Below, one piece after another: positions 1 through 64,000 of a stretch of DNA of 64,000 nt (within the stretch, counting starts at the first letter, position 1; the number at the start of each line of letters is the position of its first letter). A program made the position numbers and the translations under genes. The stretch lies in assembly GCF_000011085.1 (NCBI RefSeq), contig NC_006396.1:1798001-1862000 (forward strand), in the 5' to 3' direction. Origin of the DNA: Haloarcula marismortui ATCC 43049 (lineage in GTDB: Archaea; Halobacteriota; Halobacteria; Halobacteriales; Haloarculaceae). The notes under the pieces are model-generated. The model ran no database searches. It was given only the letters and a program-made list of their open reading frames with translations, and had not been told where the DNA came from.

Positions 1-36
1 CTCCGAAAAGAAGCGGTCCTGGGCCAAGGTGTAACG

Positions 37-1275
37 ATGCAGGATATCGTTAATGAGGCCCTCGAACGCGACGAGCAGGAGCAGAAACAGCTGTCCGACA
101 GTGATGTCGACGGCTTCGGCGACCCGCGCATCGTCATCGTCGGCTGTGGTGGCGCCGGCAACAACACGGTCAACCGCCTGTACAACATCGGCGTCGAGGG
201 CGCTGACACCGTGGCCATCAACACGGACAAACAGCACCTCAAGATGATCGAAGCCGACACGAAGATTCTGGTCGGCAAGTCTCTCACCAACGGCCTCGGT
301 GCCGGTGGCGACCCGTCGATGGGCGAGCGCGCGACGGAGATGGCACAGGGGACTATCAAGGAAGTGCTGGGCGACGCTGACCTCGTGTTCGTTACCGCCG
401 GCATGGGTGGCGGAACCGGGACCGGGGCCGCCCCCGTCGTCTCGAAGATCGCCAAGGAACAGGGCGCAATCGTCGTCGGCATGGTGTCGACGCCGTTCAA
501 CGTCGAGCGAGCACGGACGGTCAAGGCCGAGGAAGGCCTGGAGAAGCTCCGCAACGAAGCGGACTCCATCATCGTGCTGGACAACAACCGTCTGCTCGAT
601 TACGTCCCGAACCTGCCGATCGGCAAGGCGTTCTCCGTGATGGACCAGATCATCGCCGAGACTGTCAAGGGTATCTCGGAGACCATCACACAGCCGAGCC
701 TCATCAACCTCGACTACGCCGACATGACATCCATCATGAATCAGGGCGGCGTCGCGGTGATGCTTGTCGGCGAGACTCAGGACAAGAATAAGACCGAAGA
801 GGTCGTCAAGGACGCGATGAACCATCCGCTGCTTGACGTGGATTACCGCGGCGCGAGCGGTGGCCTAGTCCACATCACCGGCGGCCCGGACCTCACGCTG
901 AAGGAGGCCGAGGGCATCGCACAGAACATCACCGAGCGGCTCGAGGCCGACGCCAACGTCATCTGGGGCGCACGGATTCAGGAAGAGTACAAGGGTAAGG
1001 TGCGGGTCATGGCCATCATGACCGGCGTCCAGTCCGCCCAGGTACTCGGCCCGACGACCCAGAAGCAGGCCAACAAGTCCCGCGAGGCGATTCAGGAAGT
1101 CGGCGACGACACGTCCTTCGACGCGTCAGACAACGTCGAAAGCTTCGACAGCCCCGCCCCGAACAGCGGGAGTCAGAGCAGCGGCGGTCGCACCACCGGC
1201 TACAGCGAGACCGACGGCGGGCAGGACCAGCGGGAGAAGAACAACGGACTCGACGTCATCCGGACGAACAAGTAG
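37..1275 (+). CDS. ftsZ2: Cell division protein FtsZ, FtsZ2 type
   Basis: A tubulin-like GTPase that polymerises at mid-cell and drives constriction. The 412-residue product has an acidic N-terminal extension of about 30 residues, a nucleotide-binding loop with GGAGNN at 38-43, the tubulin signature GGGTGTG at 124-130 and the T7 catalytic loop NLDYAD at 224-229, so both halves of the GTPase site are intact. The tail after residue 340 is low-complexity and acidic, as in other FtsZ linkers. Haloarchaea have FtsZ1 and FtsZ2; the N-terminal start MQDIV and the neighbouring ncsA gene match my memory of the FtsZ2 locus in Haloferax. The ATG at 37 gives the full N-terminus, and only 36 bases of upstream DNA are visible. 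Confidence 0.95.
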
Positions 1276-1379
1276 CGACGTCTACGACTTTTCTTTCGGT
1301 TTCTACGGCCGCGAGCGACGCGATCGGTACAATAGTATACAGAACCGATACGTGTACGTCGGGATGTCAGACACGCGCG

Positions 1380-2375
1380 TCAGACCGCTTCCAGCGCGTC
1401 CAGCAGATTGCACTTCCGGCAGAGGTCCCGCGCCGTCGGTGCGCCGCAGTTGTCGCACTCGCCGTAGTCGGTGTCGCTGTTCTCGCCGCCGTAGGTGTCG
1501 GCGGCTAACGCGGCGAGTTTTTCGTAGCCGGCCATAATCGAGTGGCGGGTTCCGGGGTGGTTCTCTTCGAGGCCAAGCATGAGCTCCTGTATCTCGCCGC
1601 GGTAAGCCTCCTCGGCGTGGGGACATTCGGTGATGTGCGCCGGGAGATCTTCGAACCGGGCGTACAGCGCGACTTCCTTCTCCGGGATGTCACGGAGCGG
1701 CTTGGCCCGTGGGATATGGTGGTCTTGCGCCTCACGCGTCTGCTCCGTCGGTGCGTCGGCGGACGAGTCGAACGGTCCCAGCGACGCTTCGAAATGCTTG
1801 GCGATCTGTGAGATATCGCCTTCGAGGAAGTTCATCAGTGCCGTCTCGGCCTCGTCGTCGAGGTTGTGGCCGGTCAGGAGTTTATCGGCGTCGAGTTCCT
1901 CGGCGTACTTCGAGAGGAGGTCACGGCGGAACACACCACAGTAGGCACAGGCGGCCATCCCTTCGGGGTCGTCCTCGACGACATCGTCCATCTGGACGCC
2001 GAACTCCTCGGCGTAGGAGACGGTGACGTGTTCGATGCCCAGATCATCGGTCAGTTCTTCACAGGCCTCTAAGCTCGCGTCGCGATAGCCCTCAATGCCC
2101 TCGTGGATAGAAAGCGCAACCAGTTCGATGCGGGGGTCTTCGGCGAACGTGTCGTGCAGAATCTGCGTGAGAACGACGCTGTCTTTGCCGCCCGAGAGGC
2201 CGATGACCCACGTCTCAGGGTCCTCAACCGTGGCGTCGTCGGACACGAGGCCGTCCTCGCGGATGCGACGGCGGACCCGTTTCGTGACCGCTCGGCAGAG
2301 ATGAGACTCACAGAGGTGAAGCCCGGAATAGGCCGCGTGTAACACCGCATTCTCGCCGCATTTGTCGCACTCCAT
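1380..2375 (-). CDS. ncsA: tRNA 2-thiolation protein NcsA (TtuA/Ncs6 family)
   Basis: An ATP-dependent sulfur transferase that thiolates the wobble uridine of tRNA, using sulfur carried by a SAMP/ubiquitin-like protein. The 331-residue product starts with a zinc finger (CDKCG, then CESHLC), has the PP-loop SGGKDS at about 61-66, a CAYCG motif expected to help bind the Fe-S cluster, and ends with a second zinc finger (CDNCG and CRKC). These are the parts of a TtuA-type enzyme. The ATG at 2375 was chosen because it places the first zinc finger at the N-terminus; eight further in-frame codons upstream look unlike the family. The gene converges on ftsZ2, leaving about 100 bases between the two stops. 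Confidence 0.93.
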   Translation of the reverse strand: MECDKCGENAVLHAAYSGLHLCESHLCRAVTKRVRRRIREDGLVSDDATVEDPETWVIGLSGGKDSVVLTQILHDTFAEDPRIELVALSIHEGIEGYRDASLEACEELTDDLGIEHVTVSYAEEFGVQMDDVVEDDPEGMAACAYCGVFRRDLLSKYAEELDADKLLTGHNLDDEAETALMNFLEGDISQIAKHFEASLGPFDSSADAPTEQTREAQDHHIPRAKPLRDIPEKEVALYARFEDLPAHITECPHAEEAYRGEIQELMLGLEENHPGTRHSIMAGYEKLAALAADTYGGENSDTDYGECDNCGAPTARDLCRKCNLLDALEAV

Positions 2376-2463
2376 CGTAGCGAGTAGTCGTGGCCGCAAT
2401 GGTGAGAGGGTTTCGTCTCGGCCTCGACGGACAGGGTCGCACCGAACCGGTCACAGCCACACC

Positions 2464-3162
2464 TCACAGCGCGTCGGGGCCGTGCTGTAACGTGTCGATG
2501 ACTGTCTCGGCGGTGTCCTCGCGGCCGCTCGAGGAGAACAGTTCGTGGCCGCCGTCATACAGCCGGATACGGTCGGCCGGCAGGCGCTCCCCGACGGCAC
2601 GCGGGTCGACAACTGTGTCCGTAAGTGAGCAAAACGCCGCGGCAGTGTCCCGGGCCGGCGGCAGCGACCGCTGGGCACGAAACACCGTCCGAAGGAAGGC
2701 GGGCGAAACCGACGACGGAGCCTCCGCGAGTTGCTGGGCCGTCGCCAGGTCGCCGATAGCATCGGCGTCCAAGGTATCGATAGGGATGAACGGTTTCGTA
2801 ATCGGGAGCGATGCGATAGCGTCGAGTACCGGCCCCGGAACCGGAAAGTCACTGTCCCACCAGGGGCTCAGGTACACTCGATTCCCAATACCGTCGGCGT
2901 CGAGATGGGCTGCTGTCAGTCCGCCCGCGCTGTGTCCGAGCAGGTCGAACCTGCCGAGGTCGGCGGCGTACTCCTGAACCGGACCGACCCACTCCCGCCG
3001 GTAGTCGGTGATGTGTGTCGGCAGTTCGACGGCGTGAACGCGGTACGCCGTGGTAAGCTGGTCGATGAGCCACTGGACAGTCCGGTGTCGACACCGGTTC
3101 CCCCAGCCGAGGACGAACAGGCAATCCTGTACAGCCCCCTCGTCGTACACGCGAATCTGCAT
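2464..3162 (-). CDS. Alpha/beta hydrolase
   Basis: A 232-residue alpha/beta-hydrolase-fold protein of unknown substrate. It has the nucleophile elbow GHSAG with Ser78, a likely acid in TDTVVD and a likely catalytic His in GGHELF near the C-terminus, so a complete Ser-Asp-His triad can be proposed. There is no signal peptide or membrane segment, so it is probably cytoplasmic. The ATG at 3162 is preferred because upstream in-frame sequence is low-quality and overlaps the neighbouring reading frame. It lies downstream of, and on the same strand as, a DUF2332 gene, about 90 bases away, and may be cotranscribed with it. Esterase, lipase or haloperoxidase-like activity cannot be distinguished from sequence alone. 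Confidence 0.8.
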   Translation of the reverse strand: MQIRVYDEGAVQDCLFVLGWGNRCRHRTVQWLIDQLTTAYRVHAVELPTHITDYRREWVGPVQEYAADLGRFDLLGHSAGGLTAAHLDADGIGNRVYLSPWWDSDFPVPGPVLDAIASLPITKPFIPIDTLDADAIGDLATAQQLAEAPSSVSPAFLRTVFRAQRSLPPARDTAAAFCSLTDTVVDPRAVGERLPADRIRLYDGGHELFSSSGREDTAETVIDTLQHGPDAL

Positions 3163-3250
3163 ACCCGACGTTCCCGCGGCGAGGACATAAGCCCGGGTGA
3201 ACGCCTGACAGCCGTCCGTCGCGTTGTCGATATGGATCGCCCGTGTGCGC

Positions 3251-4276
3251 TCACGGCCGCCACGACAGCCACGCCCCGTGTGGCTCGTAGTCGACGAGGT
3301 GGGTCGTCTTGACGCCGTCACCACTCCAGCGCTTCCAGTCCAGTTCCACCGACTCGCCGCCTGACAGGTCCCGCCGACCGGTGAGCCAGTGAAGCTGGCG
3401 CTCGGCCATTTGCGCTTCGAGCAACGCCGTCAGCGCCTCGCTCAGTTCCGCCGGGACCTGATACAGCACGAGCGTGTTGACGACACAGACCGGGACGTCG
3501 GACGGAATCTCGTCGAGGACCGGCGGCAGGTCATCGAGCATGTCGCCCTCGATAAGCTCGGGTGGGTCGTCGCGTGCAACCGTCAGCGCACCGTCTAAGA
3601 CGGCGCGCCGTTCCTCGTGTTCGGGCCAGACAAGTGCGCGGAGCCAGTCCCTGTCGGCCTCGTCGGTCACGTCGAGCGGATTGCGGTCGAGACCGACCCG
3701 GGAGCGGATAGCGGGCGGCGTTTCCGGGAGCGGCGAGTCGCCACGTCGGACGCGACTCCCGATGGTGACTGGCGAGTCGCTGTTGCCGACCACACGACCG
3801 TCGTAGTCGTAGCGGTAGCGGTCAAACAGCAGGTTCAGGCCGGCGCTCGGACCGAGTTCCACCAGCGCGAGCGGCCCGTCGGCGGCGCTTGCCACCTGTG
3901 CGATGGCCGGGTAGAGGACCGCACTGCGCCGTACCGCGTTCGTCTGCGTGCGCCGGGTCCGCAGGAGCGGCCGGATGGCGTCGGCATGGTCGAGGCAGAA
4001 CTCGCGGAAGGCTGGAAAGCACCCGTCATCAGGGGCCTGAGATTCCGGAGAGATGCTCGGGTAGTACTCGGCCAGCCGATGGTCAGGATGCCGGTCGAGC
4101 AGGTAATGCACTGCGGCCAGCAGGAGGTGCGGGGCCTGGCGACCCTCGGGAACGGTCGCTGCGATGTCGAGGATATCGCTGTCTTCCGCCGCCTCGCGGC
4201 AGAGGTGAGCGTACAGCGGGGAGGAATCGGTGGCCCACTCAGCCAGGTCCCGAAACTGTGCCTGAAGCGCTGACAT
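3251..4276 (-). CDS. DUF2332 family protein
   Basis: A 341-residue soluble protein that I recognise as DUF2332, a family of unknown function found in bacteria and haloarchaea. The motif VELGPSAGLNLLFDRY near residue 145 is the most characteristic segment and resembles a nucleotide or SAM-binding loop, and the C-terminal half contains VCVVNTLVLYQVP, typical of the family. A methyltransferase-like fold is an inference only. The ATG at 4276 fits a leaderless start and gives an N-terminus (LQAQFRDLAEWA) of the usual type. The gene is divergent from the conserved gene that starts at 4359 and lies upstream of a hydrolase on the same strand. Confidence 0.8.
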   Translation of the reverse strand: MSALQAQFRDLAEWATDSSPLYAHLCREAAEDSDILDIAATVPEGRQAPHLLLAAVHYLLDRHPDHRLAEYYPSISPESQAPDDGCFPAFREFCLDHADAIRPLLRTRRTQTNAVRRSAVLYPAIAQVASAADGPLALVELGPSAGLNLLFDRYRYDYDGRVVGNSDSPVTIGSRVRRGDSPLPETPPAIRSRVGLDRNPLDVTDEADRDWLRALVWPEHEERRAVLDGALTVARDDPPELIEGDMLDDLPPVLDEIPSDVPVCVVNTLVLYQVPAELSEALTALLEAQMAERQLHWLTGRRDLSGGESVELDWKRWSGDGVKTTHLVDYEPHGAWLSWRP

Positions 4277-4358
4277 ATCCTCGTGGAGACAGCACAGTGG
4301 TATCAGTGTTCGCCTCCGGAGAGTCAGCGTTTAGGCCGCGCAACTGGTAGAGCAGGCA

Positions 4359-5009
4359 ATGAGTCTGGACCGTCCGGAGGCCGTCGAGCGGGTCGAAGAA
4401 ATCGTCGCCACAGTCGAGGACGAGACGATGCCGGTCCCGGTCCGGGAGGTGTGGGTGTACGGCGACGTAGCGCTCGGGCTGGACCCGGTCGAGCGGTTGG
4501 ACGTGTACGTCACCAAAGACATTCTGTTCAAAGACGCGCCCGAGCGCGCCGAGGAGTTCCAGCGCAGTCACGGCGTCGACGGCGTCGGCAAGACCGTCCG
4601 GGCCGCGTGGGCCGACGAGCACCCCGAGTACATTCGCGCGAACGCCAACGGCCACGCCGCCCCCGAGAAGTGCCTCGCCGCCCACCTCCTGAACGACGAC
4701 GAACCGGTCCATCTGGAAGTGTGTAACGCCTCGTTCGAGGACAACGTCACCCAGCGGCTCAAAGGGGCCAAGATGCGAAACGACTACGAGCAGATTCTGG
4801 ACCCGCGTGGAGCCTGCCTGTGGCTCGACGGCGAACGGTCTCCCGACGCGTTCCAGAAGCTCCGGGACAACGAGTTCGTCTTCCCCACACTAACGCAGTC
4901 GCTGTCGATGCTCGGGATGGACGAGACGGAAGCCGGCGACGCTGCCGACGCGGTCAAAGAGTACCGGGCACAGCAGGAGGGAGCGACGGTTCGGGGCGAC
5001 GTGGTGTAG
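4359..5009 (+). CDS. Conserved haloarchaeal protein, possible nucleotidyltransferase-like fold
   Basis: A 216-residue acidic, soluble protein. I do not recognise a characterised family. The N-terminal third (REVWVYGDVALGLDPVERLDVYVTKD) reads like the strand-turn-helix core of a minimal nucleotidyltransferase, where a Gly-Asp pair precedes acidic residues on the next strand, but the classical GS-x10-DxD is not fully present, so this is only a suggestion. The middle part (NDDEPVHLEVCNASFEDN) and the C-terminal helix-rich part have no known motif. The ATG at 4359 gives a well-formed acidic haloarchaeal N-terminus. Its divergent neighbour is the DUF2332 gene. Confidence 0.75.
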   Translation: MSLDRPEAVERVEEIVATVEDETMPVPVREVWVYGDVALGLDPVERLDVYVTKDILFKDAPERAEEFQRSHGVDGVGKTVRAAWADEHPEYIRANANGHAAPEKCLAAHLLNDDEPVHLEVCNASFEDNVTQRLKGAKMRNDYEQILDPRGACLWLDGERSPDAFQKLRDNEFVFPTLTQSLSMLGMDETEAGDAADAVKEYRAQQEGATVRGDVV

Positions 5010-5044
5010 GCAGTAGGCAGTCACGGCCGGCTTTGGCAGACCGA

Positions 5045-5203
5045 TTACTGCAACCACGGGGTGTCGACTGTTGAAAACTGATGTCCGCAGGCGGGGCATT
5101 CGACGAGCCGCGAGCCGCTCCCGCCGTCGGCGACCGCAGTGAACCGGCGGCTCCAGGTCACGTGACGGCACTCCGGACAGCGGCGGACGAGCGGTGGTAT
5201 CAT
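5045..5203 (-). CDS. Small CPxCG zinc-ribbon protein
   Basis: A 52-residue protein with two Cys pairs (CPEC near residue 9 and CPACGH near residue 38), the typical zinc ribbon of the very small zinc-finger proteins common in haloarchaea. Such proteins have been linked to stress adaptation and motility in Haloferax, but no function can be assigned to this one. The ATG at 5203 is chosen because the upstream in-frame extension lacks any family feature. It converges on the preceding conserved gene. Confidence 0.65.
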   Translation of the reverse strand: MIPPLVRRCPECRHVTWSRRFTAVADGGSGSRLVECPACGHQFSTVDTPWLQ

Positions 5204-5373
5204 GGGAAGGCGCGAATCGACACGTGTCGTTCGTAGCCGTTCGCCTTGCAAGGGTCTGTCGGCGGTCGACATCGCTCTGGGCGAGGTCACGGGCATGGAC
5301 ACAGTCCATGACAACTACAACGCGAGTTTGAGCGTACAGAAAGGATACATCCGCGCCGATCGGAGCGTCTCGT

Positions 5374-6156
5374 ATGAACCGAACGAGACGCGAGACACTG
5401 GGGCTGGTCGGGGGCCTCGCGGCGACCGTCCTCGGCGGCTGTCTCGCTCCCGGGGCTGGCGGCGACGGCGGCGCGACGACGCCAACGCCGCGAAACGGCA
5501 CCGACCAGGGCACACCGACCGACACCGAGAACGAAACCCCGACCCGGACGCCAAACAGACTCCCCGCTGGCGTCAAGCGGGTCGACGCGCCGCCGTACGA
5601 CACTGAGGAGCCCACGTGCTCGGGAGACGGGCAGAACGAGGACTACGACCCGCTGTATCTCTGTGCCAACATGCCGGCCGAGCCGTCGCTGGCGTTCGAC
5701 CAGCGGCCGGCGCGGGGAACGGTGTTTCGCGAGGAAGGGCTACAGTTCTCTCCCGGCGACGACAGCGGCGGAAACGGCAAACAGCTCTATGCGACACTGT
5801 TGACCGGGCCCGACGATGTCGATCGACTCGACGACGAGAGGGACGAAATTCACGCGTTCGTTTCGGAGACGGACTTCGAGCGCCGGGCCGTCCTTGTCGT
5901 CCAGACCGGCTGGGGATCGGGGTCGATACTGCCCCATCTGAAACGCATCGAGGCGACCGACACCGGAATCCACGCCTTCGGCTGTTACACCCGGCCCTGC
6001 GTCTACACCGCCGATTACACCGCCCGCACAACGGTGGCACGGTTCGAGCGCCCAGACGCACTTGACAGCGGCGTCGTCAGCCTGACCGTCGACCCGTCGA
6101 CGCGGTACAACGTGGCGACGGGCGAGGACGTGGTAACAATCGACCAGTCGAACTGA
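5374..6156 (+). CDS. Tat-exported lipoprotein of unknown function
   Basis: A 260-residue secreted protein. The N-terminus has a twin-arginine signal (RRETLGLVGG) followed by a lipobox ending at Cys23 (LGGC), so it should be exported by the Tat system and lipid-anchored on the outer face of the membrane. Residues 24-65 are a Gly/Thr/Pro-rich linker. The mature domain has four Cys residues that could form disulfides (PTCSG, YLCANMP, GCYTRPC). No enzymatic motif was recognised. The following gene starts about 40 bases downstream on the same strand and encodes a membrane protein, so the three genes 5374-7203 may form one transcript. Confidence 0.8.
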   Translation: MNRTRRETLGLVGGLAATVLGGCLAPGAGGDGGATTPTPRNGTDQGTPTDTENETPTRTPNRLPAGVKRVDAPPYDTEEPTCSGDGQNEDYDPLYLCANMPAEPSLAFDQRPARGTVFREEGLQFSPGDDSGGNGKQLYATLLTGPDDVDRLDDERDEIHAFVSETDFERRAVLVVQTGWGSGSILPHLKRIEATDTGIHAFGCYTRPCVYTADYTARTTVARFERPDALDSGVVSLTVDPSTRYNVATGEDVVTIDQSN

Positions 6157-6194
6157 CCCCGTGTTCTTTGCGACCTGCCGGTGAAGCGACAGCT

Positions 6195-6626
6195 ATGGCA
6201 GCCCTCCTGATTCGAACCCTCCACGTGCTCGCGATGGCGGCCCTCGTCGGCGGCACGACCGTTCTCTGGTACAGCTATCGGAGCGGCGCTATTGCCTCGC
6301 TCGCGCCCGCGCAACAGTTTGAGTGGCTGTTCTGGGGCGGTGTCGGCGTACTCGTGTTCACCGGCATCGGGAACCTCGGCGCGCTCGGGCCGCCGGGTCC
6401 CGGAACCGACTGGGGACGAACACTGCTGGCGAAACTCGCCATCGTCGTTGTCCTCATCGGCGGGTCGGTCGTCCGTACGCTTTTGCTCGTCCGAGCCAGT
6501 GACCGCGAGGGCACGTTCGACGACCTACCCCCGGCCATTCAGCAAACGCTCTCGCGGGCCTACGGCGCGACGGCGGCCGTCCTCTTGAGCATCGTCGTCC
6601 TCGCGGAGGTCCTCGCGCATGGGTGA
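6195..6626 (+). CDS. CopD-like four-helix membrane protein
   Basis: A 143-residue integral membrane protein with about four hydrophobic helices. The first helix carries His (RTLHVLAMAALVGGTTVLWY), like the first helix of CopD/DUF-type haem or copper membrane proteins, and a Gly/Pro-rich loop precedes the third helix. I infer a CopD-like role but cannot name a substrate. The ATG at 6195 places the first helix at the N-terminus; nine upstream in-frame codons are polar and unlikely. The last 8 bases overlap the start of the next gene, suggesting translational coupling. Confidence 0.7.
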   Translation: MAALLIRTLHVLAMAALVGGTTVLWYSYRSGAIASLAPAQQFEWLFWGGVGVLVFTGIGNLGALGPPGPGTDWGRTLLAKLAIVVVLIGGSVVRTLLLVRASDREGTFDDLPPAIQQTLSRAYGATAAVLLSIVVLAEVLAHG

Positions 6627-7203
6627 GAACCAGCGTGAGCGGGAAGCTATGGCGGAACGAGCGAGTGAGACCAAGCCAGCGCGCGACGCCAGACAGCGTT
6701 CTACGCGACCGGTGCCACTCGTGACGTGGACGCTCGCCACGTTCGACACTGCCCTGTTCGTCCTGCTCGGCGTCCTCGCCGCCCACGCGAGCGGTGGCCT
6801 CGCCGACCTGCTCGCCGGGCTGAACACCCTCGTCGGCGTCGCCGTCTTCTGCTATCTCTGGGCGCTGTTCGTCCTGGCCGTTCGGTGGGTCCACAGCCGG
6901 GTGGCACTTGTGGATGTCCCGCTGCAAACCCTCGTCCTCCACGGAGTTGCGGCCGGGAGTGTCGCAGGCGTCGCGTTCTTGCTGGGACTGCTCGCGGTGG
7001 CACTCGTCCCAACAATACAGGGCGGCGGGGTCAGCCTCCAGACCGTGGTACTGGTCCTGCTCATCGGAGCCGGTGTCGCCGCTATCGTCGGCGGCGTCGT
7101 CGGCCTGCTCGCCAGCCTGCTGGATATCGCAGTCTACGGACTGGCAGGCTCTCTGCTGCCCGAAGCCGGGGGCGAGCGGGTCACGGAATCTCGCCGACGG
7201 TGA
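6619..7203 (+). CDS. Membrane protein of unknown function
   Basis: A 194-residue protein with a basic and acidic cytoplasmic N-terminus of about 30 residues followed by four to five strongly hydrophobic segments rich in Ala, Val, Leu and Gly (for example near 40-60, 65-85, 100-130 and 140-175). No catalytic or transport motif is visible. It overlaps the preceding CopD-like gene by 8 bases and its 3' end overlaps the end of the convergent methyltransferase by about 20 bases. It probably belongs to the same transcript as the lipoprotein at 5374 and the CopD-like protein. Confidence 0.7.
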   Translation: MGENQREREAMAERASETKPARDARQRSTRPVPLVTWTLATFDTALFVLLGVLAAHASGGLADLLAGLNTLVGVAVFCYLWALFVLAVRWVHSRVALVDVPLQTLVLHGVAAGSVAGVAFLLGLLAVALVPTIQGGGVSLQTVVLVLLIGAGVAAIVGGVVGLLASLLDIAVYGLAGSLLPEAGGERVTESRRR

Positions 7204-7972
7204 CGAAGAACGGCACGGTCTCGTGGCGCTCGTAGGCCTCGTCCTGCATCTGCTCGACCACGTCGCGGCCCATCGACCGCCAGCGCTCCCGGAGCGCATC
7301 GTACTCGGCGGGCGTCGCCTCGCCGTTGAGAATCGTTTCGCGGTCGTGAGCCAGCCCGGTCCCGGTCGCCTTCCGCCGGGCGGCCTGCATCGCCGCGTCG
7401 TCGTAGGGTGGTTCGATTTGCTGCTCCTGGTCGTACTGTGTCGTCGAAACGACGGTCAGCTCCGCATCGCTGAACACGTCGGCGGCGTCACTACCGAGGG
7501 TCACGTCTGTCCGCACTCCATCGAGAAAAAGCCGGCGAGCGCGGCGGGCCAGCATGGGCTCCGCGTCGACGGTCGACTCAACGGTGACCGCAGCGTTGTT
7601 CGGCTCGATGGCAGCCACCCGGTCGGTGGCGACGCGGGCGAACTCCCGGACTGCGACCTCGGGGTCGGGGAGGTTGATGAGCAGCGCCTGGCACACGACC
7701 AGATCGAAGCTGTCGTCGTCGAAAGGGAGTTGCGTCGCGTCCCCACAGACGGTCGGGTCGCCGGCGGCGGCCAGCAGGTCCGTATCGGCGTCGAGGCCGA
7801 CGACCGTGCCGTCGGTCTCCTCGCGGAGGACACGGGTCAGTTCGCCGGTCCCACAGCCCACGTCGAGGACGCGCTCGCACTCGCCCAACTGCAGGTCTGA
7901 GAGCGCCTCGCGGGAGTCGGTCCACATCCCCCGGCGGGTGGTTTCGAGGTAGTCGGCGGAGAACCTGCGCAC
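7181..7972 (-). CDS. Class I SAM-dependent methyltransferase
   Basis: A 263-residue soluble enzyme. The SAM-binding motif I is VLDVGCGTGELTRVL near residue 35-50, motif II is GLDADTDLL with the acidic ribose-binding residue, and motif IV is FDLVVCQALLINLP. The C-terminal half is family-specific and gives no clue to the methyl acceptor. The start used is a GTG at 7972, which gives MRRFSADYLETTR just before motif I; no better ATG lies nearby. Its 3' end overlaps the convergent membrane-protein gene. It could act on a small molecule such as a quinone or on a macromolecule. Confidence 0.82.
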   Translation of the reverse strand: MRRFSADYLETTRRGMWTDSREALSDLQLGECERVLDVGCGTGELTRVLREETDGTVVGLDADTDLLAAAGDPTVCGDATQLPFDDDSFDLVVCQALLINLPDPEVAVREFARVATDRVAAIEPNNAAVTVESTVDAEPMLARRARRLFLDGVRTDVTLGSDAADVFSDAELTVVSTTQYDQEQQIEPPYDDAAMQAARRKATGTGLAHDRETILNGEATPAEYDALRERWRSMGRDVVEQMQDEAYERHETVPFFVTVGEIP

Positions 7973-8020
7973 AGTTCCTCAGAGTCGAGTCGCCCTCAAA
8001 AGTACCGCGGTCGAAGGGCC

Positions 8021-8854
8021 TTATTCGCCGCGTAGTTCCTTGACGCGCTCGATGTTCCAGGCGAAGCTCTTGCCGTTCTCGGTCGGCGTCTCAAGCACCA
8101 GCGGTACGTCGCGGATGGCGTCGTGGTTGACGAACGCGCGCATGCCGTCCTCGCCGATGTGGCCCTCACCGATGTGGGCGTGTTCGTCCTTGTTCGTCCC
8201 GCACTCGTGTTTCGAGTCGTTGAGGTGGACACAGGCGAGGTCCTCAACACCGACGACCTCGTCGAACTCCGCGAGCGTCTCGTCGACGGCCTCGGGTGTC
8301 GAGAGGTCGTAGCCCGCGGCGAACATATGGGCCGTGTCGAGACAGAACTCGATATCCTGGTCCGTGCGTTCACGGACCGTCGCCAGATGCTCGAACTGGC
8401 CGCCGAGTTTCGTCCCGCTACCCGCATCAGACTCGACCAGCACCGTGACGCCCTCGGGGATGTCGAGGTCGTCCAGCACGCTCGCGGCGTTGTCGAGGCC
8501 ACCGTCGACACCCGCGCCGGTGTGGGCGCCGAGGTGGACGTTGACGTACTCGATGCCCAATTTCGCGGCGGCGTCGACCTCCTTCTGCATGGAGTCCAGT
8601 GACTTCTCCCGGAGGTCGTCTTTGGGCGTACAGAGATTGACCAGATACGACGAGTGGATGACCCACGGGCCGACGCCGTGGTCGGCTGCGAGGTCGCGGA
8701 ACTGCTCGGCCTCGTCGTCGTCGATGTTCGGGTCCTGCCAGACCTGCGGCGAATGGGAGAATATCTGCCCGCAGTTGCCGCTGTACTCGACCTGTTCCTC
8801 GACGGCGTTGTAGACACCGCCGGCGATAGAGGTGTGTGCCCCGACTCGTACCAT
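8021..8854 (-). CDS. nfo: Deoxyribonuclease IV (AP endonuclease, Nfo family)
   Basis: A 277-residue TIM-barrel enzyme that cleaves the DNA backbone 5' of abasic sites during base-excision repair, using a trinuclear zinc centre. The family signatures are visible: [10 protein letters not shown] at the N-terminus, [68 protein letters not shown] and LVLETP, which together supply the expected His, Glu and Asp zinc ligands. The length matches bacterial Nfo. The ATG at 8854 gives the usual MVRVGAH start; a GTG two codons upstream is less likely. The next gene upstream is the methyltransferase's neighbour on the same strand, with no overlap. Confidence 0.93.
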
Positions 8855-8894
8855 GCACACCGGTCAGTGATGCCCGACAAAAGAGGTTCCGGAG

Positions 8895-9212
8895 TCAGAG
8901 CCACTCGCGGGCGGGCGGAATCACGCCGAGACTCGACGTAACGAGGTAGACGCCAAAGCCGATGAAAACGGCGGAGACGAGCAACGAAATCGGTGTTACA
9001 TCTGCAAGCAGTGCGGACACGCCGGTAGCAATCAGGACGATTCCGATGCCGACCAGCATGAGCGTCCCGAGCGCGCCAAGCACCGCGTCCTCGGCTGCGA
9101 CACGGACAATCGCGTACAGTTCTTCCTCAGAAAGCGCTGCGACGGTGCCGTCAGTTGCTGGAGGGTCGGTGGAGGTGTCGACAGGGCCGTCATCAGCGGG
9201 GGACGAGACCAT
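8895..9212 (-). CDS. Small two-helix membrane protein
   Basis: A 105-residue protein with an acidic, Ser/Thr/Asp-rich N-terminal 25 residues, a short amphipathic segment (EEELYAIVRVAAEDAVLG) and two hydrophobic helices (LGTLMLVGIGIVLIATGVSALL and ISLLVSAVFIGFGVYLVTSSLG). It ends PPAREWL. The function is unknown. The ATG at 9212 was chosen because the long upstream in-frame extension contains Cys and His-rich sequence atypical of haloarchaeal proteins. It is divergent from the HTH_10 regulator that starts at 9424. Confidence 0.65.
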   Translation of the reverse strand: MVSSPADDGPVDTSTDPPATDGTVAALSEEELYAIVRVAAEDAVLGALGTLMLVGIGIVLIATGVSALLADVTPISLLVSAVFIGFGVYLVTSSLGVIPPAREWL

Positions 9213-9390
9213 ACCACCGCTTGGCCGGGATGTCACAAAACGGTGACGTAGGGCTGTTGTCACGACCGGTGGCCAGTCCATCCCTGTAGCCCCGTCATTG
9301 CAGACGTACGGTCCGCAGTGGCGTGACTGTATAGTCTTATCAATAGCCAACTAAACAGAGTGAAAGGAGTTCGGTGGACCAGTAACCGAC

Positions 9391-9397
9391 TTATACC
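9391..9397 (+). promoter_or_regulatory. TATA-like box for the HTH_10 gene at 9424
   Basis: The sequence TTATACC lies 27-33 bases before the ATG at 9424, the spacing expected for a leaderless haloarchaeal transcript. This supports that ATG as the true start. Confidence 0.5.
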
Positions 9398-9423
9398 AAC
9401 ACACCTAATTTAGTAATAGCCAG

Positions 9424-10173
9424 ATGACCGAATCACAGGCCGCAGTCGCGGACACACGCGAGTTCGAGTTCGTCTTGCAGTTCGACGCAGGAGCTGATAA
9501 GCTGATGGACGTGTTTCGGCAACACGAGAGCCTCTCTGTGTGGTCCTCGGCCATCTTCGTCGGTGACGACCATATGTGGCGACTCGACCACGCGAAAGGA
9601 ACGCCGGAGGCCCTGAACGCGTTCGACGAGGTCTTTCTGGACGAGGACCGCTGTAACGAGTGTTTCGACGTCGTGAGCTGTGAGACGACGCGAACCTACC
9701 ACATGCTGGACCGCGGGGAGTCGTCACGGACAGTGTACACGTTGCGTCGTGAACTCAGCGGCTGTCAGTCGCTGCCGAGTTTCCTGCACCGGCACGTCAG
9801 CGAAGGCACTATCTTCGAATCCCGACGGACGGGCAACGAGTACCGCTGGCGCGTTCTCTATCCGGGGTCCAACCCCATCGGCGAGGTGTACGACAAAATC
9901 GAATCGAGCCTCCGCGATGGCGTCACACTCTCAGTGTCCCATATCACCAGTGCCGGAAACTGGAAGGCCACCGAGCGAGTCGCAACGAACTTCTCGCCCC
10001 AGCAGTGGCGGGTGCTCAAGGCCGCCGTGACCCACGGCTACTACGAGCGACCGCGGGAAGTCTCTGTCAAGGACCTCGCATCGATACTTGACGAGCCCCG
10101 GTCGACCGTGCAGTACCAGCTCCGGACTGCCGAGGACCGCATCGTCTCGCAGTTTGTCGAGGAAACCCTCTGA
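9424..10173 (+). CDS. HTH_10 (Bat-type) transcriptional regulator
   Basis: A 249-residue predicted DNA-binding regulator. The C-terminal segment from about 190 (FSPQQWRVLKAAVTHGYYERPREVSVKDLASILDEPRSTVQYQLRTAE) is the HTH_10 domain of bacterio-opsin activator proteins. The N-terminal 180 residues form the haloarchaeal sensor region that often precedes it, with conserved CNEC and WRV(L)-type motifs. No ligand is known. A paralogue with the same arrangement lies at 43946-44737. It converges on katG with 39 bases between the stops, so a role in the oxidative response is possible but not shown. Confidence 0.8.
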   Translation: MTESQAAVADTREFEFVLQFDAGADKLMDVFRQHESLSVWSSAIFVGDDHMWRLDHAKGTPEALNAFDEVFLDEDRCNECFDVVSCETTRTYHMLDRGESSRTVYTLRRELSGCQSLPSFLHRHVSEGTIFESRRTGNEYRWRVLYPGSNPIGEVYDKIESSLRDGVTLSVSHITSAGNWKATERVATNFSPQQWRVLKAAVTHGYYERPREVSVKDLASILDEPRSTVQYQLRTAEDRIVSQFVEETL

Positions 10174-10212
10174 GAGCGGATTGCGCGAGCAGAAACGCTA
10201 CTCGCTGGGACC

Positions 10213-12741
<2,529 letters not shown>

Positions 12742-13536
12742 TCATGGGGACCGTCGAATCCACTCGTCTGCGTCAAACTTCTCTTTCGCGTGCTCGCGTG
12801 CGCGTGCCAGTTCGTCGTCCGTCCACGAGCCCTCGGTCGCGTCGACCCACTCGGCCAGCGTCGAGCGGAGCGTCTCGACAGCATCGGCGCGGTCGATGTC
12901 GGCGTATTCGTCTATCGCTCCGACGCGCTCGGTGAACCGCTCCGAGTCGGGGTCGGCAGTGAAACAGCCGCAGTGGCGGTCGGGGCGCAGCGAGACGGAC
13001 AGGGAGCCGTGCTGGATGACGGCGTCCTTCTGGCGGTACTGCGCGTTCCCGCTGAGTTTTCGGCCATCGGGACCGACGATATCGTGGGCCGGATGGAGTT
13101 GCCGCAGGTAACACGCCGGCTGGTGGACCGCCGACCGCTCGTCGTCGGCAAACGACGCGTCGACGCCCATGCGCTCGAACGCGTCCAAAACGGGCTCACA
13201 GAACTGCTCGTAACACGCCATCAGATCGCCCGGCACGGCGTCGGCCGGCGCGATGATGCCATAGGAGATGTCCGCCACGCTGTCGTGGTAGATCGCGCCG
13301 CCACCGGTGAGCCGTCGCGTTACACCAACGTCCTCGCGCTTGCAGAACTCCCAGTCGATGGTGTCGGGGTCCTGCCCGTAGCCCAGCGACAGCGTATCGG
13401 GCCAGGTGTACACTCGCACCGTTGCCGGACCGCCCGCGGCGACGGTTTCGGCAGCGGCCGCTTCCAGCGCCATCGTCATCGGTCCGGGTCGTGTTTCCTC
13501 GCCGATGACGCGCCACTCCAGGTCGGCCAGTGACAT
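12742..13536 (-). CDS. Lipoate-protein ligase A / biotin-lipoate A/B ligase family protein
   Basis: A 264-residue protein of the LplA/LipB/BirA superfamily, predicted to attach or transfer lipoyl (or octanoyl) groups to 2-oxoacid dehydrogenase E2 or glycine cleavage H proteins. The family motifs are a VRVYTWPDTLSLGYGQ segment, the RLTGGGAIYHD loop that binds the acyl-adenylate, and GRKLSGNAQYRQKDAVIQHGS with the conserved Lys that contacts the ligand. The ATG at 13536 gives the usual MSLADLEWRVI start. A related amidotransferase function is possible, because the superfamily includes several acyl-transfer enzymes. It stands alone, with a repeat element upstream. Confidence 0.82.
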   Translation of the reverse strand: MSLADLEWRVIGEETRPGPMTMALEAAAAETVAAGGPATVRVYTWPDTLSLGYGQDPDTIDWEFCKREDVGVTRRLTGGGAIYHDSVADISYGIIAPADAVPGDLMACYEQFCEPVLDAFERMGVDASFADDERSAVHQPACYLRQLHPAHDIVGPDGRKLSGNAQYRQKDAVIQHGSLSVSLRPDRHCGCFTADPDSERFTERVGAIDEYADIDRADAVETLRSTLAEWVDATEGSWTDDELARAREHAKEKFDADEWIRRSP

Positions 13537-13622
13537 ACCCGGGCTTCGTGACGCGATGCGATATGAATTGTGGGCTCTAGCAGTGGGTAGAATTACTGGC
13601 GGGGGTGTGTTTATGCAAAGCG

Positions 13623-13938
13623 CCGGAAAGCCCCGGCCGGCTGAACTCGGGGGACTCGCTGCGCTCCTTGTCACTCCCTCCGGTCGTTCCTGTGGTGCTT
13701 ACATCGCCCGCCTTCGTCCAACCGCCCACCGGGAGACCTGCGGTCTCCCGAGCAGTCGGCGCACAGCGCCGACAACGCCCCTTTCAGTCCCGCCCAGCAT
13801 TCTTTGTCCAACCGGCTACGGGTGGGACTGAAAGGGGCCGCTCGCTCGACGTTCGAGGCGATGCAAGCACTGACGAGCAACGTTGAGGAGCGAGGAAGCG
13901 CGCAGCGAGTCGCAGGAGTCGAGCGGGGGCTTTCTGGC
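13623..13938. repeat. Palindromic repeat element, copy A
   Basis: This roughly 315-base intergenic element has two arms pointing at each other. The left arm starts with GGAAAGCCCC and ends with CCCCTTTCAGTCCCGCCC (13778-13795). After a short spacer the right arm starts with GGGTGGGACTGAAAGGGGCC (13820-13839) and ends with GGGGGCTTTCTGGC. The right arm can fold on itself through CGCTCGAC (13843-13850) and GTCGAGCG (13918-13925). The left arm contains two tight hairpins, 13731-13749 and 13755-13773, each with an 8-base perfect stem and 3-base loop. A second copy lies at 59115-59354, sharing a 31-base centre. There is no transposase gene nearby. Confidence 0.8.
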
Positions 13939-13983
13939 TGTACAAACACCCGTTACCAATCACGAGAGCGACAGAAGTGGGTC

Positions 13984-14460
13984 CTAGCCCTGAACGTTCC
14001 CGCACTCGGTACAGGTCAGTTCGAACCGACCGTCGGCGAGGGCGACGCTCTGGGTGGTTTCCGTGTCGCACTCTGGACAGTGCGCTCTCGATTCGATGGC
14101 GTCCCAGTCGTGGGTCGCGCCGGGCGCGCCAAAGGCCCAGCCGATGACGCGCTCGTCGCCGGAGTTGTACCCTTCCTGAAACTCGCCGGGCTCGAAGCGA
14201 ATCAGTTCGCCGCCCGAAACATCGACTTCCTCGCGGTCGAGGCCGACCTCGAAGGTGGTCTGTCCCTGTTCGATGTAGAACACCTCTTCCTGGTCGTGGT
14301 GGCGATGGAGGCTCCCCGAGAAGGAGTCGCCGGGTTCGAGTTCGAAGTAGTTTGCCGCGAAATGCTCGGTCCCGAGTGTCCGGGAGACAGGCTTGCGGAT
14401 GTCGTGTACCTGCATCGGATTCCGTTCAACCGGTACGTCGTCGATAGTTACTGTGTTCAT
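13984..14460 (-). CDS. Cupin-domain protein with C-terminal zinc ribbon
   Basis: A 158-residue protein. Residues 30-110 form a cupin barrel with the metal-binding pattern HRHHDQEEVFYIEQG and a second half around EFQEGYNSGDE. The last 40 residues add a zinc ribbon (CPECDTE and CTECGN), which the general cupin family lacks. The fusion suggests a small metal-bound regulatory or enzyme domain with a nucleic-acid or protein-binding zinc finger. Substrate is unknown. It lies just past the repeat element, and its upstream neighbour on the same strand is an HTH_10 gene about 145 bases away. Confidence 0.75.
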   Translation of the reverse strand: MNTVTIDDVPVERNPMQVHDIRKPVSRTLGTEHFAANYFELEPGDSFSGSLHRHHDQEEVFYIEQGQTTFEVGLDREEVDVSGGELIRFEPGEFQEGYNSGDERVIGWAFGAPGATHDWDAIESRAHCPECDTETTQSVALADGRFELTCTECGNVQG

Positions 14461-14604
14461 GGTCGGTGTTGTCCTGAGTCGGGCTACCGCTGGCCCCTGT
14501 GATGCGTTCGCAATCCAGCATTAGAAGGCACTGTTCCGGAGTTTATAGTTTTTCGGGACAGCATACGGTGGGCAACCGCTCCGACAGTTCCCGGGCAGAA
14601 CGGA

Positions 14605-15282
14605 CTACGCCGTCGATGCGGGACGCTGTTCGAGTATGTCAGCCATCACGCGGGCCTCAGCTTTCCGGAGGTGTTCAGCGGCAGTTCCGGGTGCACAGCC
14701 GAGTTCATCGGCGACATCGTCGACGCCGCCTTCGCGAGTGTCGCCGTAGTACCCACAGTCGACGGCGGCGGCGACGGCCTCGAACTGCCGGTCGGTGAGC
14801 GCCGCGCCGGTGTCGAGCCGCCGGCTGTCGTACTCCCCCACCTCCCGAACGTCGACGGAGACGCCGTCTGGCACCGTCTCGACTGCCTGCTGGACCGTCC
14901 CGCCCGGACCGACCAGCGTGAGTCCGACAGTGCCATCGGTGCGGTATGCGACCGGCGAGACGATGACTAGACCGGCCCGCGTGAGGGCGTCGACGAGGTC
15001 GTGACCGGTCGCCGACGGCGAATCCTGTACGTAGAGGAAGAACGTCTCGTCGGGACACGTCGAGATAGCATATTCCCGGACGGTTTCGGCCTGTTCCAGC
15101 GCCGCTCGGTAGGGCTCCGGCGGGAAGCCGTCGACGTGAAACAGCAGCGTCTGGAGGTCGGAACCGATGTCGTTGCCCCGGAGGAGATAGCTCGCCTCGT
15201 AGCCGTCGTGCTCAACGACGAACTGGTGCATCGGGTGGCGGACCTCGGGGGCCATCCACAGCGAGAGCGTGACGTATTTCAT
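14605..15282 (-). CDS. HTH_10 (Bat-type) regulator with variant sensor domain
   Basis: A 225-residue predicted regulator. The C-terminal 55 residues (LTDRQFEAVAAAVDCGYYGDTREGGVDDVADELG, then PGTAAEHLRKAEARV) match the HTH_10 domain. The N-terminal 160 residues differ from the CxEC-type sensor of the genes at 9424 and 43946. The ATG at 15282 gives MKYVTLSLWMAP, a common beginning for this subfamily; the longer in-frame extension upstream is rich in Ser and Arg and overlaps the divergent nuoCD promoter, so I reject it. The divergent gene is the isolated nuoCD, 89 bases away, which it might control. Confidence 0.77.
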   Translation of the reverse strand: MKYVTLSLWMAPEVRHPMHQFVVEHDGYEASYLLRGNDIGSDLQTLLFHVDGFPPEPYRAALEQAETVREYAISTCPDETFFLYVQDSPSATGHDLVDALTRAGLVIVSPVAYRTDGTVGLTLVGPGGTVQQAVETVPDGVSVDVREVGEYDSRRLDTGAALTDRQFEAVAAAVDCGYYGDTREGGVDDVADELGCAPGTAAEHLRKAEARVMADILEQRPASTA

Positions 15283-15370
15283 ACCTGGCTGTTCCGAGCA
15301 GTATTTAAAATAACCTCGGGCGTGAGGGGACAGGTCGAGGGACGCAAACGCCGAACGCACGGTCACGGAG

Positions 15371-17008
15371 ATGGCCCAGACAGTCCACCGAACCGACGAT
15401 GTCCATCCGCTTATCGAGCCGATCGCCGACCACGTCCTTTCCACCGAACGCCACGAGAACGCCCCGGCTGCTGTCATCCGTGCTGACGAGGTCCAGACCG
15501 TCCTCTCGACGCTTCGAACCGAGGCCGGTCTGGACCACTGCGCCTGCGTCACAGCCCAGGAGTACGCCGACCGGTTCGAGACGATCTATCACCTGCGACG
15601 CTACGCCGACCCGACACAGGAACTCTCGGTCGTCGTCCCGACGGCCAGAGAGTCGCCGACCAGCGAGTCAGCCGTGCCCGTGTATCCGACGGCAGCGTGG
15701 CACGAGCGGGAGGCGTACGATTTGGTCGGTATCGAGTACGAAGACCATCCCGACCTCCGGCGGATTCTCCTGCCCGAGACCTGGCAGGGCCACCCACTGA
15801 GCCGGGACTACAATCAAGACCAGCCACAAATCGTCTCCTTCCGCGAACACGAGCGCCTGCTCGAAGACCACCGTGCGGGACCGGAGACGATGCACATCAA
15901 CATGGGACCACACCATCCCTCGACACACGGCGTCTTGCACTTGAACGTCCAGCTCGATGGCGAGCAGGTAGCGGCCGTCGACCCTGACATCGGCTACATC
16001 CATCGCTGTGAAGAGCAGATGTGTCAGCAGGGCACCTACCGCCACCAGATAATGCCGTACCCGGACCGCTGGGACTGGGGCGGGGCCGGCCTGCTGAACG
16101 AGTGGGCGTACGCCCGTGCGGCCGAGGCCCTCGCGGACATCGAGGTGCCGGCGTACGCCCAGGTGATCCGGACGATGGGCGGCGAACTCTCACGCATTCT
16201 CTCGCATATGCTCGCGGTCGCGACCTACGCGCTCGACGTGGTCGGGGAGTTCACCGCCACCTTCCAGTGGGGGGTCCGGGACCGTGAACTCGTTCAGGAT
16301 ATCCTCGAAGACCTCACCGGCCAGCGGCTGATGTTCAACTACTTGCGGCTGGGTGGTGTCGCCTGGGACTTGCCCGAACCTCGCGAGGCGTTCTTCGAGA
16401 AGATACGTGCGTTCCTCGACGATCTGCCCCATAAACTCACTGAGTACCACGACATGCTCACCAGCAACGAGATCCTCCAGCTACGGACGATTGACACGGG
16501 CCACCTCTCGGCCGAGACCGCGAAGGCCTACGGCTGTACCGGCCCGGTCGCCCGAGCGTCCGGCGTCGACTACGACCTTCGTCGGGACGACCCATACGGC
16601 TACTACGACGAACTTGACTGGTCGGTCGTCACCGAACAGGGCGGCGACAACTTCTCGCGCCTGCTCGTGCGCCTGCGCGAAGTAGAGGAATCGGCGAAGA
16701 TTATCGGCCAGTGCGTCGACCTGCTGGAGGACTGGCCCGAGGACGACCGCGAGATACAGGCAAACGTCCCCCGCACGCTCCGGCCAGACCCTGACACCGA
16801 AATCTACCGCGCCGTCGAGGCCGCGAAAGGCGAACTTGGCATCTACATCCGTTCTGATGGGACGGAGACGCCGGCGCGGTTCAAGATTCGCGGCCCCTCC
16901 TTCTCACACGTGCAGGCACTGTCCGAGATGGCTCGCGGTGAATACGTGCCAGACCTCGTCGCGACAATCGGCAGTCTGGACACAATCATGGGCGAGGTCG
17001 ACCGATAG
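15371..17008 (+). CDS. Isolated NuoCD-type NADH dehydrogenase subunit (complex I 30/49 kDa fusion)
   Basis: A 545-residue fusion of the NuoC (about 1-160) and NuoD (about 170-545) subunits of complex I, which normally line the quinone cavity. GPHHPSTHG at 179-187 keeps the quinone-binding His (His186, equal to His38 of Thermus Nqo4). The partner Tyr87 of Nqo4, in RMDY, is Trp236 here (RWDWGG). The NuoD C-terminus LDTIMGEVDR is intact. None of the other nuo genes (A, B, H-N) lies nearby, so this is a second, orphan copy or a repurposed paralogue. Haloarchaea normally carry nuoCD within the nuo operon. The divergent HTH_10 gene starts 89 bases away. Identity is strong; function is open. Confidence 0.88.
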   Translation: MAQTVHRTDDVHPLIEPIADHVLSTERHENAPAAVIRADEVQTVLSTLRTEAGLDHCACVTAQEYADRFETIYHLRRYADPTQELSVVVPTARESPTSESAVPVYPTAAWHEREAYDLVGIEYEDHPDLRRILLPETWQGHPLSRDYNQDQPQIVSFREHERLLEDHRAGPETMHINMGPHHPSTHGVLHLNVQLDGEQVAAVDPDIGYIHRCEEQMCQQGTYRHQIMPYPDRWDWGGAGLLNEWAYARAAEALADIEVPAYAQVIRTMGGELSRILSHMLAVATYALDVVGEFTATFQWGVRDRELVQDILEDLTGQRLMFNYLRLGGVAWDLPEPREAFFEKIRAFLDDLPHKLTEYHDMLTSNEILQLRTIDTGHLSAETAKAYGCTGPVARASGVDYDLRRDDPYGYYDELDWSVVTEQGGDNFSRLLVRLREVEESAKIIGQCVDLLEDWPEDDREIQANVPRTLRPDPDTEIYRAVEAAKGELGIYIRSDGTETPARFKIRGPSFSHVQALSEMARGEYVPDLVATIGSLDTIMGEVDR

Positions 17009-17069
17009 GCCGGCACCCATCTGCGACGACCACAGCCAGTGAGTTTTGTACGCCGGGCACGTACGACCG

Positions 17070-17603
17070 ATGATGACTGAACAAGCGACATTCGCGGGCG
17101 GTTGCTTCTGGTGTACGGAATCGGTGTTCAAGCAGATCAACGGGGTGACCGATGTGGTTTCGGGCTATGCCGGCGGCCACGTCGCTGACCCCAGCTACGA
17201 GGCGGTCTGCCGCGAGGAAACGGGCCATGCCGAGTGCGTACAGCTCACCTACGACCCCGAGGAGGTGAGCTACGAGGACCTGCTCGCGGTCCACTTCACA
17301 ACGCATACCCCGACGACGAAAGACCGGGAAGGCAACGACGTTGGCACGCAGTACCGCTCGGCTGTGTTCTACCACGACGAGGCTCAGCGCGAAACTGTCG
17401 AAGCCCTCATCGAGGAGATAGAGCCGGGCTACGACAGCGATATCGTCACCGAAGTCGAGCCGCTGGAGACGTTCTATCCTGCCGAGGAGTATCATCAGGA
17501 CTACTTCGAGAAGAACCCGGACCAGAGCTACTGTCAGTTGACCATCCCGCCGAAAATCGAGAAGCTCGAAGAGACGCACGAGGAGCTCCTGCGGGCTGAC
17601 TAG
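17070..17603 (+). CDS. msrA: Peptide methionine-S-sulfoxide reductase MsrA
   Basis: A 177-residue enzyme that repairs the S-form of oxidised methionine. The signature GGCFWCTES supplies the catalytic Cys12, and the family segments HTPTTKDREGNDVGTQYRSAVFYHDE and EVEPLETFYPAEEYHQDYF are complete. The C-terminus lacks an obvious second resolving Cys pair apart from YCQLTIPPK, so thiol regeneration probably uses Cys15 or that Cys. The ATG at 17070 (with a second one at 17073) begins MMTEQATFAGG; eight upstream in-frame codons are unlikely. Confidence 0.94.
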   Translation: MMTEQATFAGGCFWCTESVFKQINGVTDVVSGYAGGHVADPSYEAVCREETGHAECVQLTYDPEEVSYEDLLAVHFTTHTPTTKDREGNDVGTQYRSAVFYHDEAQRETVEALIEEIEPGYDSDIVTEVEPLETFYPAEEYHQDYFEKNPDQSYCQLTIPPKIEKLEETHEELLRAD

Positions 17604-17631
17604 CGCGAGTAAATCAGTTGGAATAAAACAT

Positions 17632-17820
17632 ATGTTTATCCAATCCATATCCTACATTGCTGTCGCGTACCTACGACAGCCCATCCACAGACATCTGGTG
17701 CTGGATGGTGGTCGCCGGCACACACACCGGCGACCGTTCCCAACCACTGACGATATTGTTGAGCCGAAAGCGCTGTCTGTCTCTGACAGAACAGGTCAGT
17801 CGCCGGGGTGTCCCGCGTGA
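17632..17820 (+). CDS. Possible 62-residue leader ORF overlying three hairpins
   Basis: An ATG in the context AAAACATATG opens a 62-codon frame that ends at 17820 and overlaps the GTG start at 17817 of the next gene (GTGA), as expected for translational coupling. The product is rich in Arg and His rather than acidic, which is atypical here. The same DNA holds three stem-loops, including GGTCGCCGG/CCGGCGACC at 17710-17718 and 17727-17735 with an 8-base loop, CTGTCG/CGACAG near 17660-17679 and CTGTC/GACAG near 17775-17790. It may therefore be a structured untranslated leader, or the terminator region of msrA, rather than a gene. Confidence 0.3.
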   Translation: MFIQSISYIAVAYLRQPIHRHLVLDGGRRHTHRRPFPTTDDIVEPKALSVSDRTGQSPGCPA

Positions 17821-17993
17821 ATATCCAAGCGATAATACTCGGTGCTCACGGGTTCGTCGCTGTCGTACTTGTCGGGTTTGGTGTTCTCGCCGCCGCGAGC
17901 GGCGACCTCATTCAGTTCGCGTTGCTGACTGCTATCGGAGTCATGGTGGGTCTGCTCGGGCGGTCGGTCAGTCGGTTGGCTAACCAACTGTGA
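17817..17993 (+). CDS. Small two-helix membrane protein
   Basis: A 58-residue protein made of two hydrophobic helices (IILGAHGFVAVVLVGFGVLAA and IQFALLTAIGVMVGLLG) joined by a short loop, with an Arg-rich tail (RSVSRLANQL). The start used is the GTG at 17817, which overlaps the stop of the preceding frame; another GTG at 17808 would add three residues. Function is unknown. It is the first clear gene of a run that leads into the AAA ATPase at 18272. Confidence 0.55.
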   Translation: MNIQAIILGAHGFVAVVLVGFGVLAAASGDLIQFALLTAIGVMVGLLGRSVSRLANQL

Positions 17994-18045
17994 CGGCATC
18001 AATGCTAAACGAGCGCGGCCACTATACACGAACCAACTGAAACAT

Positions 18046-18075
18046 ATGTCGGACACAGACAGGGGTATCTACTGA
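18046..18075 (+). CDS. Nine-codon upstream mini-ORF coupled to the next gene
   Basis: The frame ATG to TGA encodes MSDTDRGIY. Its stop (18073-18075) overlaps the ATG of the next gene at 18075 in the arrangement TGATG. A TATA-like ACTATACACG at 18021-18030 sits 16-25 bases before it, so it could be the first frame on a leaderless transcript and pass ribosomes to the membrane-protein gene. Its acidic composition is haloarchaeal. Whether it is translated cannot be told from the sequence. Confidence 0.35.
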   Translation: MSDTDRGIY

Positions 18076-18272
18076 TGGGGTTCAATAGACAGGACCGGCT
18101 GCCGATGGCCGCCGCAGTCGTCGTCATTGCAGTGTCGAACATCGTCGGTTTCGCTCTTACACTTCCCGTGTATGTGACGATTTTAGCCACCCCGCTTGCG
18201 CTACTGGTGTTCGGGGTCGTTCGGTACGTGCTGTACGGCAGTGCAGTGCCAGACGTGCTGGCATCGGGCTAA
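18075..18272 (+). CDS. Small two-helix membrane protein preceding the AAA ATPase
   Basis: A 65-residue protein with two membrane helices (LPMAAAVVVIAVSNIVGFALTL and VTILATPLALLVFGVVRYVLYG) and a short basic N-terminus (MGFNRQDR). Its start overlaps the stop of a nine-codon frame (TGATG) and its own stop overlaps the ATG of the AAA ATPase gene (TAATG), so translation of all three seems coupled. No family was recognised. The layout suggests a membrane partner or anchor for the ATPase, which itself has no membrane helix; this is inference. Confidence 0.6.
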   Translation: MGFNRQDRLPMAAAVVVIAVSNIVGFALTLPVYVTILATPLALLVFGVVRYVLYGSAVPDVLASG

Positions 18273-20359
18273 TGGTCCAGAACCTCGAACTCACGATCAG
18301 CGTCGACGAAGCGAACGAGAGCATCGCAGTGCCGACAACGGTCGGGACACGTCTCGGGCTGGGTGGCAACGGCGCAGTACTCATCCGAAAGCAGCGCGGG
18401 CAGGTGCAGGCCGCGACCGTACGGCAAGCGGATTCAGTTCCGGCGGAGACGGCCCGTGTCGGTCCACAGACCGCCGAGACGCTCGGGCTTCGCGACGGGG
18501 ATCGGGTCACCGTGGAGGCGGCTGACCCGGCGGTCGCGACACATATCAGCGTCGCGCCGGTCCCGCAACTGTCAATCCGGGGCGGTGAAGGGCTTGTCAG
18601 GGACGCGGTCGGTGATCGCCCTCTGCTGGACGGCGACACCATCACCGTCTCGTTGTTCGACGGGTCGCTAACGGTACCAGTGCGTGTGGTATCGACACAG
18701 CCGGCAGGGCCTGTCACCCTCGTGGATGACACCGTGATCGAGATTACTGATGGGCCAGCTCCGAGGCGGTCAAACAGTGGCCTCGACCCGCTTGCCGAGA
18801 CGGCTGTCGGCGGGTATGCCGACACAGTTGCAACGCTAGAAACTGCCGTTTCAACGGCGTTGCTGGCGTCCGACGACGTTCCCGGAAGCGTTCGAAACCG
18901 CGCCGGCGTATTGCTCGTCGGTGCCCACGGGGTCGGGAAGACACACCTTCTGCAACACGTGGCTTGGCTCGTGAACGCGACGATACACTCTGTTGATGCT
19001 GGGCGCCTGCTCTCACTGGACCAAGACGGAGCAAGAGCGTATCTCGACGATGTCGCACGGGCTGCACAGGGAAGTGAACGCGGGATCGTCCACATCGATG
19101 GGCTCGATACGGTGTCGGCTGACGGCGGTGATAAAACGCGGCTGCTGTTGCGCCAGTGGCTCGACGATATCTCGACGCTCGACGGCGTCGCCGCTGTCGG
19201 CGAAGCGACCAGCGAGGACGACGTCCCCGTTGATATCGTGCAGGCGACACGGTTGTCTCGGACGGTTACCGTGCCGGAGCCGAGTCGCCGGGACCGGGCC
19301 GAGATTCTGAAGACAGTCGCCACTGGAGCGATGGTGAGCGCAGAGGCGGATCTCAAAGCGACCGGAGAACAGGCGTTTGGCTACGTTGCGGCGGACATCG
19401 TCGCGCTCTGGCTACACGCGGTGGAAGCGGCAGTTGCTCGAGACGGCGCTGGCGGCGATCCGGTGGTCGTCTCAGCAGCGGACCTCGAAGCGGCCCGCGA
19501 CGCAGTCGAACCGAGTGGTATCCGTGGCACAGTACCGGAGATTCCGTCGACATCTTTCAGCGACATCGGCGGTCTCGACGGGCCAAAGCGCGAGCTCATC
19601 CGGGCCGTCAACTGGCCGCTGACGAAGCCAGACCTGTTTGACTCGCTGGACATCGACCCCCCAGCCGGGGTGTTGCTGTATGGGCCGCCGGGGACAGGGA
19701 AAACGATGCTCGCGCGAGCAGTCGCGTCGACAAGCGACGCGAACTTTATCCCGGTCAACGGGCCGGAACTGATGAACAAGTACGTCGGCGAGAGCGAGCG
19801 GGCAGTCAGGCGAGTGTTCGACCAGGCGCGGTCGAACGCCCCCTCGATCGTGTTTTTCGATGAGATCGACGCGCTGGGTACGACACGAAGCGACGACAAC
19901 GACTCCGGCGCGAGCGCCCGAACGGTGTCACAGTTGCTCACAGAACTGGACGGGATCGAAGGTCGGGAAGGAGTGACGGTTATCGCGACGACGAACAGAC
20001 GCGACCGGTTGGACGACGCGCTGCTCCGGACGGGGCGTTTCGACCGTATCGTTGAGGTCTCGCTTCCCGACGCGGCCGACCGAGCCGAGATATTCGACAC
20101 GCATATCGGTGACAGGATAACCGGGCAGGTAGACCTCGAAGCGTTCGCCGCACGCACGGCCGGATACAGCGGCAGCGACATCGCTGCAGTCGTCAGAGAG
20201 GCGGGACTGCTTGCCATCGAAGAACACCTCAGGGCCCAGGGCGACAGCGACCGGTCGCGCAAGCCGGTCAGCCTTCGGGAGTCACACCTCGAAAAAGCCC
20301 TGCAATCCGTCGAATCGTCCGGGGCGGATCAGGCAGGCGAAACCGGCCACCGGAGCTAA
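18272..20359 (+). CDS. CDC48-like double AAA ATPase with degenerate first ATPase module
   Basis: A 695-residue protein in the CDC48/VAT arrangement. Residues 1-160 resemble the CDC48 N-domain. The first AAA module has Walker A GAHGVGKT (217-224), but its Walker B reads HIDGLD (274-279), with Gly277 in place of the catalytic Glu. The second module is canonical, with GPPGTGKT (471-478), FFDEID (528-533), a sensor 1 TTN and RTGRFDR arginine fingers. It should bind ATP at both sites and hydrolyse mainly at the second, unfolding or extracting proteins. Haloarchaea have other, fully active CDC48 proteins, so this is a specialised paralogue. It follows small membrane-protein genes and meets a membrane-protein gene and bacteriorhodopsin tail to tail. 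Confidence 0.88.
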   Translation: MVQNLELTISVDEANESIAVPTTVGTRLGLGGNGAVLIRKQRGQVQAATVRQADSVPAETARVGPQTAETLGLRDGDRVTVEAADPAVATHISVAPVPQLSIRGGEGLVRDAVGDRPLLDGDTITVSLFDGSLTVPVRVVSTQPAGPVTLVDDTVIEITDGPAPRRSNSGLDPLAETAVGGYADTVATLETAVSTALLASDDVPGSVRNRAGVLLVGAHGVGKTHLLQHVAWLVNATIHSVDAGRLLSLDQDGARAYLDDVARAAQGSERGIVHIDGLDTVSADGGDKTRLLLRQWLDDISTLDGVAAVGEATSEDDVPVDIVQATRLSRTVTVPEPSRRDRAEILKTVATGAMVSAEADLKATGEQAFGYVAADIVALWLHAVEAAVARDGAGGDPVVVSAADLEAARDAVEPSGIRGTVPEIPSTSFSDIGGLDGPKRELIRAVNWPLTKPDLFDSLDIDPPAGVLLYGPPGTGKTMLARAVASTSDANFIPVNGPELMNKYVGESERAVRRVFDQARSNAPSIVFFDEIDALGTTRSDDNDSGASARTVSQLLTELDGIEGREGVTVIATTNRRDRLDDALLRTGRFDRIVEVSLPDAADRAEIFDTHIGDRITGQVDLEAFAARTAGYSGSDIAAVVREAGLLAIEEHLRAQGDSDRSRKPVSLRESHLEKALQSVESSGADQAGETGHRS

Positions 20360-20583
20360 TCAAGCGTCCGCTGTCGGTGAAGCGTCAGAACGGAGATAAC
20401 GACGCCAGCAAGTGCAACTGCCTCTATTGCGAGCACCAGCCAGAACGCCGGCCGGAACGCCAGTCCAAACGACCGGAACACTGGGAGGATGAACAATCCC
20501 ACGACTGCGAGTCCGGCCGAGAGAATGAGTCCCGTTAGTGATCGAACACTTAGTTCCTTCGGCGTCGTTGGCTCCTCACTCAT
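20356..20583 (-). CDS. Small two-helix membrane protein
   Basis: A 75-residue protein with a short acidic N-terminus (MSEEPTTPKEL), a helix LTGLILSAGLAVVGLFILPVF and a second helix FWLVLAIEAVALAGVVISVLTL, ending HRQRTLD. It overlaps the end of the convergent AAA ATPase gene by 4 bases and lies 65 bases downstream of the bacteriorhodopsin gene on the same strand, so it could share the rhodopsin transcript. Function is unknown. Confidence 0.65.
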   Translation of the reverse strand: MSEEPTTPKELSVRSLTGLILSAGLAVVGLFILPVFRSFGLAFRPAFWLVLAIEAVALAGVVISVLTLHRQRTLD

Positions 20584-20648
20584 GTGCGTATCAAACGTAC
20601 GTATCGTTGGTGCGGCGTATAAAAAAGTCGATGAGTGCTGGATGTCCG

Positions 20649-21401
20649 CTAGTCAGCGGCTTCAGCGGACGGCGTCGGGGCGGAGTCGCCACCGACGATT
20701 GCGCGACTGCGCAGCAGGATGAATCCGAACCCGATCTTCGCGGTCAGGTCCAGAATCATGAACAGCAGGGTTTCGCCGAACAGGCCGACGAGTCCGAGTC
20801 CCTCGGTCCCAACAAGCCACGCGACGGGGTAGATGGCCCACGCGACGAGGATGATGTTTCGAAGGACGTTGAACGTCGACTGTGCTTCTTCGCTGGCATC
20901 GCTCGCGGCCTCGCCGACAACGACGACGAGGTAGTACAGGACGAACAGCATCGCGATGGTGCTGATAGTCCAGAAGGCGTACCGGGCCACAGGCACCTTC
21001 ATCAGCGTCGCGGCGAGGCCGGTAACGATCATGAAGGCGTCGATGGTGATGAGCGACGCCATGTCGCGGTTGCTTGCGCCGGCCAGGAGGCCGATATCAA
21101 GCAACAACAGCGGCGTCGTGAACAGCCAGTCAGCGTATCGCGCCCAGTATACGTCGATGACCCGTCCGTTGACGAGTTCGACCTCCGTCAGGCCGAACCC
21201 GAAGAACATCGACAGGTACGACGACGCGGCGATACCTGCGATAAGGATGGTGATGACGTAGAACTCCTCCTGCTCGGGGTCCTGAACGTCCCATCCTTTG
21301 GCCATGAAGTACACCATACCCAGTAACATCCCGACCGTGCCGAGTGCGAGCCAGATTCCTTCGCCCTCTACACCGAGACTTGACACCTGGAGTGGCAACA
21401 T
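20649..21401 (-). CDS. bop: Bacteriorhodopsin-type light-driven proton pump
   Basis: A 250-residue seven-helix retinal protein. Key residues are all present (numbered from the ATG at 21401): the Schiff-base Lys222 in DLTAKIGFG, counter-ions Asp91 in RYADW and Asp218, proton donor Asp102 in TTPLLLLD, and the release-group glutamates Glu200 (GTEG) and Glu210 (GETL). Together these indicate an outward proton pump, not a sensory rhodopsin or chloride pump. The ATG is used in place of a GTG one codon upstream. Retinal for it can be made by the crtB-crtY-blh genes at 52.6-55.4 kb. It is related to the bacteriorhodopsins of Haloarcula species, which often have more than one. Confidence 0.95.
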   Translation of the reverse strand: MLPLQVSSLGVEGEGIWLALGTVGMLLGMVYFMAKGWDVQDPEQEEFYVITILIAGIAASSYLSMFFGFGLTEVELVNGRVIDVYWARYADWLFTTPLLLLDIGLLAGASNRDMASLITIDAFMIVTGLAATLMKVPVARYAFWTISTIAMLFVLYYLVVVVGEAASDASEEAQSTFNVLRNIILVAWAIYPVAWLVGTEGLGLVGLFGETLLFMILDLTAKIGFGFILLRSRAIVGGDSAPTPSAEAAD

Positions 21402-21423
21402 CACATCAACAATAAAGGCTGGA

Positions 21424-21433
21424 CATAAAAAAC
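21424..21433 (-). promoter_or_regulatory. TATA-like box of the bacteriorhodopsin gene
   Basis: The plus-strand sequence CATAAAAAAC reads GTTTTTTATG on the coding strand, 23-32 bases before the ATG at 21401. This spacing predicts a leaderless or nearly leaderless mRNA, as known for haloarchaeal bop genes. Confidence 0.55.
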
Positions 21434-21440
21434 AGCACCC

Positions 21441-21455
21441 CCAAATTGATACGTG
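21441..21455 (-). promoter_or_regulatory. Weak candidate Bat upstream activator sequence before bop
   Basis: The coding-strand sequence CACGTATCAATTTGG ends with the TTnGG half of the Halobacterium Bat site, recalled as ACCcnactagTTnGG. It lies about 40-54 bases upstream of the expected transcription start, which is the known position of that site. Only about 7 of 13 defined positions match, so support is positional more than sequence-based. Confidence 0.3.
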
Positions 21456-21760
21456 TATGAACGATAATTATCACTTTTGCTGGGACAGTTGAGTACTGTG
21501 CTCAGGGTAAGCAGGGATAGTAATGTATATTCGGCGTCTGCGGGGAAGTGCTGACACACCATAGCAATAGTTTACATAGTGACTAGTCATCTCAGAGTGA
21601 GCGATAGCTGACGGAAAATACGTCGTGATTAGATAGGTTTTTAATCGCGCGCGCGAGCGCGCCGGATAACAAACGTACTGGGTTATGAGCGAGCGGAAAT
21701 CCGCCGATATGCCGCTGAATTGGCAGTAACTTAAAACATATGTCCGGCCTATATTACCAT
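21456..21760. other. AT-rich region between divergent genes
   Basis: This stretch separates the bacteriorhodopsin promoter from the zinc-ribbon gene at 21761. It contains an alternating GC run (CGCGCGCGAGCGCGCC near 21645-21662) after a T-rich stretch, and a 14-codon frame starting at 21685 (MSERKSADMPLNWQ) that I do not call a gene. A TATA-like CTTAAAAC at 21730-21737 fits a leaderless start at 21761. Confidence 0.4.
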
Positions 21761-22090
21761 ATGTCGGATGAGGCCGAGGCTACAGAAAGCGAGGCAGAGT
21801 CAGAGGAGTCAGCTACTTCGCAAGCCGAAACCGAGACAGAGGCGGTCCTTGATGCAGATGCAGCGGCTGCGACACAGTCTACAGCGGAATTGCGGGAGGT
21901 TATCGATGAGCAGCAAGAGCAGATAGAAGAACTCGAAGACTTGCTCCTAGACCTCTCAACGCGGGTTGCAGACGGGAACTCTATGGGAGTCTGTCCTGAC
22001 TGTCACGGGCCAGTCATCAAGGTCAGTCCATGGTTCCGCTCAGCGAAGATCAAGTGCACCGACTGCGGGCGCGTGTTCCACGAGTACTGA
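21761..22090 (+). CDS. Acidic coiled-coil protein with C-terminal zinc ribbon
   Basis: A 109-residue protein. Residues 1-45 are extremely acidic (Glu, Asp, Ser, Ala), residues 46-75 (AELREVIDEQQEQIEELEDLLLDLSTRV) form a coiled coil, and the last 30 residues contain a zinc ribbon (CPDCHG and CTDCGR). The arrangement suggests a homodimeric adaptor or regulator; no family name is known to me. The ATG at 21761 is chosen because a TATA-like box lies 24-31 bases upstream. Another ATG at 21740 would add seven residues. It is divergent from bop. Confidence 0.7.
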   Translation: MSDEAEATESEAESEESATSQAETETEAVLDADAAAATQSTAELREVIDEQQEQIEELEDLLLDLSTRVADGNSMGVCPDCHGPVIKVSPWFRSAKIKCTDCGRVFHEY

Positions 22091-22155
22091 ACTGGTGCAG
22101 GCCGGGACGACGGACCGGACCTCGTCCGTACCCTGCGTCAAGAGGGGACACTGAA

Positions 22156-22599
22156 ATGCCGGTGGGTCGTAACAGTGCTGTGAGCTTCGAGTATACGACT
22201 ACAGTCGAGGTCCGGTACACGGACATCGACACGTACGGCCACGTCAACAACGCGACGTATGCGACCTACTTCGAGGAGGCTCGCATCGACTACCTGCACG
22301 ACGTGGTCAACTGTGGCGAAGCGCTACTCTCGGGCAGCGAGTCGGGCACCGGAATGGTCATCGCGAACCTCGAAGTCGATTACATCCAGCCGGTCCAGAT
22401 CAGTGACTCAGTCGCCGTTGCCGTCCGGGTTCCACGTCTGGGTGAGAAGAGCTTCCCCTTCGAGTATGAGGTCCGGACCGAAGATGGGGTGGCTGCGACC
22501 GGGGAAACAACCGTCGTCACATACGATCGCGACACGGAATCCTCGCGCCCGATTCCCGAAGACTGGCGGGACGCGATCACGAAATTCGAGGGGCTGTAG
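22156..22599 (+). CDS. Acyl-CoA thioesterase, 4HBT (YbgC/FadM) family
   Basis: A 147-residue hotdog-fold thioesterase. The hallmark RYTDIDTYGHVNNATYATYFEEARIDYL carries the catalytic Asp of the 4-hydroxybenzoyl-CoA thioesterase class. The rest of the fold (MVIANLEVDYIQPVQISD and FEYEVRTEDG) is complete. It hydrolyses an acyl- or aryl-CoA ester of unknown chain; in archaea, which lack fatty-acid membranes, the substrate is uncertain. The ATG at 22156 begins MPVGRNSAVSFEY; the longer frame upstream overlaps the preceding gene and is basic, so it is rejected. Confidence 0.87.
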   Translation: MPVGRNSAVSFEYTTTVEVRYTDIDTYGHVNNATYATYFEEARIDYLHDVVNCGEALLSGSESGTGMVIANLEVDYIQPVQISDSVAVAVRVPRLGEKSFPFEYEVRTEDGVAATGETTVVTYDRDTESSRPIPEDWRDAITKFEGL

Positions 22600-22702
22600 C
22601 CACAGCCGATAGCGAGAACCATCCATTTTGCTCCGTCCAACGTAGAAACCGTCGGGCCGACCGGTGGTTTTACTTTTTATCCAGATGTTGTACTGAAAAC
22701 AT

Positions 22703-23887
22703 ATGGAATACAGTACCGACCTCGGACGGCGCGTCCTCCTCACCCTCGCGGGCGTCGCACTCCTCCTCGTGGTCGGGCTCGTCCTGTCCCAGTTCCTTCC
22801 GACGCTCGTGTTTACCGTCTTTCTGTACTATGCCAGCCGACCGATTTATCGACGGCTCGGACGGCTTCCGCTGCCCAAGTCGTTCCTGAAGCGGGCCGTC
22901 CCCTACCAGAAGCAGGTCCATGCGGCCGCCACGATTTTCTTCTTTCTGTTGCCGTTTGTGGTTCTGGTCGGCTACACGCTCGTCCTCGTTATCCCTGAGC
23001 TACAGTCGTTCTTCGGCGAGGGTGGCCTGGGTGCGGCGTACCTCTCACAGTTTCAGGAGCTGCAGGGTGGCTCGCCGCCGGGACCGCTCGCTGACCTCGG
23101 CTTCTCAGAGGTGCTGGCAATGGGGCCGGCTGAGGTGATCGACCTGTTGCGAAACGCGACAGTCCAGTCGTGGCTGGGACGAGTCTCTGATACGCTCATT
23201 GGATCGTTGAGTCTGCTCACATCGCTACTGCTTCGCGTGTTCATCATGTTCGCTGGAACGTACTACCTGCTTACCGACGGACCGCGGCTTGTCGGCTGGT
23301 TTCTCGACACCTTCGACGGGTCGGGTGTCCTTCGCGAGTACGCGGCGGCAGTCGACGAGGAACTGTCTTCAATTCTCTTCGGAAACATCCTGAACGCACT
23401 GGTGACCGGCGTCATCGGGATTTTCGTGTTCTCGCTGTACAATCTGGTCGCTCCCGGCTCAGTACAGATTCCGTTTGCGCCACTTGTCGGCGCACTCACC
23501 GGCATCGGCAGCCTCATTCCCGTGGTCGGGATGAAAATCGTCTACCTGCCCGTCGCTGTGCTGCTTGCGGTCTCCGCGGTCGTCACGGGGCAGACGGCGG
23601 CCCTGGCCTGGGTTGCCCTCTTCCTCGTGGTCACACTGGTCGTCGTCGACACTATCCCGGATTTCCTGATTCGGCCGTACGTCAGTGGCGACCTGACCCA
23701 CGTCGGCCTGTTGATGTTCGCGTACATCCTCGGTCCCATCGCCTTTGGCTTCTACGGCATCTTTTTGGGTCCGATGCTGCTGGTCCTTGCCGCCCAGTTC
23801 TTCCGGATTATTGTCCCCTACATCATTACGGGCACAGTCGAAACGACACAGACGTCGCTCTCCGAATACGACTCCGGGGAGTCGTAA
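22703..23887 (+). CDS. AI-2E family transporter (PerM/UPF0118)
   Basis: A 394-residue membrane protein with about eight helices in the pattern of the AI-2 exporter/PerM family: paired N-terminal helices, a long extracytoplasmic region from about 100 to 165, and a C-terminal block of helices containing LVGALTGIGSLIPVVGMKIVYLPVA and PDFLIRPYVSGDLTHVGLLMFAYILGPIAFGFYGIFLGPMLL, which are the most conserved parts. Members export small molecules or act as Na+/H+ antiporters; the substrate here is unknown. A T-rich TATA-like box (CTTTTTATCC near 22672-22681) lies 22-31 bases before the ATG, consistent with a leaderless transcript. Confidence 0.88.
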   Translation: MEYSTDLGRRVLLTLAGVALLLVVGLVLSQFLPTLVFTVFLYYASRPIYRRLGRLPLPKSFLKRAVPYQKQVHAAATIFFFLLPFVVLVGYTLVLVIPELQSFFGEGGLGAAYLSQFQELQGGSPPGPLADLGFSEVLAMGPAEVIDLLRNATVQSWLGRVSDTLIGSLSLLTSLLLRVFIMFAGTYYLLTDGPRLVGWFLDTFDGSGVLREYAAAVDEELSSILFGNILNALVTGVIGIFVFSLYNLVAPGSVQIPFAPLVGALTGIGSLIPVVGMKIVYLPVAVLLAVSAVVTGQTAALAWVALFLVVTLVVVDTIPDFLIRPYVSGDLTHVGLLMFAYILGPIAFGFYGIFLGPMLLVLAAQFFRIIVPYIITGTVETTQTSLSEYDSGES

Positions 23888-23890
23888 CTG

Positions 23891-25276
23891 CTACCCGTTC
23901 CTGAGTCGGGCGCTGGCAGTCCCGAAGTCGAGACAGCGACTGTCTACCGACGAATCGATTCGGTCGAGCCACCGTAGCTCCATCACCGAGAGGCGGTAGT
24001 GACACGTCGATGGCTCGGCCTGTTGCCAGTAGAGGTACCGGACGTCGGGTACTGGTTCGGCCTCGTCGTATGCCGCTGGGAGGTCGTGGGTTTCGAGATC
24101 TGACATCGGTTCCGGGCCCGGTGTCTCGACGGGTGTGAAGATAACGCCAACGCTACCGAGGAAGACGACATTCACAACGAGGACCAGCGCAAGGATGGCG
24201 CTGAGATACTGTGTCTGTTGCCGGTCCCGAAACACTGTCGCAACCATCCCGAGCCCGATTGCGACGAACGCAAGCCCCGGAATGAGGTCTGTGTAGCCAC
24301 CGGTCTCGAAATCAACGAACAGTATCAGAAACACAAACCACGCTGCGCCGACCGGAATCCACCATTCGGTGCGTCCGACAACACCGTCAGCACCAGTGAA
24401 ACAGTGTCGAGCGGTGTGAGCGAGGCCAAGTCCACCAAGCACGACGAACGGTGACGCCCATTTGAAGTGGACAACACCGGCCACAAACCGAGCGAGCAAC
24501 GACGCGTGTTCCTCCGTCTGTAACGGGACGAGGAAAACCTGAACGACCATCTCCGAGGCCGAATGCCACAGGAGAAACACCGGCAGCAACATGACGATGG
24601 TAAAACCGAGGCCACCGGCGACGACACGCTCAAGCGCCCGCATGTCGCGCCGCTGGACCGCTAAACCGACCACAATCAGCGGGAAGATGGCTCCTGCCTG
24701 CCAGTATCCCACGCTGGCTGCCGCAGCCACACCGCTCAGTGCCGGGTAGCCACGCGTGTACAGATATATCGCTAGTAGCCCACAGAGAACGAGAAGATAT
24801 TTCGCTTTGAACCCATACGCCGGACGGACAGCAAACCCCGGCAACAGGAACATCGACAGACCAGCCAGCGGCGCAACGATATCGTCGCCAGTGATGTCGT
24901 AGACGAGCATCACAACGAGTGCAACGATTGCACACACCGCGCCGCTCATCAGCACCACGCTGAGGAGGTGGAGGCGATACATATCGCCGCCAGATAGCAA
25001 CGCCAGTACCCCAGTCGTCTCGTAGGACAGCGGCAACTTCGGTTCCCAGGCATCGACGTACAACCGGCCACCATGTGTCAGATACCAGCCGAGATGCTCG
25101 AAGATTCCAGCGTCGGGTGCCATGGGTGGTCGAGTAGAGTCGAGTGTGATTGTCACGAAAAAGTACAACTGTGTGCCAACGGCGAACAGCACTGGAAACG
25201 CGAGCCGTCTATCGTGGGGTCGAAGAGCAAGCGAACGAAGCAGATCCCTGAGCTGGTCTTTGTTTCGTCTGCTCAC
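23891..25276 (-). CDS. Polytopic membrane protein, probable GT-C-type glycosyltransferase
   Basis: A 461-residue protein with about eleven hydrophobic helices. After the first helix comes an extracytoplasmic loop with acidic residues (APDAGIFEHLGWYLTHGGRLYVDAWEPKLPL), like the catalytic first loop of GT-C (GT39/ArnT-like) glycosyltransferases that use polyprenyl-linked sugars. The C-terminal 90 residues form a soluble domain. The substrate, presumably dolichol-phosphate sugar for surface glycoproteins, is inferred. The start is a GTG at 25276; TATA-like CTATAC on the minus strand near 25308 lies about 30 bases upstream. It converges on the AI-2E gene with 3 bases between stops. Confidence 0.7.
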   Translation of the reverse strand: MSRRNKDQLRDLLRSLALRPHDRRLAFPVLFAVGTQLYFFVTITLDSTRPPMAPDAGIFEHLGWYLTHGGRLYVDAWEPKLPLSYETTGVLALLSGGDMYRLHLLSVVLMSGAVCAIVALVVMLVYDITGDDIVAPLAGLSMFLLPGFAVRPAYGFKAKYLLVLCGLLAIYLYTRGYPALSGVAAAASVGYWQAGAIFPLIVVGLAVQRRDMRALERVVAGGLGFTIVMLLPVFLLWHSASEMVVQVFLVPLQTEEHASLLARFVAGVVHFKWASPFVVLGGLGLAHTARHCFTGADGVVGRTEWWIPVGAAWFVFLILFVDFETGGYTDLIPGLAFVAIGLGMVATVFRDRQQTQYLSAILALVLVVNVVFLGSVGVIFTPVETPGPEPMSDLETHDLPAAYDEAEPVPDVRYLYWQQAEPSTCHYRLSVMELRWLDRIDSSVDSRCLDFGTASARLRNG

Positions 25277-25971
25277 ACGGTTTGTTTGTGTTCAGGTGAG
25301 CAAAAGTATAGACTAATTTAGAACATGTGCAGTAGCTGAAAGCAGTCACTGTTCGCATTACATATACAGTCACCGTGGTTAGGATTGTATTTGTAGATTG
25401 CTGTGTAGCTCGCAACCCATTTCAGACACAGTTCGTATGAATAGCTACAACCGTTCAGAGACCGCTTTCGTGCGTACTCAGTCCTAGTTTGAGTACGGAA
25501 CGGTGGTACAGCAGTGATGCCCGGTCAATAGTACTGTTATATCGAACGTGTACTCATGTGGGTTAAACTTCCCCTACTCGGCGTGATGGCGTCGCAGGCA
25601 CTGTTTCGGTCCCGAAACAGCGAAAGCAAGTATCATATCAGAGTAGTTAGATACCGAATATTGGAACCGGTCAAGCGAACTCCAGTCTATTACGAGCGCG
25701 CTGCCTTCTTGGATTTAATTAAACACGGCGACGGCGACGGCGACTGTGTTTGAAACGCCAATCGGTACAGAACTACCGTACGGAGCCGTACCAGTACTTC
25801 ACCGAACTGGACCCGCTTGCACAACAGACGGTACTGATCGGCACATCGACAGTCAGGTAGCAAACCAAGAGCGGTGAGGACAAAGCCAATTTAGTATAGC
25901 AATTACCAGTTTATCGGCGCCATTCACCGAACGCGTCGGCCTTTTACGAGTACGCCGAGTAGGGGGACCTA
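25277..25971. other. Gene-poor 695-base region
   Basis: This is the longest stretch without a convincing gene. Its A+T content is higher than its neighbours. A 65-codon frame at 25556-25753 (MWVKLPLLGVMASQ...) ends in a short GAC-GGC tandem run and resembles no known protein. Downstream, around 25755-25860, a frame reading QNYRTEPYQYFTELDPLAQQ and ending at a TAG at 25858-25860 looks protein-like but has no start, so it may be the tail of a decayed gene. No tRNA or terminal repeats of a mobile element were seen. Confidence 0.4.
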
Positions 25972-26880
25972 ATGGTCCAGAACGTGGCTTCAGTGATGGC
26001 GGAGCTGGAACCCGAGGACTTCCATCTGCTCTCTGGCGTCGAACAGGGGATGCGGTTCTCGGAGTACGTCGCCCGCGAGAAGTTGACCGAGTTCTCCCGG
26101 CTGACGACAGAAGATGTCGACTACCGGCTTGACCGGTGTGCGGACCGGGGACTGGTCGAGCGAAAAACCATCCAGTACGAAGGGTTCAAACTCACTTTTG
26201 AAGGGTACGATACGCTTGCGCTGCATACCTTTGCTGAGCGAGACACAATTGAAGGAGTGGGATCGCCGCTGGGCGTCGGCAAGGAGAGCGACGTGTACGA
26301 GGCCCAGTCGTACAAACCGGTGGCGCTGAAATACCACCGCGAGGGGTACACCAATTTCCGCGAAGTGATGAAAGAACGAGAGTACACCGCCGACCGAGAC
26401 CATGTCTCCTGGCTCTACACCGCCCGGAAGGCAGCCGAGCGGGAGTACGATGCCCTCGAGACGCTGTATCCGAACGTGTCGGTCCCACAGCCAATCGACA
26501 CGAACCGCCATGCGATTGTCATGGAGAAAATAGATGGCGTCGAGCTCTCCCGAACGAAACTCGAAACAGCACAGGTACTACCGATTCTAGATCTCGTGCT
26601 TGAGGAGATGCAGACGGCCTACCGCGAAGGGTACGTCCACGCGGACATGAGCGAGTACAACGTCTTCGTCACGAACGAGGGTGTCGTCGTCTTCGACTGG
26701 CCACAGGCAGTCCCGACCGACCACGAAAACGCCCGGGAACTGCTAACTCGCGATGTCGAGAACATCGTGAGCTACTTCGAACGAAAATATCCGCAGGAAA
26801 TCAGTAACGTCGACAGGGACGCAGTCGCCGAACGGCTGGCGACCGACGCGTTCGATTCGATTACCGAATTTACTGAGTAG
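25972..26880 (+). CDS. rio2: RIO2-type atypical serine kinase
   Basis: A 302-residue kinase/ATPase that acts late in small ribosomal subunit maturation. An N-terminal winged-helix domain (about 8-85) is followed by a phosphate-binding loop GVGKESDVYEA (101-111), the catalytic loop HADMSEYN with Asp225 and Asn230, and the metal-binding FDWPQ motif with Asp242. The order winged helix plus RIO domain marks RIO2 rather than RIO1. The length is typical. The ATG at 25972 lies just after the gene-poor region, and no partner gene is adjacent. Confidence 0.94.
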   Translation: MVQNVASVMAELEPEDFHLLSGVEQGMRFSEYVAREKLTEFSRLTTEDVDYRLDRCADRGLVERKTIQYEGFKLTFEGYDTLALHTFAERDTIEGVGSPLGVGKESDVYEAQSYKPVALKYHREGYTNFREVMKEREYTADRDHVSWLYTARKAAEREYDALETLYPNVSVPQPIDTNRHAIVMEKIDGVELSRTKLETAQVLPILDLVLEEMQTAYREGYVHADMSEYNVFVTNEGVVVFDWPQAVPTDHENARELLTRDVENIVSYFERKYPQEISNVDRDAVAERLATDAFDSITEFTE

Positions 26881-27129
26881 CGGCGTTTTGGCCGCTAATT
26901 GCTCTCTTCTGGCGGTTCACAGACGACTCGGAGCTGGGCCGATCGTCGCTCGGATAAATCCTATAATGCGATATCAAATTAGACAAAACCGTGCTGGCCG
27001 GGTCGATTCGAGACAGCGGTGATGGAGGCGAGTCTTTACCGGTAGCGGGGCTGAGTGCTGTGCGACGGACCCACTTCGTTGGATAGCAGGTTCGAATGTT
27101 CCAGATGTACCGACGCTCCGCAGATTGGA
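26881..27129. other. Intergenic region, no gene recognised
   Basis: About 250 bases lie between rio2 and the first iron box. A GGTTCGAAT at about 27091-27099 looks like a tRNA T-loop, but no acceptor or anticodon stems can be built around it. AT-rich GGATAAATCCTATAATGCGATATC near 26954-26977 may be a promoter, but no frame follows. Confidence 0.35.
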
Positions 27130-27143
27130 TTAGGCCATCCTAA
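27130..27143. promoter_or_regulatory. Iron box 1 (DtxR/SirR/Idr-type operator)
   Basis: TTAGGCCATCCTAA is a perfect 5-base inverted repeat, TTAGG-N4-CCTAA, of the kind bound by DtxR-family iron regulators such as the haloarchaeal Idr/SirR proteins. It lies about 14 bases upstream of the TATA box. The operon downstream ends with a DtxR-type regulator, so autoregulation is plausible. Confidence 0.6.
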
Positions 27144-27156
27144 AAACCACAGACGT

Positions 27157-27165
27157 TTTATATTG
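27157..27165 (+). promoter_or_regulatory. TATA box of the iron-box operon
   Basis: TTTATATTG between the two iron boxes lies 20-28 bases before the ATG at 27185, the spacing for a leaderless transcript. Confidence 0.55.
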
Positions 27166-27179
27166 TTAGGTAGCCCTAA
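27166..27179. promoter_or_regulatory. Iron box 2 (DtxR/SirR/Idr-type operator)
   Basis: TTAGGTAGCCCTAA is a second perfect TTAGG-N4-CCTAA palindrome, centred 36 bases from the first. It lies between the TATA box and the expected start site, where a bound repressor would block transcription. The first box lies upstream of the TATA box. Confidence 0.65.
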
Positions 27180-27184
27180 ATCAT

Positions 27185-27436
27185 ATGGCAGACGACGGTA
27201 CTGAGTGCGGGGCACAAACGGGGGAAGACCCACGCAAGGAACGATGGCGGGACGCTTCGTATTGTCCAGACCCATCGACACCGTCTGCGTGGTGCCAACA
27301 TATACCGCGAGCGATATCCCGAGGTCCCACCGACGAGCTGTTGCTCGCCCGCCCGTGCTCTGCCGGAACCATGGGGGGCGTCTGCCTAATGGGTGGCAAT
27401 GGTGGTGGGGCTGGGGGGGAGCCAAACGATGAATGA
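27185..27436 (+). CDS. Small Cys-containing hypothetical protein, first gene of iron-box operon
   Basis: An 83-residue frame with five Cys residues and a Gly-rich tail (MGGVCLMGGNGGGAGGEPNDE). The codon third positions are not as GC-rich as those of neighbours, so it is only a candidate. In its favour are a TATA box and two iron boxes directly upstream and an 8-base overlap with the following frame. It matches no family I know. Another frame over the same DNA (27205-27432) is less likely because it lacks the overlap. Confidence 0.4.
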   Translation: MADDGTECGAQTGEDPRKERWRDASYCPDPSTPSAWCQHIPRAISRGPTDELLLARPCSAGTMGGVCLMGGNGGGAGGEPNDE

Positions 27437-27578
27437 ACGCCCGCAACGGTCGCGCGCTCGACTGTGGGCATGGGCCTACGCGGTGGTCTTCGAGGCCGGT
27501 AAGCGGTCGACAGGGGAGCTGACGACCGATACGCCCACAGCAAACCACGGGGACGGAACGGATTCGTCGGAGCGATGA
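27429..27578 (+). CDS. Small basic hypothetical protein
   Basis: A 49-residue frame (MNERPQRSRARLWAWAYAVVFEAGK...) with a basic N-terminus, an aromatic short hydrophobic stretch and an acidic Thr-rich tail. It overlaps the previous frame by 8 bases and the DtxR-type regulator gene by 4 bases (ATGA), so it fits an operon of coupled small genes. No function can be suggested. Confidence 0.45.
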   Translation: MNERPQRSRARLWAWAYAVVFEAGKRSTGELTTDTPTANHGDGTDSSER

Positions 27579-27994
27579 GCACGGCACCGGAGTACCTGTT
27601 GGCGATCTATATCGCACAGCACCGGAGCGAACCGCCTGTTTCGCCGGGGGAGTTGGGAGAGATGCTCGACCGGTCTCCGGCAGCGGTGACGGAGATGTGT
27701 CAGCGACTTTCGGAAGACGGTCTCGTGTCCTACAAGCCCTACGACGGGGTGACACTGACCGAACCGGGACGCGAGAAAGCCGCGGAGTTGCACGAGACGT
27801 ACGTGACCGTCTCGTGGTTCTTTCGGGGTGTGCTGGACCTCGACGACCACGAGACAGAAGCGATGGAGCTGGCCGGTCTAGTCAGTCCGATAGTTGCCAA
27901 GCGGCTGGCGGCCACACTGCCCTGTGACGCCGGGGAAAGTACACGGGGGCTCGCCGATTCAAACACGACGGCCTCCGATAGAGACACTGTTTGA
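27575..27994 (+). CDS. Short DtxR/MntR-family metal-dependent regulator
   Basis: A 139-residue regulator. The N-terminal winged helix (STAPEYLLAIYIAQ, then SPGELGEMLDRSPAAVTEMCQRLSEDGLVSYKPYDGVTLTEPGREKA) matches the DtxR family, followed by part of the metal-binding dimerisation domain (HETEAMELAGLVSPIVAKRLAATLPC). The C-terminal SH3-like domain is absent, and the last 25 residues are low-complexity, so it is about 80 residues shorter than classical DtxR. It probably senses Fe(II) or Mn(II). It is the last gene after two iron boxes, so it likely controls its own operon. Archaeal Idr/SirR proteins are the likely relatives. Confidence 0.82.
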   Translation: MSTAPEYLLAIYIAQHRSEPPVSPGELGEMLDRSPAAVTEMCQRLSEDGLVSYKPYDGVTLTEPGREKAAELHETYVTVSWFFRGVLDLDDHETEAMELAGLVSPIVAKRLAATLPCDAGESTRGLADSNTTASDRDTV

Positions 27995-28055
27995 GGGGCT
28001 ATATCGATCAAGACCTGTTTTAGGCGGTGCGAAAAAGTAACAGAAGAAGTATAGT

Positions 28056-28114
28056 AAAATTTCGCATAGCCAAAATTCGGGATTTTGAAGGCCTAAAATT
28101 CGGTATTTCAGGCC
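28056..28114. repeat. Imperfect direct repeats upstream of the NifU-domain gene
   Basis: The units AAAATTCGGGATTTTGAAGG plus CC (28072-28093) and AAAATTCGGTATTTCAGGCC (28095-28114) are near-identical and adjacent, and a third degenerate unit AAAATTTCGCATAGCC starts at 28056. They lie 50-110 bases before the start of the NifU-domain gene, upstream of its TATA region, so they may be operator sites. They are markedly AT-rich compared with the genome. Confidence 0.5.
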
Positions 28115-28163
28115 CTCCAAAAACACTAGATTTATGATATGATGGTGCGTAGGTAGAACTGTC

Positions 28164-28490
28164 ATGAGCGTAGAAGGACTCGAACGACAGACGCGTAACT
28201 ACTTGAGCAATAACGTCCCGCAGATCCAGCAACACGGCGGCAACTTCGAGGTCCGCGAGGTCGACGAGAGCAAAGGCACGGCTACCGTCGCTATCGGCGG
28301 CGCGTGTTCGGGATGTGGCATCGCTCCGATGACGATGAAGGCAATCGAGCAGCGACTCCCCGAGAGTGTCGACGGGCTCGAAGATGTCGAAGTCGTCCGC
28401 TCCGGCGGGCCGCGCGCCGCGGTCATGCCCTCGAAGACCGACGATATGGAGGAGATGGACGAGTACGAAGATTACAGCCCGCCGTTCTGA
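28164..28490 (+). CDS. NifU C-terminal domain Fe-S scaffold protein
   Basis: A 108-residue protein consisting of one NifU C-terminal (Nfu) domain. GGACSGCGIAPMTMKAIEQRL supplies the CxxC that binds a 4Fe-4S cluster between two monomers for delivery to apo-proteins. The acidic C-terminal tail (DDMEEMDEYEDYSPPF) is haloarchaeal. A TATA-like TTTATGAT at 28131-28138 lies 26-33 bases before the ATG. It follows an iron-regulator operon, in line with a role in iron and Fe-S homeostasis, but is a separate transcript. Confidence 0.88.
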   Translation: MSVEGLERQTRNYLSNNVPQIQQHGGNFEVREVDESKGTATVAIGGACSGCGIAPMTMKAIEQRLPESVDGLEDVEVVRSGGPRAAVMPSKTDDMEEMDEYEDYSPPF

Positions 28491-28791
28491 GCGCCCGTTC
28501 GTATTTGGAGCGCAACTGCCCGCGCTTTCCCCGATACCGACCGGGACACAGTTTTATGCACGGCAAATAGCGTTCACTGGCAAGGAGATATCGGAGAACC
28601 GGTCGGAGGCCAGACACCGACACAGTCCAACCGGCGGTGAAAGTCGCCCGTGGAGTCTGCGTCGGTTCTATTGAGTGTGTCCCCAGACCGTCGCTCTCCG
28701 GTGGTGTCACCCGACTTCGGTAGCTTGAGGGCCGGTATGCTATAAGTGTGTGGGACGGCAACACAATACATAACTCTCGAGGTCAACGTGA
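28491..28791. other. Intergenic region before the ABC importer operon
   Basis: I see no gene in these 300 bases. An AT-rich ACAATACATAAC at 28762-28773, about 20-30 bases before the ATG at 28792, is the likely TATA box. A GCTATAAGTG at 28738-28748 is an alternative. Confidence 0.4.
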
Positions 28792-30741
28792 ATGCCTTAT
28801 GACGCAGATACCGATGCGAGTACAGTATCGCGACGGCGCGTCCTCAAGACGGCGGGCGCGTCGGCGGTGGTGGCGTTCGCCGGCTGCAACGCCGGAAGCG
28901 ACGGAGCGGAGCAGGGTGAAAGCGGGGGCGAGCAGAGCCTCGACCCAGTTCGGGAACGGGCGGAGGTTGCCGTCGACGACATCCAAGAGGGCGGGACACT
29001 CAGGTTCGGCCTCGGAGCGGGTATCGACTCCTTCGACCCGTCTTACAGCACCAGTGCGCCGGCCGGGAACGTCCACGGACTCGTCTACGAGGGCCTCATC
29101 ACACAGGACGCTGCGGGGACCGTGTACCCGTGGCTCGCGCGGACGTGGGAACGGGTAGAGGTCCAAGAGGTCGAAGACGGAGCCTACGAGCCGTACATGG
29201 TGTCGGCGGAGACGGACGACGAGGGGAACCTCGTCGCCGACGACCAGATCATCATCAGGAACCCTGACGCCGGCGAGGTGCTGACGGTCAACGAAGCGCC
29301 GGACGCGGTTGAAGACGGCACCTATGGAATTCAGTACCAAGCCGAACTCCACGAGGGCGTCACCTTCCACAACGGCGAGGAAATGACCGCAGAGCACGTC
29401 GCCCGCTCGTATGAGGTGCTTGAGAACTCCGCGATTTCGGCCCAGACCTTCGACTCGTTCCTCTACGCCGAGGCTGTCGATGACTACACCGTCAACATCT
29501 ACGGGCAGGAGCCAGACGCCGAGGCCGACAGTCAACTCCCACCGACGGTGTACCCCATGGCGCACATCGAGGACTACCCCGATACCGCCGCGGACCCGCG
29601 CAACGACCTGACGCCTATCGGGACCGGTCCCTTCGAGTTCGAGTCCTACGAGGCCGAACAGCGCGCCCAGTTCAGCACGTTCGACGACTACTGGCTGGAC
29701 GACCTCGGCCTCGACGCGCTGGAGTGGTGGGACGGCCCAGAGGGGTTCCCGACGAGCCCAGTCGTCGACGATGTCACGGTCTCCATCGTTACCGACGACG
29801 CGACCCGTGCGGCCGCGCTCAACAACAACGAGATAGACCTCACCTATGGCCTCACGAGCGACACCTACAGCGAGTACCGGAGTTCGGAGGAGTACCGGCT
29901 CAGCGTGACCAACGCCGGGGCGTACAATTTCCTGCAGTACCCTGTCACGGTCTCGCCGTGGGACGACCCCCGCATCCGCCGGGGGGTCAATCAGTTGATT
30001 CCACGCGCCCAGATCGCCGAGAATATCTATAACGGGTACCGGAATCCGGCCTACACGCCACTGCCAGAGTTGGCCGCTGCGGAAGGGTCGGCCGACTACG
30101 ACGCGCTGGTGGAGGAACTGCGCCCGGAGACCGAACAGAACACCGAGGCCGCGACCGAACTGCTAGGGGAGGCCGTCGACGACCTCGGCGTCGAGACACC
30201 AATCGAGGCGACCATCGAGACCAACACCTCCGACGACCGGGTGCGCGAGGCCGAACTCATCGCCCAGGTGATGAGCAACACGGAGTTTTTCGACATCAGC
30301 GTCGAGACCTTCGAGTTCACGACGTTCGTCCAGCGCATCCTCGGCCCGGAGTACTACCAGCAGGGCAACATCGTCCTCATCGGCCTCTCGGGGACGTTCA
30401 ACCCCGGGAGCTTCTACGACGCCGTCAACTCCATCGACAACTTCGGCCAGTGCTGTAACTTCCAGCGGGTCGATACGCCCGATCTCGACGAGATCGCAAC
30501 GGAAGCGCGGTTCTCGGTCGAGGCCGTCGAGGACCCCGCGTTCCGCGGGGAACAGTACGACCAGGTGTGGCGCGGACTCATCGAGCAGGCCCCGAACAGC
30601 TACACCGTCTTCGGAACGAACGTCTCGTCGCTGTCAACCGACTACGTCGGGCACAACACGTACACGTTCTCGGGCGGGATTCTCCCCTACGGACTGCACG
30701 ACCCGACGGACCAGCAGGTCGCGTATCTGGACCGGGAGTGA
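28792..30741 (+). CDS. ABC transporter substrate-binding lipoprotein (peptide/nickel type, SBP_bac_5)
   Basis: A 649-residue extracellular solute receptor for a peptide or nickel-type ABC importer. A Tat signal (SRRRVLK) runs into a lipobox ending at Cys32, so it is exported folded and lipid-anchored. The SBP_bac_5 core is visible in LRFGLGAGIDSFDPS, VHGLVYEGLI, YQAELHEGVTFHNGEEMTAEHVARSYE, IGTGPFEFESYE and the final segment. It is longer than bacterial DppA because of acidic insertions. The permease and ATPase genes follow directly with short spacers, forming one operon. The substrate could be an oligopeptide, but other solutes are known for this family. Confidence 0.93.
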   Translation: MPYDADTDASTVSRRRVLKTAGASAVVAFAGCNAGSDGAEQGESGGEQSLDPVRERAEVAVDDIQEGGTLRFGLGAGIDSFDPSYSTSAPAGNVHGLVYEGLITQDAAGTVYPWLARTWERVEVQEVEDGAYEPYMVSAETDDEGNLVADDQIIIRNPDAGEVLTVNEAPDAVEDGTYGIQYQAELHEGVTFHNGEEMTAEHVARSYEVLENSAISAQTFDSFLYAEAVDDYTVNIYGQEPDAEADSQLPPTVYPMAHIEDYPDTAADPRNDLTPIGTGPFEFESYEAEQRAQFSTFDDYWLDDLGLDALEWWDGPEGFPTSPVVDDVTVSIVTDDATRAAALNNNEIDLTYGLTSDTYSEYRSSEEYRLSVTNAGAYNFLQYPVTVSPWDDPRIRRGVNQLIPRAQIAENIYNGYRNPAYTPLPELAAAEGSADYDALVEELRPETEQNTEAATELLGEAVDDLGVETPIEATIETNTSDDRVREAELIAQVMSNTEFFDISVETFEFTTFVQRILGPEYYQQGNIVLIGLSGTFNPGSFYDAVNSIDNFGQCCNFQRVDTPDLDEIATEARFSVEAVEDPAFRGEQYDQVWRGLIEQAPNSYTVFGTNVSSLSTDYVGHNTYTFSGGILPYGLHDPTDQQVAYLDRE

Positions 30742-30750
30742 GTCAGTACG

Positions 30751-31704
30751 ATGAGCCTCAGACGATTCATCGCGGTTCGCGTGGCCGCGACGGTGCCGAT
30801 ACTGTTTGGCGTCTCGGTGCTTACCTTCGCGCTGGTCCACCTGACGCCGGGGGACCCCATCGACCAGATGGTTGCACTGAACCCCCAGATTTCGGCGGCT
30901 GAGGAGGCAGCGATACGCGCCAGATACGGCCTCGACGGCCCTGTCTGGCAGCAGTATCTCACATGGATAGGTAACGTTCTGCAGGGCGACCTCGGCACGG
31001 TCATCAGCGTCGACCAGCCGGTCCTGCCCTACATCATGGCCCGGCTCCCCGAAACCATCGCGCTGGGGCTGTTCGGCTGGGCCATCGCATTGCTGATCTC
31101 CATCCCGACCGGTATCTACGCTGCGGTGAACAAGGATACGCTGGGCGACGACCTCTCGCGGGTGTTCGCCCTTTCGGGCATCTCGCTGCCGAACTTCTGG
31201 CTCGGCCTGATGCTCATCCTCGTGTTCGCGCTCTGGCTCGACCTGTGGCCGGTGCTGGCTCCGGACAGGCCGCTACTCTCGCCTGAGATGCTGTGGTATC
31301 TCGTCCTCCCGGGCGTCACCATCGGGACAGCGTCGTCGGCGACGCTGATGCGCGTGATGCGGTCGTCGATGGCCGAAGAAATGAACAAGCAGTACGTCAC
31401 GGCGGCGCGGGCGAAGGGGCTTCCGGAGCGGACAGTCGTGTTGAAACACGTCCTGCGGAACTCGCTCATTTCCGTGACCACTATTGCCGCGTTCCTGACC
31501 GCGAGTATCTTCGCCGGTGCCGTCGTCGTCGAGCAGGTGTTCGCCTGGCCCGGCCTGGGCCGAGCCTTCGTCGGCGCTATCGTCGGCCGCGAAGTCGACC
31601 TCATTATGGCGATTACGCTGTTTACCGGTGTGACGATCATCCTGGCAAACTTGCTCGCAGACATTGCGTACGCGCTGTTAGACCCACGAATCCGCTATGA
31701 CTGA
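30751..31704 (+). CDS. dppB: ABC importer permease, DppB type
   Basis: A 317-residue inner-membrane subunit with six helices. The N-terminal FIAVRVAATVPILFGVSVLTFALVHLTPGDP is the family hallmark, and the EAA loop (EEMNKQYVTAARAKGLPERTVVLKHVLRN) that contacts the ATPases is complete. It starts 9 bases after the receptor gene and is followed after 3 bases by the second permease. Substrate specificity comes from the receptor, so dppB is a family label only. Confidence 0.92.
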   Translation: MSLRRFIAVRVAATVPILFGVSVLTFALVHLTPGDPIDQMVALNPQISAAEEAAIRARYGLDGPVWQQYLTWIGNVLQGDLGTVISVDQPVLPYIMARLPETIALGLFGWAIALLISIPTGIYAAVNKDTLGDDLSRVFALSGISLPNFWLGLMLILVFALWLDLWPVLAPDRPLLSPEMLWYLVLPGVTIGTASSATLMRVMRSSMAEEMNKQYVTAARAKGLPERTVVLKHVLRNSLISVTTIAAFLTASIFAGAVVVEQVFAWPGLGRAFVGAIVGREVDLIMAITLFTGVTIILANLLADIAYALLDPRIRYD

Positions 31705-31707
31705 CCT

Positions 31708-32745
31708 ATGAGTACTGACCGAGGACGCATCCGGATAACGGGGTTCGACGCCGACCGCGTCGAGTCCCGCGAACCACTATCCGACTGGACAGAGCAGCGA
31801 GGCACTGAAACCGAGAGCCGCTGGGGGCGCGCCTGGCGTGAGTTCCGTGACAACCGGAGCGCGATGCTCGGGCTCTATACTGTTGCCCTGATGGGAATCC
31901 TGGCTCTATTCGCCCGCCCAGTCACCATTGCTGGCGTGACAGTCCAGCCCTTCTCGCTGGCCCCCTACGACCCGAGCGCGATTCTGTACGTACAGGGCCT
32001 CGATGTGAGTGCGTACGAGGCTCCGTCGCTGGCCCATCCCTTCGGAACCGACGGCTCCGCCCGGGACGTGTTCTCCCGCGTGCTGTACGGCGGTCGGTTC
32101 AGCCTCTCGATTGGCTTTATTGTGGTGTTCATCACCGCCGCCATCGGGCTGGTGTATGGTGCCATCGCGGGCTACTACGGCGGCCGGGTTGACGAGGTGA
32201 TGATGCGAACGCTGGACCTGATATTCGCGTTCCCCGGCCTCCTGCTGGCGTTGATTATCGTCGCTGTGCTCGGCAAAGGGTACTGGGAGCTAGTGCTCGC
32301 GTTCACCGCATTCGGCTGGGCCGGCTACGCCCGGCTGATACGCGGGGAGATACTGAAAGTCAAGGAAAACGAGTACGTCATGGCCGCGAAGGCGCTGGGC
32401 GCGCGTGACCGGCGCGTCATCTTCAGACACGTCGTCCCCAACGCTGTCGCACCGCTTGTCGTCCAGGCCTCTCTCTCTATCGGAACGGTCGTCATCGGTG
32501 TGGCGGCACTTGGCTTCCTCGGGCTGGGCCTTCCGCCCGGGTCAGCCGAGTGGGGGACGATGCTGGATCAGACCCGCGAGACTATCGTTCAGGGCCCTGG
32601 TGGGACGATCCCCTGGTGGGTCACTGTGTTCCCCGGCGGCGCGATCTTCCTGTTCGTGATGTCGATGAACCTCATCGGCGACGGCATCAACGATGCCCTC
32701 GACGCCCAGGAGGGCGAAGACGTGGCCCGCGGGGGCGAGGTCTGA
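31708..32745 (+). CDS. dppC: ABC importer permease, DppC type
   Basis: A 345-residue membrane subunit with a cytoplasmic N-terminus of about 50 residues, longer than usual. The core contains HPFGTDGSARDVFSRVLYG, the EAA loop (KENEYVMAAKALGARDRRVIFRHVVPNA) and a C-terminal GLGLPPGSAEWGTML, all typical of DppC/OppC. The final stop overlaps the ATG of the next gene (TGATG), so translation of the first ATPase is coupled to it. Confidence 0.92.
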   Translation: MSTDRGRIRITGFDADRVESREPLSDWTEQRGTETESRWGRAWREFRDNRSAMLGLYTVALMGILALFARPVTIAGVTVQPFSLAPYDPSAILYVQGLDVSAYEAPSLAHPFGTDGSARDVFSRVLYGGRFSLSIGFIVVFITAAIGLVYGAIAGYYGGRVDEVMMRTLDLIFAFPGLLLALIIVAVLGKGYWELVLAFTAFGWAGYARLIRGEILKVKENEYVMAAKALGARDRRVIFRHVVPNAVAPLVVQASLSIGTVVIGVAALGFLGLGLPPGSAEWGTMLDQTRETIVQGPGGTIPWWVTVFPGGAIFLFVMSMNLIGDGINDALDAQEGEDVARGGEV

Positions 32746-33926
32746 TGGCGCTGCTCGAAGTCGAGAACCTCACGGTGAACTTCTACACCGAGGAGGGCGT
32801 TGTCACCGCCGTCGACGACCTCTCGTTTCGTATCAACCGCGGCGAGAAGTTCGGCGTCGTCGGCGAGAGCGGCGCGGGCAAGAGCGTCACCGCGCTGTCG
32901 GTAATGCGACTCATCGAAGAGCCCGGCCGTATCGAGAGCGGGACGATTCGTTTTGACGGCCAGGACCTCACCGAACTGTCCGACTCCGAGGTTCGAGATG
33001 TCCGGGGCAACGACGTTGCGATGATATTTCAGGACGCACAGACCGCACTCAACCCCGTCTACACCGTCGGCGAACAGATTTCAGAGGCTATCCGGCACCA
33101 CCTCGACTACGACGACACAGCCGCTCGCGAACGCACGATTCGGCTGCTCGATGATGTCGGTATCCCGGAACCCGAAGCCAGATACGACGACTACCCACAC
33201 GAATTCTCCGGCGGGATGCAACAGCGGGCCATCATCGCGATGGCGCTGTCCTGTGACCCCGAACTCCTCATCGCCGACGAGCCGACGACGGCGCTTGACG
33301 TGACCATCGAGGCGAAGATTCTGGACCGCCTCAACCGGCTCGCCGACGAGTACGACACGGCGATTCAGCTCATCACCCACGACCTCGGCGTCATCGCGGA
33401 GATGTGCGACCGGGTGATGGTGATGTACGCCGGCCGCGCTGTCGAGAAAGCTTCTGTCGAAGAACTGTACTACGACCCAAAACACCCCTACACCGTCGGG
33501 CTGATGAGTGCTATCCCGCGTATCGGCGACCGGCAGGACCGCCTCAAGACGATTCCGGGGACCATGCCGGACCTCGTCGAAGTGCCATCGGGCTGTAGCT
33601 TCCACCCACGCTGTCCCTTCGCCGAGGAGGTCTGTACGCGCAAACAACCACCGCTCGTCGACCCGGAGACCGGCGACGGCGTCGGCCTGTCTGACCGCGG
33701 AGCGGCCTGTCTGGCCTACACCGGCGACCTTGACGACGAACTGGATTACGAGGTCGAGGTACAGGGTCGCGACACGCCGCCCGACAACACACAGCCCGGC
33801 TCCCGCTCCGGACGGACGGACGCAGATCCACTCCGGACAGACTCCGATCCGGTCGGCCTCGATACCGACCTGCTAGACCGGGACGGCAACGCGGACAACG
33901 ATACGGGGGGCCAGCAGGATGGCTAA
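32745..33926 (+). CDS. dppD: ABC importer ATPase, DppD type
   Basis: A 393-residue ATPase with Walker A GESGAGKS (40-47), signature SGGMQQR, Walker B LLIADEPTTALD and a switch His (HDLGVIAEMCDRV). A C-terminal oligopeptide-type domain contains CSFHPRCPFAEEVC, with Cys residues expected to bind an Fe-S cluster in some members. The last 60 residues are acidic and low-complexity. The ATG at 32745 overlaps the dppC stop; the upstream in-frame sequence is an artefact of that overlap. It overlaps the next gene by 8 bases. Confidence 0.93.
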   Translation: MALLEVENLTVNFYTEEGVVTAVDDLSFRINRGEKFGVVGESGAGKSVTALSVMRLIEEPGRIESGTIRFDGQDLTELSDSEVRDVRGNDVAMIFQDAQTALNPVYTVGEQISEAIRHHLDYDDTAARERTIRLLDDVGIPEPEARYDDYPHEFSGGMQQRAIIAMALSCDPELLIADEPTTALDVTIEAKILDRLNRLADEYDTAIQLITHDLGVIAEMCDRVMVMYAGRAVEKASVEELYYDPKHPYTVGLMSAIPRIGDRQDRLKTIPGTMPDLVEVPSGCSFHPRCPFAEEVCTRKQPPLVDPETGDGVGLSDRGAACLAYTGDLDDELDYEVEVQGRDTPPDNTQPGSRSGRTDADPLRTDSDPVGLDTDLLDRDGNADNDTGGQQDG

Positions 33927-35241
33927 GACAGCCGACAGCCCCATTCTGGAGGTCGAAAACCTCACGAAGTACTACGAGTCCGGCGGGACCATCGTCGATA
34001 CCCTGCTGGGTCGGAGTCAGGAAGTGAAAGCTCTAGATGGCGTCGATCTGGAGCTCTATCCCGGCGAGACACTGGGTATCGTCGGCGAGTCCGGCTGTGG
34101 CAAGACCACGCTCGCCCAGACGCTGCTTCGGCTCATCGAACCCACAGCCGGCTCAGTTCGCTACAAAGGCGAAGACCTGACAGGTGCCTCAAATGACCGT
34201 CTGCGGGCGCTTCGAAAGGATATCCAGTATATATTTCAGGACCCGTTCGCCAGCCTCAACCCGCGGCTGACGGTGGGCGACATCGTCGGCGAGCCGCTGG
34301 ATATCCACGGGATCGCAGACGGCGAGGCGCGAACCGAGCGTGTCAACGACTTGCTGGAGACCGTCGGGCTAAACCAGCGTCACACCCACCGCTATCCCCA
34401 CGAGTTCTCCGGTGGCCAGCGCCAGCGAATCGGCATCGCCCGCGCACTCGCCGTCGACCCCGAGGTCATCGTCTGTGACGAACCCGTCTCGGCGCTGGAC
34501 GTGAGCGTGCAGGCCCAGATTCTGAACCTGCTTACGGACCTGCAGTCGGAGTTCGGCCTCTCCTATATTGTCATCGCCCACGACCTCAGCGTCGTTGAGC
34601 ATATCGCCGACCGCGTGGGTGTCCTGTATCTCGGGGAGTTCGCCGAAGTCGGGCCGACCGAGAACGTGTTTCAGCCACCGTATCACCCCTACGCCGAGGC
34701 GCTTCTGTCCGCCATTCCGGAACCAGACCCCGGCTGGGAGGGCGACCGGATTTTCCTCTCCGGCGATGTTCCATCGCCACTGAACCCCCCGTCGGGCTGT
34801 CGGTTCCACACCCGCTGTCCGAGGGTCATCCAGCCCGAGGGGACTGACATGGCCCAGTCCGAGTGGCGGTCACTGATGGACCTGAAACAACGGCTCCGGA
34901 AGGCCGACTCACTGGAGGCCGTCACTGCCGTCAAGGACAGTGTCGAGGACGAGGACCTGCGTCAGCTCTCTCGGTCCGCTCTCGAAACACGGGTCCGAGC
35001 CGAATTCGGCCTCCCGGACACGGTCGGCGACCGGGAGGCCGAAGGAGTGCTGGCGACGGCGCTCGACCACCTGCACGACGAGGCTTTCGAAGCCGCCCAG
35101 ACTGCGATGGACGACGCCTTCGAATCCCCCTGCGAGCGAACCGACCCCGCGCTGTTCGATGTCGGTGACGACCACCAAATCGCCTGCCTGCTGTACGATG
35201 ACGACCATCCGGATACGTCTACACGGGCCAGTAGTCGCTGA
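33919..35241 (+). CDS. dppF: ABC importer ATPase, DppF type, with inserted segment
   Basis: A 440-residue ATPase partner of DppD. Walker A GESGCGKT (56-63), signature SGGQRQR, Walker B VIVCDEPVSALD and the switch HDLSVVEHIADRV are complete. The usual C-terminal domain has a Cys-rich core of RCPxxxxxC, but here about 105 residues separate Cys300 (FHTRCP) from Cys405 (CERTDP). The inserted part is helical and acidic (MAQSEWRSLMDLKQRLRKAD to AMDDAFESP). It overlaps dppD by 8 bases. The operon ends here, with a convergent kinase gene 39 bases away. Confidence 0.9.
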   Translation: MAKTADSPILEVENLTKYYESGGTIVDTLLGRSQEVKALDGVDLELYPGETLGIVGESGCGKTTLAQTLLRLIEPTAGSVRYKGEDLTGASNDRLRALRKDIQYIFQDPFASLNPRLTVGDIVGEPLDIHGIADGEARTERVNDLLETVGLNQRHTHRYPHEFSGGQRQRIGIARALAVDPEVIVCDEPVSALDVSVQAQILNLLTDLQSEFGLSYIVIAHDLSVVEHIADRVGVLYLGEFAEVGPTENVFQPPYHPYAEALLSAIPEPDPGWEGDRIFLSGDVPSPLNPPSGCRFHTRCPRVIQPEGTDMAQSEWRSLMDLKQRLRKADSLEAVTAVKDSVEDEDLRQLSRSALETRVRAEFGLPDTVGDREAEGVLATALDHLHDEAFEAAQTAMDDAFESPCERTDPALFDVGDDHQIACLLYDDDHPDTSTRASSR

Positions 35242-35280
35242 CAGGGTACCAGTACAGTGGCTCGCTGTGTGCCCACTCGA

Positions 35281-37629
35281 CTACGCAAACTCAACGCCGG
35301 TAATCTCGAAGCGTGCGCCGCCGTCGGCGCTCTCTGCCACGTCGACCGCCCAGCCGTGGGCCTCTGCGATGCGGTCGACAATCGCCAGCCCGAACCCGGA
35401 CCCGTTGTCGGCGGTCGAGTATCCAGCCTCGAACAATGTCTCGCGCTCGTCTTCCGGAACGCCGGGACCGTCGTCGGCCACGTAGAAGCCCCCTTTGATG
35501 GCACCGACAGTGATGTTCACGCTTCCATCCCCGTCGGCGGCGTCCACAGACTTCGTCTGGCTGCCCGCTGTGCCGTGGTCTACGTTTGTGTGTGCCTGTG
35601 AACGCGGCTCCCCCGACTCGTGTTTCACACCGTTGTCGGCCCCCGTCGGACTGCGCGTGGCACCATGTTCCACACTGTTCCGGAGCAGGTTCTCAAGCAG
35701 TTGCAACAGGCGCGGCCGGTCGGCGGTAATCGTTACGTCTCGTTTGTCAGTGTCGGTGAAGGCGAGCGTCCCGTCTTCTGCGTCCTGAGACACCATCTCC
35801 CAGGCATCCGCGACCGCGTCATGGAGCGAGACCGGTGCTGTCTCCTGGATGTCCTGTCCCTGGCGAGCCAGGAGCAACACGTCATCGATGATGCGTTCCA
35901 TCCGGTCGAGTGCAGTTTCGATGCCCTCCAGATGGCTCTCATCACCGGTTGTCCGGGCGAGTTGCAGCCGCCCCTGTGCGACGCTCAGCGGACTGCGAAG
36001 GTCGTGGCTAACGACGCTGGCGAACTCCGCAAGCCGGTCGCGCTCACGCTGTAGCTCCTGTTCTTGCTTTCGGATGTCGGTAATGTTGCTTGCGACGCCG
36101 AACACGGCAACCGGGGTATCCGGGTCAGACCGCTCACCCGTGTCGTATATTGGAACCTTCGTCGAGAGGAACTGGAGCGTCTCGCCGTCGATGATGAGTT
36201 GCTCCTCGGTCTCTATCGGTTGCCCGGCTTGCAGGACAGCACGGTCGTTTGCCCACGTCGTTTCAGCTGTCTCTTCGGGGAACAGCTCGAAGTCCGTACG
36301 GCCGACGATTTCCTCGTCAGCGAGCCCGGTAAGCTCCCGATAGCCGTGGTTGACGAAGAGGTACTGCCCTTCGTCGTCTTTCATAAACATCGGAGTCGTG
36401 GTGTTTTCCAGAATTGCCTCGAGCCGGCGCTCTATTACCCGCAGGTCGCGCTCACGTTCCTTGTGCTCGGTGATGTCGTGGTGGACGCCGACCATCAGTG
36501 TACTGTCGTCGTCTTCGATGGGTTGGCCCCGAACAGAGCCCCACTGTACGTCGCCGTCCGCGTCGATCATCCGGAACTCCCCGTCGTAGACGCTGTCTGT
36601 CTCGACTGCCCGCTCTATTTGTTCGCGGACTTCAGTGCGGTCCTCGGGGTGAATCAGTTCGAACACGGCCGACAGCGTCCCGCCGAACTCGCCGGGCTCG
36701 AAGCCCAAGAGTCGTTCGAGCGTATCGCTTAATACGACCTCGTCCGTCTCGTAGTCCCACTCCAAGACACCCGTTTCGCTGGCTTCCAGCGCCAATTGGA
36801 GTCGGCGCTCGGTTTCCTGTAAGTCGCGTTTCCGGTCTCGCTTGTCGGTGATATCCGTCAGGGTACAGACCACGCTTTCAACAGCCCCGTCGTCGTCGAA
36901 CAGCGGTGCGCCGTTCACCGAGAGTACCTTCTCGGTACCGTCCGGCCAATGGATCGTGTGCCGGGCATCGGATAGGGGCTGGCCGGTTTCGAGCACCTGC
37001 CGAAACGGAAGCTCCGCGTCCGGTATCGGGTGACCATCGAGGTCACGTATTTCCCATTCCGGGTCATTGTACAGCCGGTCTTTCAATTCCGATTGTGACA
37101 GGCCGAGGACATCGATAGCGCGCTGGTTGGCGAAGACAAACTGGCCGTCGCGGTCGAGTTGCACAACACACGACGGGACAGTCTTGAGGATCTGTTCGAG
37201 ACGGTGCCGCCGCCGCTCGGCCTCAGTCGCTGACTGTCTCGCTTCCACCGCGTTCTGGACCCGATTCGCCAGCAATGTGTACTGGTCTGTCCCGGCCTCC
37301 TTCTGCAGATAGTCGGTGACACCGGCCGAGATGGCGTCACTCGCGACCTCCTCGCTTCCCTTTCCGGTGAACAGGATGAGCGGGAGTTCAGGGTACTCCT
37401 CGCGGACGGCTTCGAGGAACTCGATGCCGCTGCGCCCGGGCATATCGTAATCCGACACGATACAGTCAAACGTCGACGATTCGAGCCGTTCCAGCGCGTT
37501 TTCCGCGTTTGACGCTGTTTCAACGCGGAGTCGGTCGTTCTCTTTTTCAAGGAACGCGGCGGCCGTCTCCGCGAAGTCCGGCTCGTCGTCGACGTGCAAC
37601 AGCCGAATCGCGTCGCGTGTTGATGTCAT
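35281..37629 (-). CDS. Hybrid receiver-PAS-PAS-PAS histidine kinase
   Basis: A 782-residue soluble signalling kinase. An N-terminal receiver domain has the phospho-acceptor Asp60 (IVSDYDMPG), with Lys110 in the position of the conserved Lys (DYLQKE). Three PAS modules follow at about 140-265, 275-390 and 395-525. The HisKA domain has the autophosphorylation site His542 (VVSHDLRSPLS), and the HATPase domain has ENLLRNSVEHG, DDGPGVP and GFGLAIV motifs. An insertion of about 40 polar residues lies inside the ATPase domain after the N-box. With no membrane segments, it likely senses an internal cue such as redox or light. No response regulator lies next to it. Confidence 0.88.
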   Translation of the reverse strand: MTSTRDAIRLLHVDDEPDFAETAAAFLEKENDRLRVETASNAENALERLESSTFDCIVSDYDMPGRSGIEFLEAVREEYPELPLILFTGKGSEEVASDAISAGVTDYLQKEAGTDQYTLLANRVQNAVEARQSATEAERRRHRLEQILKTVPSCVVQLDRDGQFVFANQRAIDVLGLSQSELKDRLYNDPEWEIRDLDGHPIPDAELPFRQVLETGQPLSDARHTIHWPDGTEKVLSVNGAPLFDDDGAVESVVCTLTDITDKRDRKRDLQETERRLQLALEASETGVLEWDYETDEVVLSDTLERLLGFEPGEFGGTLSAVFELIHPEDRTEVREQIERAVETDSVYDGEFRMIDADGDVQWGSVRGQPIEDDDSTLMVGVHHDITEHKERERDLRVIERRLEAILENTTTPMFMKDDEGQYLFVNHGYRELTGLADEEIVGRTDFELFPEETAETTWANDRAVLQAGQPIETEEQLIIDGETLQFLSTKVPIYDTGERSDPDTPVAVFGVASNITDIRKQEQELQRERDRLAEFASVVSHDLRSPLSVAQGRLQLARTTGDESHLEGIETALDRMERIIDDVLLLARQGQDIQETAPVSLHDAVADAWEMVSQDAEDGTLAFTDTDKRDVTITADRPRLLQLLENLLRNSVEHGATRSPTGADNGVKHESGEPRSQAHTNVDHGTAGSQTKSVDAADGDGSVNITVGAIKGGFYVADDGPGVPEDERETLFEAGYSTADNGSGFGLAIVDRIAEAHGWAVDVAESADGGARFEITGVEFA

Positions 37630-37842
37630 CGGGAGCGGTAGCTTGCTGACATATCAGAGGGCCGGCCACTTAGCGTGTTTGGCTGTGTGTTACATGCATG
37701 GTCGGCATCCACGGGCAGGTGTGAGCGTTTTCTGCAATTTCCAGCGATGTGCCTGCGTCGGGGTATCGCTTTGGCCGAACCCGACGGGCCAGCCGAACTG
37801 GCCCGACGAACACTTTTGCGCATGCCAACCGATATGCTGACA

Positions 37843-38373
37843 ATGCGTCGCATCTACGACTCGGGGGCGCTCCACCGTGACGACGAGGAGCCACAGGCTC
37901 CCACTGAGCGCGGGGCGCAGCCACAGGCCGCACGCAGTATCGACGGCCAGGCCTGGAGCGATCTGCTGATACCGACGTGGCTCCGCTATCGTGCGGTATC
38001 GGTCGATATCGAGGTCCCGCAGACGTCGTATCCGGCGGGAACCGAGGTGCCGTTCGTCGTGACGATGCAGAACGCGCTTCCGGTGCCGATAACGCTACCG
38101 ACGGAATCGCCGCGGCCGTGGACGTGGTACGTTGATGGAGTGCCAGAGGCATCCCACGTCGATAGCGTGCCCAGTGAGGACGGCAGCCTCCGATTTGACC
38201 GCGGCGAACGAAAGCAGTTCAGGCGACGGTGGGACCGGATGTTCCGAGTCAGCGACGACGAATGGGAGCCTGCATCAGCCGGGGAGTATACCATCAGCGC
38301 CGGACTGAGTGTGGCCAACGCCGGCGAGCGTGGCCTGTACAGCGAGACGACGGTCAGTATCAGCGAACGGTAG
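37843..38373 (+). CDS. Conserved haloarchaeal protein with beta-rich fold
   Basis: A 176-residue protein. The N-terminal 25 residues are acidic and polar (MRRIYDSGALHRDDEEP), and from about 55 on it is rich in beta-strand patterns (VSVDIEVPQTSYPAGTEVPFVVTMQNALPVPITLPTESPRPWTWYVDGVPE), resembling an immunoglobulin-like or transthyretin-like sandwich seen in accessory domains. No signal peptide or membrane helix is seen. Three in-frame ATGs (37822, 37834, 37843) are possible; 37843 is preferred because MRRIYDS is a typical haloarchaeal start. Function is unknown. Confidence 0.65.
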   Translation: MRRIYDSGALHRDDEEPQAPTERGAQPQAARSIDGQAWSDLLIPTWLRYRAVSVDIEVPQTSYPAGTEVPFVVTMQNALPVPITLPTESPRPWTWYVDGVPEASHVDSVPSEDGSLRFDRGERKQFRRRWDRMFRVSDDEWEPASAGEYTISAGLSVANAGERGLYSETTVSISER

Positions 38374-38402
38374 CTCCGCAAGCAAGGTTCGAGTGAGCGG
38401 GG

Positions 38403-39446
38403 TCAGGACCCGCTTGGGGTGGGGACTGGCGTCGGGGTCGGCTCCGGCGGTGTTTCGGCCGGAGTGGAAGCACTGTCACCAGTCCCGAATCCAGCACTTG
38501 GGGTCGCGCCACCGCCCGGGTCGGGTGCTTCGCCGTCGAGCAAGAACGAAAGCAGGTTCCCGATGAACACCTCGTTGTCGGCGTCGTATAGCTCGGAACT
38601 ACTGATGAACGTCGAGTCAGTGACAAACACCATGTTGTCGTTGCGGACGACTGTCGCGTACGTTCCGGTACGCCGCGTCTCCAGCGTCCGGGTACCCTCG
38701 ACAGCGGTGAACTTCGTCTCGGCGTCGCCGTTCACCACCGCGTAGCCGGCGGTGTCGAACGTAATCGTCTCGACACCGTCGGTCAGGTCACCATCGTCGC
38801 TCGGTGAGGCGTAGATGGCTTTGAAGTTGTTGTCGTTGGCCGCATCGTCGACATTGTACAGCTGTTCGGACCCCATCCGAACGCCGTAGCGCTCGGTGGC
38901 GTTGTTGGCCCCGAACGATACCGTCGTGGTCGACTGGGTGAAGCCGGTCGAAAGGCGGGTCTGTGTCGGTTCGGCGAGGACGACAACACGGCCGCCATCG
39001 TCGGTGTACTCCTGTAATGCTTCGCGTTCCGCTTCGGAGTAACTGCCGAGCGGCTGGACGATGAGTATGCCGTCGTACTGGCCCAGCGAATCGGCGAACG
39101 AGGCGGTGCCGGACGTGCCGTACTCGACAGTATGGCCCGCCTCGAACACTGCCTCAGTGATTGGTTCGAGTTCGGATTCGGACACCTGGTTGCCGTGGCT
39201 CGTATCGACGAGTATTCGCTTGTCACTTCCCTCAGAGTCGACCGAGATCGCCCCTTCTTCGGGGTCGACAGGGGCATTGACAGCGTCGGGCTGGTACTGT
39301 GACGGCGATTGACCGTCGATGGACTGGCCATCTGGCGGCCCCGATGAGCCCGGGTTAACGACTGCGAGAAGGAACGTGCCGCCCAGTATCACCACGAGGA
39401 CGACGATAAACACGGCAAGTGGCTTAACGATACGACCCTCAGTCAT
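38403..39446 (-). CDS. Membrane-anchored DUF4350 domain protein
   Basis: A 347-residue protein with one N-terminal membrane helix (LAVFIVVLVVILGGTFLLAVV) and an exported or cytoplasmic-facing domain. The central part (RILVDTSHGNQ, YDGILIVQPLGSYSEAEREALQEYTDDGGRVVVLAE) matches DUF4350, a glutamine-amidotransferase-like fold found next to membrane stress or ATPase genes. The C-terminus is Pro/Thr-rich and disordered. Its start overlaps the SppA-like gene's end by 8 bases, so the two are likely cotranscribed and act together at the membrane. Confidence 0.75.
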   Translation of the reverse strand: MTEGRIVKPLAVFIVVLVVILGGTFLLAVVNPGSSGPPDGQSIDGQSPSQYQPDAVNAPVDPEEGAISVDSEGSDKRILVDTSHGNQVSESELEPITEAVFEAGHTVEYGTSGTASFADSLGQYDGILIVQPLGSYSEAEREALQEYTDDGGRVVVLAEPTQTRLSTGFTQSTTTVSFGANNATERYGVRMGSEQLYNVDDAANDNNFKAIYASPSDDGDLTDGVETITFDTAGYAVVNGDAETKFTAVEGTRTLETRRTGTYATVVRNDNMVFVTDSTFISSSELYDADNEVFIGNLLSFLLDGEAPDPGGGATPSAGFGTGDSASTPAETPPEPTPTPVPTPSGS

Positions 39447-40398
39447 TGCGGATCACCGTTGCATTGTTGTCTTCGGCGGGGATTCCCCAGACGGCGTAGT
39501 ACTTCACCGGTTCCCGGAACGTCGTCTCACTGTTGTCGGGATGAACGAGATAGGTCACGTTATTCGCGCCCTGTACGGTTTCAGCGCCGGCAGGGACGAT
39601 GATGACGTTGAATTCGGCACCGCCACTGCCCTGATACACAACGTCGTACTGGTCGCCCTCGATGTCGTCTGAGAGTGCAGCGGCCCGCTCGATGGCCAGT
39701 CCGGTATCGCCGATCCGGTCGGCAAAGCCGTTCTCGGTCGCCTGTGCGCCGAGATACGTGCCTCCGTTGGCGACTTCCTCACGGGAGACCGTCAGTTGCT
39801 CGCCCCGATGGCGCATGACTGTCCCGACGAAGGACCGCTGGAGCACCTCGATATCCTCGCGGAGGCTGTCTTTGCTTATTTGGGCCTTGTCCGGCCCCGA
39901 GCGGACGAACGTCTCGCCCTGCTGTTCGACCTGCTCGATGAGACTCAGCGGGGCCTGGACGATGACGCCGATGCTGCCGACGTTCGAACTCGGCTTGACG
40001 ACGATCTCGTCGGCCGGTGTGATGCCATAGTACCCACCCGAAGCGGCCGTCCCCTCGACGTAGGCGACAACGGGCATCTCACTGGCGGTCCGGTTCACGG
40101 CGAGGTAGAACTCCTCGCTTGAGTCGACCGGGCCGCCGGGGCTGTCGACCCGGAGGACGACCGCCTCGATTGATTCGTTCGTTCGCGCTTCGCGGAGGTC
40201 CTGTTTGACGGCGTTGACGTTCGCGTCGGTTGTGCCGCCCCGAAGGGTGATGACGGCGACGCTCGGGTCGTCGTCACCACCGCTTGGCACGCCGTTCCAG
40301 ATGACCGGCGCGAATATCGCGGCGATGACGATGGCGAGCGTGACCGCGATCACGTACGACGCCGTCATCGCCGAGAACAGTTGATCTCTCCTAGACAT
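39439..40398 (-). CDS. sppA: SppA-like signal peptide peptidase (S49 serine protease)
   Basis: A 319-residue membrane-anchored protease of the ClpP/crotonase-like fold. One N-terminal helix (SYVIAVTLAIVIAAIFAPVIW) is followed by the protease domain with catalytic Ser120 in AASGGYY and general base Lys171 in SGPDKAQI, 51 residues apart, close to the spacing in single-domain bacterial SppA. It should degrade leftover signal peptides or membrane fragments. The C-terminal 60 residues differ from the bacterial family and include a beta-rich segment. The gene overlaps the DUF4350 gene by 8 bases. Confidence 0.85.
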   Translation of the reverse strand: MSRRDQLFSAMTASYVIAVTLAIVIAAIFAPVIWNGVPSGGDDDPSVAVITLRGGTTDANVNAVKQDLREARTNESIEAVVLRVDSPGGPVDSSEEFYLAVNRTASEMPVVAYVEGTAASGGYYGITPADEIVVKPSSNVGSIGVIVQAPLSLIEQVEQQGETFVRSGPDKAQISKDSLREDIEVLQRSFVGTVMRHRGEQLTVSREEVANGGTYLGAQATENGFADRIGDTGLAIERAAALSDDIEGDQYDVVYQGSGGAEFNVIIVPAGAETVQGANNVTYLVHPDNSETTFREPVKYYAVWGIPAEDNNATVIRND

Positions 40399-40525
40399 CT
40401 ATACATCCCGTTCGGACTGAGAGAGTAATAAACCCCGGTCGGCGTGCCCTGTCGCAGTCCGGCAGCCAGATTGGCTGTGACAGCAGCGACGAACGGTTAT
40501 TGGTATCCGGAGCGTGCAACCGGGT

Positions 40526-41410
40526 ATGGAGACCCGAGCACTGGGCGACACTGGACAGGAGAGCACGATGCTGACGTTCGGTTCGATCGCACTCAACTGG
40601 CTCGAACAGGAGGGCGCGAACCAGTTGGTCGAACTCGTGTTGGACCACGGCGTCAACCACTTCGACGTAGCACCGACCTACGGTGACGCAGAGCTGAAAC
40701 TGGGGCCGAAGCTCCGGCAGTACCGCGAGAACATCTTCCTGGGCTGTAAGACCCAAGAGCGAGAGTACGAGGGGGCCGCCCGGAAAATCGACCGGTCGCT
40801 GAACCGCCTCGGCATCGACACTATCGACCTCTACCAGATCCACGGCCTGGAATACGAAGACGAACTGGACACGATCACCGCTGACGGCGGCGCACTCGAT
40901 GCGATACGCGAGGCAAAGGCGGCAGGGAAGGTAGACCACATCGGGCTGACGAGCCACGGCAACCCCGGGCTCATCCTCGACGCCATCGACCGCATCGACG
41001 ACCTTGAGACGGTGATGTTCCCGCTGAACCCCGTCGTCGCCGGCAAGGACGGTGACGAGTACGACTACGAGGCCGTGCTGGACCGCTGTGAGGCGGAGGG
41101 CATCGGTACGCTGGGCATCAAGGCGTTCGCGAAGGGGTCGTGGCCACCGACCGACGAACTGGCCGAGGCCGACCGCCCGTACGCGAACTGGTACGAGCCG
41201 GTCGACACACCAGAGGACATCCGCGAGCGGTTCGACTTCGCCGCCGCCCGAGGTCTCGATACCATCGTCAGCCCCGGCGACCCGAAGCTCGTGAAGATGG
41301 TGCTCGATGCCGCCAGTCGCTCGGCGGGGATGGACGAGGCGCGCCAGCGCGCACTCATCGAGGAAGCGCGCCACGATGACAGTCCGGTGCCCGAGCAACT
41401 GCACCACTGA
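40526..41410 (+). CDS. Aldo/keto reductase family oxidoreductase
   Basis: A 294-residue TIM-barrel NAD(P)H-dependent oxidoreductase. The fold signatures are NHFDVAPTYGDAELKLGP with the catalytic Asp and Tyr, IFLGCKTQ with the catalytic Lys, and IDLYQIHGLE with the active-site His. The segment ILDAIDRIDDLETVMFPLNPV is usual for the AKR11/YdhF-like subgroup. The C-terminal third is less typical. Substrate is unknown. The ATG at 40526 gives METRALGDTGQEST, the normal N-terminus; a GTG four codons upstream is less likely. Confidence 0.88.
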   Translation: METRALGDTGQESTMLTFGSIALNWLEQEGANQLVELVLDHGVNHFDVAPTYGDAELKLGPKLRQYRENIFLGCKTQEREYEGAARKIDRSLNRLGIDTIDLYQIHGLEYEDELDTITADGGALDAIREAKAAGKVDHIGLTSHGNPGLILDAIDRIDDLETVMFPLNPVVAGKDGDEYDYEAVLDRCEAEGIGTLGIKAFAKGSWPPTDELAEADRPYANWYEPVDTPEDIRERFDFAAARGLDTIVSPGDPKLVKMVLDAASRSAGMDEARQRALIEEARHDDSPVPEQLHH

Positions 41411-41487
41411 TACTGTCGGCTGTAAGCCATTGAAAAATGGCACCACCAGAGGGTGGTGAATATCTACATAAAGTTACAGCAAACAGT

Positions 41488-42222
41488 ATGAGCGTGAACG
41501 GGGACGTTCCGGAGACGGTGACAGCGGCACTCGCTGACCAGCGGGTCGAGGGACGGGTCTGTCTTGAGGCCGGAGCCGGCGTCGGGAACACGACGGCAGG
41601 ACTGCTGGCCGCGGGCGCAAAACGCGTGTATGCGGTGACGAACGACGCAGACCACGCCGCGACGGTCCGGGACCGCATCGGCGACCGAAACGCCGACCGG
41701 CTGGCCGTGATCGAGGCTGACCTCCGGGCGACGCCGCTTGCGACCGACAGCGTCGACCTCGTCGCCGCCCACGGACTGTGTAACGTCCTGCCACCGGCCG
41801 AACTGGCCCCTATCGCGGCCGAACTGACGCGGGTCGCAAAACCCGACGGTTGCCTCGTCGTCGACGACTACGCGGTGCCGCCCGCCGACGCGGCTGTCAA
41901 CCGACTGTTCGCGCTGGAAAACGCCGCCGCGCGGGTAGTCGACGGCCGGCCGGTGCTGACGTTCTACCCGCCCGCCGTGCTGGTTGCCGTCTTCGCCGCC
42001 AACGGCTGGAGTGTCGAACGACGGAAGACGCTGCTGAACCCGGTCCCCTGGACCGAGGCTCATCTAGATGCCCACGCAGAGGTGGTGCGGGAGTACGCCG
42101 CGGCGCTTCCGGATTCGCTCGGGGAGCCACTGACTGCGATGGCTGAAGATCTGGTCGCAGCTATCGGCTCCGAGCGAACCGGGACGATGTACAGTCTCGC
42201 GTTCCGGCGAGCAGATGCGTGA
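41488..42222 (+). CDS. SAM-dependent methyltransferase
   Basis: A 244-residue enzyme. Motif I is VCLEAGAGVGNTTAGLLAAGA, motif II AVTNDADHAA and motif IV DSVDLVAAHGLCNVLPP, followed by a variable C-terminal half including VLTFYPPAVLVAVFAANGWSVE. The acceptor is unknown. The ATG at 41488 gives MSVNGDVPETV; 17 in-frame codons upstream lie in the promoter region, where CTACATAAAG near 41464-41473 suggests a TATA box. It starts 77 bases after the aldo/keto reductase on the same strand. Confidence 0.8.
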   Translation: MSVNGDVPETVTAALADQRVEGRVCLEAGAGVGNTTAGLLAAGAKRVYAVTNDADHAATVRDRIGDRNADRLAVIEADLRATPLATDSVDLVAAHGLCNVLPPAELAPIAAELTRVAKPDGCLVVDDYAVPPADAAVNRLFALENAAARVVDGRPVLTFYPPAVLVAVFAANGWSVERRKTLLNPVPWTEAHLDAHAEVVREYAAALPDSLGEPLTAMAEDLVAAIGSERTGTMYSLAFRRADA

Positions 42223-42332
42223 GCCGTGTTGGTGTCTCGTGAGGCGAGTCTGAACAGTGTATGCACCGATACAAACAGTCACGAATTTCTCAGCAGCCGA
42301 ACGGCTAAGGACGCCCCGGCCCACGTGCCGGT

Positions 42333-42659
42333 ATGTCACTCGATAGATTGGCAGCGTTCGACGCCGAACCGGAAGCAGGCGAAGTCATCGACGGAGAACT
42401 GGCAGTGACCGACGACGTGCTGGTGAAGGCGTTCGCGCTGGGGCCGGACGCGACAATCGACCCGCACGAGCACGACGGCGCGACGAACGTGTTCCACGTC
42501 GTCCGCGGCGAGGTGACGGTCCAGCAGGACGACACCGAGGAAGCCATCGCCGCGCCGGGCGTCGTCCTGAACGAGCGCGGGCAGGCCCATGGCGCGCACA
42601 ACCACACCGACGAGGTAGCTGTTTTGACTGCGAGCCTCTGTCCGCTGCCGGGACAGTAG
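42333..42659 (+). CDS. Small cupin-domain protein
   Basis: A 108-residue single-domain cupin. The metal-site pattern is PHEHDGATNVFHVVRGEVTVQQD, followed by a second half with NERGQAHGAHNHTDE. It could be a dioxygenase, isomerase or simple binding protein; this small stand-alone type is widespread in haloarchaea and usually unassigned. It converges on the TFB gene with 28 bases between stops. Confidence 0.82.
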   Translation: MSLDRLAAFDAEPEAGEVIDGELAVTDDVLVKAFALGPDATIDPHEHDGATNVFHVVRGEVTVQQDDTEEAIAAPGVVLNERGQAHGAHNHTDEVAVLTASLCPLPGQ

Positions 42660-42687
42660 AGAGTAACAGAGCGGGAGATACGACGGT

Positions 42688-43707
42688 TCAGGCGCTCGCG
42701 CCGGATTCGGTGCCGCTGGCCGCGTCGACGGCGCTGTCGTCGAGTTCCGACTCGGCTTCAAGCAGTTCGCGGTAGCGCTCGCGGATGGTCACGGTGCTGA
42801 TGTCAGTAGCCTCACTGACGGTCTCCTGGGTCATCTCCTCGCCGAGTAGGAGGCCGGCGGCGTAGATGGCCGCAGCGGCGAGGCCGACGGGGCTCTTGCC
42901 GCTGTGGACGTTCGCTTCCTTCCCCGCTTCGATGAGGGCGCGGGCCTGGCGTTCGAGGGCGTCGTCTGCGTCGAGTTTGGAGACGAACTTGCTGAGGTAG
43001 GTTGCAGGGTCCGGCGGGCCGACCTGCAGGGAGAGTTCGCGGTTGAGATAGCGATAGGCCCGAGTGAACTCCATCTCGTCGACGCGGCTGACGACAGCCA
43101 TGTCGTCAAGCGTCTGCGGAAGGTTCGCCTGCCTGACGGCAGCGTACAGCGCGGCGGTCGCCATCCCTTCGATGGAGCGACCGGGTAGCATCCCTTCATC
43201 GAGCGCGCGGCGGTAGATGACGCTGGCCGTCTCACGGGCGCTCTCGGGGACACCGAGGGCGCTCCCCATCCGGTCAATCTCGCCAAGCGCCTGCTTGAGG
43301 TTGCGCTCGGCGTGGTCGCGGGTGCGGAACCGCTCGTCCCAGGTCCGCAGGCGCTGCATCTTCTCGCGCTGGCGCGTCGACAGGGAGTTGCCGTAGGCGT
43401 CCTTGTCCTGCCAGCCGATATTCGTCGAGAGGCCCTTGTCGTGTTTCATCTCGGTCGTCGGCGCGCCGACCCGGCGCTTGTTGTCGCGCTCCTGACTGTC
43501 GAAAGCGCGCCACTCCGGCCCGTGGTCGATCTCGTCCTCATCGACGACGAGACCACACGACTCGCAGACGGTCTCGCCACGACTGTCGTCGGTGACGAGG
43601 CTTCCGCCACAGTCCGGGCAGGCGTGGCCAGTGCTCGCCTCGGACTCGGCCTGTTCGTCCGCACTTTCATCGCGTTCGTCGGGGGAATAGATGCTGCGTG
43701 TCGTCAT
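42688..43707 (-). CDS. tfb: Transcription initiation factor B (TFB)
   Basis: A 339-residue general transcription factor that recruits RNA polymerase to promoters with TBP and recognises the BRE. It has an N-terminal zinc ribbon (CPDCGG and CESCGL), the B-finger/linker segment (GPEWRAFDSQERDNKRRVG), and two cyclin repeats (about 125-215 and 220-310). A C-terminal tail of 25 residues is acidic. Haloarchaea encode several TFBs with different promoter sets, and this sequence alone does not say which. TATA-like CTATAATT on the minus strand lies near 43750-43758. A palindrome shared with an HTH_10 promoter lies upstream at 43782-43797. Confidence 0.95.
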   Translation of the reverse strand: MTTRSIYSPDERDESADEQAESEASTGHACPDCGGSLVTDDSRGETVCESCGLVVDEDEIDHGPEWRAFDSQERDNKRRVGAPTTEMKHDKGLSTNIGWQDKDAYGNSLSTRQREKMQRLRTWDERFRTRDHAERNLKQALGEIDRMGSALGVPESARETASVIYRRALDEGMLPGRSIEGMATAALYAAVRQANLPQTLDDMAVVSRVDEMEFTRAYRYLNRELSLQVGPPDPATYLSKFVSKLDADDALERQARALIEAGKEANVHSGKSPVGLAAAAIYAAGLLLGEEMTQETVSEATDISTVTIRERYRELLEAESELDDSAVDAASGTESGASA

Positions 43708-43781
43708 AGATGTCCTCTGCGAGCGCGTGGGACGCCCGCGGTCGTACCCAATTATAGGGGTGCATCCCCCATGACGCCTCG

Positions 43782-43797
43782 TTTGGCATATGCCGAA
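43782..43797. promoter_or_regulatory. Palindromic operator candidate, copy 1 (TFB promoter)
   Basis: TTTGGCATATGCCGAA is an inverted repeat around GGCATATGCC. It lies about 25 bases upstream of the TATA-like box of the TFB gene. The same motif with one change occurs at 44775-44790, in the divergent promoter of the neighbouring HTH_10 gene. Confidence 0.5.
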
Positions 43798-43945
43798 GTT
43801 CGGAGAAGTAATATCTATGTGTCACGTTCGGCGCACCACGACGTACAACTCTCACTCCCGCTGTTACCGCGTTCTGAACTGCGACGCGGCAGTATACAGG
43901 TAGTGCAGTGCAGTTCGGTTCTGGTGCCAGACGCGATACTGTCGA

Positions 43946-44737
43946 CTACACGCCCGAGCGACCGATACGGAGGCGTCCACCCTCGGCGACATCTTCGTCG
44001 GCCTGAACTGGCCCCATCGACCGCGTGACGAACGACCGGACGATCCACGCCTCCGCACGCTGGAGGCGGTACTGGAGCGTCGACCGTGACACGTCGAGCG
44101 TCTCTGCGAGGTCAGTGAGCGAGGTGTCCCGGGGCGTCCGGTAGTAGCCGTGTTCGACGGCAGCCTCGACAGCGGCCTGTTGTTCCGGCGGCAGCTCCGC
44201 CAGCGTCACGGCCTCGTCGACCCAGTACGAGGGGGAACTGAGCTGCCGGAATTCGACGGTGAGTCCCTCCCGGAGCTCGGATTTCATCTCCTCGAACAGG
44301 CCGTCGACGCCGGCGTCGCTACAGAGGAGGAGCCGCCACTCACACCGGCTGCCACGGCGCTCAGTCTCGACGAGGACGCCGCGGCCGACGTGGTCGATGG
44401 CTAACCGCGGAATCGAGTGACAGTCGCCGGCTTCCGACCGGTAGCTGTACACCGTCCGAGCGCCGGGGTCCGAGCCGATGACCTCGTACGTCCAGTCCGT
44501 CTTGCAGTTACGGGTTCCGATGCACTCGGTACACTGGACCGGGTCGTCGTACACGTCATCCAGCTGTTCAAGCGCAGTCTCCGGGCCGGCGACGCGCTCG
44601 AGCCGCCACATCCCGTCTCGTGTGACGTTGCACGCTATCGTCCGGGAATGGGTCTCCGGATAGTCGATGAACACGTCCATAACGGGGTCGACGTTCCACT
44701 CGTAGTCGATAGTGAAGATGAACTCTCGCATGTACAT
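43946..44737 (-). CDS. HTH_10 (Bat-type) transcriptional regulator
   Basis: A 263-residue regulator. The C-terminal region (LPPEQQAAVEAAVEHGYYRTPRDTSLTDLAETLDVSRSTLQYRLQRAEAWIV) is the HTH_10 domain, followed by an Arg/Gly-rich tail of about 25 residues. The N-terminal part (MREFIFTIDYEWNVDPVMDVFIDYP, CTECIGTRNCKTDW, CHSIP) is paralogous to the sensor region of the gene at 9424. The ATG at 44737 is used, with another at 44731. A TATA-like GCGTATAAGC lies about 20-28 bases upstream on the minus strand and a palindrome follows further upstream. Confidence 0.8.
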   Translation of the reverse strand: MYMREFIFTIDYEWNVDPVMDVFIDYPETHSRTIACNVTRDGMWRLERVAGPETALEQLDDVYDDPVQCTECIGTRNCKTDWTYEVIGSDPGARTVYSYRSEAGDCHSIPRLAIDHVGRGVLVETERRGSRCEWRLLLCSDAGVDGLFEEMKSELREGLTVEFRQLSSPSYWVDEAVTLAELPPEQQAAVEAAVEHGYYRTPRDTSLTDLAETLDVSRSTLQYRLQRAEAWIVRSFVTRSMGPVQADEDVAEGGRLRIGRSGV

Positions 44738-44774
44738 CCCGTTGCGTGTCGAGTGGCTTATACGCACTGTCTCG

Positions 44775-44790
44775 TTCGGCGTATGCCAAA
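44775..44790. promoter_or_regulatory. Palindromic operator candidate, copy 2 (HTH_10 divergent promoter)
   Basis: TTCGGCGTATGCCAAA is the inverted-orientation counterpart of the site at 43782-43797, differing by one base. It sits between the divergent starts at 44737 (HTH_10 gene) and 44827 (membrane protein), just upstream of the TATA-like box of the first, so one site could control both genes. Confidence 0.5.
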
Positions 44791-44826
44791 CCAGCCGTCA
44801 TTATCGAAGCACGCTTTCGAGGGAGT

Positions 44827-45228
44827 ATGTCGTGTCCTGTCTCTCCATCTACTGGCGACTCGTCCAGCGGAGCGGTCACTGGCGACACACCGGACGACTC
44901 GCCGTCGCGCATTCGCGGATATGAACTACCGACGCACAACTGGCGACACACCGTCGTCTACGGGGCGGTGTTCTGGGCAATCGTGGCCGCTGCGTGGCTC
45001 GCCGTCCCGACCGGTCACCCGTTCCAGCTGGGGGTCACGCTGTCCGGACTGTTTGCGGCCCCGCTGTTGCCGGTCGCACTCTGGTGTGATTACCGCCAAG
45101 CGAGAGAGTTTGGCACCTGTGACCCCGGTCTTCAGGCGTACCTCTCGAACCTCATTCGGGATATCAAGACGGCAGGGACCGGCCAGAGCGCTCTCGGCGA
45201 CCAGCGCCGGGAATTCCTCAGGTGCTGA
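44827..45228 (+). CDS. Small membrane protein
   Basis: A 133-residue protein. A polar Ser/Thr/Asp-rich N-terminal region of about 40 residues precedes two helices (VVYGAVFWAIVAAAWLAVP and FQLGVTLSGLFAAPLLPVALW) and a soluble C-terminal part with two Cys. Function is unknown. The ATG at 44827 was chosen because a TATA-like TCATTATC lies about 25 bases upstream; the longer frame upstream crosses the divergent promoter. It is divergent from the HTH_10 gene and may share its operator. Confidence 0.65.
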   Translation: MSCPVSPSTGDSSSGAVTGDTPDDSPSRIRGYELPTHNWRHTVVYGAVFWAIVAAAWLAVPTGHPFQLGVTLSGLFAAPLLPVALWCDYRQAREFGTCDPGLQAYLSNLIRDIKTAGTGQSALGDQRREFLRC

Positions 45229-45243
45229 GGTCGGCCACGCCGC

Positions 45244-46023
45244 TCACGTGGTTGCGGTCGATTGCTGAGACCGGGCCTCTGCAAGCCAGTCCGGGTCTGG
45301 AACGTCAGTCGACCCGACGTCGGTGATCTCGTAGCGCCACTCGATTGAGACCGTTTCGCCGTTGTCAGTCTCGCCGGTCAGCGTCCACGCTGTCTGGCGT
45401 GCAAGTCCGTCCGAATCGACCAGAATCACGACAGTGAAATCGGTCACAGTCACGTTCCCGCCGGACCCGAACGCGCCGGCACCGAACTGCCGCCAGGTCG
45501 AGAGGTCCGAGTACTCGTAGCGGTCCACCGTGACGCCGTCGAAGGTTTCTGTCCCGACAAAGCGGGCGTCATCGACTGATTCGTAGCTGAGCGTCCCGCG
45601 GTCGACGGCGGACTGGAACGAGGTGTCGTCCTGTGGCCTGACCTGATAGAACGCTTCGCCGTCAGTCTCGTACCGCGTGTAGGCCGAGCCGTCGGCGACA
45701 AACGTCTCGAAATCAGTTCTGGCGTCCGGCCCGGACATCGTGAACGTCTCCAGCGAACGGTTCGCCTGCAGGTCCACCTGATAGACGTTCGTTATCGTAG
45801 CCGTCTCGCCGGCCTCAGTCGTCGAGTACGACCACCTCGCGGTGAAACTGCCCGCGTCTCGCAGGAGGCGGTCCGTCGCCTCAACCGAAAGGTCGTCCCG
45901 GTCTGCCGGTGCGGCCCCGCCGTCGTCTGCATCAGTCCCGTCGCCCACCGCCGGACCGCCGCCGAGACACCCGGCAAGGACGAGCAGTGACACCACCAGC
46001 ACAGTAAGTAACCGCGTTGTCAT
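45244..46023 (-). CDS. Secreted haloarchaeal lipoprotein
   Basis: A 259-residue lipoprotein of unknown function. A signal (MTTRLLTVLVVSLLVLAGC) gives a lipobox with Cys19; no twin arginine is visible, so export could be by Sec. After an Asp/Gly-rich linker to about residue 45, a beta-rich domain follows (RWSYSTTEAGETATITNVYQVDLQANRSLETF). It resembles the LolA/RseB-like haloarchaeal lipoproteins that bind hydrophobic molecules, but I would not assign a ligand. It converges on the small membrane protein with 15 bases between stops. Confidence 0.75.
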   Translation of the reverse strand: MTTRLLTVLVVSLLVLAGCLGGGPAVGDGTDADDGGAAPADRDDLSVEATDRLLRDAGSFTARWSYSTTEAGETATITNVYQVDLQANRSLETFTMSGPDARTDFETFVADGSAYTRYETDGEAFYQVRPQDDTSFQSAVDRGTLSYESVDDARFVGTETFDGVTVDRYEYSDLSTWRQFGAGAFGSGGNVTVTDFTVVILVDSDGLARQTAWTLTGETDNGETVSIEWRYEITDVGSTDVPDPDWLAEARSQQSTATT

Positions 46024-46112
46024 GTCTGAGAGGAGGCTGCCACAGGAGATAAGCTAGTATGGTTGATACGACCGGCGGGGCCGGCGACGCGGCACTTGCA
46101 CCTGCAAAGGCG

Positions 46113-47075
46113 CTACAGCCAGTCCGTGTCCGGGTCGATTCGGTTCGGCGGCGTCTCGCCGGCCAGCGCGGCTTCGACGTTCGCCGCGACGGCGGCATTA
46201 AGGTCGTCGCGAGCTTCCTCAGAGTACCAGGCCGCATGCGGCGTGACGATACAGTTGTCAAGGCCGACCAGCGGGTGCTCAGCCGTCGGCGGTTCCTCGG
46301 CGAGTACATCGAGACCCGCCGCTCCAATCATTCCGTCCTCCAGCGCCGTCCGGAGCGCCGCTTCGTCGACGAGGCCGCCACGGCCGGTGTTGACCAGAAT
46401 TGCCTGCTCACGCATCGCTGCGAGCGCGTCGGCGTCTATCATCTCTGCCGTCTCCCCGGTCAGCGGCGCGTGGAGGGAAACGTAGTCAGCTCGCTCGTAC
46501 AGCGTCTCCAGCGCGACCTTTTCGACATCGGCGTCGGCCATCTCCTCGGCATCGACGTAGGGGTCGTAGGCAATCACGTCGAGGTCAAAGCCACGCAGTT
46601 GGTCGCGCACCCGCCGCGCGATGGGGCCGAAAGAGACGAGGCCCAGCGTCTGGTCGCGGACGCGATGCACCGGCCGGGTTCGCTCCCAGCCCCAGCCGCC
46701 GTCGCGAACGTCGCGGTCGTAGGCCGTAAGCGTCCGAACACAGTCAAGCAGTAGCGTCACCGTGTGGGTAGCGACCTCGTCGGTACAGTACTCGGGGACG
46801 TTCGTGACGGTCACGCCGTTGTCTGCCGCCGCAGACACGTCGATGTTGTCGATACCGACGCCCGCTCTCGCAACGATCTTGAGGTCGTCCAGCGCGTCAA
46901 GCACGCCGGCAGTGACCGGCGTGTTCACGTCCACGACGAGGCCCGCTGCCCCGGCAGCGGCGTCCCGGACCGCGTCCTCGTCGTCTGTCTCCGCGACGAC
47001 GACATCAGCGTCGAGTTCCGCTCGCAGTCGGTCGACATCTATCATCGGGTCATCGCTTGCGACCACACGTTCCAT
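46113..47075 (-). CDS. CtBP-like D-2-hydroxyacid dehydrogenase
   Basis: A 320-residue NAD-dependent dehydrogenase of the D-2-hydroxyacid family, close to C-terminal binding protein-like and phosphoglycerate dehydrogenase-like enzymes. The catalytic residues are present: Arg in VNTGRGGLVDE, a Glu in DVLAEEPP and His in VTPHAAWYSE. The dinucleotide loop reads LVSFGPIARRV, where the second and third Gly of the usual GxGxxG motif are replaced (SFGPIA), a variant seen in some relatives. The reaction is inferred as reduction of a 2-oxoacid or oxidation of a D-2-hydroxyacid. The ATG at 47075 follows a promoter region with no visible partner gene. Confidence 0.83.
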   Translation of the reverse strand: MERVVASDDPMIDVDRLRAELDADVVVAETDDEDAVRDAAAGAAGLVVDVNTPVTAGVLDALDDLKIVARAGVGIDNIDVSAAADNGVTVTNVPEYCTDEVATHTVTLLLDCVRTLTAYDRDVRDGGWGWERTRPVHRVRDQTLGLVSFGPIARRVRDQLRGFDLDVIAYDPYVDAEEMADADVEKVALETLYERADYVSLHAPLTGETAEMIDADALAAMREQAILVNTGRGGLVDEAALRTALEDGMIGAAGLDVLAEEPPTAEHPLVGLDNCIVTPHAAWYSEEARDDLNAAVAANVEAALAGETPPNRIDPDTDWL

Positions 47076-47239
47076 GTTCGGAGTCAGGGCCTGAGACGGT
47101 AAAACGGGTCGAAGTCGTTCCCATCGGATAGGAATTCGAGGTCGATGATAGATTCAATACAACGAGTAAATCAGTTGATTGTTCGATCCACGTGGTTCGA
47201 GCGCTGTGATTTAAGCCACTCGACCGCCAATCCAGCGGT

Positions 47240-47512
47240 ATGCAAATCGAGCTGCGGTTTTTTGCCAACTTCCGGGAAGCCGTCGGACAGAAAACGGTTC
47301 ACCGCGAGTATGAAACGGACCTGCAGGCGGGCGATGTGCTCCGACAGCTCTCCGAGGAGTTCACAGAGATGGACCTATTTGAGGACGGCGAACTGCGAGA
47401 GTATCTGACAATCCTCCGGAACGGAAGAGACATTGCCCATCTCGATGGTCTAGAGACCCCACTGGAAGACGGAGACGAACTTAGCGTGTTCCCGCCAGTT
47501 GCCGGGGGGTAA
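47240..47512 (+). CDS. samp1: MoaD/SAMP1-like beta-grasp protein ending Gly-Gly
   Basis: A 90-residue ubiquitin-like protein ending VAGG. The C-terminal Gly-Gly is activated by an E1-like enzyme to carry sulfur for molybdopterin synthesis or to modify proteins. The body (RFFANFREAVGQKTV, LRNGRDIAHLDGLETPLEDGDELSVFPPVAGG) matches Haloferax SAMP1 as I recall it. A TATA-like GATTTAAGCC at 47209-47218 lies 22-31 bases before the ATG, supporting a leaderless start. It lies 26 bases from the convergent Cys-Cys-ending relative and near the AOR gene, so it may serve pterin-cofactor synthesis as well as protein modification. Confidence 0.85.
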   Translation: MQIELRFFANFREAVGQKTVHREYETDLQAGDVLRQLSEEFTEMDLFEDGELREYLTILRNGRDIAHLDGLETPLEDGDELSVFPPVAGG

Positions 47513-47537
47513 TTCCTGCGACAGTCAGTTGCCCGAG

Positions 47538-47939
47538 TCAGCAACAGAAGATGAACGGGTATAGCAACCCGATGCGGTCGCCGGTTTCCAGTTCCGTGTC
47601 CAGTCCGTCGAGATGTTCGTTGAACTCACCGTTGACCGCCACTCGCGCGTAGCATCTGGTCTGTTCGCCTTCGGGGTTTTTCGCCCAGTCGCCCGGCAGG
47701 TCCGCTATCTCCGGGGCCCAGCCCTCGGTGGTGGCGTCGGCTTCGGTTTCCGCGATGAGCATATCGCCCACGTCGTACTCCTGAAAGAACGCGTCGAGGA
47801 AGTCACGTAGCGTGTTCCCTTCGAACGTGTATGACAGCGCCGGTTCGCCGACGACCCGGCGAACGTGGCCGGTGCACCTGACCTCGACAGTAGTCAGGTC
47901 CATTGCCGACGACTGTCGCTCTACTGTCTCACTGCTCAT
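47538..47939 (-). CDS. Divergent MoaD-like beta-grasp protein ending Cys-Cys
   Basis: A 133-residue protein with the beta-grasp pattern of MoaD/ThiS proteins (VEVRCTGHVRRVVGEPALSYTF, VAVNGEFNEHLDGLDTELETGDRIGLLYPF), but the C-terminus is FIFCC instead of the Gly-Gly needed for E1 activation. About 40 acidic residues are inserted in the middle. The terminal Cys pair could carry a persulfide or bind a metal, but that is inference. The ATG at 47939 is used; an ATG at 47903 would drop 12 residues. It lies beside samp1 and about 3.5 kb from aor. Confidence 0.7.
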   Translation of the reverse strand: MSSETVERQSSAMDLTTVEVRCTGHVRRVVGEPALSYTFEGNTLRDFLDAFFQEYDVGDMLIAETEADATTEGWAPEIADLPGDWAKNPEGEQTRCYARVAVNGEFNEHLDGLDTELETGDRIGLLYPFIFCC

Positions 47940-48030
47940 GTGTACGCTACACCCCGCCGATAGAAGTCAGTAGAGACGAACATGTTCGCCCATCGCTGGG
48001 GTTTATTTGCGGCGAACTCTGTGTGGCGAT

Positions 48031-48399
48031 ATGGACAATATCGAACTGGGGATTCCGGCCGGAATTGTCGACTCGCTGCCGCCGGACAGCGAGGACACGA
48101 AACGCGACATGGAACAGGCCGTTGGTGGCTGGGAGCGGGAGCTCAACGCCGCGCTCAATACCGAAGAGCCGGCCAGCGCCGTCGTCGACCACATCGAGCA
48201 GTTCGAGAGCCGGTGGGAGGCCTACGACGAGTACGTCGTCGAACTTCGGGCCTGGGGTCAGTCACCCATCTACGCGATGGCCTGGCGCGACCTGCACGCC
48301 GCCGTCATTGCCCAGATTTACGACCACGCCGATCTGGATGAGCGCATCAACCGCGAGCGCAACGCCCGCATCGTCGACGACGGTATCCGGCCGGGGTAG
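48031..48399 (+). CDS. Conserved haloarchaeal protein
   Basis: A 122-residue acidic soluble protein, mostly helical (EDTKRDMEQAVGGWERELNAALNT, AVVDHIEQFESRWEAYDEYVVELRAW), with a C-terminal HAAVIAQIYDHADLDERINRERN. No motif of known function is visible. The ATG at 48031 gives MDNIELGIPAGIVDS. It is the first of three same-strand small genes (48031, 48504, 48769). Function unknown. Confidence 0.6.
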   Translation: MDNIELGIPAGIVDSLPPDSEDTKRDMEQAVGGWERELNAALNTEEPASAVVDHIEQFESRWEAYDEYVVELRAWGQSPIYAMAWRDLHAAVIAQIYDHADLDERINRERNARIVDDGIRPG

Positions 48400-48503
48400 A
48401 CCCTCTCTGTCCGGCAGAGTGACACCTCGGGATAGCGCGGGTGTGGCAAACGAGCGCCGGACCGCCGATAAGTTTAGACGACCGCACCCGTAACGACCAC
48501 ACG

Positions 48504-48758
48504 ATGGAGCGTGAACGGAGTTTTCGCGGCATCTCGGTTCGAGCCGCTATCGGGTATCTAGAGAACCTCGGCGGCGAGCAACGCGGCGAAGCGACCGTCG
48601 AAGGCGACGGCTGGGCGGCGACACTCTCAGAGGAGAAAGTCGCTATCGGCCCCAGCCTCCAACTCAACGAGGTAACAATCCAGTTCGACGGTGACCCGGA
48701 GACACTGGAGCCGCTTATCGAGAAGTTCGCACAGAAAGCAATGCGGGCGGGCGGCTGA
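48504..48758 (+). CDS. Conserved small protein
   Basis: An 84-residue protein that alternates strands and helices (GISVRAAIGYLENLGG, ATVEGDGWAATLSEEKVAIGPSLQLNEVTIQFDGD, LEPLIEKFAQKAMRAGG). The pattern loosely recalls the C-terminal domain found fused to some MoaD-like proteins, which would fit the nearby MoaD and AOR genes, but this link is weak. The ATG at 48504 was chosen for its acidic and basic MERERSFRGIS start. It precedes the next gene by 10 bases. Confidence 0.6.
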   Translation: MERERSFRGISVRAAIGYLENLGGEQRGEATVEGDGWAATLSEEKVAIGPSLQLNEVTIQFDGDPETLEPLIEKFAQKAMRAGG

Positions 48759-48768
48759 CCGGGGCGCG

Positions 48769-49137
48769 ATGGCCGACCCGTCGTACCCAATCGAGGGGCA
48801 GATCGTCTTGCTGGCCGGCACGCAGGCCAGCGTCCCGCTCGACCGCCTCCCCGACCTGCTCGAACAGGTGCAAACGTATCTCCGGGCAAACCGGGAAACC
48901 TACGACAGAGAGTACGAACGCATCAGCGGCCCCAGAGAGGCCGATTACGTCTGCGCTGAGTCGGACCACTGGGACAGTATCGGCACAGAACTTGGACTGA
49001 GCAACCGCGAGCAGGACGCCGTTCAGCGGGCCCACGCCGCCCAGTTCGAGCGCGACGGGCGGCGGCTGGACAGAAGCGAGGAGTTCGAGACGACGCTGGA
49101 AATCAGGGCCGTACTGGCAGTCAGCTCTGAACCGTAA
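48769..49137 (+). CDS. Conserved haloarchaeal protein
   Basis: A 122-residue acidic protein with a helix-rich middle (LPDLLEQVQTYLRANRETYDREYERI), a region with READYVCAESDHWDSIGTELGLSNREQDAVQRAH, and a beta-rich end (TTLEIRAVLAVSSEP). The SNREQDAVQRAHAAQF segment could form a helix-turn-helix-like structure, but no family was recognised. Its stop overlaps the 3' end of the convergent gene at 49121 by 17 bases. Confidence 0.6.
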   Translation: MADPSYPIEGQIVLLAGTQASVPLDRLPDLLEQVQTYLRANRETYDREYERISGPREADYVCAESDHWDSIGTELGLSNREQDAVQRAHAAQFERDGRRLDRSEEFETTLEIRAVLAVSSEP

Positions 49138-49486
49138 TCGTCTCCAGCACGCGCTGGGAGAACGCCGTTTCGGAGAGGTCGCCGTTTTCGAGGTCGTCGA
49201 TCCACTCGCTGTCGACTGACCATTCGCCAAGTTCGGTGTCCTCAAGATCCGTCACGGTCGCCTCGATGTCGACGCCGGACCAGTCATCAGCGTGGAGGTC
49301 CCGAAAGACGTTGATGACGCGGCCGATTTCCCGGTGGGGAATGACGGCCGCCTCGTCGGCCGAAATTGATTCATATGTGAGCCGGTACGTCTCGCCCTCG
49401 TCGGTGAAGTCGGTGACGTAAACGCCGTGGCTGGTCAGTCGGGACTCTACTTGAAATTCGAAGTCGTCGATATCTTCCTTGCGCAT
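49121..49486 (-). CDS. Conserved haloarchaeal protein
   Basis: A 121-residue acidic soluble protein with an N-terminal beta-hairpin-rich region (FEFQVESRLTSHGVYVTDFTDEGETYRLTYESI) and helical middle (PHREIGRVINVFRDLH). It resembles no named family I know. The ATG at 49486 is the first in frame. It lies 36 bases downstream of the aor gene on the same strand, so it may be part of the same transcript. Confidence 0.6.
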   Translation of the reverse strand: MRKEDIDDFEFQVESRLTSHGVYVTDFTDEGETYRLTYESISADEAAVIPHREIGRVINVFRDLHADDWSGVDIEATVTDLEDTELGEWSVDSEWIDDLENGDLSETAFSQRVLETITVQS

Positions 49487-49522
49487 TAGAGAAGTGAAAT
49501 GTGTTCGACGGCCGGCGCTATC

Positions 49523-51469
49523 TCAGTCGTCGCTCGGTGCCGCTGCGCCGCCGGAGCTGACGCCGGTTCCGGGGCCGATATCGATTCCCAGTTCGTCGAG
49601 TTTCTCGTCGGGAACGACGCCGTTCTCCCAGCCACGGACCTCGTAGTACTCGTCTTTCATCTTCGAGAGTTCCGCGAGTTCGCCCTCGGAACCGCCTTGG
49701 GCTGGCATCGCGTGCTCGTCGCCCTCCACGAACCGGTTTGGCAGGTCGTCGTCGGACCCGTCGAAGCCCGCGAGGTTGTTGTAGTACCGTTCGAGGTTGT
49801 AGACGCGCTCGCCGGCCTCCATCAGTTCCTCCTCGCTCACGTCCAGCCCAGTCATGCCGTTGTACTGCAGGACGTACTCCTCGATACCTTCCGCGAAGGC
49901 GTTGAACTTGCAGATGTCGAAGGAGTCACTGATAGCGTGCAGGTCCTGGAAGGTAGCACACAGCTCGCCTTTGCCCTCCCACTCTCGCGGGTCAACCTTC
50001 TCCGGGATACCGAGAATTTCGGCTGCTGGGGTGTAGCCGCGCAGGTGACACGCCCCACGGTTTGAGGTCGCGTACCCGATTGCCATCCCCTTCATACAGC
50101 GCGGGTCGTAGGCGGCCATCGTCTGGCCTTTGACCGCGAGAGAGTTGGTGTGAGCGTCGAACTCCTCGGCGAGATGGTCCGGCCCCTCGGCGAGGTGGTC
50201 CGCGAGTTCCGTCTCGCGGTGGGCGATCATCTCGATCATGTCGATCATCGTCTCGGCGTCGCCCCAGTCCAGACCGTCGTCGAGTTCGTCGAGTTTGCCC
50301 TCCTCGGTCATCTCCATCGTCATCGCCATGGTGTTACCAACATCGATGGTGTCGACGCCGAGGTCGTTACACCGGTCGAGCATCACTGCAATCTTGTCGC
50401 GTTCGACGTGGCCGGAGTTCGGGCCGAGCGCCCACGCGGACTCGTACTCGTAGGATTCGGTGCGGACGTTCATCTCCTCGCCCTTGTGCATCGCCTGCAC
50501 CTCGACTTCCTTCTTGCAGGCGACCGGACAGGAGTGACAGGTCGGCTCGTCAACAAGGATGTTCTCCCGGACGTTTTCGCCCGAGACGTTCTCTGAGTCG
50601 ATGATACGCTCGCCGTCGCCCTCGGCGTCCGAGTACGCTCGCGTCGACGAGTACTTCCCGTTTTTCGTCGGGAGACCGTCCATCTCCTCGGTGGGATTCA
50701 TCAGGACGTTGGTCCCGTACATCGAGAGTCCGCCTTCATTGGGCGCGGTCACGTCGGATTCCTGGATGACCTGCATCGCCTGCTTGTGGCCCTCCTGGAA
50801 CGTCTCTTGGTCTTTTGGCTTCGGCATCCGAGTGCTGGACTTGACGACGACGGCTTTGAGGTTCTTGTTGCCCATCACGCAGCCGGTGCCACCGCGACCC
50901 GACGCGCGGTCGTCCTCGTTGACGATACAGGCGTATTTGACCTCGTTCTCACCGCCCTGGCCGATGGCCATTACGGAAAGGTTCTTGCCCAGCGAGCCGC
51001 CCTCGATTTCGCCTTCGAGGTCGTCGATAGTGTCGTGGACGCCCTGCCCCCAGAGGTGTGAGGCGTCGCGCAGTTCCACTTCGCCGTCTTCGACGAGCGC
51101 ATACACCGGCTCGTCAGCCTGCCCTTCGAACAGCAGTCCGTCGAAGCCCGACCACTTCAGTCGCGCCCCGGACCAGCCGCCGTGGTGGGAATCAGTGACG
51201 GTCCCCGTCAGCGGCGACTTCGTACAGATGGCGATACGACCGCTCATCGTCACCTGTGTCCCCGTCAGCGGCCCGTTCATGAACGCCAGCAGGTTCTCCG
51301 GCCCAAGCGGGTCAACGTCCGGCCCCTGGTCGAAGACATACTTCACGCCGAGTCCGCGTGCACCGATATACTTTTTCGCGTCTTCCTCGTCAATACCTTC
51401 GTAGGCTACGTCCCCGTCTCCGAGGTCGATCCGTGCCACGTGGTCCTGAAAGCCACCAAGGTCTGTCAT
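49523..51469 (-). CDS. aor: Tungsten-type aldehyde ferredoxin oxidoreductase
   Basis: A 648-residue enzyme that oxidises aldehydes to acids with ferredoxin, using a bis-pterin tungsten (or molybdenum) cofactor and a 4Fe-4S cluster. The N-terminal pterin-binding region is visible (YIGARGLGVKYVFDQGPDVDPLGPEN, GLLFEGQADEPVY), cluster ligands are CHSCPVAC and the Cys of DICKFNAF, and the linking domains are complete. It ends with a Gly/Ala-rich acidic tail. The ATG at 51469 is used; a ten-codon in-frame extension upstream is basic and overlaps the promoter. Nearby MoaD-like genes fit pterin supply. The aldehyde substrate is unknown. Confidence 0.92.
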   Translation of the reverse strand: MTDLGGFQDHVARIDLGDGDVAYEGIDEEDAKKYIGARGLGVKYVFDQGPDVDPLGPENLLAFMNGPLTGTQVTMSGRIAICTKSPLTGTVTDSHHGGWSGARLKWSGFDGLLFEGQADEPVYALVEDGEVELRDASHLWGQGVHDTIDDLEGEIEGGSLGKNLSVMAIGQGGENEVKYACIVNEDDRASGRGGTGCVMGNKNLKAVVVKSSTRMPKPKDQETFQEGHKQAMQVIQESDVTAPNEGGLSMYGTNVLMNPTEEMDGLPTKNGKYSSTRAYSDAEGDGERIIDSENVSGENVRENILVDEPTCHSCPVACKKEVEVQAMHKGEEMNVRTESYEYESAWALGPNSGHVERDKIAVMLDRCNDLGVDTIDVGNTMAMTMEMTEEGKLDELDDGLDWGDAETMIDMIEMIAHRETELADHLAEGPDHLAEEFDAHTNSLAVKGQTMAAYDPRCMKGMAIGYATSNRGACHLRGYTPAAEILGIPEKVDPREWEGKGELCATFQDLHAISDSFDICKFNAFAEGIEEYVLQYNGMTGLDVSEEELMEAGERVYNLERYYNNLAGFDGSDDDLPNRFVEGDEHAMPAQGGSEGELAELSKMKDEYYEVRGWENGVVPDEKLDELGIDIGPGTGVSSGGAAAPSDD

Positions 51470-51729
51470 GGTAATACGTGACTCTCTGGCCGCAAGCAAG
51501 TTAACGGTTTGTGTTGCTAAAATATAGATATCTGACGGTTTCAGCGGTCACTTGCCCTGCGTGACCGGGTCTCATCCACAAGTCTGGTCCGAACCGTTTA
51601 AGACTCCGAGCGGCAAACTCCGGGGTAACTCGCTGGACAACGGGCACCAGCGGGCACCTGCGTGTGCAGGTCGGGATGTGAGTCGCGCCGCGCGCGACTT
51701 GAACCACGCAACGCCCGTGGTGAATACAT

Positions 51730-52320
51730 ATGGCACGAAGCGCATATTCGTACATTCGAGATGCCTGGAAGAACCCAGGCGACGGACAACTCGCAGAACT
51801 ACAGTGGCAGCGCCAGCAGGAATGGCGCAACGAAGGGGCCGTCGAGCGCATCGAGCGCCCGACCCGCCTCGACAAGGCCCGCTCGCAGGGTTACAAGGCC
51901 AAGCAGGGCGTTATTGTCGCCCGCGTCTCCGTCCGCAAGGGCAGCGCACGCAAGCGCCGCCACAAGGCCGGCCGCCGCTCCAAGCGCCAGGGCGTCACGC
52001 GCATCACCCGCCGGAAGGACATCCAGCGCGTCGCCGAGGAACGCGCCTCCCGCACCTTCCCGAACCTGCGCGTGCTCAACAGCTACTCCGTCGGTCAGGA
52101 CGGCCGCCAGAAGTGGCATGAGGTCATCCTCATCGACCCGAACCACCCGGCCATCCAGAACGACGACGACCTGTCGTGGATCTGTGCTGACGACCAGGCC
52201 GACCGCGTCTTCCGCGGTCTGACCGGTGCCGGTCGCCGCAACCGCGGCCTCAGCGGCAAGGGCAAGGGTAGCGAAAAGACCCGCCCGTCGCTGCGCAGCA
52301 ACGGCGGCAAGGGCAAGTAA
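51730..52320 (+). CDS. rpl15e: Ribosomal protein L15e (eL15)
   Basis: A 196-residue ribosomal protein of the large subunit, archaeal and eukaryotic type. MARSAYSYIRDAWKNPGDGQ begins the family-specific N-terminus, with the RNA-binding basic centre (VRKGSARKRRHKAGRRSKRQG) and the C-terminal GLTGAGRRNRGLSGKGKGSEKTRPSLRSNGGKGK. It is unusually basic for this acidic proteome, as expected. An AT-rich GAATACATATG context surrounds the ATG. It is a single gene, followed by a T-run and a series of hairpins. Confidence 0.96.
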   Translation: MARSAYSYIRDAWKNPGDGQLAELQWQRQQEWRNEGAVERIERPTRLDKARSQGYKAKQGVIVARVSVRKGSARKRRHKAGRRSKRQGVTRITRRKDIQRVAEERASRTFPNLRVLNSYSVGQDGRQKWHEVILIDPNHPAIQNDDDLSWICADDQADRVFRGLTGAGRRNRGLSGKGKGSEKTRPSLRSNGGKGK

Positions 52321-52324
52321 CCCA

Positions 52325-52332
52325 CCTTTTTC
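52325..52332 (+). terminator. T-run terminator after rpl15e
   Basis: The CCTTTTTCC stretch directly after the L15e stop is a typical archaeal termination signal, in front of the hairpin array. Confidence 0.5.
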
Positions 52333-52339
52333 CGCCTCG

Positions 52340-52533
52340 GGTGCGCGAAGCGCACCACTCGGCGCAAAAACGTGGTCCTCGTGAGCGAAGCGAGCGAGGT
52401 GGTTCGAGACGGCATTGCCGTCTCGTCATGCCGGAAATCTTCGATTTCCGAGCAGCTCGAAAGACGAGCGAGCAACGCGAGTCTTTCGGTGGCGAAAAAG
52501 GCCGAACGCTCGCTTCGCTCGCGTGGATGTCCA
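52340..52533. repeat. Array of six consecutive hairpins downstream of rpl15e
   Basis: Six short perfect or near-perfect inverted repeats follow one another: GGTGCGC/GCGCACC (52340-52356), CCTCG/CGAGG (52377-52399), CGAGACGGC/GCCGTCTCG (52405-52425), CGGAAATC/GATTTCCG (52432-52450), CGAAAGAC/GTCTTTCG (52458-52488), and GTGGA/TCCAC (52522-52533). The first two have GAA loops. They occupy the gap between a ribosomal protein gene and the convergent blh gene. They could be terminators on both strands, or repeat-derived DNA; there is no open frame. Confidence 0.65.
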
Positions 52534-52597
52534 CCGTGATTTTCGACTTCAGTTCTTCCAGACATCCGGTCATAGTGCCGTCTAGAGAGGGAGCCGA

Positions 52598-53629
52598 CTA
52601 CGCCCAGACGCCCTGTTCGCGGTCCATAATGCTGACCACAACGACGTGAGGCAGTGTGACGACAGCGATGAACACCAAGTACAGCGCGACCCACTCCGGG
52701 ACGGACCCCGGCGGATTTGGGACAAGGAAATATAGCCCGCCGAGGAGAGCGAGCGAGGCAGCGGTCAGCGGGGCGGCGTCGCGGGCAAACCGCGCCAGTG
52801 CCGCCGATGGGTCGCGGTTCTGGAGTGCGGCAGTGGCGTCGTCGTCGACCAGCAGCAGGCGGGCGACGTGGCGCAGCGAGTGCCACAGACAGAAGTACAC
52901 GCCGATGGCGAGCACCGGCGGGACGAGGGCGAAGTAGGCAAGCAGGCCCAGCGTCTCACCGGCGTCGAGCAGCCACGGCCGGCGGGCATCGGCGCGAGCG
53001 AACCCGACGGCCAGCGTCGCCACGACGAGCGCGCCGTAGGCGAGGGCGAGCGCGGTCCGCACGTCGGTCCGGAACGCCCAGCCGATAGCGGCCACGGCGT
53101 CGGGCGCGAACAGCGAGACGAGGTCCGTCGCGACGCGGCGGTACCACTCCGGGAACGCGAGCAGCGGGACTAGCATCGGCAGGCCGCCGCGGACGAGGAC
53201 GGTTCCGATTCGCTGCGGGAGTGACCGGAGGTGGTCGGCGTCGGCCAGCGCGCGTAGCGCGTAGAGGTCGCCCTGCCCCCAGTGGAACCACGTCACCGCG
53301 ATGAACAGGACGAAGGCCGCCGCGGGTGCGAGGAACCAGGTGACGGCGTAAGCCCCGCCAACGACGCCGTAGAGCGCGAACACGCGGGCGATAGCACGCC
53401 AGTCCGGGCGCTCGCCACGGGTCCGTGCGACCGCGAGGTGGTCGACTGCGCCGTGGGGCAAGCCGAGCAGGACAGCGCTGACAACCAGCGGGGCGTACTG
53501 GAGCGCAGGTGGTATCGAGACCCCCGCGAGAAACGGAGCGACGACGGCGAGGCTAGCGACCCAGCCGGGAGCCAGTGCGACCCGGTAGCGAACCGACGGT
53601 TCGACGGCGCTGCGGTAGCTCACTCCCAT
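52598..53629 (-). CDS. blh: Beta-carotene 15,15'-dioxygenase, Brp/Blh family
   Basis: A 343-residue membrane enzyme that cleaves beta-carotene to two retinal molecules, the chromophore of bacteriorhodopsin. It has about ten helices. The histidines expected to bind the iron are in GLPHGAVDH, FHWGQGD, CLWHSLRH and LPHVVVV. The ATG at 53629 is chosen because it overlaps the end of crtY by 10 bases; a longer frame upstream adds five residues. It is the last gene of the crtB-crtY-blh run, so it is made together with the lycopene cyclase that produces its substrate. Confidence 0.92.
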   Translation of the reverse strand: MGVSYRSAVEPSVRYRVALAPGWVASLAVVAPFLAGVSIPPALQYAPLVVSAVLLGLPHGAVDHLAVARTRGERPDWRAIARVFALYGVVGGAYAVTWFLAPAAAFVLFIAVTWFHWGQGDLYALRALADADHLRSLPQRIGTVLVRGGLPMLVPLLAFPEWYRRVATDLVSLFAPDAVAAIGWAFRTDVRTALALAYGALVVATLAVGFARADARRPWLLDAGETLGLLAYFALVPPVLAIGVYFCLWHSLRHVARLLLVDDDATAALQNRDPSAALARFARDAAPLTAASLALLGGLYFLVPNPPGSVPEWVALYLVFIAVVTLPHVVVVSIMDREQGVWA

Positions 53630-54345
53630 CTGTCCATGAGCCAAGTATAGAGCACGACCCCCTGCACGACGAACAGCGTCGTCAGGAGGAAAAACACCGC
53701 TTCCTCAATCGGCAGGTCAAGCAGGGGAACCGTGTAGCCGGTCGTGTACTGTTTTGAAATCGTCCAGACGCCGAGTCGGATGGCGATGCTGTCGATACCA
53801 CAGAGATAGGCCATTGGGACCAGTGTCGCGACGCTCACGGTCCGCCACTCGCCGACGAGGAAATGCCACCCAAACAGCCACTGAATGGCGAGAATCGGAC
53901 CGCTCCAGACCAGCAGGGACCCGAGGTACAGCCCCGAATCGGAGCGCAGGAGTGCAAGGCCGGACAGCACGACGACGAGCGCAACGGCAAGCCCGACGAG
54001 TCGCGTTCGTGTTGGCGTGGCCAGCGGGCGCTCCGTGTCTACCCGAAACCGGGCCACCCACAGCCCCACCATCGCCGTCTGCAGGATGAAAAAGAGGTAC
54101 TCGCCGAGGGGTATCGACCAGAACCGAAGCAGTACAGCGCCGTCGCCGTACCACCAGACGCCGCGCCGGATGAGCGCGCCGTCCCACGGCGTCGTGTAGA
54201 CGAGCGCCAGACCGGTGAGGATAGCTGTTCCTGTGAGTACGTCCCGGCGGCTCCCGAGGCGGTAGGTAGCCGTCAACGCTAGGCCGGCCACGACTGGGAC
54301 CACGAAGAGGGCGTGAAACTGGAGATACGTGAGGGTAGACAGCAT
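53620..54345 (-). CDS. crtY: Lycopene beta-cyclase, CrtY (fused CrtYc-CrtYd type)
   Basis: A 241-residue membrane enzyme that cyclises lycopene to beta-carotene. The two homologous halves correspond to the bacterial CrtYc and CrtYd. Each half contains the conserved acidic motif (IPLGEYLFF near residue 78 and LPIEEAVFF near residue 212), thought to act in protonation of the substrate. The first half has PWDGALIRRGVWWYG. The single fused protein is the usual archaeal form. It overlaps blh by 10 bases and follows crtB by 48 bases. Confidence 0.92.
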   Translation of the reverse strand: MLSTLTYLQFHALFVVPVVAGLALTATYRLGSRRDVLTGTAILTGLALVYTTPWDGALIRRGVWWYGDGAVLLRFWSIPLGEYLFFILQTAMVGLWVARFRVDTERPLATPTRTRLVGLAVALVVVLSGLALLRSDSGLYLGSLLVWSGPILAIQWLFGWHFLVGEWRTVSVATLVPMAYLCGIDSIAIRLGVWTISKQYTTGYTVPLLDLPIEEAVFFLLTTLFVVQGVVLYTWLMDRWE

Positions 54346-54393
54346 GAGTTCAGATACAGCAGGTGGTCGAAAACGATGCCCGGCGCGTGGCTG

Positions 54394-55365
54394 TCATCCA
54401 CGCCACGTGGGCTGCCCGTGGCTGTGAGTGTCTGTTGGCGTCTCACCGGGGCCACGCTCGGAGACAGCGCTCACGGTGTAGAACGTCGCTTCGGGGTCGC
54501 CGTTACGCCGCCAGTGCCACCACGTGCGGGCGAGGAGCCACAGCCGGCGGCGACGGGTGAGGTCCGGTGTCTCCGTCAGCACGTCGTACCCGCGGTCACG
54601 GATAAGCCGGTGGTGGTCAGCGTACAGGACCGCAGCCAGCAACACGCCAAACTGGCAGTCTTCCGGCAGGTACCGGATGCCGGCGACGCCCTCGCGGTAG
54701 AGTTCGTCGGTCCGGGCCAGTTCCTCCTGCATCACGGCGCGGAAGGCGTCATCGACCTCGGCGTCGGCCAGTTGCTCCTCGGTGACGCCGTGGCGCTCGA
54801 GCGTCTCCTGTGGGAGATACACCCGGCCGTAGTCGTGAATGTCCTCACGAACATCCCGCAGGAAGTTCGAAAGCTGGAACGCTTCGGCCAGTGCCGTCGC
54901 GTGGGGCAGGGCCTCCTCCTTCTGTGGCGGGTCCATTACCTCCGTCATCATGTGGCCGACGGCGACGGCAGAACCGCCCATGTACTCACGGAGGTCCTCA
55001 AACGTCTCATAGCGGGCCTGTGCGATGTCCATCTCCATCGCGTCGATGAAGACGTTAATCGTCTCCTCGGAGATGTCGTGACGGTCAGCCAGGTCCTGAA
55101 ACGCCGCCATGACTGCCTCGTGGTCGGTTTCTTCCGGGTCGATGTTCCCGAGTGCGGCCTCGCGAATCACCTCCAGTTGCTCGTGCTGAACGGTCGGCGG
55201 CGGCCCGTCCGTCTGGTCGACGACCTCGTCCGCGACCCGGAAAAACGCGTACATGACGTACGTCGGGTGGCGGATACGCTCCGGAAGCAGACGCGTCGCA
55301 AGGTGGAACGTCCGTCCGGTTTCCTGCTGTATCGATTTGCTGGTTTGGATGTTATCGGAATGCAT
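54394..55365 (-). CDS. crtB: Phytoene synthase CrtB
   Basis: A 323-residue enzyme that condenses two geranylgeranyl diphosphates into phytoene, the first carotenoid-specific step. It has both Asp-rich substrate-Mg motifs: DEVVD in YAFFRVADEVVDQTD and DVRED in NFLRDVREDIHDYGRVYLP, and the FHLATRLLP entry motif. The C-terminus is a Thr/His-rich tail. It is the first gene of the retinal pathway run, with a good Bat activator-site match upstream (55425-55439). Unlike the other steps, phytoene desaturase genes are not in this window, so they must lie elsewhere. Confidence 0.94.
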   Translation of the reverse strand: MHSDNIQTSKSIQQETGRTFHLATRLLPERIRHPTYVMYAFFRVADEVVDQTDGPPPTVQHEQLEVIREAALGNIDPEETDHEAVMAAFQDLADRHDISEETINVFIDAMEMDIAQARYETFEDLREYMGGSAVAVGHMMTEVMDPPQKEEALPHATALAEAFQLSNFLRDVREDIHDYGRVYLPQETLERHGVTEEQLADAEVDDAFRAVMQEELARTDELYREGVAGIRYLPEDCQFGVLLAAVLYADHHRLIRDRGYDVLTETPDLTRRRRLWLLARTWWHWRRNGDPEATFYTVSAVSERGPGETPTDTHSHGQPTWRG

Positions 55366-55424
55366 TGAAAGCTATCGGGCGGTCATTCGGCGGGCGATGC
55401 GTCGCGCGCTTGTCGGCAGGCTGT

Positions 55425-55439
55425 CCGTAATAGTCCGGT
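55425..55439 (-). promoter_or_regulatory. Bat upstream activator sequence match before crtB
   Basis: The coding-strand sequence ACCGGACTATTACGG matches the Halobacterium Bat site consensus (recalled as ACCcnactagTTnGG) at about 10 of 13 defined positions, with ACC, ACTA and GG exact. It lies about 60 bases upstream of the crtB start, between crtB and the bat gene. Bat is encoded next door, so it likely controls crtB-crtY-blh here. Confidence 0.5.
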
Positions 55440-55621
55440 CGGTCCGTGAGTGCGCCGCTATTACGGGGGTCTGTGTCCCGTCGGTTCGCCGGTGACAAAC
55501 AGGACACTGGTTCGGTATCACTACATGTATATACGGTTGTTATCGGTATAAGCAGACTACCAAACTGCTTCGGGAATCGCGTCAAGCGTCCGACACCGGT
55601 AAGGGGGTTCGGAATCACGAG

Positions 55622-57202
55622 TTACCAGTTTTCAAACACTTCTTCCAGTAGCTTTCGCTCACCCGCACGGAGGTGCTGGTGGAACGTCGACGGGCAGATA
55701 TCCATCGACTCGGCCAGTTGCTCACCGGAGACATCACGTGGCCAGTCGAAAAAGCCGCCGAGGAACCCTTTCCGGAGCGCCGTTAGCTGGCGGTTCGTGA
55801 GACGTTCCTCGACGTTTGCAATGAATGCCTGCCGGGAAACGGGCGGTTCGTCCCGCTCTCGCACCGAAAGCAGTTCCGTCTCCGGATACTGGTTTCGGAC
55901 CTGCTCGACCACGCTTCGGGTCTCCATCGACGCCGGAAGCGTGACGGTGACCGTCGCTTGTCGCGGTTCGACGAGAATGTCGCCCGTCTGGGCTCCGCGG
56001 TCGGCGACGACCGAGACGACCGGTGGGTCCGAGACGGTGAACTCGAACAGCGCCGCCGAGTCCGACGTCGAGACGTGCGAGACGCCCGACACCTGCGGGT
56101 GGTCGGCGGCAACGGCACAGACCGCCGAGGGGTCGTCCGTCTCGACGAGGAAGAACATCACCGTTTCCTCACCGTTGGGGACGCTCCCACCGTACTCCAT
56201 CGAACAACCGAGTTCGCTTGCCACGTGAATATAAAAAACGTCGGGGTCGGTGACCTGCAGTTCGAGTTCCGTGACGTTGTCGGCGGTCAGCAGCCGGCTG
56301 GTCTCGCGAGCATCGATAGCCGCCGCGGTGGCCCGGCCGATGGTTCCCAGCACGGCCTGTTCTCGGGGATCAAACACGTCGTCACTGTCGGCATAGACGG
56401 TGAGCACGCCGTATAACGATTCGCCGGAGACGAGCGGCACGGCCGCGACAGATGCCACGTCGGAGTCAGCAAGCCGGCTGTGTTGCTCGTCGATACCACC
56501 GGTCACGACCTGCATCTCCTCGGTACGAGCCGCCTCCGCGACCGGGTCGTCGGCGTCAAGTGGGATAGATAACGCGGTCGGTCGGTCGGCTGACAGGGCC
56601 GTCGACGACAGCGTCTCGTCGCGCAAGTCGAGTTCGGACACCCAGGCGAACTGGTAGGAGTCGACCGTGGCCAGCCGGTCACAGACGGTCTGCTCGATGG
56701 CCTCCCGCGAGTCGACGGTCAGTACGTCGCCCATCACCGCCTTCAGCAGCCCGTCGACCCGGTCGACGAGTTGCTTGAGGTTCTGGCGTTCGGCCTTCAG
56801 CTCTTCGCTCCGTCGTTCAGCCGCCAGTTCGGCGAGTTTCCGCTGGGTGATATCGATGTGTGCGACGACTGCGCTCCCGGCCTCATCCTCCGGAAGTGGT
56901 GCGACCCGCATCAGAAACCACTGTTTCTCCTCCGGAGAGTGACACGGGTACTCCATCGTGAACAGGTCTTGCTCACCGTCGATGACCGACTCGATGCCGC
57001 CGACTGCCTGTCCGGCGTATTCGTCGGCGTCGACATCGGTTGTCGTGAAGTAGTTCGTCCCCTCCATCTCCCCGTCCTCGTCGCCCGCGAACTCCCGCCA
57101 GGCGCGGTTCGTGAACAGGATCGTTCCCTCGTCGTCGAGGACAGCGATGTTGATGGGTAGCGTGTCCAACGTCGAGTGAGCGAGTGTCTCTGGTGGCTTC
57201 AT
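55622..57202 (-). CDS. bat: Bacterio-opsin activator Bat (PAS-GAF-HTH_10 regulator)
   Basis: A 526-residue cytoplasmic sensor-regulator. An N-terminal PAS domain (about 12-125) is followed by a coiled helix (KLAELAAERRSEELKAERQNLKQL), a GAF domain (about 155-300), a linker region and the C-terminal HTH_10 DNA-binding domain (LTNRQLTALRKGFLGGFFDWPRDVSGEQLAESMD, then CPSTFHQHLRAGERKLLEEVF). This matches the Halobacterium activator Bat, which responds to oxygen or light and induces bop, brp, crtB and bat. It stands next to crtB-crtY-blh, whose products make retinal, while bop is 34 kb away. PAS/GAF residues that bind redox cofactors cannot be judged from sequence. Confidence 0.87.
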   Translation of the reverse strand: MKPPETLAHSTLDTLPINIAVLDDEGTILFTNRAWREFAGDEDGEMEGTNYFTTTDVDADEYAGQAVGGIESVIDGEQDLFTMEYPCHSPEEKQWFLMRVAPLPEDEAGSAVVAHIDITQRKLAELAAERRSEELKAERQNLKQLVDRVDGLLKAVMGDVLTVDSREAIEQTVCDRLATVDSYQFAWVSELDLRDETLSSTALSADRPTALSIPLDADDPVAEAARTEEMQVVTGGIDEQHSRLADSDVASVAAVPLVSGESLYGVLTVYADSDDVFDPREQAVLGTIGRATAAAIDARETSRLLTADNVTELELQVTDPDVFYIHVASELGCSMEYGGSVPNGEETVMFFLVETDDPSAVCAVAADHPQVSGVSHVSTSDSAALFEFTVSDPPVVSVVADRGAQTGDILVEPRQATVTVTLPASMETRSVVEQVRNQYPETELLSVRERDEPPVSRQAFIANVEERLTNRQLTALRKGFLGGFFDWPRDVSGEQLAESMDICPSTFHQHLRAGERKLLEEVFENW

Positions 57203-57331
57203 TCAGTGTCCCTGGCTCCGAATAGCCGATACCCTGTGTAGTGGCGGCGGGTGAATAAACGTGTGGCCCGAAAACGGGGGACTGTTGCCTGTGCGAAAAG
57301 TTCTAAACGATGTCGCCCGCAACGCGTAGGT

Positions 57332-57616
57332 ATGTTCGGGTCCCGGAGTTCCCGGGGGGAGTCAGTCACTTGCATCGCGTGTGGCGAGTCCATCCCACGG
57401 TCCGAGGCCCGCGAGTACGACAAACACGGCGACCGGTGGGACCGTCGAAACAAGACGTTCGAGCATCTCTGTAAAACCTGTTTTGCCGAGCTATGCCAGC
57501 AACCACGAGATGGGCTCGAGACGACACTTGACGCCGCCGGAGCCGGCGAGGCCGACCAGAAGACGTTCCTGAGACGGTTCCGGGAACTCTCCGAGGGCGA
57601 CGCTCGCAGGGACTGA
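57332..57616 (+). CDS. Small zinc-ribbon protein
   Basis: A 94-residue protein with a zinc ribbon made of CIACGE near residue 16 and CKTCFAELC near residue 48, and a conserved ESIPRSEAREYDKHGDRWDRRNKTFEHLCKTC segment found in many haloarchaea. The tail is acidic with a helical pattern. The function is unknown. The ATG at 57332 is chosen because the upstream in-frame part is basic and crosses the divergent bat promoter. The RNB nuclease gene begins 66 bases later on the same strand. Confidence 0.7.
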   Translation: MFGSRSSRGESVTCIACGESIPRSEAREYDKHGDRWDRRNKTFEHLCKTCFAELCQQPRDGLETTLDAAGAGEADQKTFLRRFRELSEGDARRD

Positions 57617-57682
57617 GACGCAGGGGTCACGGCCCAGTCCCACCCCGACAGCCCTAACTACGCCCTGTTCGTACCGGGTGAC

Positions 57683-59056
57683 ATGACTACAGAGGACGCA
57701 CAGGCGGCCGCCGGGACCGCCGAGGGGCAAGGCCCCGTCGAGATCGACCCGGAGATGGCACGACATCTGGAGAACAAACGCGAGGAACTGTTCGAGAAGT
57801 TCGGCATTCCCGACGAGTTCCCGCCCGAAGTACTGGAAGAGGCCAAGGAGCGCACGAAGGGCGTTCAGGCGGAGATTGAAGACGAGGTCGACGAGCGGCA
57901 GGACCTCCGGGAGATGACCACCTGGACGACTGACCCCATCGACGCGCAGGACTTCGACGATGCCATCTCCATTGAGGAGCGCGAAGACGAGATCGTCCTC
58001 TGGGTCCACATCGCCGACGTGACCCACTACGTCAACCCCGACACGAAGATGTGGGAGCAGGCCGTCGAGCGCGGGAACACCGTCTACCTCCCGGCCTACA
58101 CCGTCCACATGCTACCACCCGTCCTCGCCGAGACGGTGTGTTCGCTGGTCCCCAACGAGGACCGTCTGGCCCACACCGTCGAAATGCACCTCGACAAGGA
58201 GAACCTCGGCTACGAGGAGATCAATATCTACAAGTCCGTCATCCGCTCGGATGCCCGGCTGACCTACACCGAAGCCGAGCGCCTGCTGGATGAGCCAGAG
58301 ACCGCAGAAGACGTGCTGGAAGACCAGAGCGTCGACCTCGCGGAGAAGACCGAGCGCGTCTGGGAACTGGCCGACCGGATGCACGAGCAGCGCAAAGAGG
58401 AGGGGTCACTCGTCCTCAATCCTGCCCGTGACCGCGCGCACACTATCATTGAGGAGTGTATGCTGAAGGCGAACAAGGCCGTCACGCACGAGCTGATGTG
58501 GAACCGCGGCGTCGAGGCGATGTACCGCGTCCACCCACAGCCGAGCCCCGACGAGTGGGACGAAGCGCTGGTCGAGATTCAGGAACTCGACGGCGTCTCT
58601 ATCCCCGGCGACGCTTGGGACGACCCGCGAAAGGCCGTCAACGCCACGCTCGAACAGGCCCCCGGTCGCCAGCTCGATAAGATCCAGTGGGCCGTGATGA
58701 AGGTGATGCCGCGCGCGAAGTACATGAACGACCCCTTCGGCGGCCACCACGCCCTGAACTTCGAGATCTACGGCCACTTCACCTCGCCGATTCGCCGCCT
58801 CTCGGACCTCATCAACCACTGGATCGTCTACAGTAACGACGTGCCCGAGGACCTCATTGCGCTGTGTGACCGCGCCAGCGACCGCCAGAAGGACGCCGAG
58901 CAGTGCGAACGGGAGTACAAGAACTTCCTGCAGGAGGTCGGGCTGGACCCGTCAGCGGTCAACAACCGCGGTATCGAAGTCGTCGAAAATCCTGACGACG
59001 GCGACGAGGATGAAGACGCTGAAGCCGATGCCGCCGACGCAGCCGTTGAAGAGTAA
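57683..59056 (+). CDS. rnr: RNB-domain exoribonuclease (RNase II/R family)
   Basis: A 457-residue 3'-5' exoribonuclease-like protein. The RNB active site is TDPIDAQDFDDAISI with Asp84, Asp90, Asp92 and Asp93, matching the four metal-binding Asp of E. coli RNase II. The family segments VWVHIADVTHYV, LPMxLPP-like MLPPVLAETVCSLVPNEDRLA, and HFTSPIRRLSDLINHW are complete. There is no S1 or cold-shock domain, so it is a minimal archaeal form with a highly acidic C-terminal tail. It would degrade RNA processively. In haloarchaea it is regarded as an RNase R/RNase II-type enzyme. Confidence 0.9.
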   Translation: MTTEDAQAAAGTAEGQGPVEIDPEMARHLENKREELFEKFGIPDEFPPEVLEEAKERTKGVQAEIEDEVDERQDLREMTTWTTDPIDAQDFDDAISIEEREDEIVLWVHIADVTHYVNPDTKMWEQAVERGNTVYLPAYTVHMLPPVLAETVCSLVPNEDRLAHTVEMHLDKENLGYEEINIYKSVIRSDARLTYTEAERLLDEPETAEDVLEDQSVDLAEKTERVWELADRMHEQRKEEGSLVLNPARDRAHTIIEECMLKANKAVTHELMWNRGVEAMYRVHPQPSPDEWDEALVEIQELDGVSIPGDAWDDPRKAVNATLEQAPGRQLDKIQWAVMKVMPRAKYMNDPFGGHHALNFEIYGHFTSPIRRLSDLINHWIVYSNDVPEDLIALCDRASDRQKDAEQCEREYKNFLQEVGLDPSAVNNRGIEVVENPDDGDEDEDAEADAADAAVEE

Positions 59057-59114
59057 CGGCTAGCTAAAGTATCGGGTTCTGTTGTGCATGGTTCTGCAGC
59101 TACGGCCGTCGGGA

Positions 59115-59354
59115 GCCAGAAAGCCCCCACGCCATCGACTCCCGCGGCTCGCTGCGCGCGCTTCGCGTGCTTACGTCGCCGGGGTTCGTCGATGGCGCGG
59201 CCCCTTTCGGTCCCACCCAGCCTGGATTGGGCAACCGGCTACGGGTGGGACTGAAAGGGGCCTGTCGCTGGGCGTTCGAGACGACGCAAGCACCGCAACG
59301 AAGTGAGGAGCGCAGCGAGTCGCAGTAGCCCAGCGACAGGGGGCTTTCTGGCTG
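59115..59354. repeat. Palindromic repeat element, copy B
   Basis: This 240-base element is the second copy of the one at 13623-13938. The left arm begins GCCAGAAAGCCCCC and closes with CCCCTTTCGGTCCCACCC; the right arm begins GGGTGGGACTGAAAGGGGCC (59243-59262) and closes with GGGGCTTTCTGGCTG (59340-59354). Each arm contains its own stem: CGCCATCGAC (59130-59139) pairs with GTCGATGGCG (59188-59197), and CTGTCGCTGGG (59262-59272) pairs with CCCAGCGACAG (59329-59339). Stem sequences differ from those in copy A but stay complementary. It separates the RNB gene from an ABC transporter. Confidence 0.82.
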
Positions 59355-59456
59355 TTCAAACTCCAGCTCCAGGGCGAAACAGTACCAAACAACCATTCTA
59401 GAGAGTCGCGCATAGCAACAGCAAGACCTTTTCACAGTCGGTACGGCACTGCCCGT

Positions 59457-60197
59457 ATGTGCCCTCCAGCACCCGCAATCGTCACCGAGGGGTTGACAAA
59501 GCGTTACAGCGGCGTCTCGGCAATAGAGTCCCTCGACCTGACGGTCCCTCGCGGAAGCGTCTTCGGCTTTCTCGGCCCGAACGGCGCGGGCAAGACCTCG
59601 ACGATTCGCATCCTGACGACGTTGACGAACCCGACGAGCGGCACCGCACGGGTGGCGGGCGAGTCGGTCGCTGACCGCGCCGCGGTGGTCGAACACATCG
59701 GCTTCCTGCCCGAAGAACCCCCGCTGTACGACGAACTCACCGGCCGCGAGCAGCTGGAGTACGTCGCCGGCCTGCGCGGGCACGAGGACTGGGACCGCGT
59801 GGAGTCGCTGCTCGACCGGTTCGACCTCGACGGGGACGCCGACCGGCGCGTCGAGACGTATTCAAAGGGGATGAAACAGAAACTCGGCCTCGTTCAGGCG
59901 CTGTTGCACGACCCTGATGTCCTCTTCCTCGATGAACCCACCTCGGGACTTGACCCGCGGGCGGCGCGGACGGTGCGTGACACCATCAGCGAAGTCGCGG
60001 CCGCTGACACGACGGTCTTTCTCTCGACGCATATCCTGCCCGTCGTTGAGGAGTTAGCGGATACCGTCGGCGTCCTGTATGACGGCGACCTCGTCGCGGA
60101 GGGGTCTCCTGAGGAACTGACCGGCAGCGTCGAGTCCGGGAGCACACTCGAAGACGTGTTCCTCGACGTGACCAGCGAGCACCCGGGTGAGCGATGA
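59457..60197 (+). CDS. ABC transporter ATP-binding protein (exporter type)
   Basis: A 246-residue ATPase with Walker A GPNGAGKT, signature YSKGMKQKL, Walker B VLFLDEPTSGLD and the switch His in LSTHILPVVEE. The compact size and YSKGMKQ signature place it in the ABC-2/DRI exporter class. The last bases overlap the permease gene (ATGA), so the two form a coupled exporter pair. The substrate is unknown. Confidence 0.92.
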   Translation: MCPPAPAIVTEGLTKRYSGVSAIESLDLTVPRGSVFGFLGPNGAGKTSTIRILTTLTNPTSGTARVAGESVADRAAVVEHIGFLPEEPPLYDELTGREQLEYVAGLRGHEDWDRVESLLDRFDLDGDADRRVETYSKGMKQKLGLVQALLHDPDVLFLDEPTSGLDPRAARTVRDTISEVAAADTTVFLSTHILPVVEELADTVGVLYDGDLVAEGSPEELTGSVESGSTLEDVFLDVTSEHPGER

Positions 60198-61804
60198 GGC
60201 GACCGAACGGACGGCGGATGCGACTGATCGCACAGACGGAACTGCGGCGCACCTGGCGCAAGCTCATGGGCACGGCGCGCGGGACGCTCATGTTACTTGG
60301 CGGAGGACTGGGCATCGTCATATACAGTCTCGCTATCGGCGTGATGGCGTTCTTTTTCGGCGGCGCCCTCACCGGCAGCGACACCCAGACGGTTAGACTC
60401 GCGACGACGGCGGGCATCGTCGGGCTGCTCGGACTCGTCGGCTTCTTCACACTCCAGCATACGGTGAAATCGGCCGGCGAACCGGACGCTGCCGACGGTC
60501 TACTGACGACGGTGCCCTACGAGGACGCGGCGGCCGGGCTGCTCGCCGCCGAGGTCGGTCGAGTGTTGCTCGCGGTCACCATCCCGATTCTGGCGCTGGT
60601 GGGCGGACTTGCAGTCGGTGATGCTGGGGTACTCGTCGCTGTCGTGGCGCTGGTCGGGTCAGTCGCGGTCACCCTGCTCGGGACGGTCCTCGGCTTCAGT
60701 CTAGGGCTGGTGATAAAACTGGTCGCGAACCGCTCGGCCTTCATCGCGCGGCATCGAGCGAGCGTCGGGGCTGCCGTCTCGCTCGTCCTGCCGCTTGGCT
60801 GGGTTGCGATGACGACTGTCCCGACGGTACAGTTTCGCGTGCTCCAGCTGGCGACCCAGTCCCCGCTCTCGTGGCCTGCTGACGTGGTCCTGCTCGTTCT
60901 GGGGGCCGGTGGCGATCCGGTCGCTGCCACCGTCGCTACGGTGGGGGTTCTCAGCGCGCTCCCGGTCGGCGTGGTTGCGTGTCTGTGGCTGGCTGCGCGG
61001 GCTTGGTATGTCGATCCGGTCCAGCCTGACTACGAGTTCGACGCAGACAAGCAGACACTCTCGGACCGTCTGCTGAGAGGACGGGTCTCGACGGCGACCC
61101 GCGTGGTCGCCCAGAAGTCGTGGCTCCGTGCCAAGCGAGCGCCCATTTCCGTGCAGTTCGCGATCATGCCGTTTTTCTTCCTGGTGTATCATCTCCAGAT
61201 CGTCATTCTGGAGCGAGTGGTCCCGCCAACGCTCCCCCTCAGCGCTGGCCTCGCCAGCGCGGCGGCGTTCGGGGCCGCGTTCTCGCTCAATCCGCTCGGC
61301 GGCGAGGAAGGAGTGCTGCCGCTGACACTGACCGCCAACGTCTCCGGCCGGGCGTTCGTCACCGGACTCGTCCTTGCGGGCGCACTCCCCGGTGTCGTGG
61401 TGACGACGCTACTGGTCGTCGGTCTCGGTGTCGCCGCCGGAACGCCACCAGTCACGCTCGCTGCCGGACTCACAGTCGCACTGGCCGCAACCCTCGCCGC
61501 ACCGGCTATCGCCGTCGGAGCCGGCGTCGTGTTCCCGAAGTTCGAGTCGTCATCGGTGCAGGGCCACGAAGTAGTGGTTCCAAGCGGCTGGGCGTTCGGG
61601 CTGTACTTCCTCGTCCTCGGCGTGGCCGTCGCGCCGGGGAGCCTGACGTACCTGCTCGCCGTTCGTGACCTGTTCTCGCTACCGTTCGACAAAACCTGGC
61701 TCCTCGGCGGGGGGCTGGTGGTGAGCATTGGAATCGCCAGCGCTGGCGCTGTCGCGGGGTTCCTCTATGCCGCTAACCGCGTTGCAACATACCGGCTGGA
61801 TTAG
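60194..61804 (+). CDS. ABC-2-type permease
   Basis: A 536-residue membrane subunit with about twelve hydrophobic helices arranged in two bundles, an N-terminal basic segment (MRRPNGRRMRLIAQTELRRTWRK) and a central soluble part with many acidic residues near 270-300. It lacks an EAA loop, as expected for ABC-2-type exporters. The gene overlaps the ATPase gene by 4 bases and the convergent gene at 61801 by 4 bases. It probably forms an exporter with the product of 59457-60197; the exported substrate is not known. Confidence 0.82.
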   Translation: MRRPNGRRMRLIAQTELRRTWRKLMGTARGTLMLLGGGLGIVIYSLAIGVMAFFFGGALTGSDTQTVRLATTAGIVGLLGLVGFFTLQHTVKSAGEPDAADGLLTTVPYEDAAAGLLAAEVGRVLLAVTIPILALVGGLAVGDAGVLVAVVALVGSVAVTLLGTVLGFSLGLVIKLVANRSAFIARHRASVGAAVSLVLPLGWVAMTTVPTVQFRVLQLATQSPLSWPADVVLLVLGAGGDPVAATVATVGVLSALPVGVVACLWLAARAWYVDPVQPDYEFDADKQTLSDRLLRGRVSTATRVVAQKSWLRAKRAPISVQFAIMPFFFLVYHLQIVILERVVPPTLPLSAGLASAAAFGAAFSLNPLGGEEGVLPLTLTANVSGRAFVTGLVLAGALPGVVVTTLLVVGLGVAAGTPPVTLAAGLTVALAATLAAPAIAVGAGVVFPKFESSSVQGHEVVVPSGWAFGLYFLVLGVAVAPGSLTYLLAVRDLFSLPFDKTWLLGGGLVVSIGIASAGAVAGFLYAANRVATYRLD

Positions 61805-62403
61805 CAGACCGGCTTCGGGTCCAGCCCCATCGCCTCCAGCGTCTCCGCGTAGTCGTCGTACGCCGCTCCAACGGCCTCCGTCGCGGCCGCCGCTGCCGTC
61901 TCGCGCTCGGATTCCGAGAGGTGTCCGAGGGCAGTTTCCCCGTCGTCGAGTGCCGATGCCTCGCGTCGAATCTCACGGAACGTATCGGCCCGCTGTTCGT
62001 CAGCCTCGTTGATGAAGAAGCTCACCACCTGCAGATAGAACCGGTCGGCGACCAACGGGGCAGCGACGAGGCCGGCCCCGACGCGCCGTGCAGTCCCGCT
62101 AACGGTTTCGAGGTGGTCGATGAACCCATCGGGGTCACCGGCGTCTGCGTCGATGCGGTCTGCCCGCTCGGCCGCGGCCTCGGCGGCTCCCTCAAACTGC
62201 GTCGCCACGTCGCTGTCCGCCTCGGCGGCCCACTGGCCGAGGGCATCTGCAAGCCCTGACTCGCGTGTCGCCGCTGTTGTGAGCACCACCTCCGTCTCCA
62301 GTGTCGCATCTGTTGCTGCGATAAGCACCTTGTCCGAGCCCAGTCTGTCTCGCTCCGTCTCAGTCTGGTCACGGACGGCGTTGATAGTAGCTCCAGCGTC
62401 CAT
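61801..62403 (-). CDS. Conserved haloarchaeal helical protein
   Basis: A 200-residue acidic, Ala-rich, mostly helical protein with no membrane helix. No catalytic motif was found. The long helices (for example ADSDVATQFEGAAEAAAERADRIDADAGD and FFINEADEQRADTFREIRREASALDD) recall a helical-bundle fold such as ferritin-like or four-helix regulators, but the ExxH metal pattern is not evident. It overlaps the ABC permease gene by 4 bases at its end. Its start is 71 bases from the divergent rhodanese gene. Confidence 0.65.
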   Translation of the reverse strand: MDAGATINAVRDQTETERDRLGSDKVLIAATDATLETEVVLTTAATRESGLADALGQWAAEADSDVATQFEGAAEAAAERADRIDADAGDPDGFIDHLETVSGTARRVGAGLVAAPLVADRFYLQVVSFFINEADEQRADTFREIRREASALDDGETALGHLSESERETAAAAATEAVGAAYDDYAETLEAMGLDPKPVC

Positions 62404-62473
62404 ACCTCCGCTGGGCGCGGCAGGGGCTTGAAATCCCCGCCCGATTTATCCACCGGGGAGCGCTACAGTCGGT

Positions 62474-63652
62474 ATGGCCGAGGACTACCCTGACCCGCCG
62501 ACGGACCCGCCGTCACTATCGGCAGCGACGTTGCAAGCGAAGCTGGACGCCGGTGAATCGGTCCGGCTGCTCGACGTTCGCGACCGTGGCGAGTACGAGG
62601 AGTGGCGACTCCGCGGCGAGTCGGTAACAGCAACACAGCTCCCCTTTACCAAATTTCTCCAGGCGAAGGTGACCGGCGAAGTGGACAGCCTCGTCGCCGA
62701 GGTGGCCGGCACCGGCCCGATAACGGTCATCTGTGGCCGCGGCGAAGCCAGCGCCTTCGTCGCCGGCCTACTGACTGAACACGGTGTCGAGGCGCAGAAC
62801 CTCAGCGACGGCATGGAGGGGTGGGCGCGGCTCTACGAAGCCCGCGAGATTTCCTGCGACGCCGCAACCGTCCTCCAGTATCGCCGTCCGTCATCTGGCT
62901 GTCTCGGCTACATGATCATCAGCGACGGGTCGGCCGCCGTTGTCGACCCGCTCCGGGCGTTCACCGACCGGTACAGCGCCGATGCCGCCGACCGCGACGC
63001 CTCGATCACCCACGCTATCGACACGCACGTCCACGCCGACCACATCAGCGGCGTCCGCCGCCTTGCCGTAGAGACCGGTGCCGAGCCGATCCTTTCCGAA
63101 CGGGCGGTCGCCCGCGGTGTCGACGACGTGACCGCACTGGCCGCCGACGAAACGCTACGCGTCGGCTCGGCCACACTGGAGCCTCGTCCCCTACCCGGGC
63201 ATACGACCGGCATGACCGGCTTCACCGTCGGCGACGTGCTCCTAGCCGGCGACAGCGTCTTCCTCGACAGCGTCGCCCGCCCAGACCTCGAAGCCGGAGC
63301 GGACGGCGCTCGTGACCTCGCCCGCGACCTCCATCGCACGCTGACTGACCGGCTCGCAGCACTCCCCGATGAGACACTCGTTGCCCCGGGCCACTACAGC
63401 GAGTCGACGGTGCCGTCTGACGACGGTACGTTCACCGCTCCTCTGGGAGGTCTCCGCGACCAACTCCCGGGATTCACGATGGACCGCGAGGCATTTGTCG
63501 AGTACGTCTGCGACGACATCCCGCCGCGCCCCGCCAACTTCGAGCGGGTTATCGCCATCAACCTCGGAACGGAGACTGCCGACGACGACACCGCGTTCGA
63601 ACTCGAACTCGGCCCGAACAACTGCGCCGCTGCGCCGACGGACACAGTGTGA
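62474..63652 (+). CDS. Rhodanese / metallo-beta-lactamase fusion (persulfide dioxygenase-like)
   Basis: A 392-residue fusion protein. Residues 15-125 form a rhodanese domain with catalytic Cys in VICGRGEASAF, and residues 130-330 form a metallo-beta-lactamase domain with HVHADH and the later GHTTGM and GDSVF motifs, and the final GHYSES. The MBL part resembles ETHE1/persulfide dioxygenases, which oxidise glutathione or coenzyme persulfide to sulfite; the rhodanese part would move sulfane sulfur. The order here is rhodanese first, the reverse of several bacterial fusions. It would detoxify or process sulfane sulfur; haloarchaea lack glutathione, so another thiol, such as gamma-glutamylcysteine, may be used. 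Confidence 0.82.
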   Translation: MAEDYPDPPTDPPSLSAATLQAKLDAGESVRLLDVRDRGEYEEWRLRGESVTATQLPFTKFLQAKVTGEVDSLVAEVAGTGPITVICGRGEASAFVAGLLTEHGVEAQNLSDGMEGWARLYEAREISCDAATVLQYRRPSSGCLGYMIISDGSAAVVDPLRAFTDRYSADAADRDASITHAIDTHVHADHISGVRRLAVETGAEPILSERAVARGVDDVTALAADETLRVGSATLEPRPLPGHTTGMTGFTVGDVLLAGDSVFLDSVARPDLEAGADGARDLARDLHRTLTDRLAALPDETLVAPGHYSESTVPSDDGTFTAPLGGLRDQLPGFTMDREAFVEYVCDDIPPRPANFERVIAINLGTETADDDTAFELELGPNNCAAAPTDTV

Positions 63653-63674
63653 CACCGCCACGAGAGAGTCGTAG

Positions 63675-63968
63675 CTACAGTGGGAGCCGCTTGCGAATCT
63701 GGTCGAGAATCGATTCGTCTTCGTCCGGCAGTGACTCCCCAACCACGCCCTCTCCTGGCAGAATAACGGTCCGTTCCCCGTTGTCCTCGACCTCGATGAG
63801 GTCGTCTGCCTTGAGAGCCGCGAGTGCATCCTCAATGCGGTCAATATTCTCTTCCGTCCGCGACCGAAGCTCGAAGACAGTCATCCCCTCATCGCGGCGG
63901 TCAGCGAGCGCATCGAGCACCGCAACCTCTGTGTCGTCCCGGTCGCGATACTCCGGCTTCGCTCTCAT
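63675..63968 (-). CDS. Small winged-helix-like protein
   Basis: A 97-residue acidic protein. The segment AVLDALADRRDEGMTVFELRSRTEENIDRIEDALAALKADDLIEVEDNGERTVILP resembles a winged helix, with two helices, a turn and a wing-like hairpin, of the kind found in small haloarchaeal regulators. The C-terminus is acidic (GESLPDEDESILDQIRKRLPL). It converges on the rhodanese fusion with 22 bases between stops. DNA binding is inferred, not shown. Confidence 0.7.
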   Translation of the reverse strand: MRAKPEYRDRDDTEVAVLDALADRRDEGMTVFELRSRTEENIDRIEDALAALKADDLIEVEDNGERTVILPGEGVVGESLPDEDESILDQIRKRLPL

Positions 63969-64000
63969 ATCTCCCTCTAAAACCGGCTAGGTCTAATCTC

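Follow-up and report, generated by a model that had tools for sequence, protein, structure and literature searches.

A DtxR-family regulator lacking the canonical metal ligands in a predicted iron-responsive operon of Haloarcula marismortui

DtxR-family regulators are textbook metal-activated repressors. A short gene of this family, lying behind a promoter with two perfect iron boxes, raises the question of whether its product senses iron at its own promoter or is itself one of the products that iron controls. Here, we address this question for DtxR', encoded within a 64,000-nucleotide stretch of the Haloarcula marismortui genome (the window). On balance, though by no means firmly, we favor a reading in which DtxR' is a metal-blind DtxR paralog, induced by iron starvation and acting back on the iron regulon, with the repressor bound at the boxes being encoded elsewhere.

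Iron box 1 (TTAGGCCATCCTAA, 27130-27143) lies 5' of the TATA element (TTTTATATT, 27156-27164 on the forward strand), while iron box 2 (TTAGGTAGCCCTAA, 27166-27179) occupies the interval between the TATA element and the start codon, such that the element is flanked on both sides. Both boxes are exact palindromes at the positions claimed in a preliminary description of this DNA; the TATA element reported there is also present, within a base of the proposed 27157-27165. Taking the ATG of the first reading frame (ORF1) at 27185 as +1, box 1 spans -55 to -42, the TATA element -29 to -21 and box 2 -19 to -6, and the boxes thus bracket the place of the archaeal initiation complex. In the whole window they are the only matches to TTAGG-N4-CCTAA without mismatches, and they stand 36 bp apart. 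When up to two mismatches are allowed, the pattern occurs in the window no more frequently than expected by chance, and it is the perfect pair alone that is exceptional. Genome-wide, boxes paired at 35-36 bp with at most two mismatches occur at six places, of which only the DtxR' operon has a pair with none.

This arrangement is closely maintained within the genus, where the nearest named relatives of the window belong to Haloarcula amylolytica, mannanilytica, sebkhae, argentinensis, japonica and vallismortis. Among the orthologous Haloarcula loci that carry boxes, all 13 promoters possess two perfect boxes spaced at 35-36 bp with a TATA element between them, and in all 13 the ATG lies exactly 5 nt 3' of box 2. 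The element itself is TTTTATATT in 11 promoters, the variants TTATATATT and TTTTGTATC making up the remainder. Outside Haloarcula, one or two boxes are found 4-5 nt 5' of the start codon in most cases, and in several Halorubrum species the DtxR' start itself directly follows a box.

Perfect TTAGG-N4-CCTAA sites number 17 in the whole genome against none for a reversed-pattern control, which rules out chance occurrence. We read the genes in stretches around box sites and scanned ten adjoining proteins for domains. Five proved to be Peripla_BP_2 siderophore-binding lipoproteins; also present were an SBP_bac_8 solute-binding protein, a PAS histidine kinase, a DUF5059/plastocyanin-like protein and two oxidoreductases, one of the FAD and one of the GMC type. 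As the boxes are common to the DtxR' operon and to many siderophore-binding-protein genes, we take them to define a haloarchaeal iron regulon of which the operon is a member, its promoter carrying the TTAGGNNNNCCTAA operator shared with iron-uptake genes. The same sequence has been put forward as the 14-bp consensus for one dimer of IdeR/DtxR (PMC8464063). A predicted DtxR-family signal ('ferR') accompanies the fhu genes of Haloferax, where several FhuD paralogs increase under iron starvation (PMC11349517). That the operon would be under iron-responsive control is strongly supported at the level of sequence.

DtxR' (139 aa; 27575-27994, forward strand) is clearly a protein of the DtxR fold. 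Its N-terminal region scores 53.4 bits against the Fe_dep_repress winged helix-turn-helix (HTH) model PF01325 (cut-off 26), a domain found at E <= 1 in all 38 DtxR' homologs, whereas the metal-binding and dimerization domain PF02742 reaches only 14.1 bits, below its cut-off of 27. An AF2 model (pLDDT 86, pTM 0.74) has the three-dimensional fold of DtxR/MntR: the listed PDB matches are DtxR, MntR and IdeR with TM scores of about 0.60-0.70, and the best PDB match by sequence is 8pvt. The model also bears out the claimed absence of a C-terminal SH3-like domain, the last 20 residues being of low confidence and without regular structure. Within Haloarcula the gene has a dN/dS of 0.07, and the HTH and wing are strongly conserved among homologs.

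The metal site tells a different story from the fold. Aligned to a canonical paralog, the ligand positions of DtxR' are occupied by E6, Y76, S80, M97, A100 and G101. The primary site (D8/M10, C102 or E99, E105/E102, H106/H103) is retained by none of the 38 homologs and reads E6, M97, A100 and G101 in DtxR'. At the ancillary site (H79, E83, H98), the first two positions are Y76 and S80, and H98 falls in a gap beside the variable H92. The replacements are themselves shared, with Y76 present in 37 of the 38 homologs, G101 in 34, S80 in 31, M97 in 30 and A100 in 28; ligand loss is therefore ancestral and fixed rather than a sign of decay. With the DtxR metal-binding residues gone, DtxR' is probably a regulated product, made in iron starvation, rather than the iron sensor. 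It could nevertheless bind another ligand, or metal at an unforeseen site involving the conserved E93, E95 and M97.

Which protein, then, reads the boxes? One suggestion is that DtxR' represses its own operon as a short sensor of the Idr/SirR/MntR type, occupying the boxes when loaded with Fe(II). It has the family's HTH and fold, its gene adjoins boxes in many genera, and MntR-type proteins likewise do without an SH3 domain. Against this, the positions of H79, E83, C102, E105 and H106 are Y, S, M, A and G in the clade, and boxes are enriched, at 6-19 per genome, in complete Haloarcula genomes that lack DtxR' altogether, from which it follows that another protein reads them. A ligand-complete candidate also exists: a canonical DtxR paralog of 236 aa, encoded at another locus of the genome (G000:C8:436614), has D, H, E, E and H at the MntR/DtxR ligand positions. 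Its recognition helix, TAPTVTS, keeps the PT of IdeR (SGPTVSQ), where DtxR' has SPAAVTE; the residues were placed by IdeR recognition-helix numbering, following in part PMC8464063. Self-repression by DtxR' is accordingly a decidedly improbable account. Of the new iron-responsive system proposed in the preliminary description, the iron context stands, given the boxes shared with uptake genes, but the casting of DtxR' as its iron-responsive regulator is not supported, given the missing ligands and the boxes in genomes without it.

Comparison with known systems places DtxR' in the same light. In Archaeoglobus fulgidus, the archaeal DtxR-family repressor MDR1 likewise has several operators close to the promoter of the operon that encodes it; unlike DtxR', it is metal-dependent and autorepressing. 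MntR of B. subtilis and the MntR-type DR2539 of Deinococcus (PDB 8pvt) resemble DtxR' in being two-domain DtxR-family proteins without SH3, but the MntR ligands D8, H77, E99, E102 and H103 are not conserved in DtxR'. With DtxR/IdeR (C. diphtheriae, M. tuberculosis, S. erythraea), DtxR' shares the winged HTH and dimerization fold and its operon the operator TTAGGNNNNCCTAA (PMC8464063); it differs in lacking the SH3-like domain and both primary and ancillary metal ligands. Idr, SirR and TroR, the haloarchaeal DtxR regulators that PMC11349517 names for Haloferax/Halobacterium, belong to the same family and the same type of iron regulon; DtxR', which forms a separate, ligand-less clade of patchy occurrence, is probably distinct from them. 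The layout had been likened to that of Idr/SirR, and in this the operator logic holds but the remainder of the analogy does not.

That clade is haloarchaeal, being present in 47 of 195 genomes of the order when presence is defined as a match of at least 138 bits; the next scores are about 126 and below, where a second short haloarchaeal paralog with a C-terminal CPDC motif sits. The DtxR' clade is monophyletic and separate from this paralog (support 97/96). In many genomes (e.g., Haloferax and Halorientalis) no box occurs within 700 nt of DtxR' and the gene lies inside other operons; box control of DtxR' is thus common but not universal. When not directly boxed, DtxR' is preceded by DUF7551/DUF7552 and DUF7260 genes, a siderophore-binding protein gene or an FAD oxidoreductase gene, and in other genera a DpsA-type ferritin gene often stands opposite.

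Within the genus, genomes with DtxR' have a median of 21 boxes versus 12 in those without (p = 2e-4, uncorrected for relatedness), linking DtxR' to the size of the regulon, although part of this excess may reflect shared ancestry. The larger box sets would also suit a positive feedback, in which DtxR' acts as an anti-repressor, either forming heterodimers with the canonical DtxR or an Idr-like paralog or competing for boxes without repressing, and so holding the regulon open in starvation. The dimerization helices are conserved without the ligands, and DtxR' would be expected only while the repressor is off; the strongly conserved HTH and wing, however, suggest DNA binding of its own, and we regard an anti-repressor role as rather unlikely. 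A further possibility, one to which we would also assign only a low probability, is that DtxR' is merely iron-regulated and senses a signal other than a divalent metal, or regulates other targets such as the DUF7551/DUF7552-DUF7260 operon or Fe-S genes (e.g., the NifU-like gene downstream). Its linkage to DUF7260/DUF7551/DUF7552 operons in several genera and conserved degenerate boxes 5' of the NifU-like gene are consistent with this, but the linked genes of known function are mostly iron-related.

The two small frames that precede the regulator bear on how DtxR' would be produced. As previously described, ORF1 (83 codons; 27185-27436) and ORF2 (49 aa; 27429-27578), both on the forward strand, are joined by overlaps to the 139-residue DtxR-type gene: ORF1 and ORF2 share 8 nt, and ORF2 and DtxR' share 4 nt as ATGA at 27575-27578. 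The latter is an overlapping stop-start of the ATGA/TGATG kind that marks translationally coupled pairs. A leader-to-DtxR' overlap of 1 or 4 nt was found in 12 of 15 genus-level cases compared with 2.3 expected from shuffled leaders (P = 1.6e-9, a value to be taken as a guide since the representatives share ancestry). Strict coupling was seen for 13 of 14 overlapping pairs assayed in Haloferax and E. coli, nine Haloferax pairs among them (PMC6728339).

Neither small product matches a Pfam or NCBIfam model, in agreement with the earlier statement that they have no family, but the two differ in conservation. In Haloarcula relatives ORF1 comprises 13 (in Haloarcula mannanilytica), 67, 68, 81, 83 or 85 codons, or 128 when fused to ORF2, with shifted frames, and its dN/dS is 0.55; other genera have unrelated leaders of 11-68 codons at the same position. 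Despite this drift, the start position and an overlap of 1 or 4 nt with the regulator gene are kept; the amino-acid sequence is not. ORF1 is not conserved as a protein and, in the best explanation, would act mainly as a coupling leader. Its start is probably leaderless, as are 72% of protein-coding transcripts in Haloferax (PMC4983044). Such leader cistrons may offer a clean natural example of selection acting on start position and stop-start overlap rather than on the encoded peptide. Two other identities for ORF1 were considered: a conserved Cys-rich iron protein, rejected as both cysteines and frame are lost in relatives, and a remnant of the DUF7260 gene found 5' of DtxR' elsewhere, which is not supported, as no likeness could be seen by eye. 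Three intact DUF7260 genes are present elsewhere in the H. marismortui genome.

ORF2, conversely, has a dN/dS of 0.47 in its own frame against 0.94 and 1.54 in the remaining frames, and carries the motif PQRxRAxxWAWxYxxVF followed by a Ser/Thr/acidic tail. A motif scan of genomes revealed homologs of about 50 aa (PRRxRAxxWAWxYxxLFG, then an acidic tail) directly 5' of DtxR' in Haloarcula, Halovenus, Halorubrum, Halopenitus, Halorarius and Natronorubrum. Judged by such comparisons, ORF2 is a real small-protein family, absent from Pfam and NCBIfam. The preliminary description had asked whether the small frames are conserved and had named frame-disrupting changes in relatives as a sign against its reading: ORF2 is conserved beyond the genus, but ORF1 shows exactly such changes. 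A new small iron system in which both frames encode functional peptides would accord with the conservation of ORF2 across genera, yet the drifting frame of ORF1, reduced to 13 codons in one species, and the unrelated leaders that replace it in other genera make this very improbable. It is tempting to speculate that DtxR' and ORF2 form a two-part metal-blind switch, in which ORF2, its amount tied to that of DtxR' by coupling, would bind either DtxR' or the canonical DtxR and set its DNA binding. We consider this unlikely; were it true, the effector of a DtxR-family regulator would be the translation of a tiny basic-hydrophobic protein instead of metal.

Returning to the reading we favor, in which DtxR' is induced by iron starvation, the following sequence of events can be envisaged. 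Under iron-replete conditions, a metal-loaded repressor of the DtxR family, for which the canonical 236-aa paralog is the best candidate, would occupy both boxes on either side of the TATA element and block the promoter. As iron falls the repressor would leave, permitting transcription of a leaderless mRNA from the ORF1 ATG or an adjoining position. Ribosomes entering at ORF1 would then reach ORF2 and DtxR' by termination-reinitiation at the overlapping stop and start codons. DtxR', its DtxR metal site being unusable, most likely binds DNA independently of metal; produced solely in iron starvation, it would occupy the same or related operators and adjust the starvation response, damping being likelier than activation. 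A haloarchaeal clade that has kept the DNA-binding half of the protein, lost the metal half and become wired to the iron regulon through operators of its own points to a second tier of archaeal iron control, one independent of metal.

Several further observations concern the window and the regulon at large. The NifU-like gene (Fe-S scaffold domain; 27995-28490), 3' of DtxR', is preceded by degenerate boxes at positions -144 and -56 relative to its ATG, the best being TTAGGTATGCCAAA with one mismatch; their positions are kept in the four Haloarcula loci compared, and the gene is possibly a weak regulon member. A Tat-type solute-binding protein of the SBP_bac_5 family, most similar to NikA/oligopeptide binding proteins, is encoded at 28792-30741 without an iron box, and a permease gene follows. 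Elsewhere, two perfect boxes flank the gene for a DUF5059 protein of 823 aa that has a plastocyanin-type copper domain (L041, G000:C8:1703801 and 1706343), which suggests a copper protein within the iron regulon. The boxed PAS histidine kinase (L040, G000:C8:1326063) starts 2 nt 3' of a perfect box and at its N terminus weakly matches DUF7551 (25 bits, cut-off 53), a domain also encoded in DtxR' operons elsewhere.

The operons of the latter kind follow a conserved haloarchaeal order, DUF7551/DUF7552 - DUF7260 - (ORF2) - DtxR' (L110, L104, L091 and L128). No mention of DUF7551, DUF7552 or DUF7260 was found in the literature searched; the DUF7260 proteins have a terminal motif of the CxxCQRxVRDHLVRR type. 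In one Haloarcula genome (L025, G017:C1:757091-757506) DtxR' is frameshifted and both boxes are still perfect, a natural loss of the regulator. Finally, the second short DtxR paralog of H. marismortui (L002, G000:C8:1624578-1624928) is near-universal in the order and has lost most canonical ligands; its C-terminal CPDCF...C motif may constitute a metal site of its own.

Follow-up and report, generated by a model that had tools for sequence, protein, structure and literature searches.

Ubiquitin-like sulfur carriers have a functional Gly-Gly end, and the Gly-Gly tails of SAMPs and MoaD are activated by E1 enzymes. WorX, a ThiS-like protein, is encoded close to certain Class I tungsten oxidoreductases (PMC13328260), and the MoaD/ThiS-like genes of AorD and AorE lie beside AOR in Aromatoleum aromaticum (PMC6365974); for both, the sources present a role in tungsten-cofactor maturation only as a prediction. 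In archaea, most genes of the MoaD subfamily are linked to AOR and to cofactor genes, and a haloarchaeal beta-grasp family with a Cys-Cys end, arCOG00539, has been on record since 2010 (Makarova & Koonin, PMC2948915). The same work describes an association of arCOG06308, arCOG06307, arCOG06309 and arCOG00536, in which a TBP-like Gly-Gly protein and a MoaD-like protein are accompanied by two small ones. In the PMC literature, we found neither a function for the Cys-Cys family nor a statement on the role of the haloarchaeal AOR in print.

We analysed a locus of this kind in a 64,000-nucleotide stretch of the Haloarcula marismortui ATCC 43049 genome (the window). Its Cys-Cys-ended protein, hereafter CC, is a halobacterial beta-grasp protein like arCOG00539, and its TBPGG-type gene set resembles the arCOG06308/06307/06309/00536 association; both are matches by description rather than by arCOG membership. 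The portions of the arCOG00539 account available to us (PMC2948915) give no AOR dependence, Cys132 or CTGH invariance, operator or mechanism. WorX, AorD and AorE share with CC a MoaD/ThiS-like character and proximity to, or dependence on, a tungsten oxidoreductase, but a Cys end goes unreported in the available sections of their descriptions (PMC13328260, PMC6365974), and in many cases CC is encoded away from aor; it also has a denitrification operator. The Cys-Cys family itself was already known; what we add is that it is strictly linked to the AOR set, carries a denitrification operator and keeps Cys132 and CTGH invariant. Together, the AOR link, the operator and these residues make CC directly testable in laboratory haloarchaea, and the findings tie tungsten enzymes to denitrification in these organisms.

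The CC gene (47538..47939, minus strand) encodes a 133-residue beta-grasp protein of the MoaD/SAMP type, with a CTGH motif after strand 1 and the C-terminal residues YPFIFCC. It matches Pfam ThiS at 24.4 bits against a cut-off of 22.5, which places it in the ThiS/MoaD family, and falls below the cut-offs of the NCBIfam models moaD_arch (26.9 against 49.5) and SAMP1 (24 against 60). A structure search with its predicted structure, a model of moderate quality (pLDDT 70, tail below 50), gave MoaD/SAMP structures in the PDB at Z scores of about 11, fold matches being taken as the families among the matches listed. CC resembles SAMP3 (HVO_2177, 2m19), SAMP1 (4hro, 3po0) and E. coli MoaD (1fm0_D) in fold (Z 9 to 11) and in the position of the tail, whereas their tail is Gly-Gly and that of CC is Cys, and CC is longer by about 30 residues in the segment joining the first helix to strand 3. 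The model shows CC as a MoaD fold whose C-terminal tail is short. The first-pass annotation had proposed just such a beta-grasp protein ending FIFCC, and the presence of the family in 114 of 194 haloarchaeal genomes indicates that this is not a chance reading.

Converging on CC across a gap of 25 bp is a plus-strand gene (47240..47512) for a 90-residue SAMP/MoaD protein ending FPPVAGG. Its earlier description as a SAMP1-like Gly-Gly neighbour was right as to arrangement and tail, and the protein exceeds the NCBIfam SAMP1 cut-off (95.7 bits against 60), but the solved structure nearest to it in sequence is 2m19 (E 3e-28; SAMP1, 5e-10), whose PDB title names the H. volcanii HVO 2177 protein; HVO_2177 is SAMP3 (PMC4500146). 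We therefore prefer SAMP3-like to SAMP1 as its identity, the pairwise score being nearer HVO_2177. Between CC and aor lie four small genes, rather than the three previously counted: A122 (48031..48399, plus; 122 residues, no known family, present in 140 of 194 haloarchaeal genomes), TBPGG (48504..48758, plus; an 84-residue TBP-like protein ending QKAMRAGG), C122 (48769..49137, plus; 122 residues, no known family, usually directly after TBPGG) and D121 (49121..49486, minus; 121 residues, seen in 12 of 80 named loci). The aor gene (49523..51469, minus) encodes a 648-residue member of the aldehyde ferredoxin oxidoreductase family that matches AFOR_N and AFOR_C; it holds the motif CHSCPVAC (CxxCxxxC; C311-x2-C314-x3-C318) and a later Cys520, which we take to be Fe-S ligands. 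From the start of CC to the 3′ end of aor is 1583 bp, in agreement with the 1.6 kb noted before. Around CC loci, the membrane neighbour clusters c4 and c8 and cluster c6 gave no confident family match.

Across 101 distinct CC sequences, the constant features are Cys22-Thr-Gly-His25, with few exceptions, and the penultimate Cys132. All 99 uninterrupted distinct sequences lack a C-terminal Gly-Gly and carry Cys132, the residue after it being Cys, Val, Leu or Phe. Both final positions are Cys in 90 of the 101, and Leu, Val or Phe takes the last place in 9. The Cys-Cys end was expected to be conserved in orthologues; it is present in 72 of 80 named ones, and the constant element is Cys132 rather than the pair. 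A Cys kept in place of Gly-Gly would mean another mode of carrying cargo on the same fold. Cys22, His25 and Cys132 may act as one site; against this, the CC protein of locus L082 has exchanged both Cys22 and His25 yet keeps its FCC end, and that of L077 has Ala at position 22. We also considered that His25 and the Cys tail are lost together: tandem CC copies of L069 and L108 (both Natronorubrum) lack His25 and Cys. This idea is weakened by L030 and L107, whose CC genes are interrupted by a stop codon and still encode PFVFCV or PFFFCC past it, and by the retained FCC of L082.

The dependence of CC on this AOR set is well supported. Among the 194 haloarchaeal genomes surveyed, all 114 with CC have both AOR and TBPGG, and CC occurs in none of the 53 that lack AOR; AOR and TBPGG themselves occupy an identical set of 141 genomes. 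Seven genera are variable for AOR, and CC without AOR was seen in none of them. The co-occurrence with aor that had been predicted stands because no CC orthologue was found without this AOR. CC is dispensable for AOR as such, since it is missing from 27 of the 141 AOR genomes. Adjacency to AOR was rejected as a rule for CC, most copies lying elsewhere and about a quarter by AOR: a CC copy is within 20 kb of TBPGG in 32 of 114 genomes and within 20 kb of AOR in 31. In at least 37 of the 114, none of them among those 32, a copy has a NirK, CGCGG or TIGR04053 gene no more than 25 kb away, a count that may be too low, CGCGG and NirK positions having been taken only for copies judged near CC by eye. 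The figure for TIGR04053, 66 of 194 genomes at a cut of 1e-110, is a lower bound that misses the copy in the window's own genome. The first-pass suggestion of a supply unit for aor thus keeps its AOR link and proves too narrow, given the copies near denitrification markers and the operator in the promoter. Genes at the loci were predicted with a codon-scored caller that misplaced some starts (as in L038), and 19 of the 20 AOR loci taken yielded genes, with none in L154.

A palindrome, CGAACATGTTCG (47977..47988), lies 37 bp upstream of the start codon of CC and, on its other side, 42 bp from that of A122. It is identical letter for letter to the nor/nos operator of Haloferax mediterranei, which has been tested by mutagenesis, and the published motif of the haloarchaeal denitrification regulon is CGAAYATDKTYG (PMC10062603). 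A relaxed pattern, CGAAYNNRTTCG, sought in the 200 bp upstream, precedes 69 of 80 CC orthologues, in most of which its spacing from the start codon is constant, and 56 of 1335 other genes in the same loci. In AOR loci away from CC, it precedes 1 of 255 genes and none of the 85 AOR-set genes. It was not found within 200 bp in 11 of the 80 named loci, at least one of these cases (L038) arising from a start predicted too far upstream. Six stretches were chosen from the 56 operator sites of the window's own genome; sites precede a cupredoxin–nosZ pair, an operon leading to a NarG-type gene, an HTH regulator and two DUF2249 genes, and the stretch around nirK has none. Among AOR-containing genomes, 89 of the 95 that carry NirK or CGCGG have CC, versus 25 of the 46 that carry neither (within-genus shuffle, p ~1e-4). 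Promoter sequence and gene content thus make denitrification-linked regulation of CC a well-supported prediction. The terms MoaD, pterin, aldehyde and ubiquitin are absent from the main texts of two papers on this regulon (PMC10062603, PMC11218638).

We read CC as an AOR accessory factor that is switched on with denitrification and whose Cys tail carries sulfur or metal, with a probability of roughly 0.45. CC would derive from SAMP/MoaD and be accessory to one AOR system, consisting of AOR, the SAMP3-like protein, TBPGG, A122 and usually C122, and it would be expressed upon denitrification switch-on. Against this reading, NirK and CGCGG are both absent from 25 CC genomes, and in H. mediterranei the operator motif occurs in 83 promoter regions, including those of transporters and regulators (PMC10062603). 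Mechanistically, the CC tail may occupy the docking site of a MoaD tail, and Cys132, together with Cys133 if present and perhaps Cys22 and His25, would carry persulfide sulfur or metal. This cargo would pass to the enzymes that assemble the pterin cofactor, or to the cofactor itself, bypassing the E1-made thiocarboxylate used by Gly-Gly tails, and AOR would be kept supplied or repaired as molybdate uptake rises and NO appears. CC probably helps its tungsten enzyme once oxygen is exhausted; that the chemistry on its Cys tail is of sulfur or metal is what we infer. More tentatively, and with some doubt, we propose that CC is an E1-independent sulfur (or metal) carrier in which Cys replaces Gly-Gly, serving a tungsten-pterin enzyme and wired to the denitrification regulator. 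If true, tungsten-cofactor supply would be adjusted whenever the cell begins nitrate respiration.

That CC accompanies denitrification markers as well as the AOR system would also suit a protein that sorts molybdenum from tungsten, binding or transferring tungsten or shielding the AOR cofactor when more molybdate is taken up for nitrate reductase during denitrification. We know of no tungsten site that consists of Cys within a flexible tail, which counts against such a role. A modA and mobA operon is upregulated under denitrification in H. mediterranei (PMC11218638), and CC is found in all 29 AOR-containing genomes with a NarG-type enzyme over cut-off versus 85 of 112 others. Those 85 of the 114 CC genomes have no NarG-type match over cut-off, which led us to reject NarG as the sole co-determinant of CC and leaves metal sorting unlikely. 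The operator before CC could also belong to a defence against NO or redox stress, in which the Cys tail senses or clears nitrosative damage to AOR, at its Fe-S or W-dithiolene groups, or switches SAMP3 or TBPGG through its thiols. Neighbours of CC that include nirK, cbb3-type/nor-like oxidase genes and DUF2249 favour this idea, as do the paired final Cys residues of 90/101 sequences, but a vicinal pair is not obligatory, with Leu, Val or Phe last in 9/101, and we doubt that defence is the role of CC.

If CC acted chiefly in denitrification, for instance in the maturation of an enzyme containing Cu or heme, and were linked to AOR indirectly, its position near denitrification genes in many genomes and its use of their operator would be explained; its absence from all 32 AOR-less genomes with NirK or CGCGG makes this improbable. 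The MoaD-like fold with a Cys end replacing Gly-Gly could also describe a decoy or antagonist of SAMP3, whose non-activatable tail would occupy MoaE, E1 or AOR and turn the unit down. An antagonist would have no obvious need for a Cys132 that is invariant in 99/99 uninterrupted sequences, and we give this proposal very little credence.

The first-pass annotation had overlooked that TBPGG, the second of the genes between CC and aor, itself ends in Gly-Gly (MRAGG). The TBPGG fold corresponds to residues 87-165 of the MoaD-related Thermus thermophilus protein 1v8c, its C-terminal domain (Z 12.4, rmsd 1.5, 79 residues), and among the matches listed the next has a Z score of 8.5. The window TBPGG has no match to Pfam DUF1952, one homologue reaches 14.7 bits (under the cut-off of 22), and a TBPGG profile search against PDB sequences returned nothing useful, 1v8c not being among the matches listed. 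SAMP and TBPGG are fused in two genomes; one haloarchaeal fusion aligns with 1v8c over its length, whereas the remaining AOR loci examined have the two domains as separate genes.

The 133-aa beta-grasp product of 47538–47939 (− strand; hereafter CC) terminates in YPFIFCC, as the first-pass annotation had read it, and its residues 97–128 match Pfam ThiS above the cut-off. With an AlphaFold2 model built from 21 sequences (mean pLDDT of 70.3; residues 130–133 below 50), Foldseek returned 2l52 as the top match (E = 1.7e-6) and also 2m19/HVO 2177 (3.5e-6), and VIA-align returned a tie among 6jbz_B, a mycobacterial molybdopterin synthase chain (Z score of 11.3, rmsd of 1.7 over 77 residues), 1v8c_A (11.3) and SAMP1 4hro_B (11.2). 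Alignments to MoaD/SAMP structures end at residue 128, so the FIFCC tail is predicted to extend off the final strand at the place where MoaD and SAMPs carry Gly-Gly. CC converges, across 25 bp, on a gene for a Gly-Gly SAMP (47240–47512, +) as proposed, but this SAMP is closer to SAMP3 (2m19, E = 3e-28) than to the SAMP1 originally named (E = 5e-10). From the CC start to the end of aor (49523–51469, −) is 1,583 bp, in agreement with the initial estimate of about 1.6 kb; the small genes between them number four rather than three. A Gly-Gly end is also present on the 84-aa TBP-like product of 48504–48758 (+; TBPGG). The 121-aa gene at 49121–49486, which overlaps tail-to-tail with the gene for the 122-aa protein C122 (48769–49137, +), occurs in only 12 of the 80 named loci (the top 80 among 134 relatives).

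We aligned 101 distinct CC sequences from these 80 named loci (again the top 80 of the 134) and from a set of 30 loci. Cys132 is present in 99 and the CTGH motif is near-universal (Cys22 in 99, Thr23 and Gly24 in all 101, His25 in 99), whereas Cys133 is found in 90 and otherwise replaced by Val (5), Leu (3), Phe (1) or a gap (2). The constant feature is thus the penultimate Cys together with CTGH after strand 1, and the suggested conservation of the Cys-Cys end holds for that Cys and not for the pair. Both sequences without Cys132 (loci L030 and L107) are stop-interrupted copies in which the frame beyond the stop gives PFVFCV or PFFFCC. These two and a third copy with an in-frame stop (G168:C1:1614285–1614659) are possibly pseudogenes or sequencing errors. 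Tandem paralogues in two Natronorubrum loci (L069:10493–10894 and L108:10470–10865) have CTGR, without His25, and terminate in YPFLFAPRS or YPFLFAP, with both tail Cys residues absent. In a phylum sample, CC matches occurred in 20 of 186 genomes, all from the window's own order.

An order survey of 194 genomes, each at least 90% complete, bore out the proposed co-occurrence of CC with aor. CC is present in 114 genomes (two partial, one with an in-frame stop), all of which encode AOR of the window type (70–100% identity, E ≤ 1e-200), and in 0 of the 53 AOR-less genomes (Fisher 9e-28, only a guide because the surveyed genomes are related). Seven genera vary in AOR, and no genome there has CC without it (genus known for 185 of 194); 27 AOR genomes lack CC. 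The 141 genomes with AOR are identical to the 141 with TBPGG; the 122-aa protein A122 (48031–48399, +) occurs in 140 and SAMP, at a loose cut, in 149.

Makarova and Koonin (2010, PMC2948915) earlier described a halobacterial beta-grasp family ending in Cys-Cys, as well as a TBP-like Gly-Gly family that goes with two small proteins and a MoaD-like protein, and noted that archaeal MoaD-type genes are in general associated with AOR. The TBPGG model (pLDDT of 92) ranks 1v8c, a MoaD-related protein of Thermus, first in Foldseek (E = 1.6e-5) and aligns with its residues 87–165, which share the TBPGG fold (Z score of 12.4, rmsd of 1.5, 79 residues; 8.5 for the next row). The link is weak at the sequence level alone, with a DUF1952 score below the cut-off and a TBPGG profile search that did not retrieve 1v8c. 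All 26 aligned TBPGG sequences end in RAGG, and two loci encode SAMP–TBPGG fusions (L137:9942–10487, −, 181 aa; L138:4231–4773, +, 180 aa) with FPPVAGG inside and RAGG at the end, the L138 fusion being alignable with 1v8c over its full length. Given the fold match and these 1v8c-like fusions, the AOR set looks like it holds a split form of the two-domain 1v8c-type protein. Elsewhere, some predicted SAMPs overrun GG by a few residues and may be processed.

TBPGG lies inside the examined stretch at 17 of the 80 named CC loci (again the best 80 of 134 relatives); neighbours at the other 63 include TIGR04053 radical SAM proteins, CGCGG and Htur_1727 candidate RiPPs, unnamed membrane proteins and NirK. 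CC is within 20 kb of TBPGG in 32 of 114 CC genomes and within 25 kb of TIGR04053, CGCGG or NirK in at least 37 (CGCGG and NirK entered only for copies judged near by eye), with no overlap between the two groups. Among four of ten plasmid-borne matches examined, three have nirK within 7 kb and the fourth carries genes for CGCGG, a halocyanin and NrfD; product names at these loci are 'pterin cluster protein' or 'MoaD/ThiS family protein'. Among AOR genomes, CC accompanies NirK (71/76 with, 43/65 without), CGCGG (86/90, 28/51) and either marker (89/95, 25/46; within-genus shuffle p ~1e-4), and it is absent from all 32 genomes that have NirK or CGCGG but no AOR. As a control, AOR itself did not co-occur with NirK (p = 0.20), CGCGG (0.41) or TIGR04053 (0.31) in the 194 genomes. 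In the same survey 92 of the 99 genomes with NirK also have CGCGG genes (odds ratio 31), a strong co-occurrence that suggests a role in denitrification for the CGCGG family.

The 91-bp gap 5′ of CC contains CGAACATGTTCG (47977–47988), the single exact copy in the window; the relaxed pattern CGAAYNNRTTCG has three copies there versus 0.44 expected. An identical CGAACATGTTCG is reported for the H. mediterranei promoters of nor and nos, and CGAATATGTTCG for that of nirK; reporter mutations significantly lowered nor and nos activity, gave a non-significant drop for nirK and left the nar promoter unaffected (PMC10062603). At 69 of the 80 named loci, again the top 80 of 134 relatives, a relaxed-pattern site stands no more than 200 bp upstream of CC, versus 56 of 1,335 control genes at CC loci that do not share its promoter. 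The strict form is upstream in 56 of the 80, its end 37 or 38 nt from the start codon in 40 of them, and precedes CC in 12 of 17 AOR-cluster loci. In 20 AOR loci chosen away from CC or from CC-less genomes (19 yielding genes), the relaxed pattern stands upstream of none of the 85 AOR-set genes and of a single one among all 255 genes. Searched by term, the PMC10062603 and PMC11218638 main texts yielded no MoaD, pterin, aldehyde or ubiquitin.

CC depends on the AOR set and carries a denitrification operator, which places it between the two. MoaD-like proteins adjoining tungsten oxidoreductases are a known kind, exemplified by WorX (PMC13328260) and AorD/AorE (PMC6365974), for which a maturation role is presumed. 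Because Gly-Gly is gone from CC, thiocarboxylate chemistry is unlikely; the invariant Cys at the same tail end instead suggests that it would carry persulfide or metal, perhaps for sulfur supply, Mo/W sorting or repair under NO.

The window's genome holds 56 copies of CGAAYNNRTTCG versus 1 for a reversed control; inspection covered five chosen stretches with or near sites of interest, plus the nirK stretch. No site lies within the 7 kb surrounding nirK (L178:2327–3379), unlike nosZ and the nar operon, which argues against a simple all-denitrification regulon. Sites precede an operon leading to a NarG-type gene (L174) and a cupredoxin–nosZ pair (L176), adjoin a 690-aa gene (L177), and precede DUF2249 genes and an HTH_10 regulator near CGCGG/TIGR04053 (L175, L179). 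In the last two stretches (L179:2281–5410; L175:2375–3645), clustered sites surround the CGCGG candidate RiPP, its TIGR04053 protein and DUF2249 genes, with a membrane protein resembling cluster c8 also among them; these genes are possible members of a denitrification regulon.
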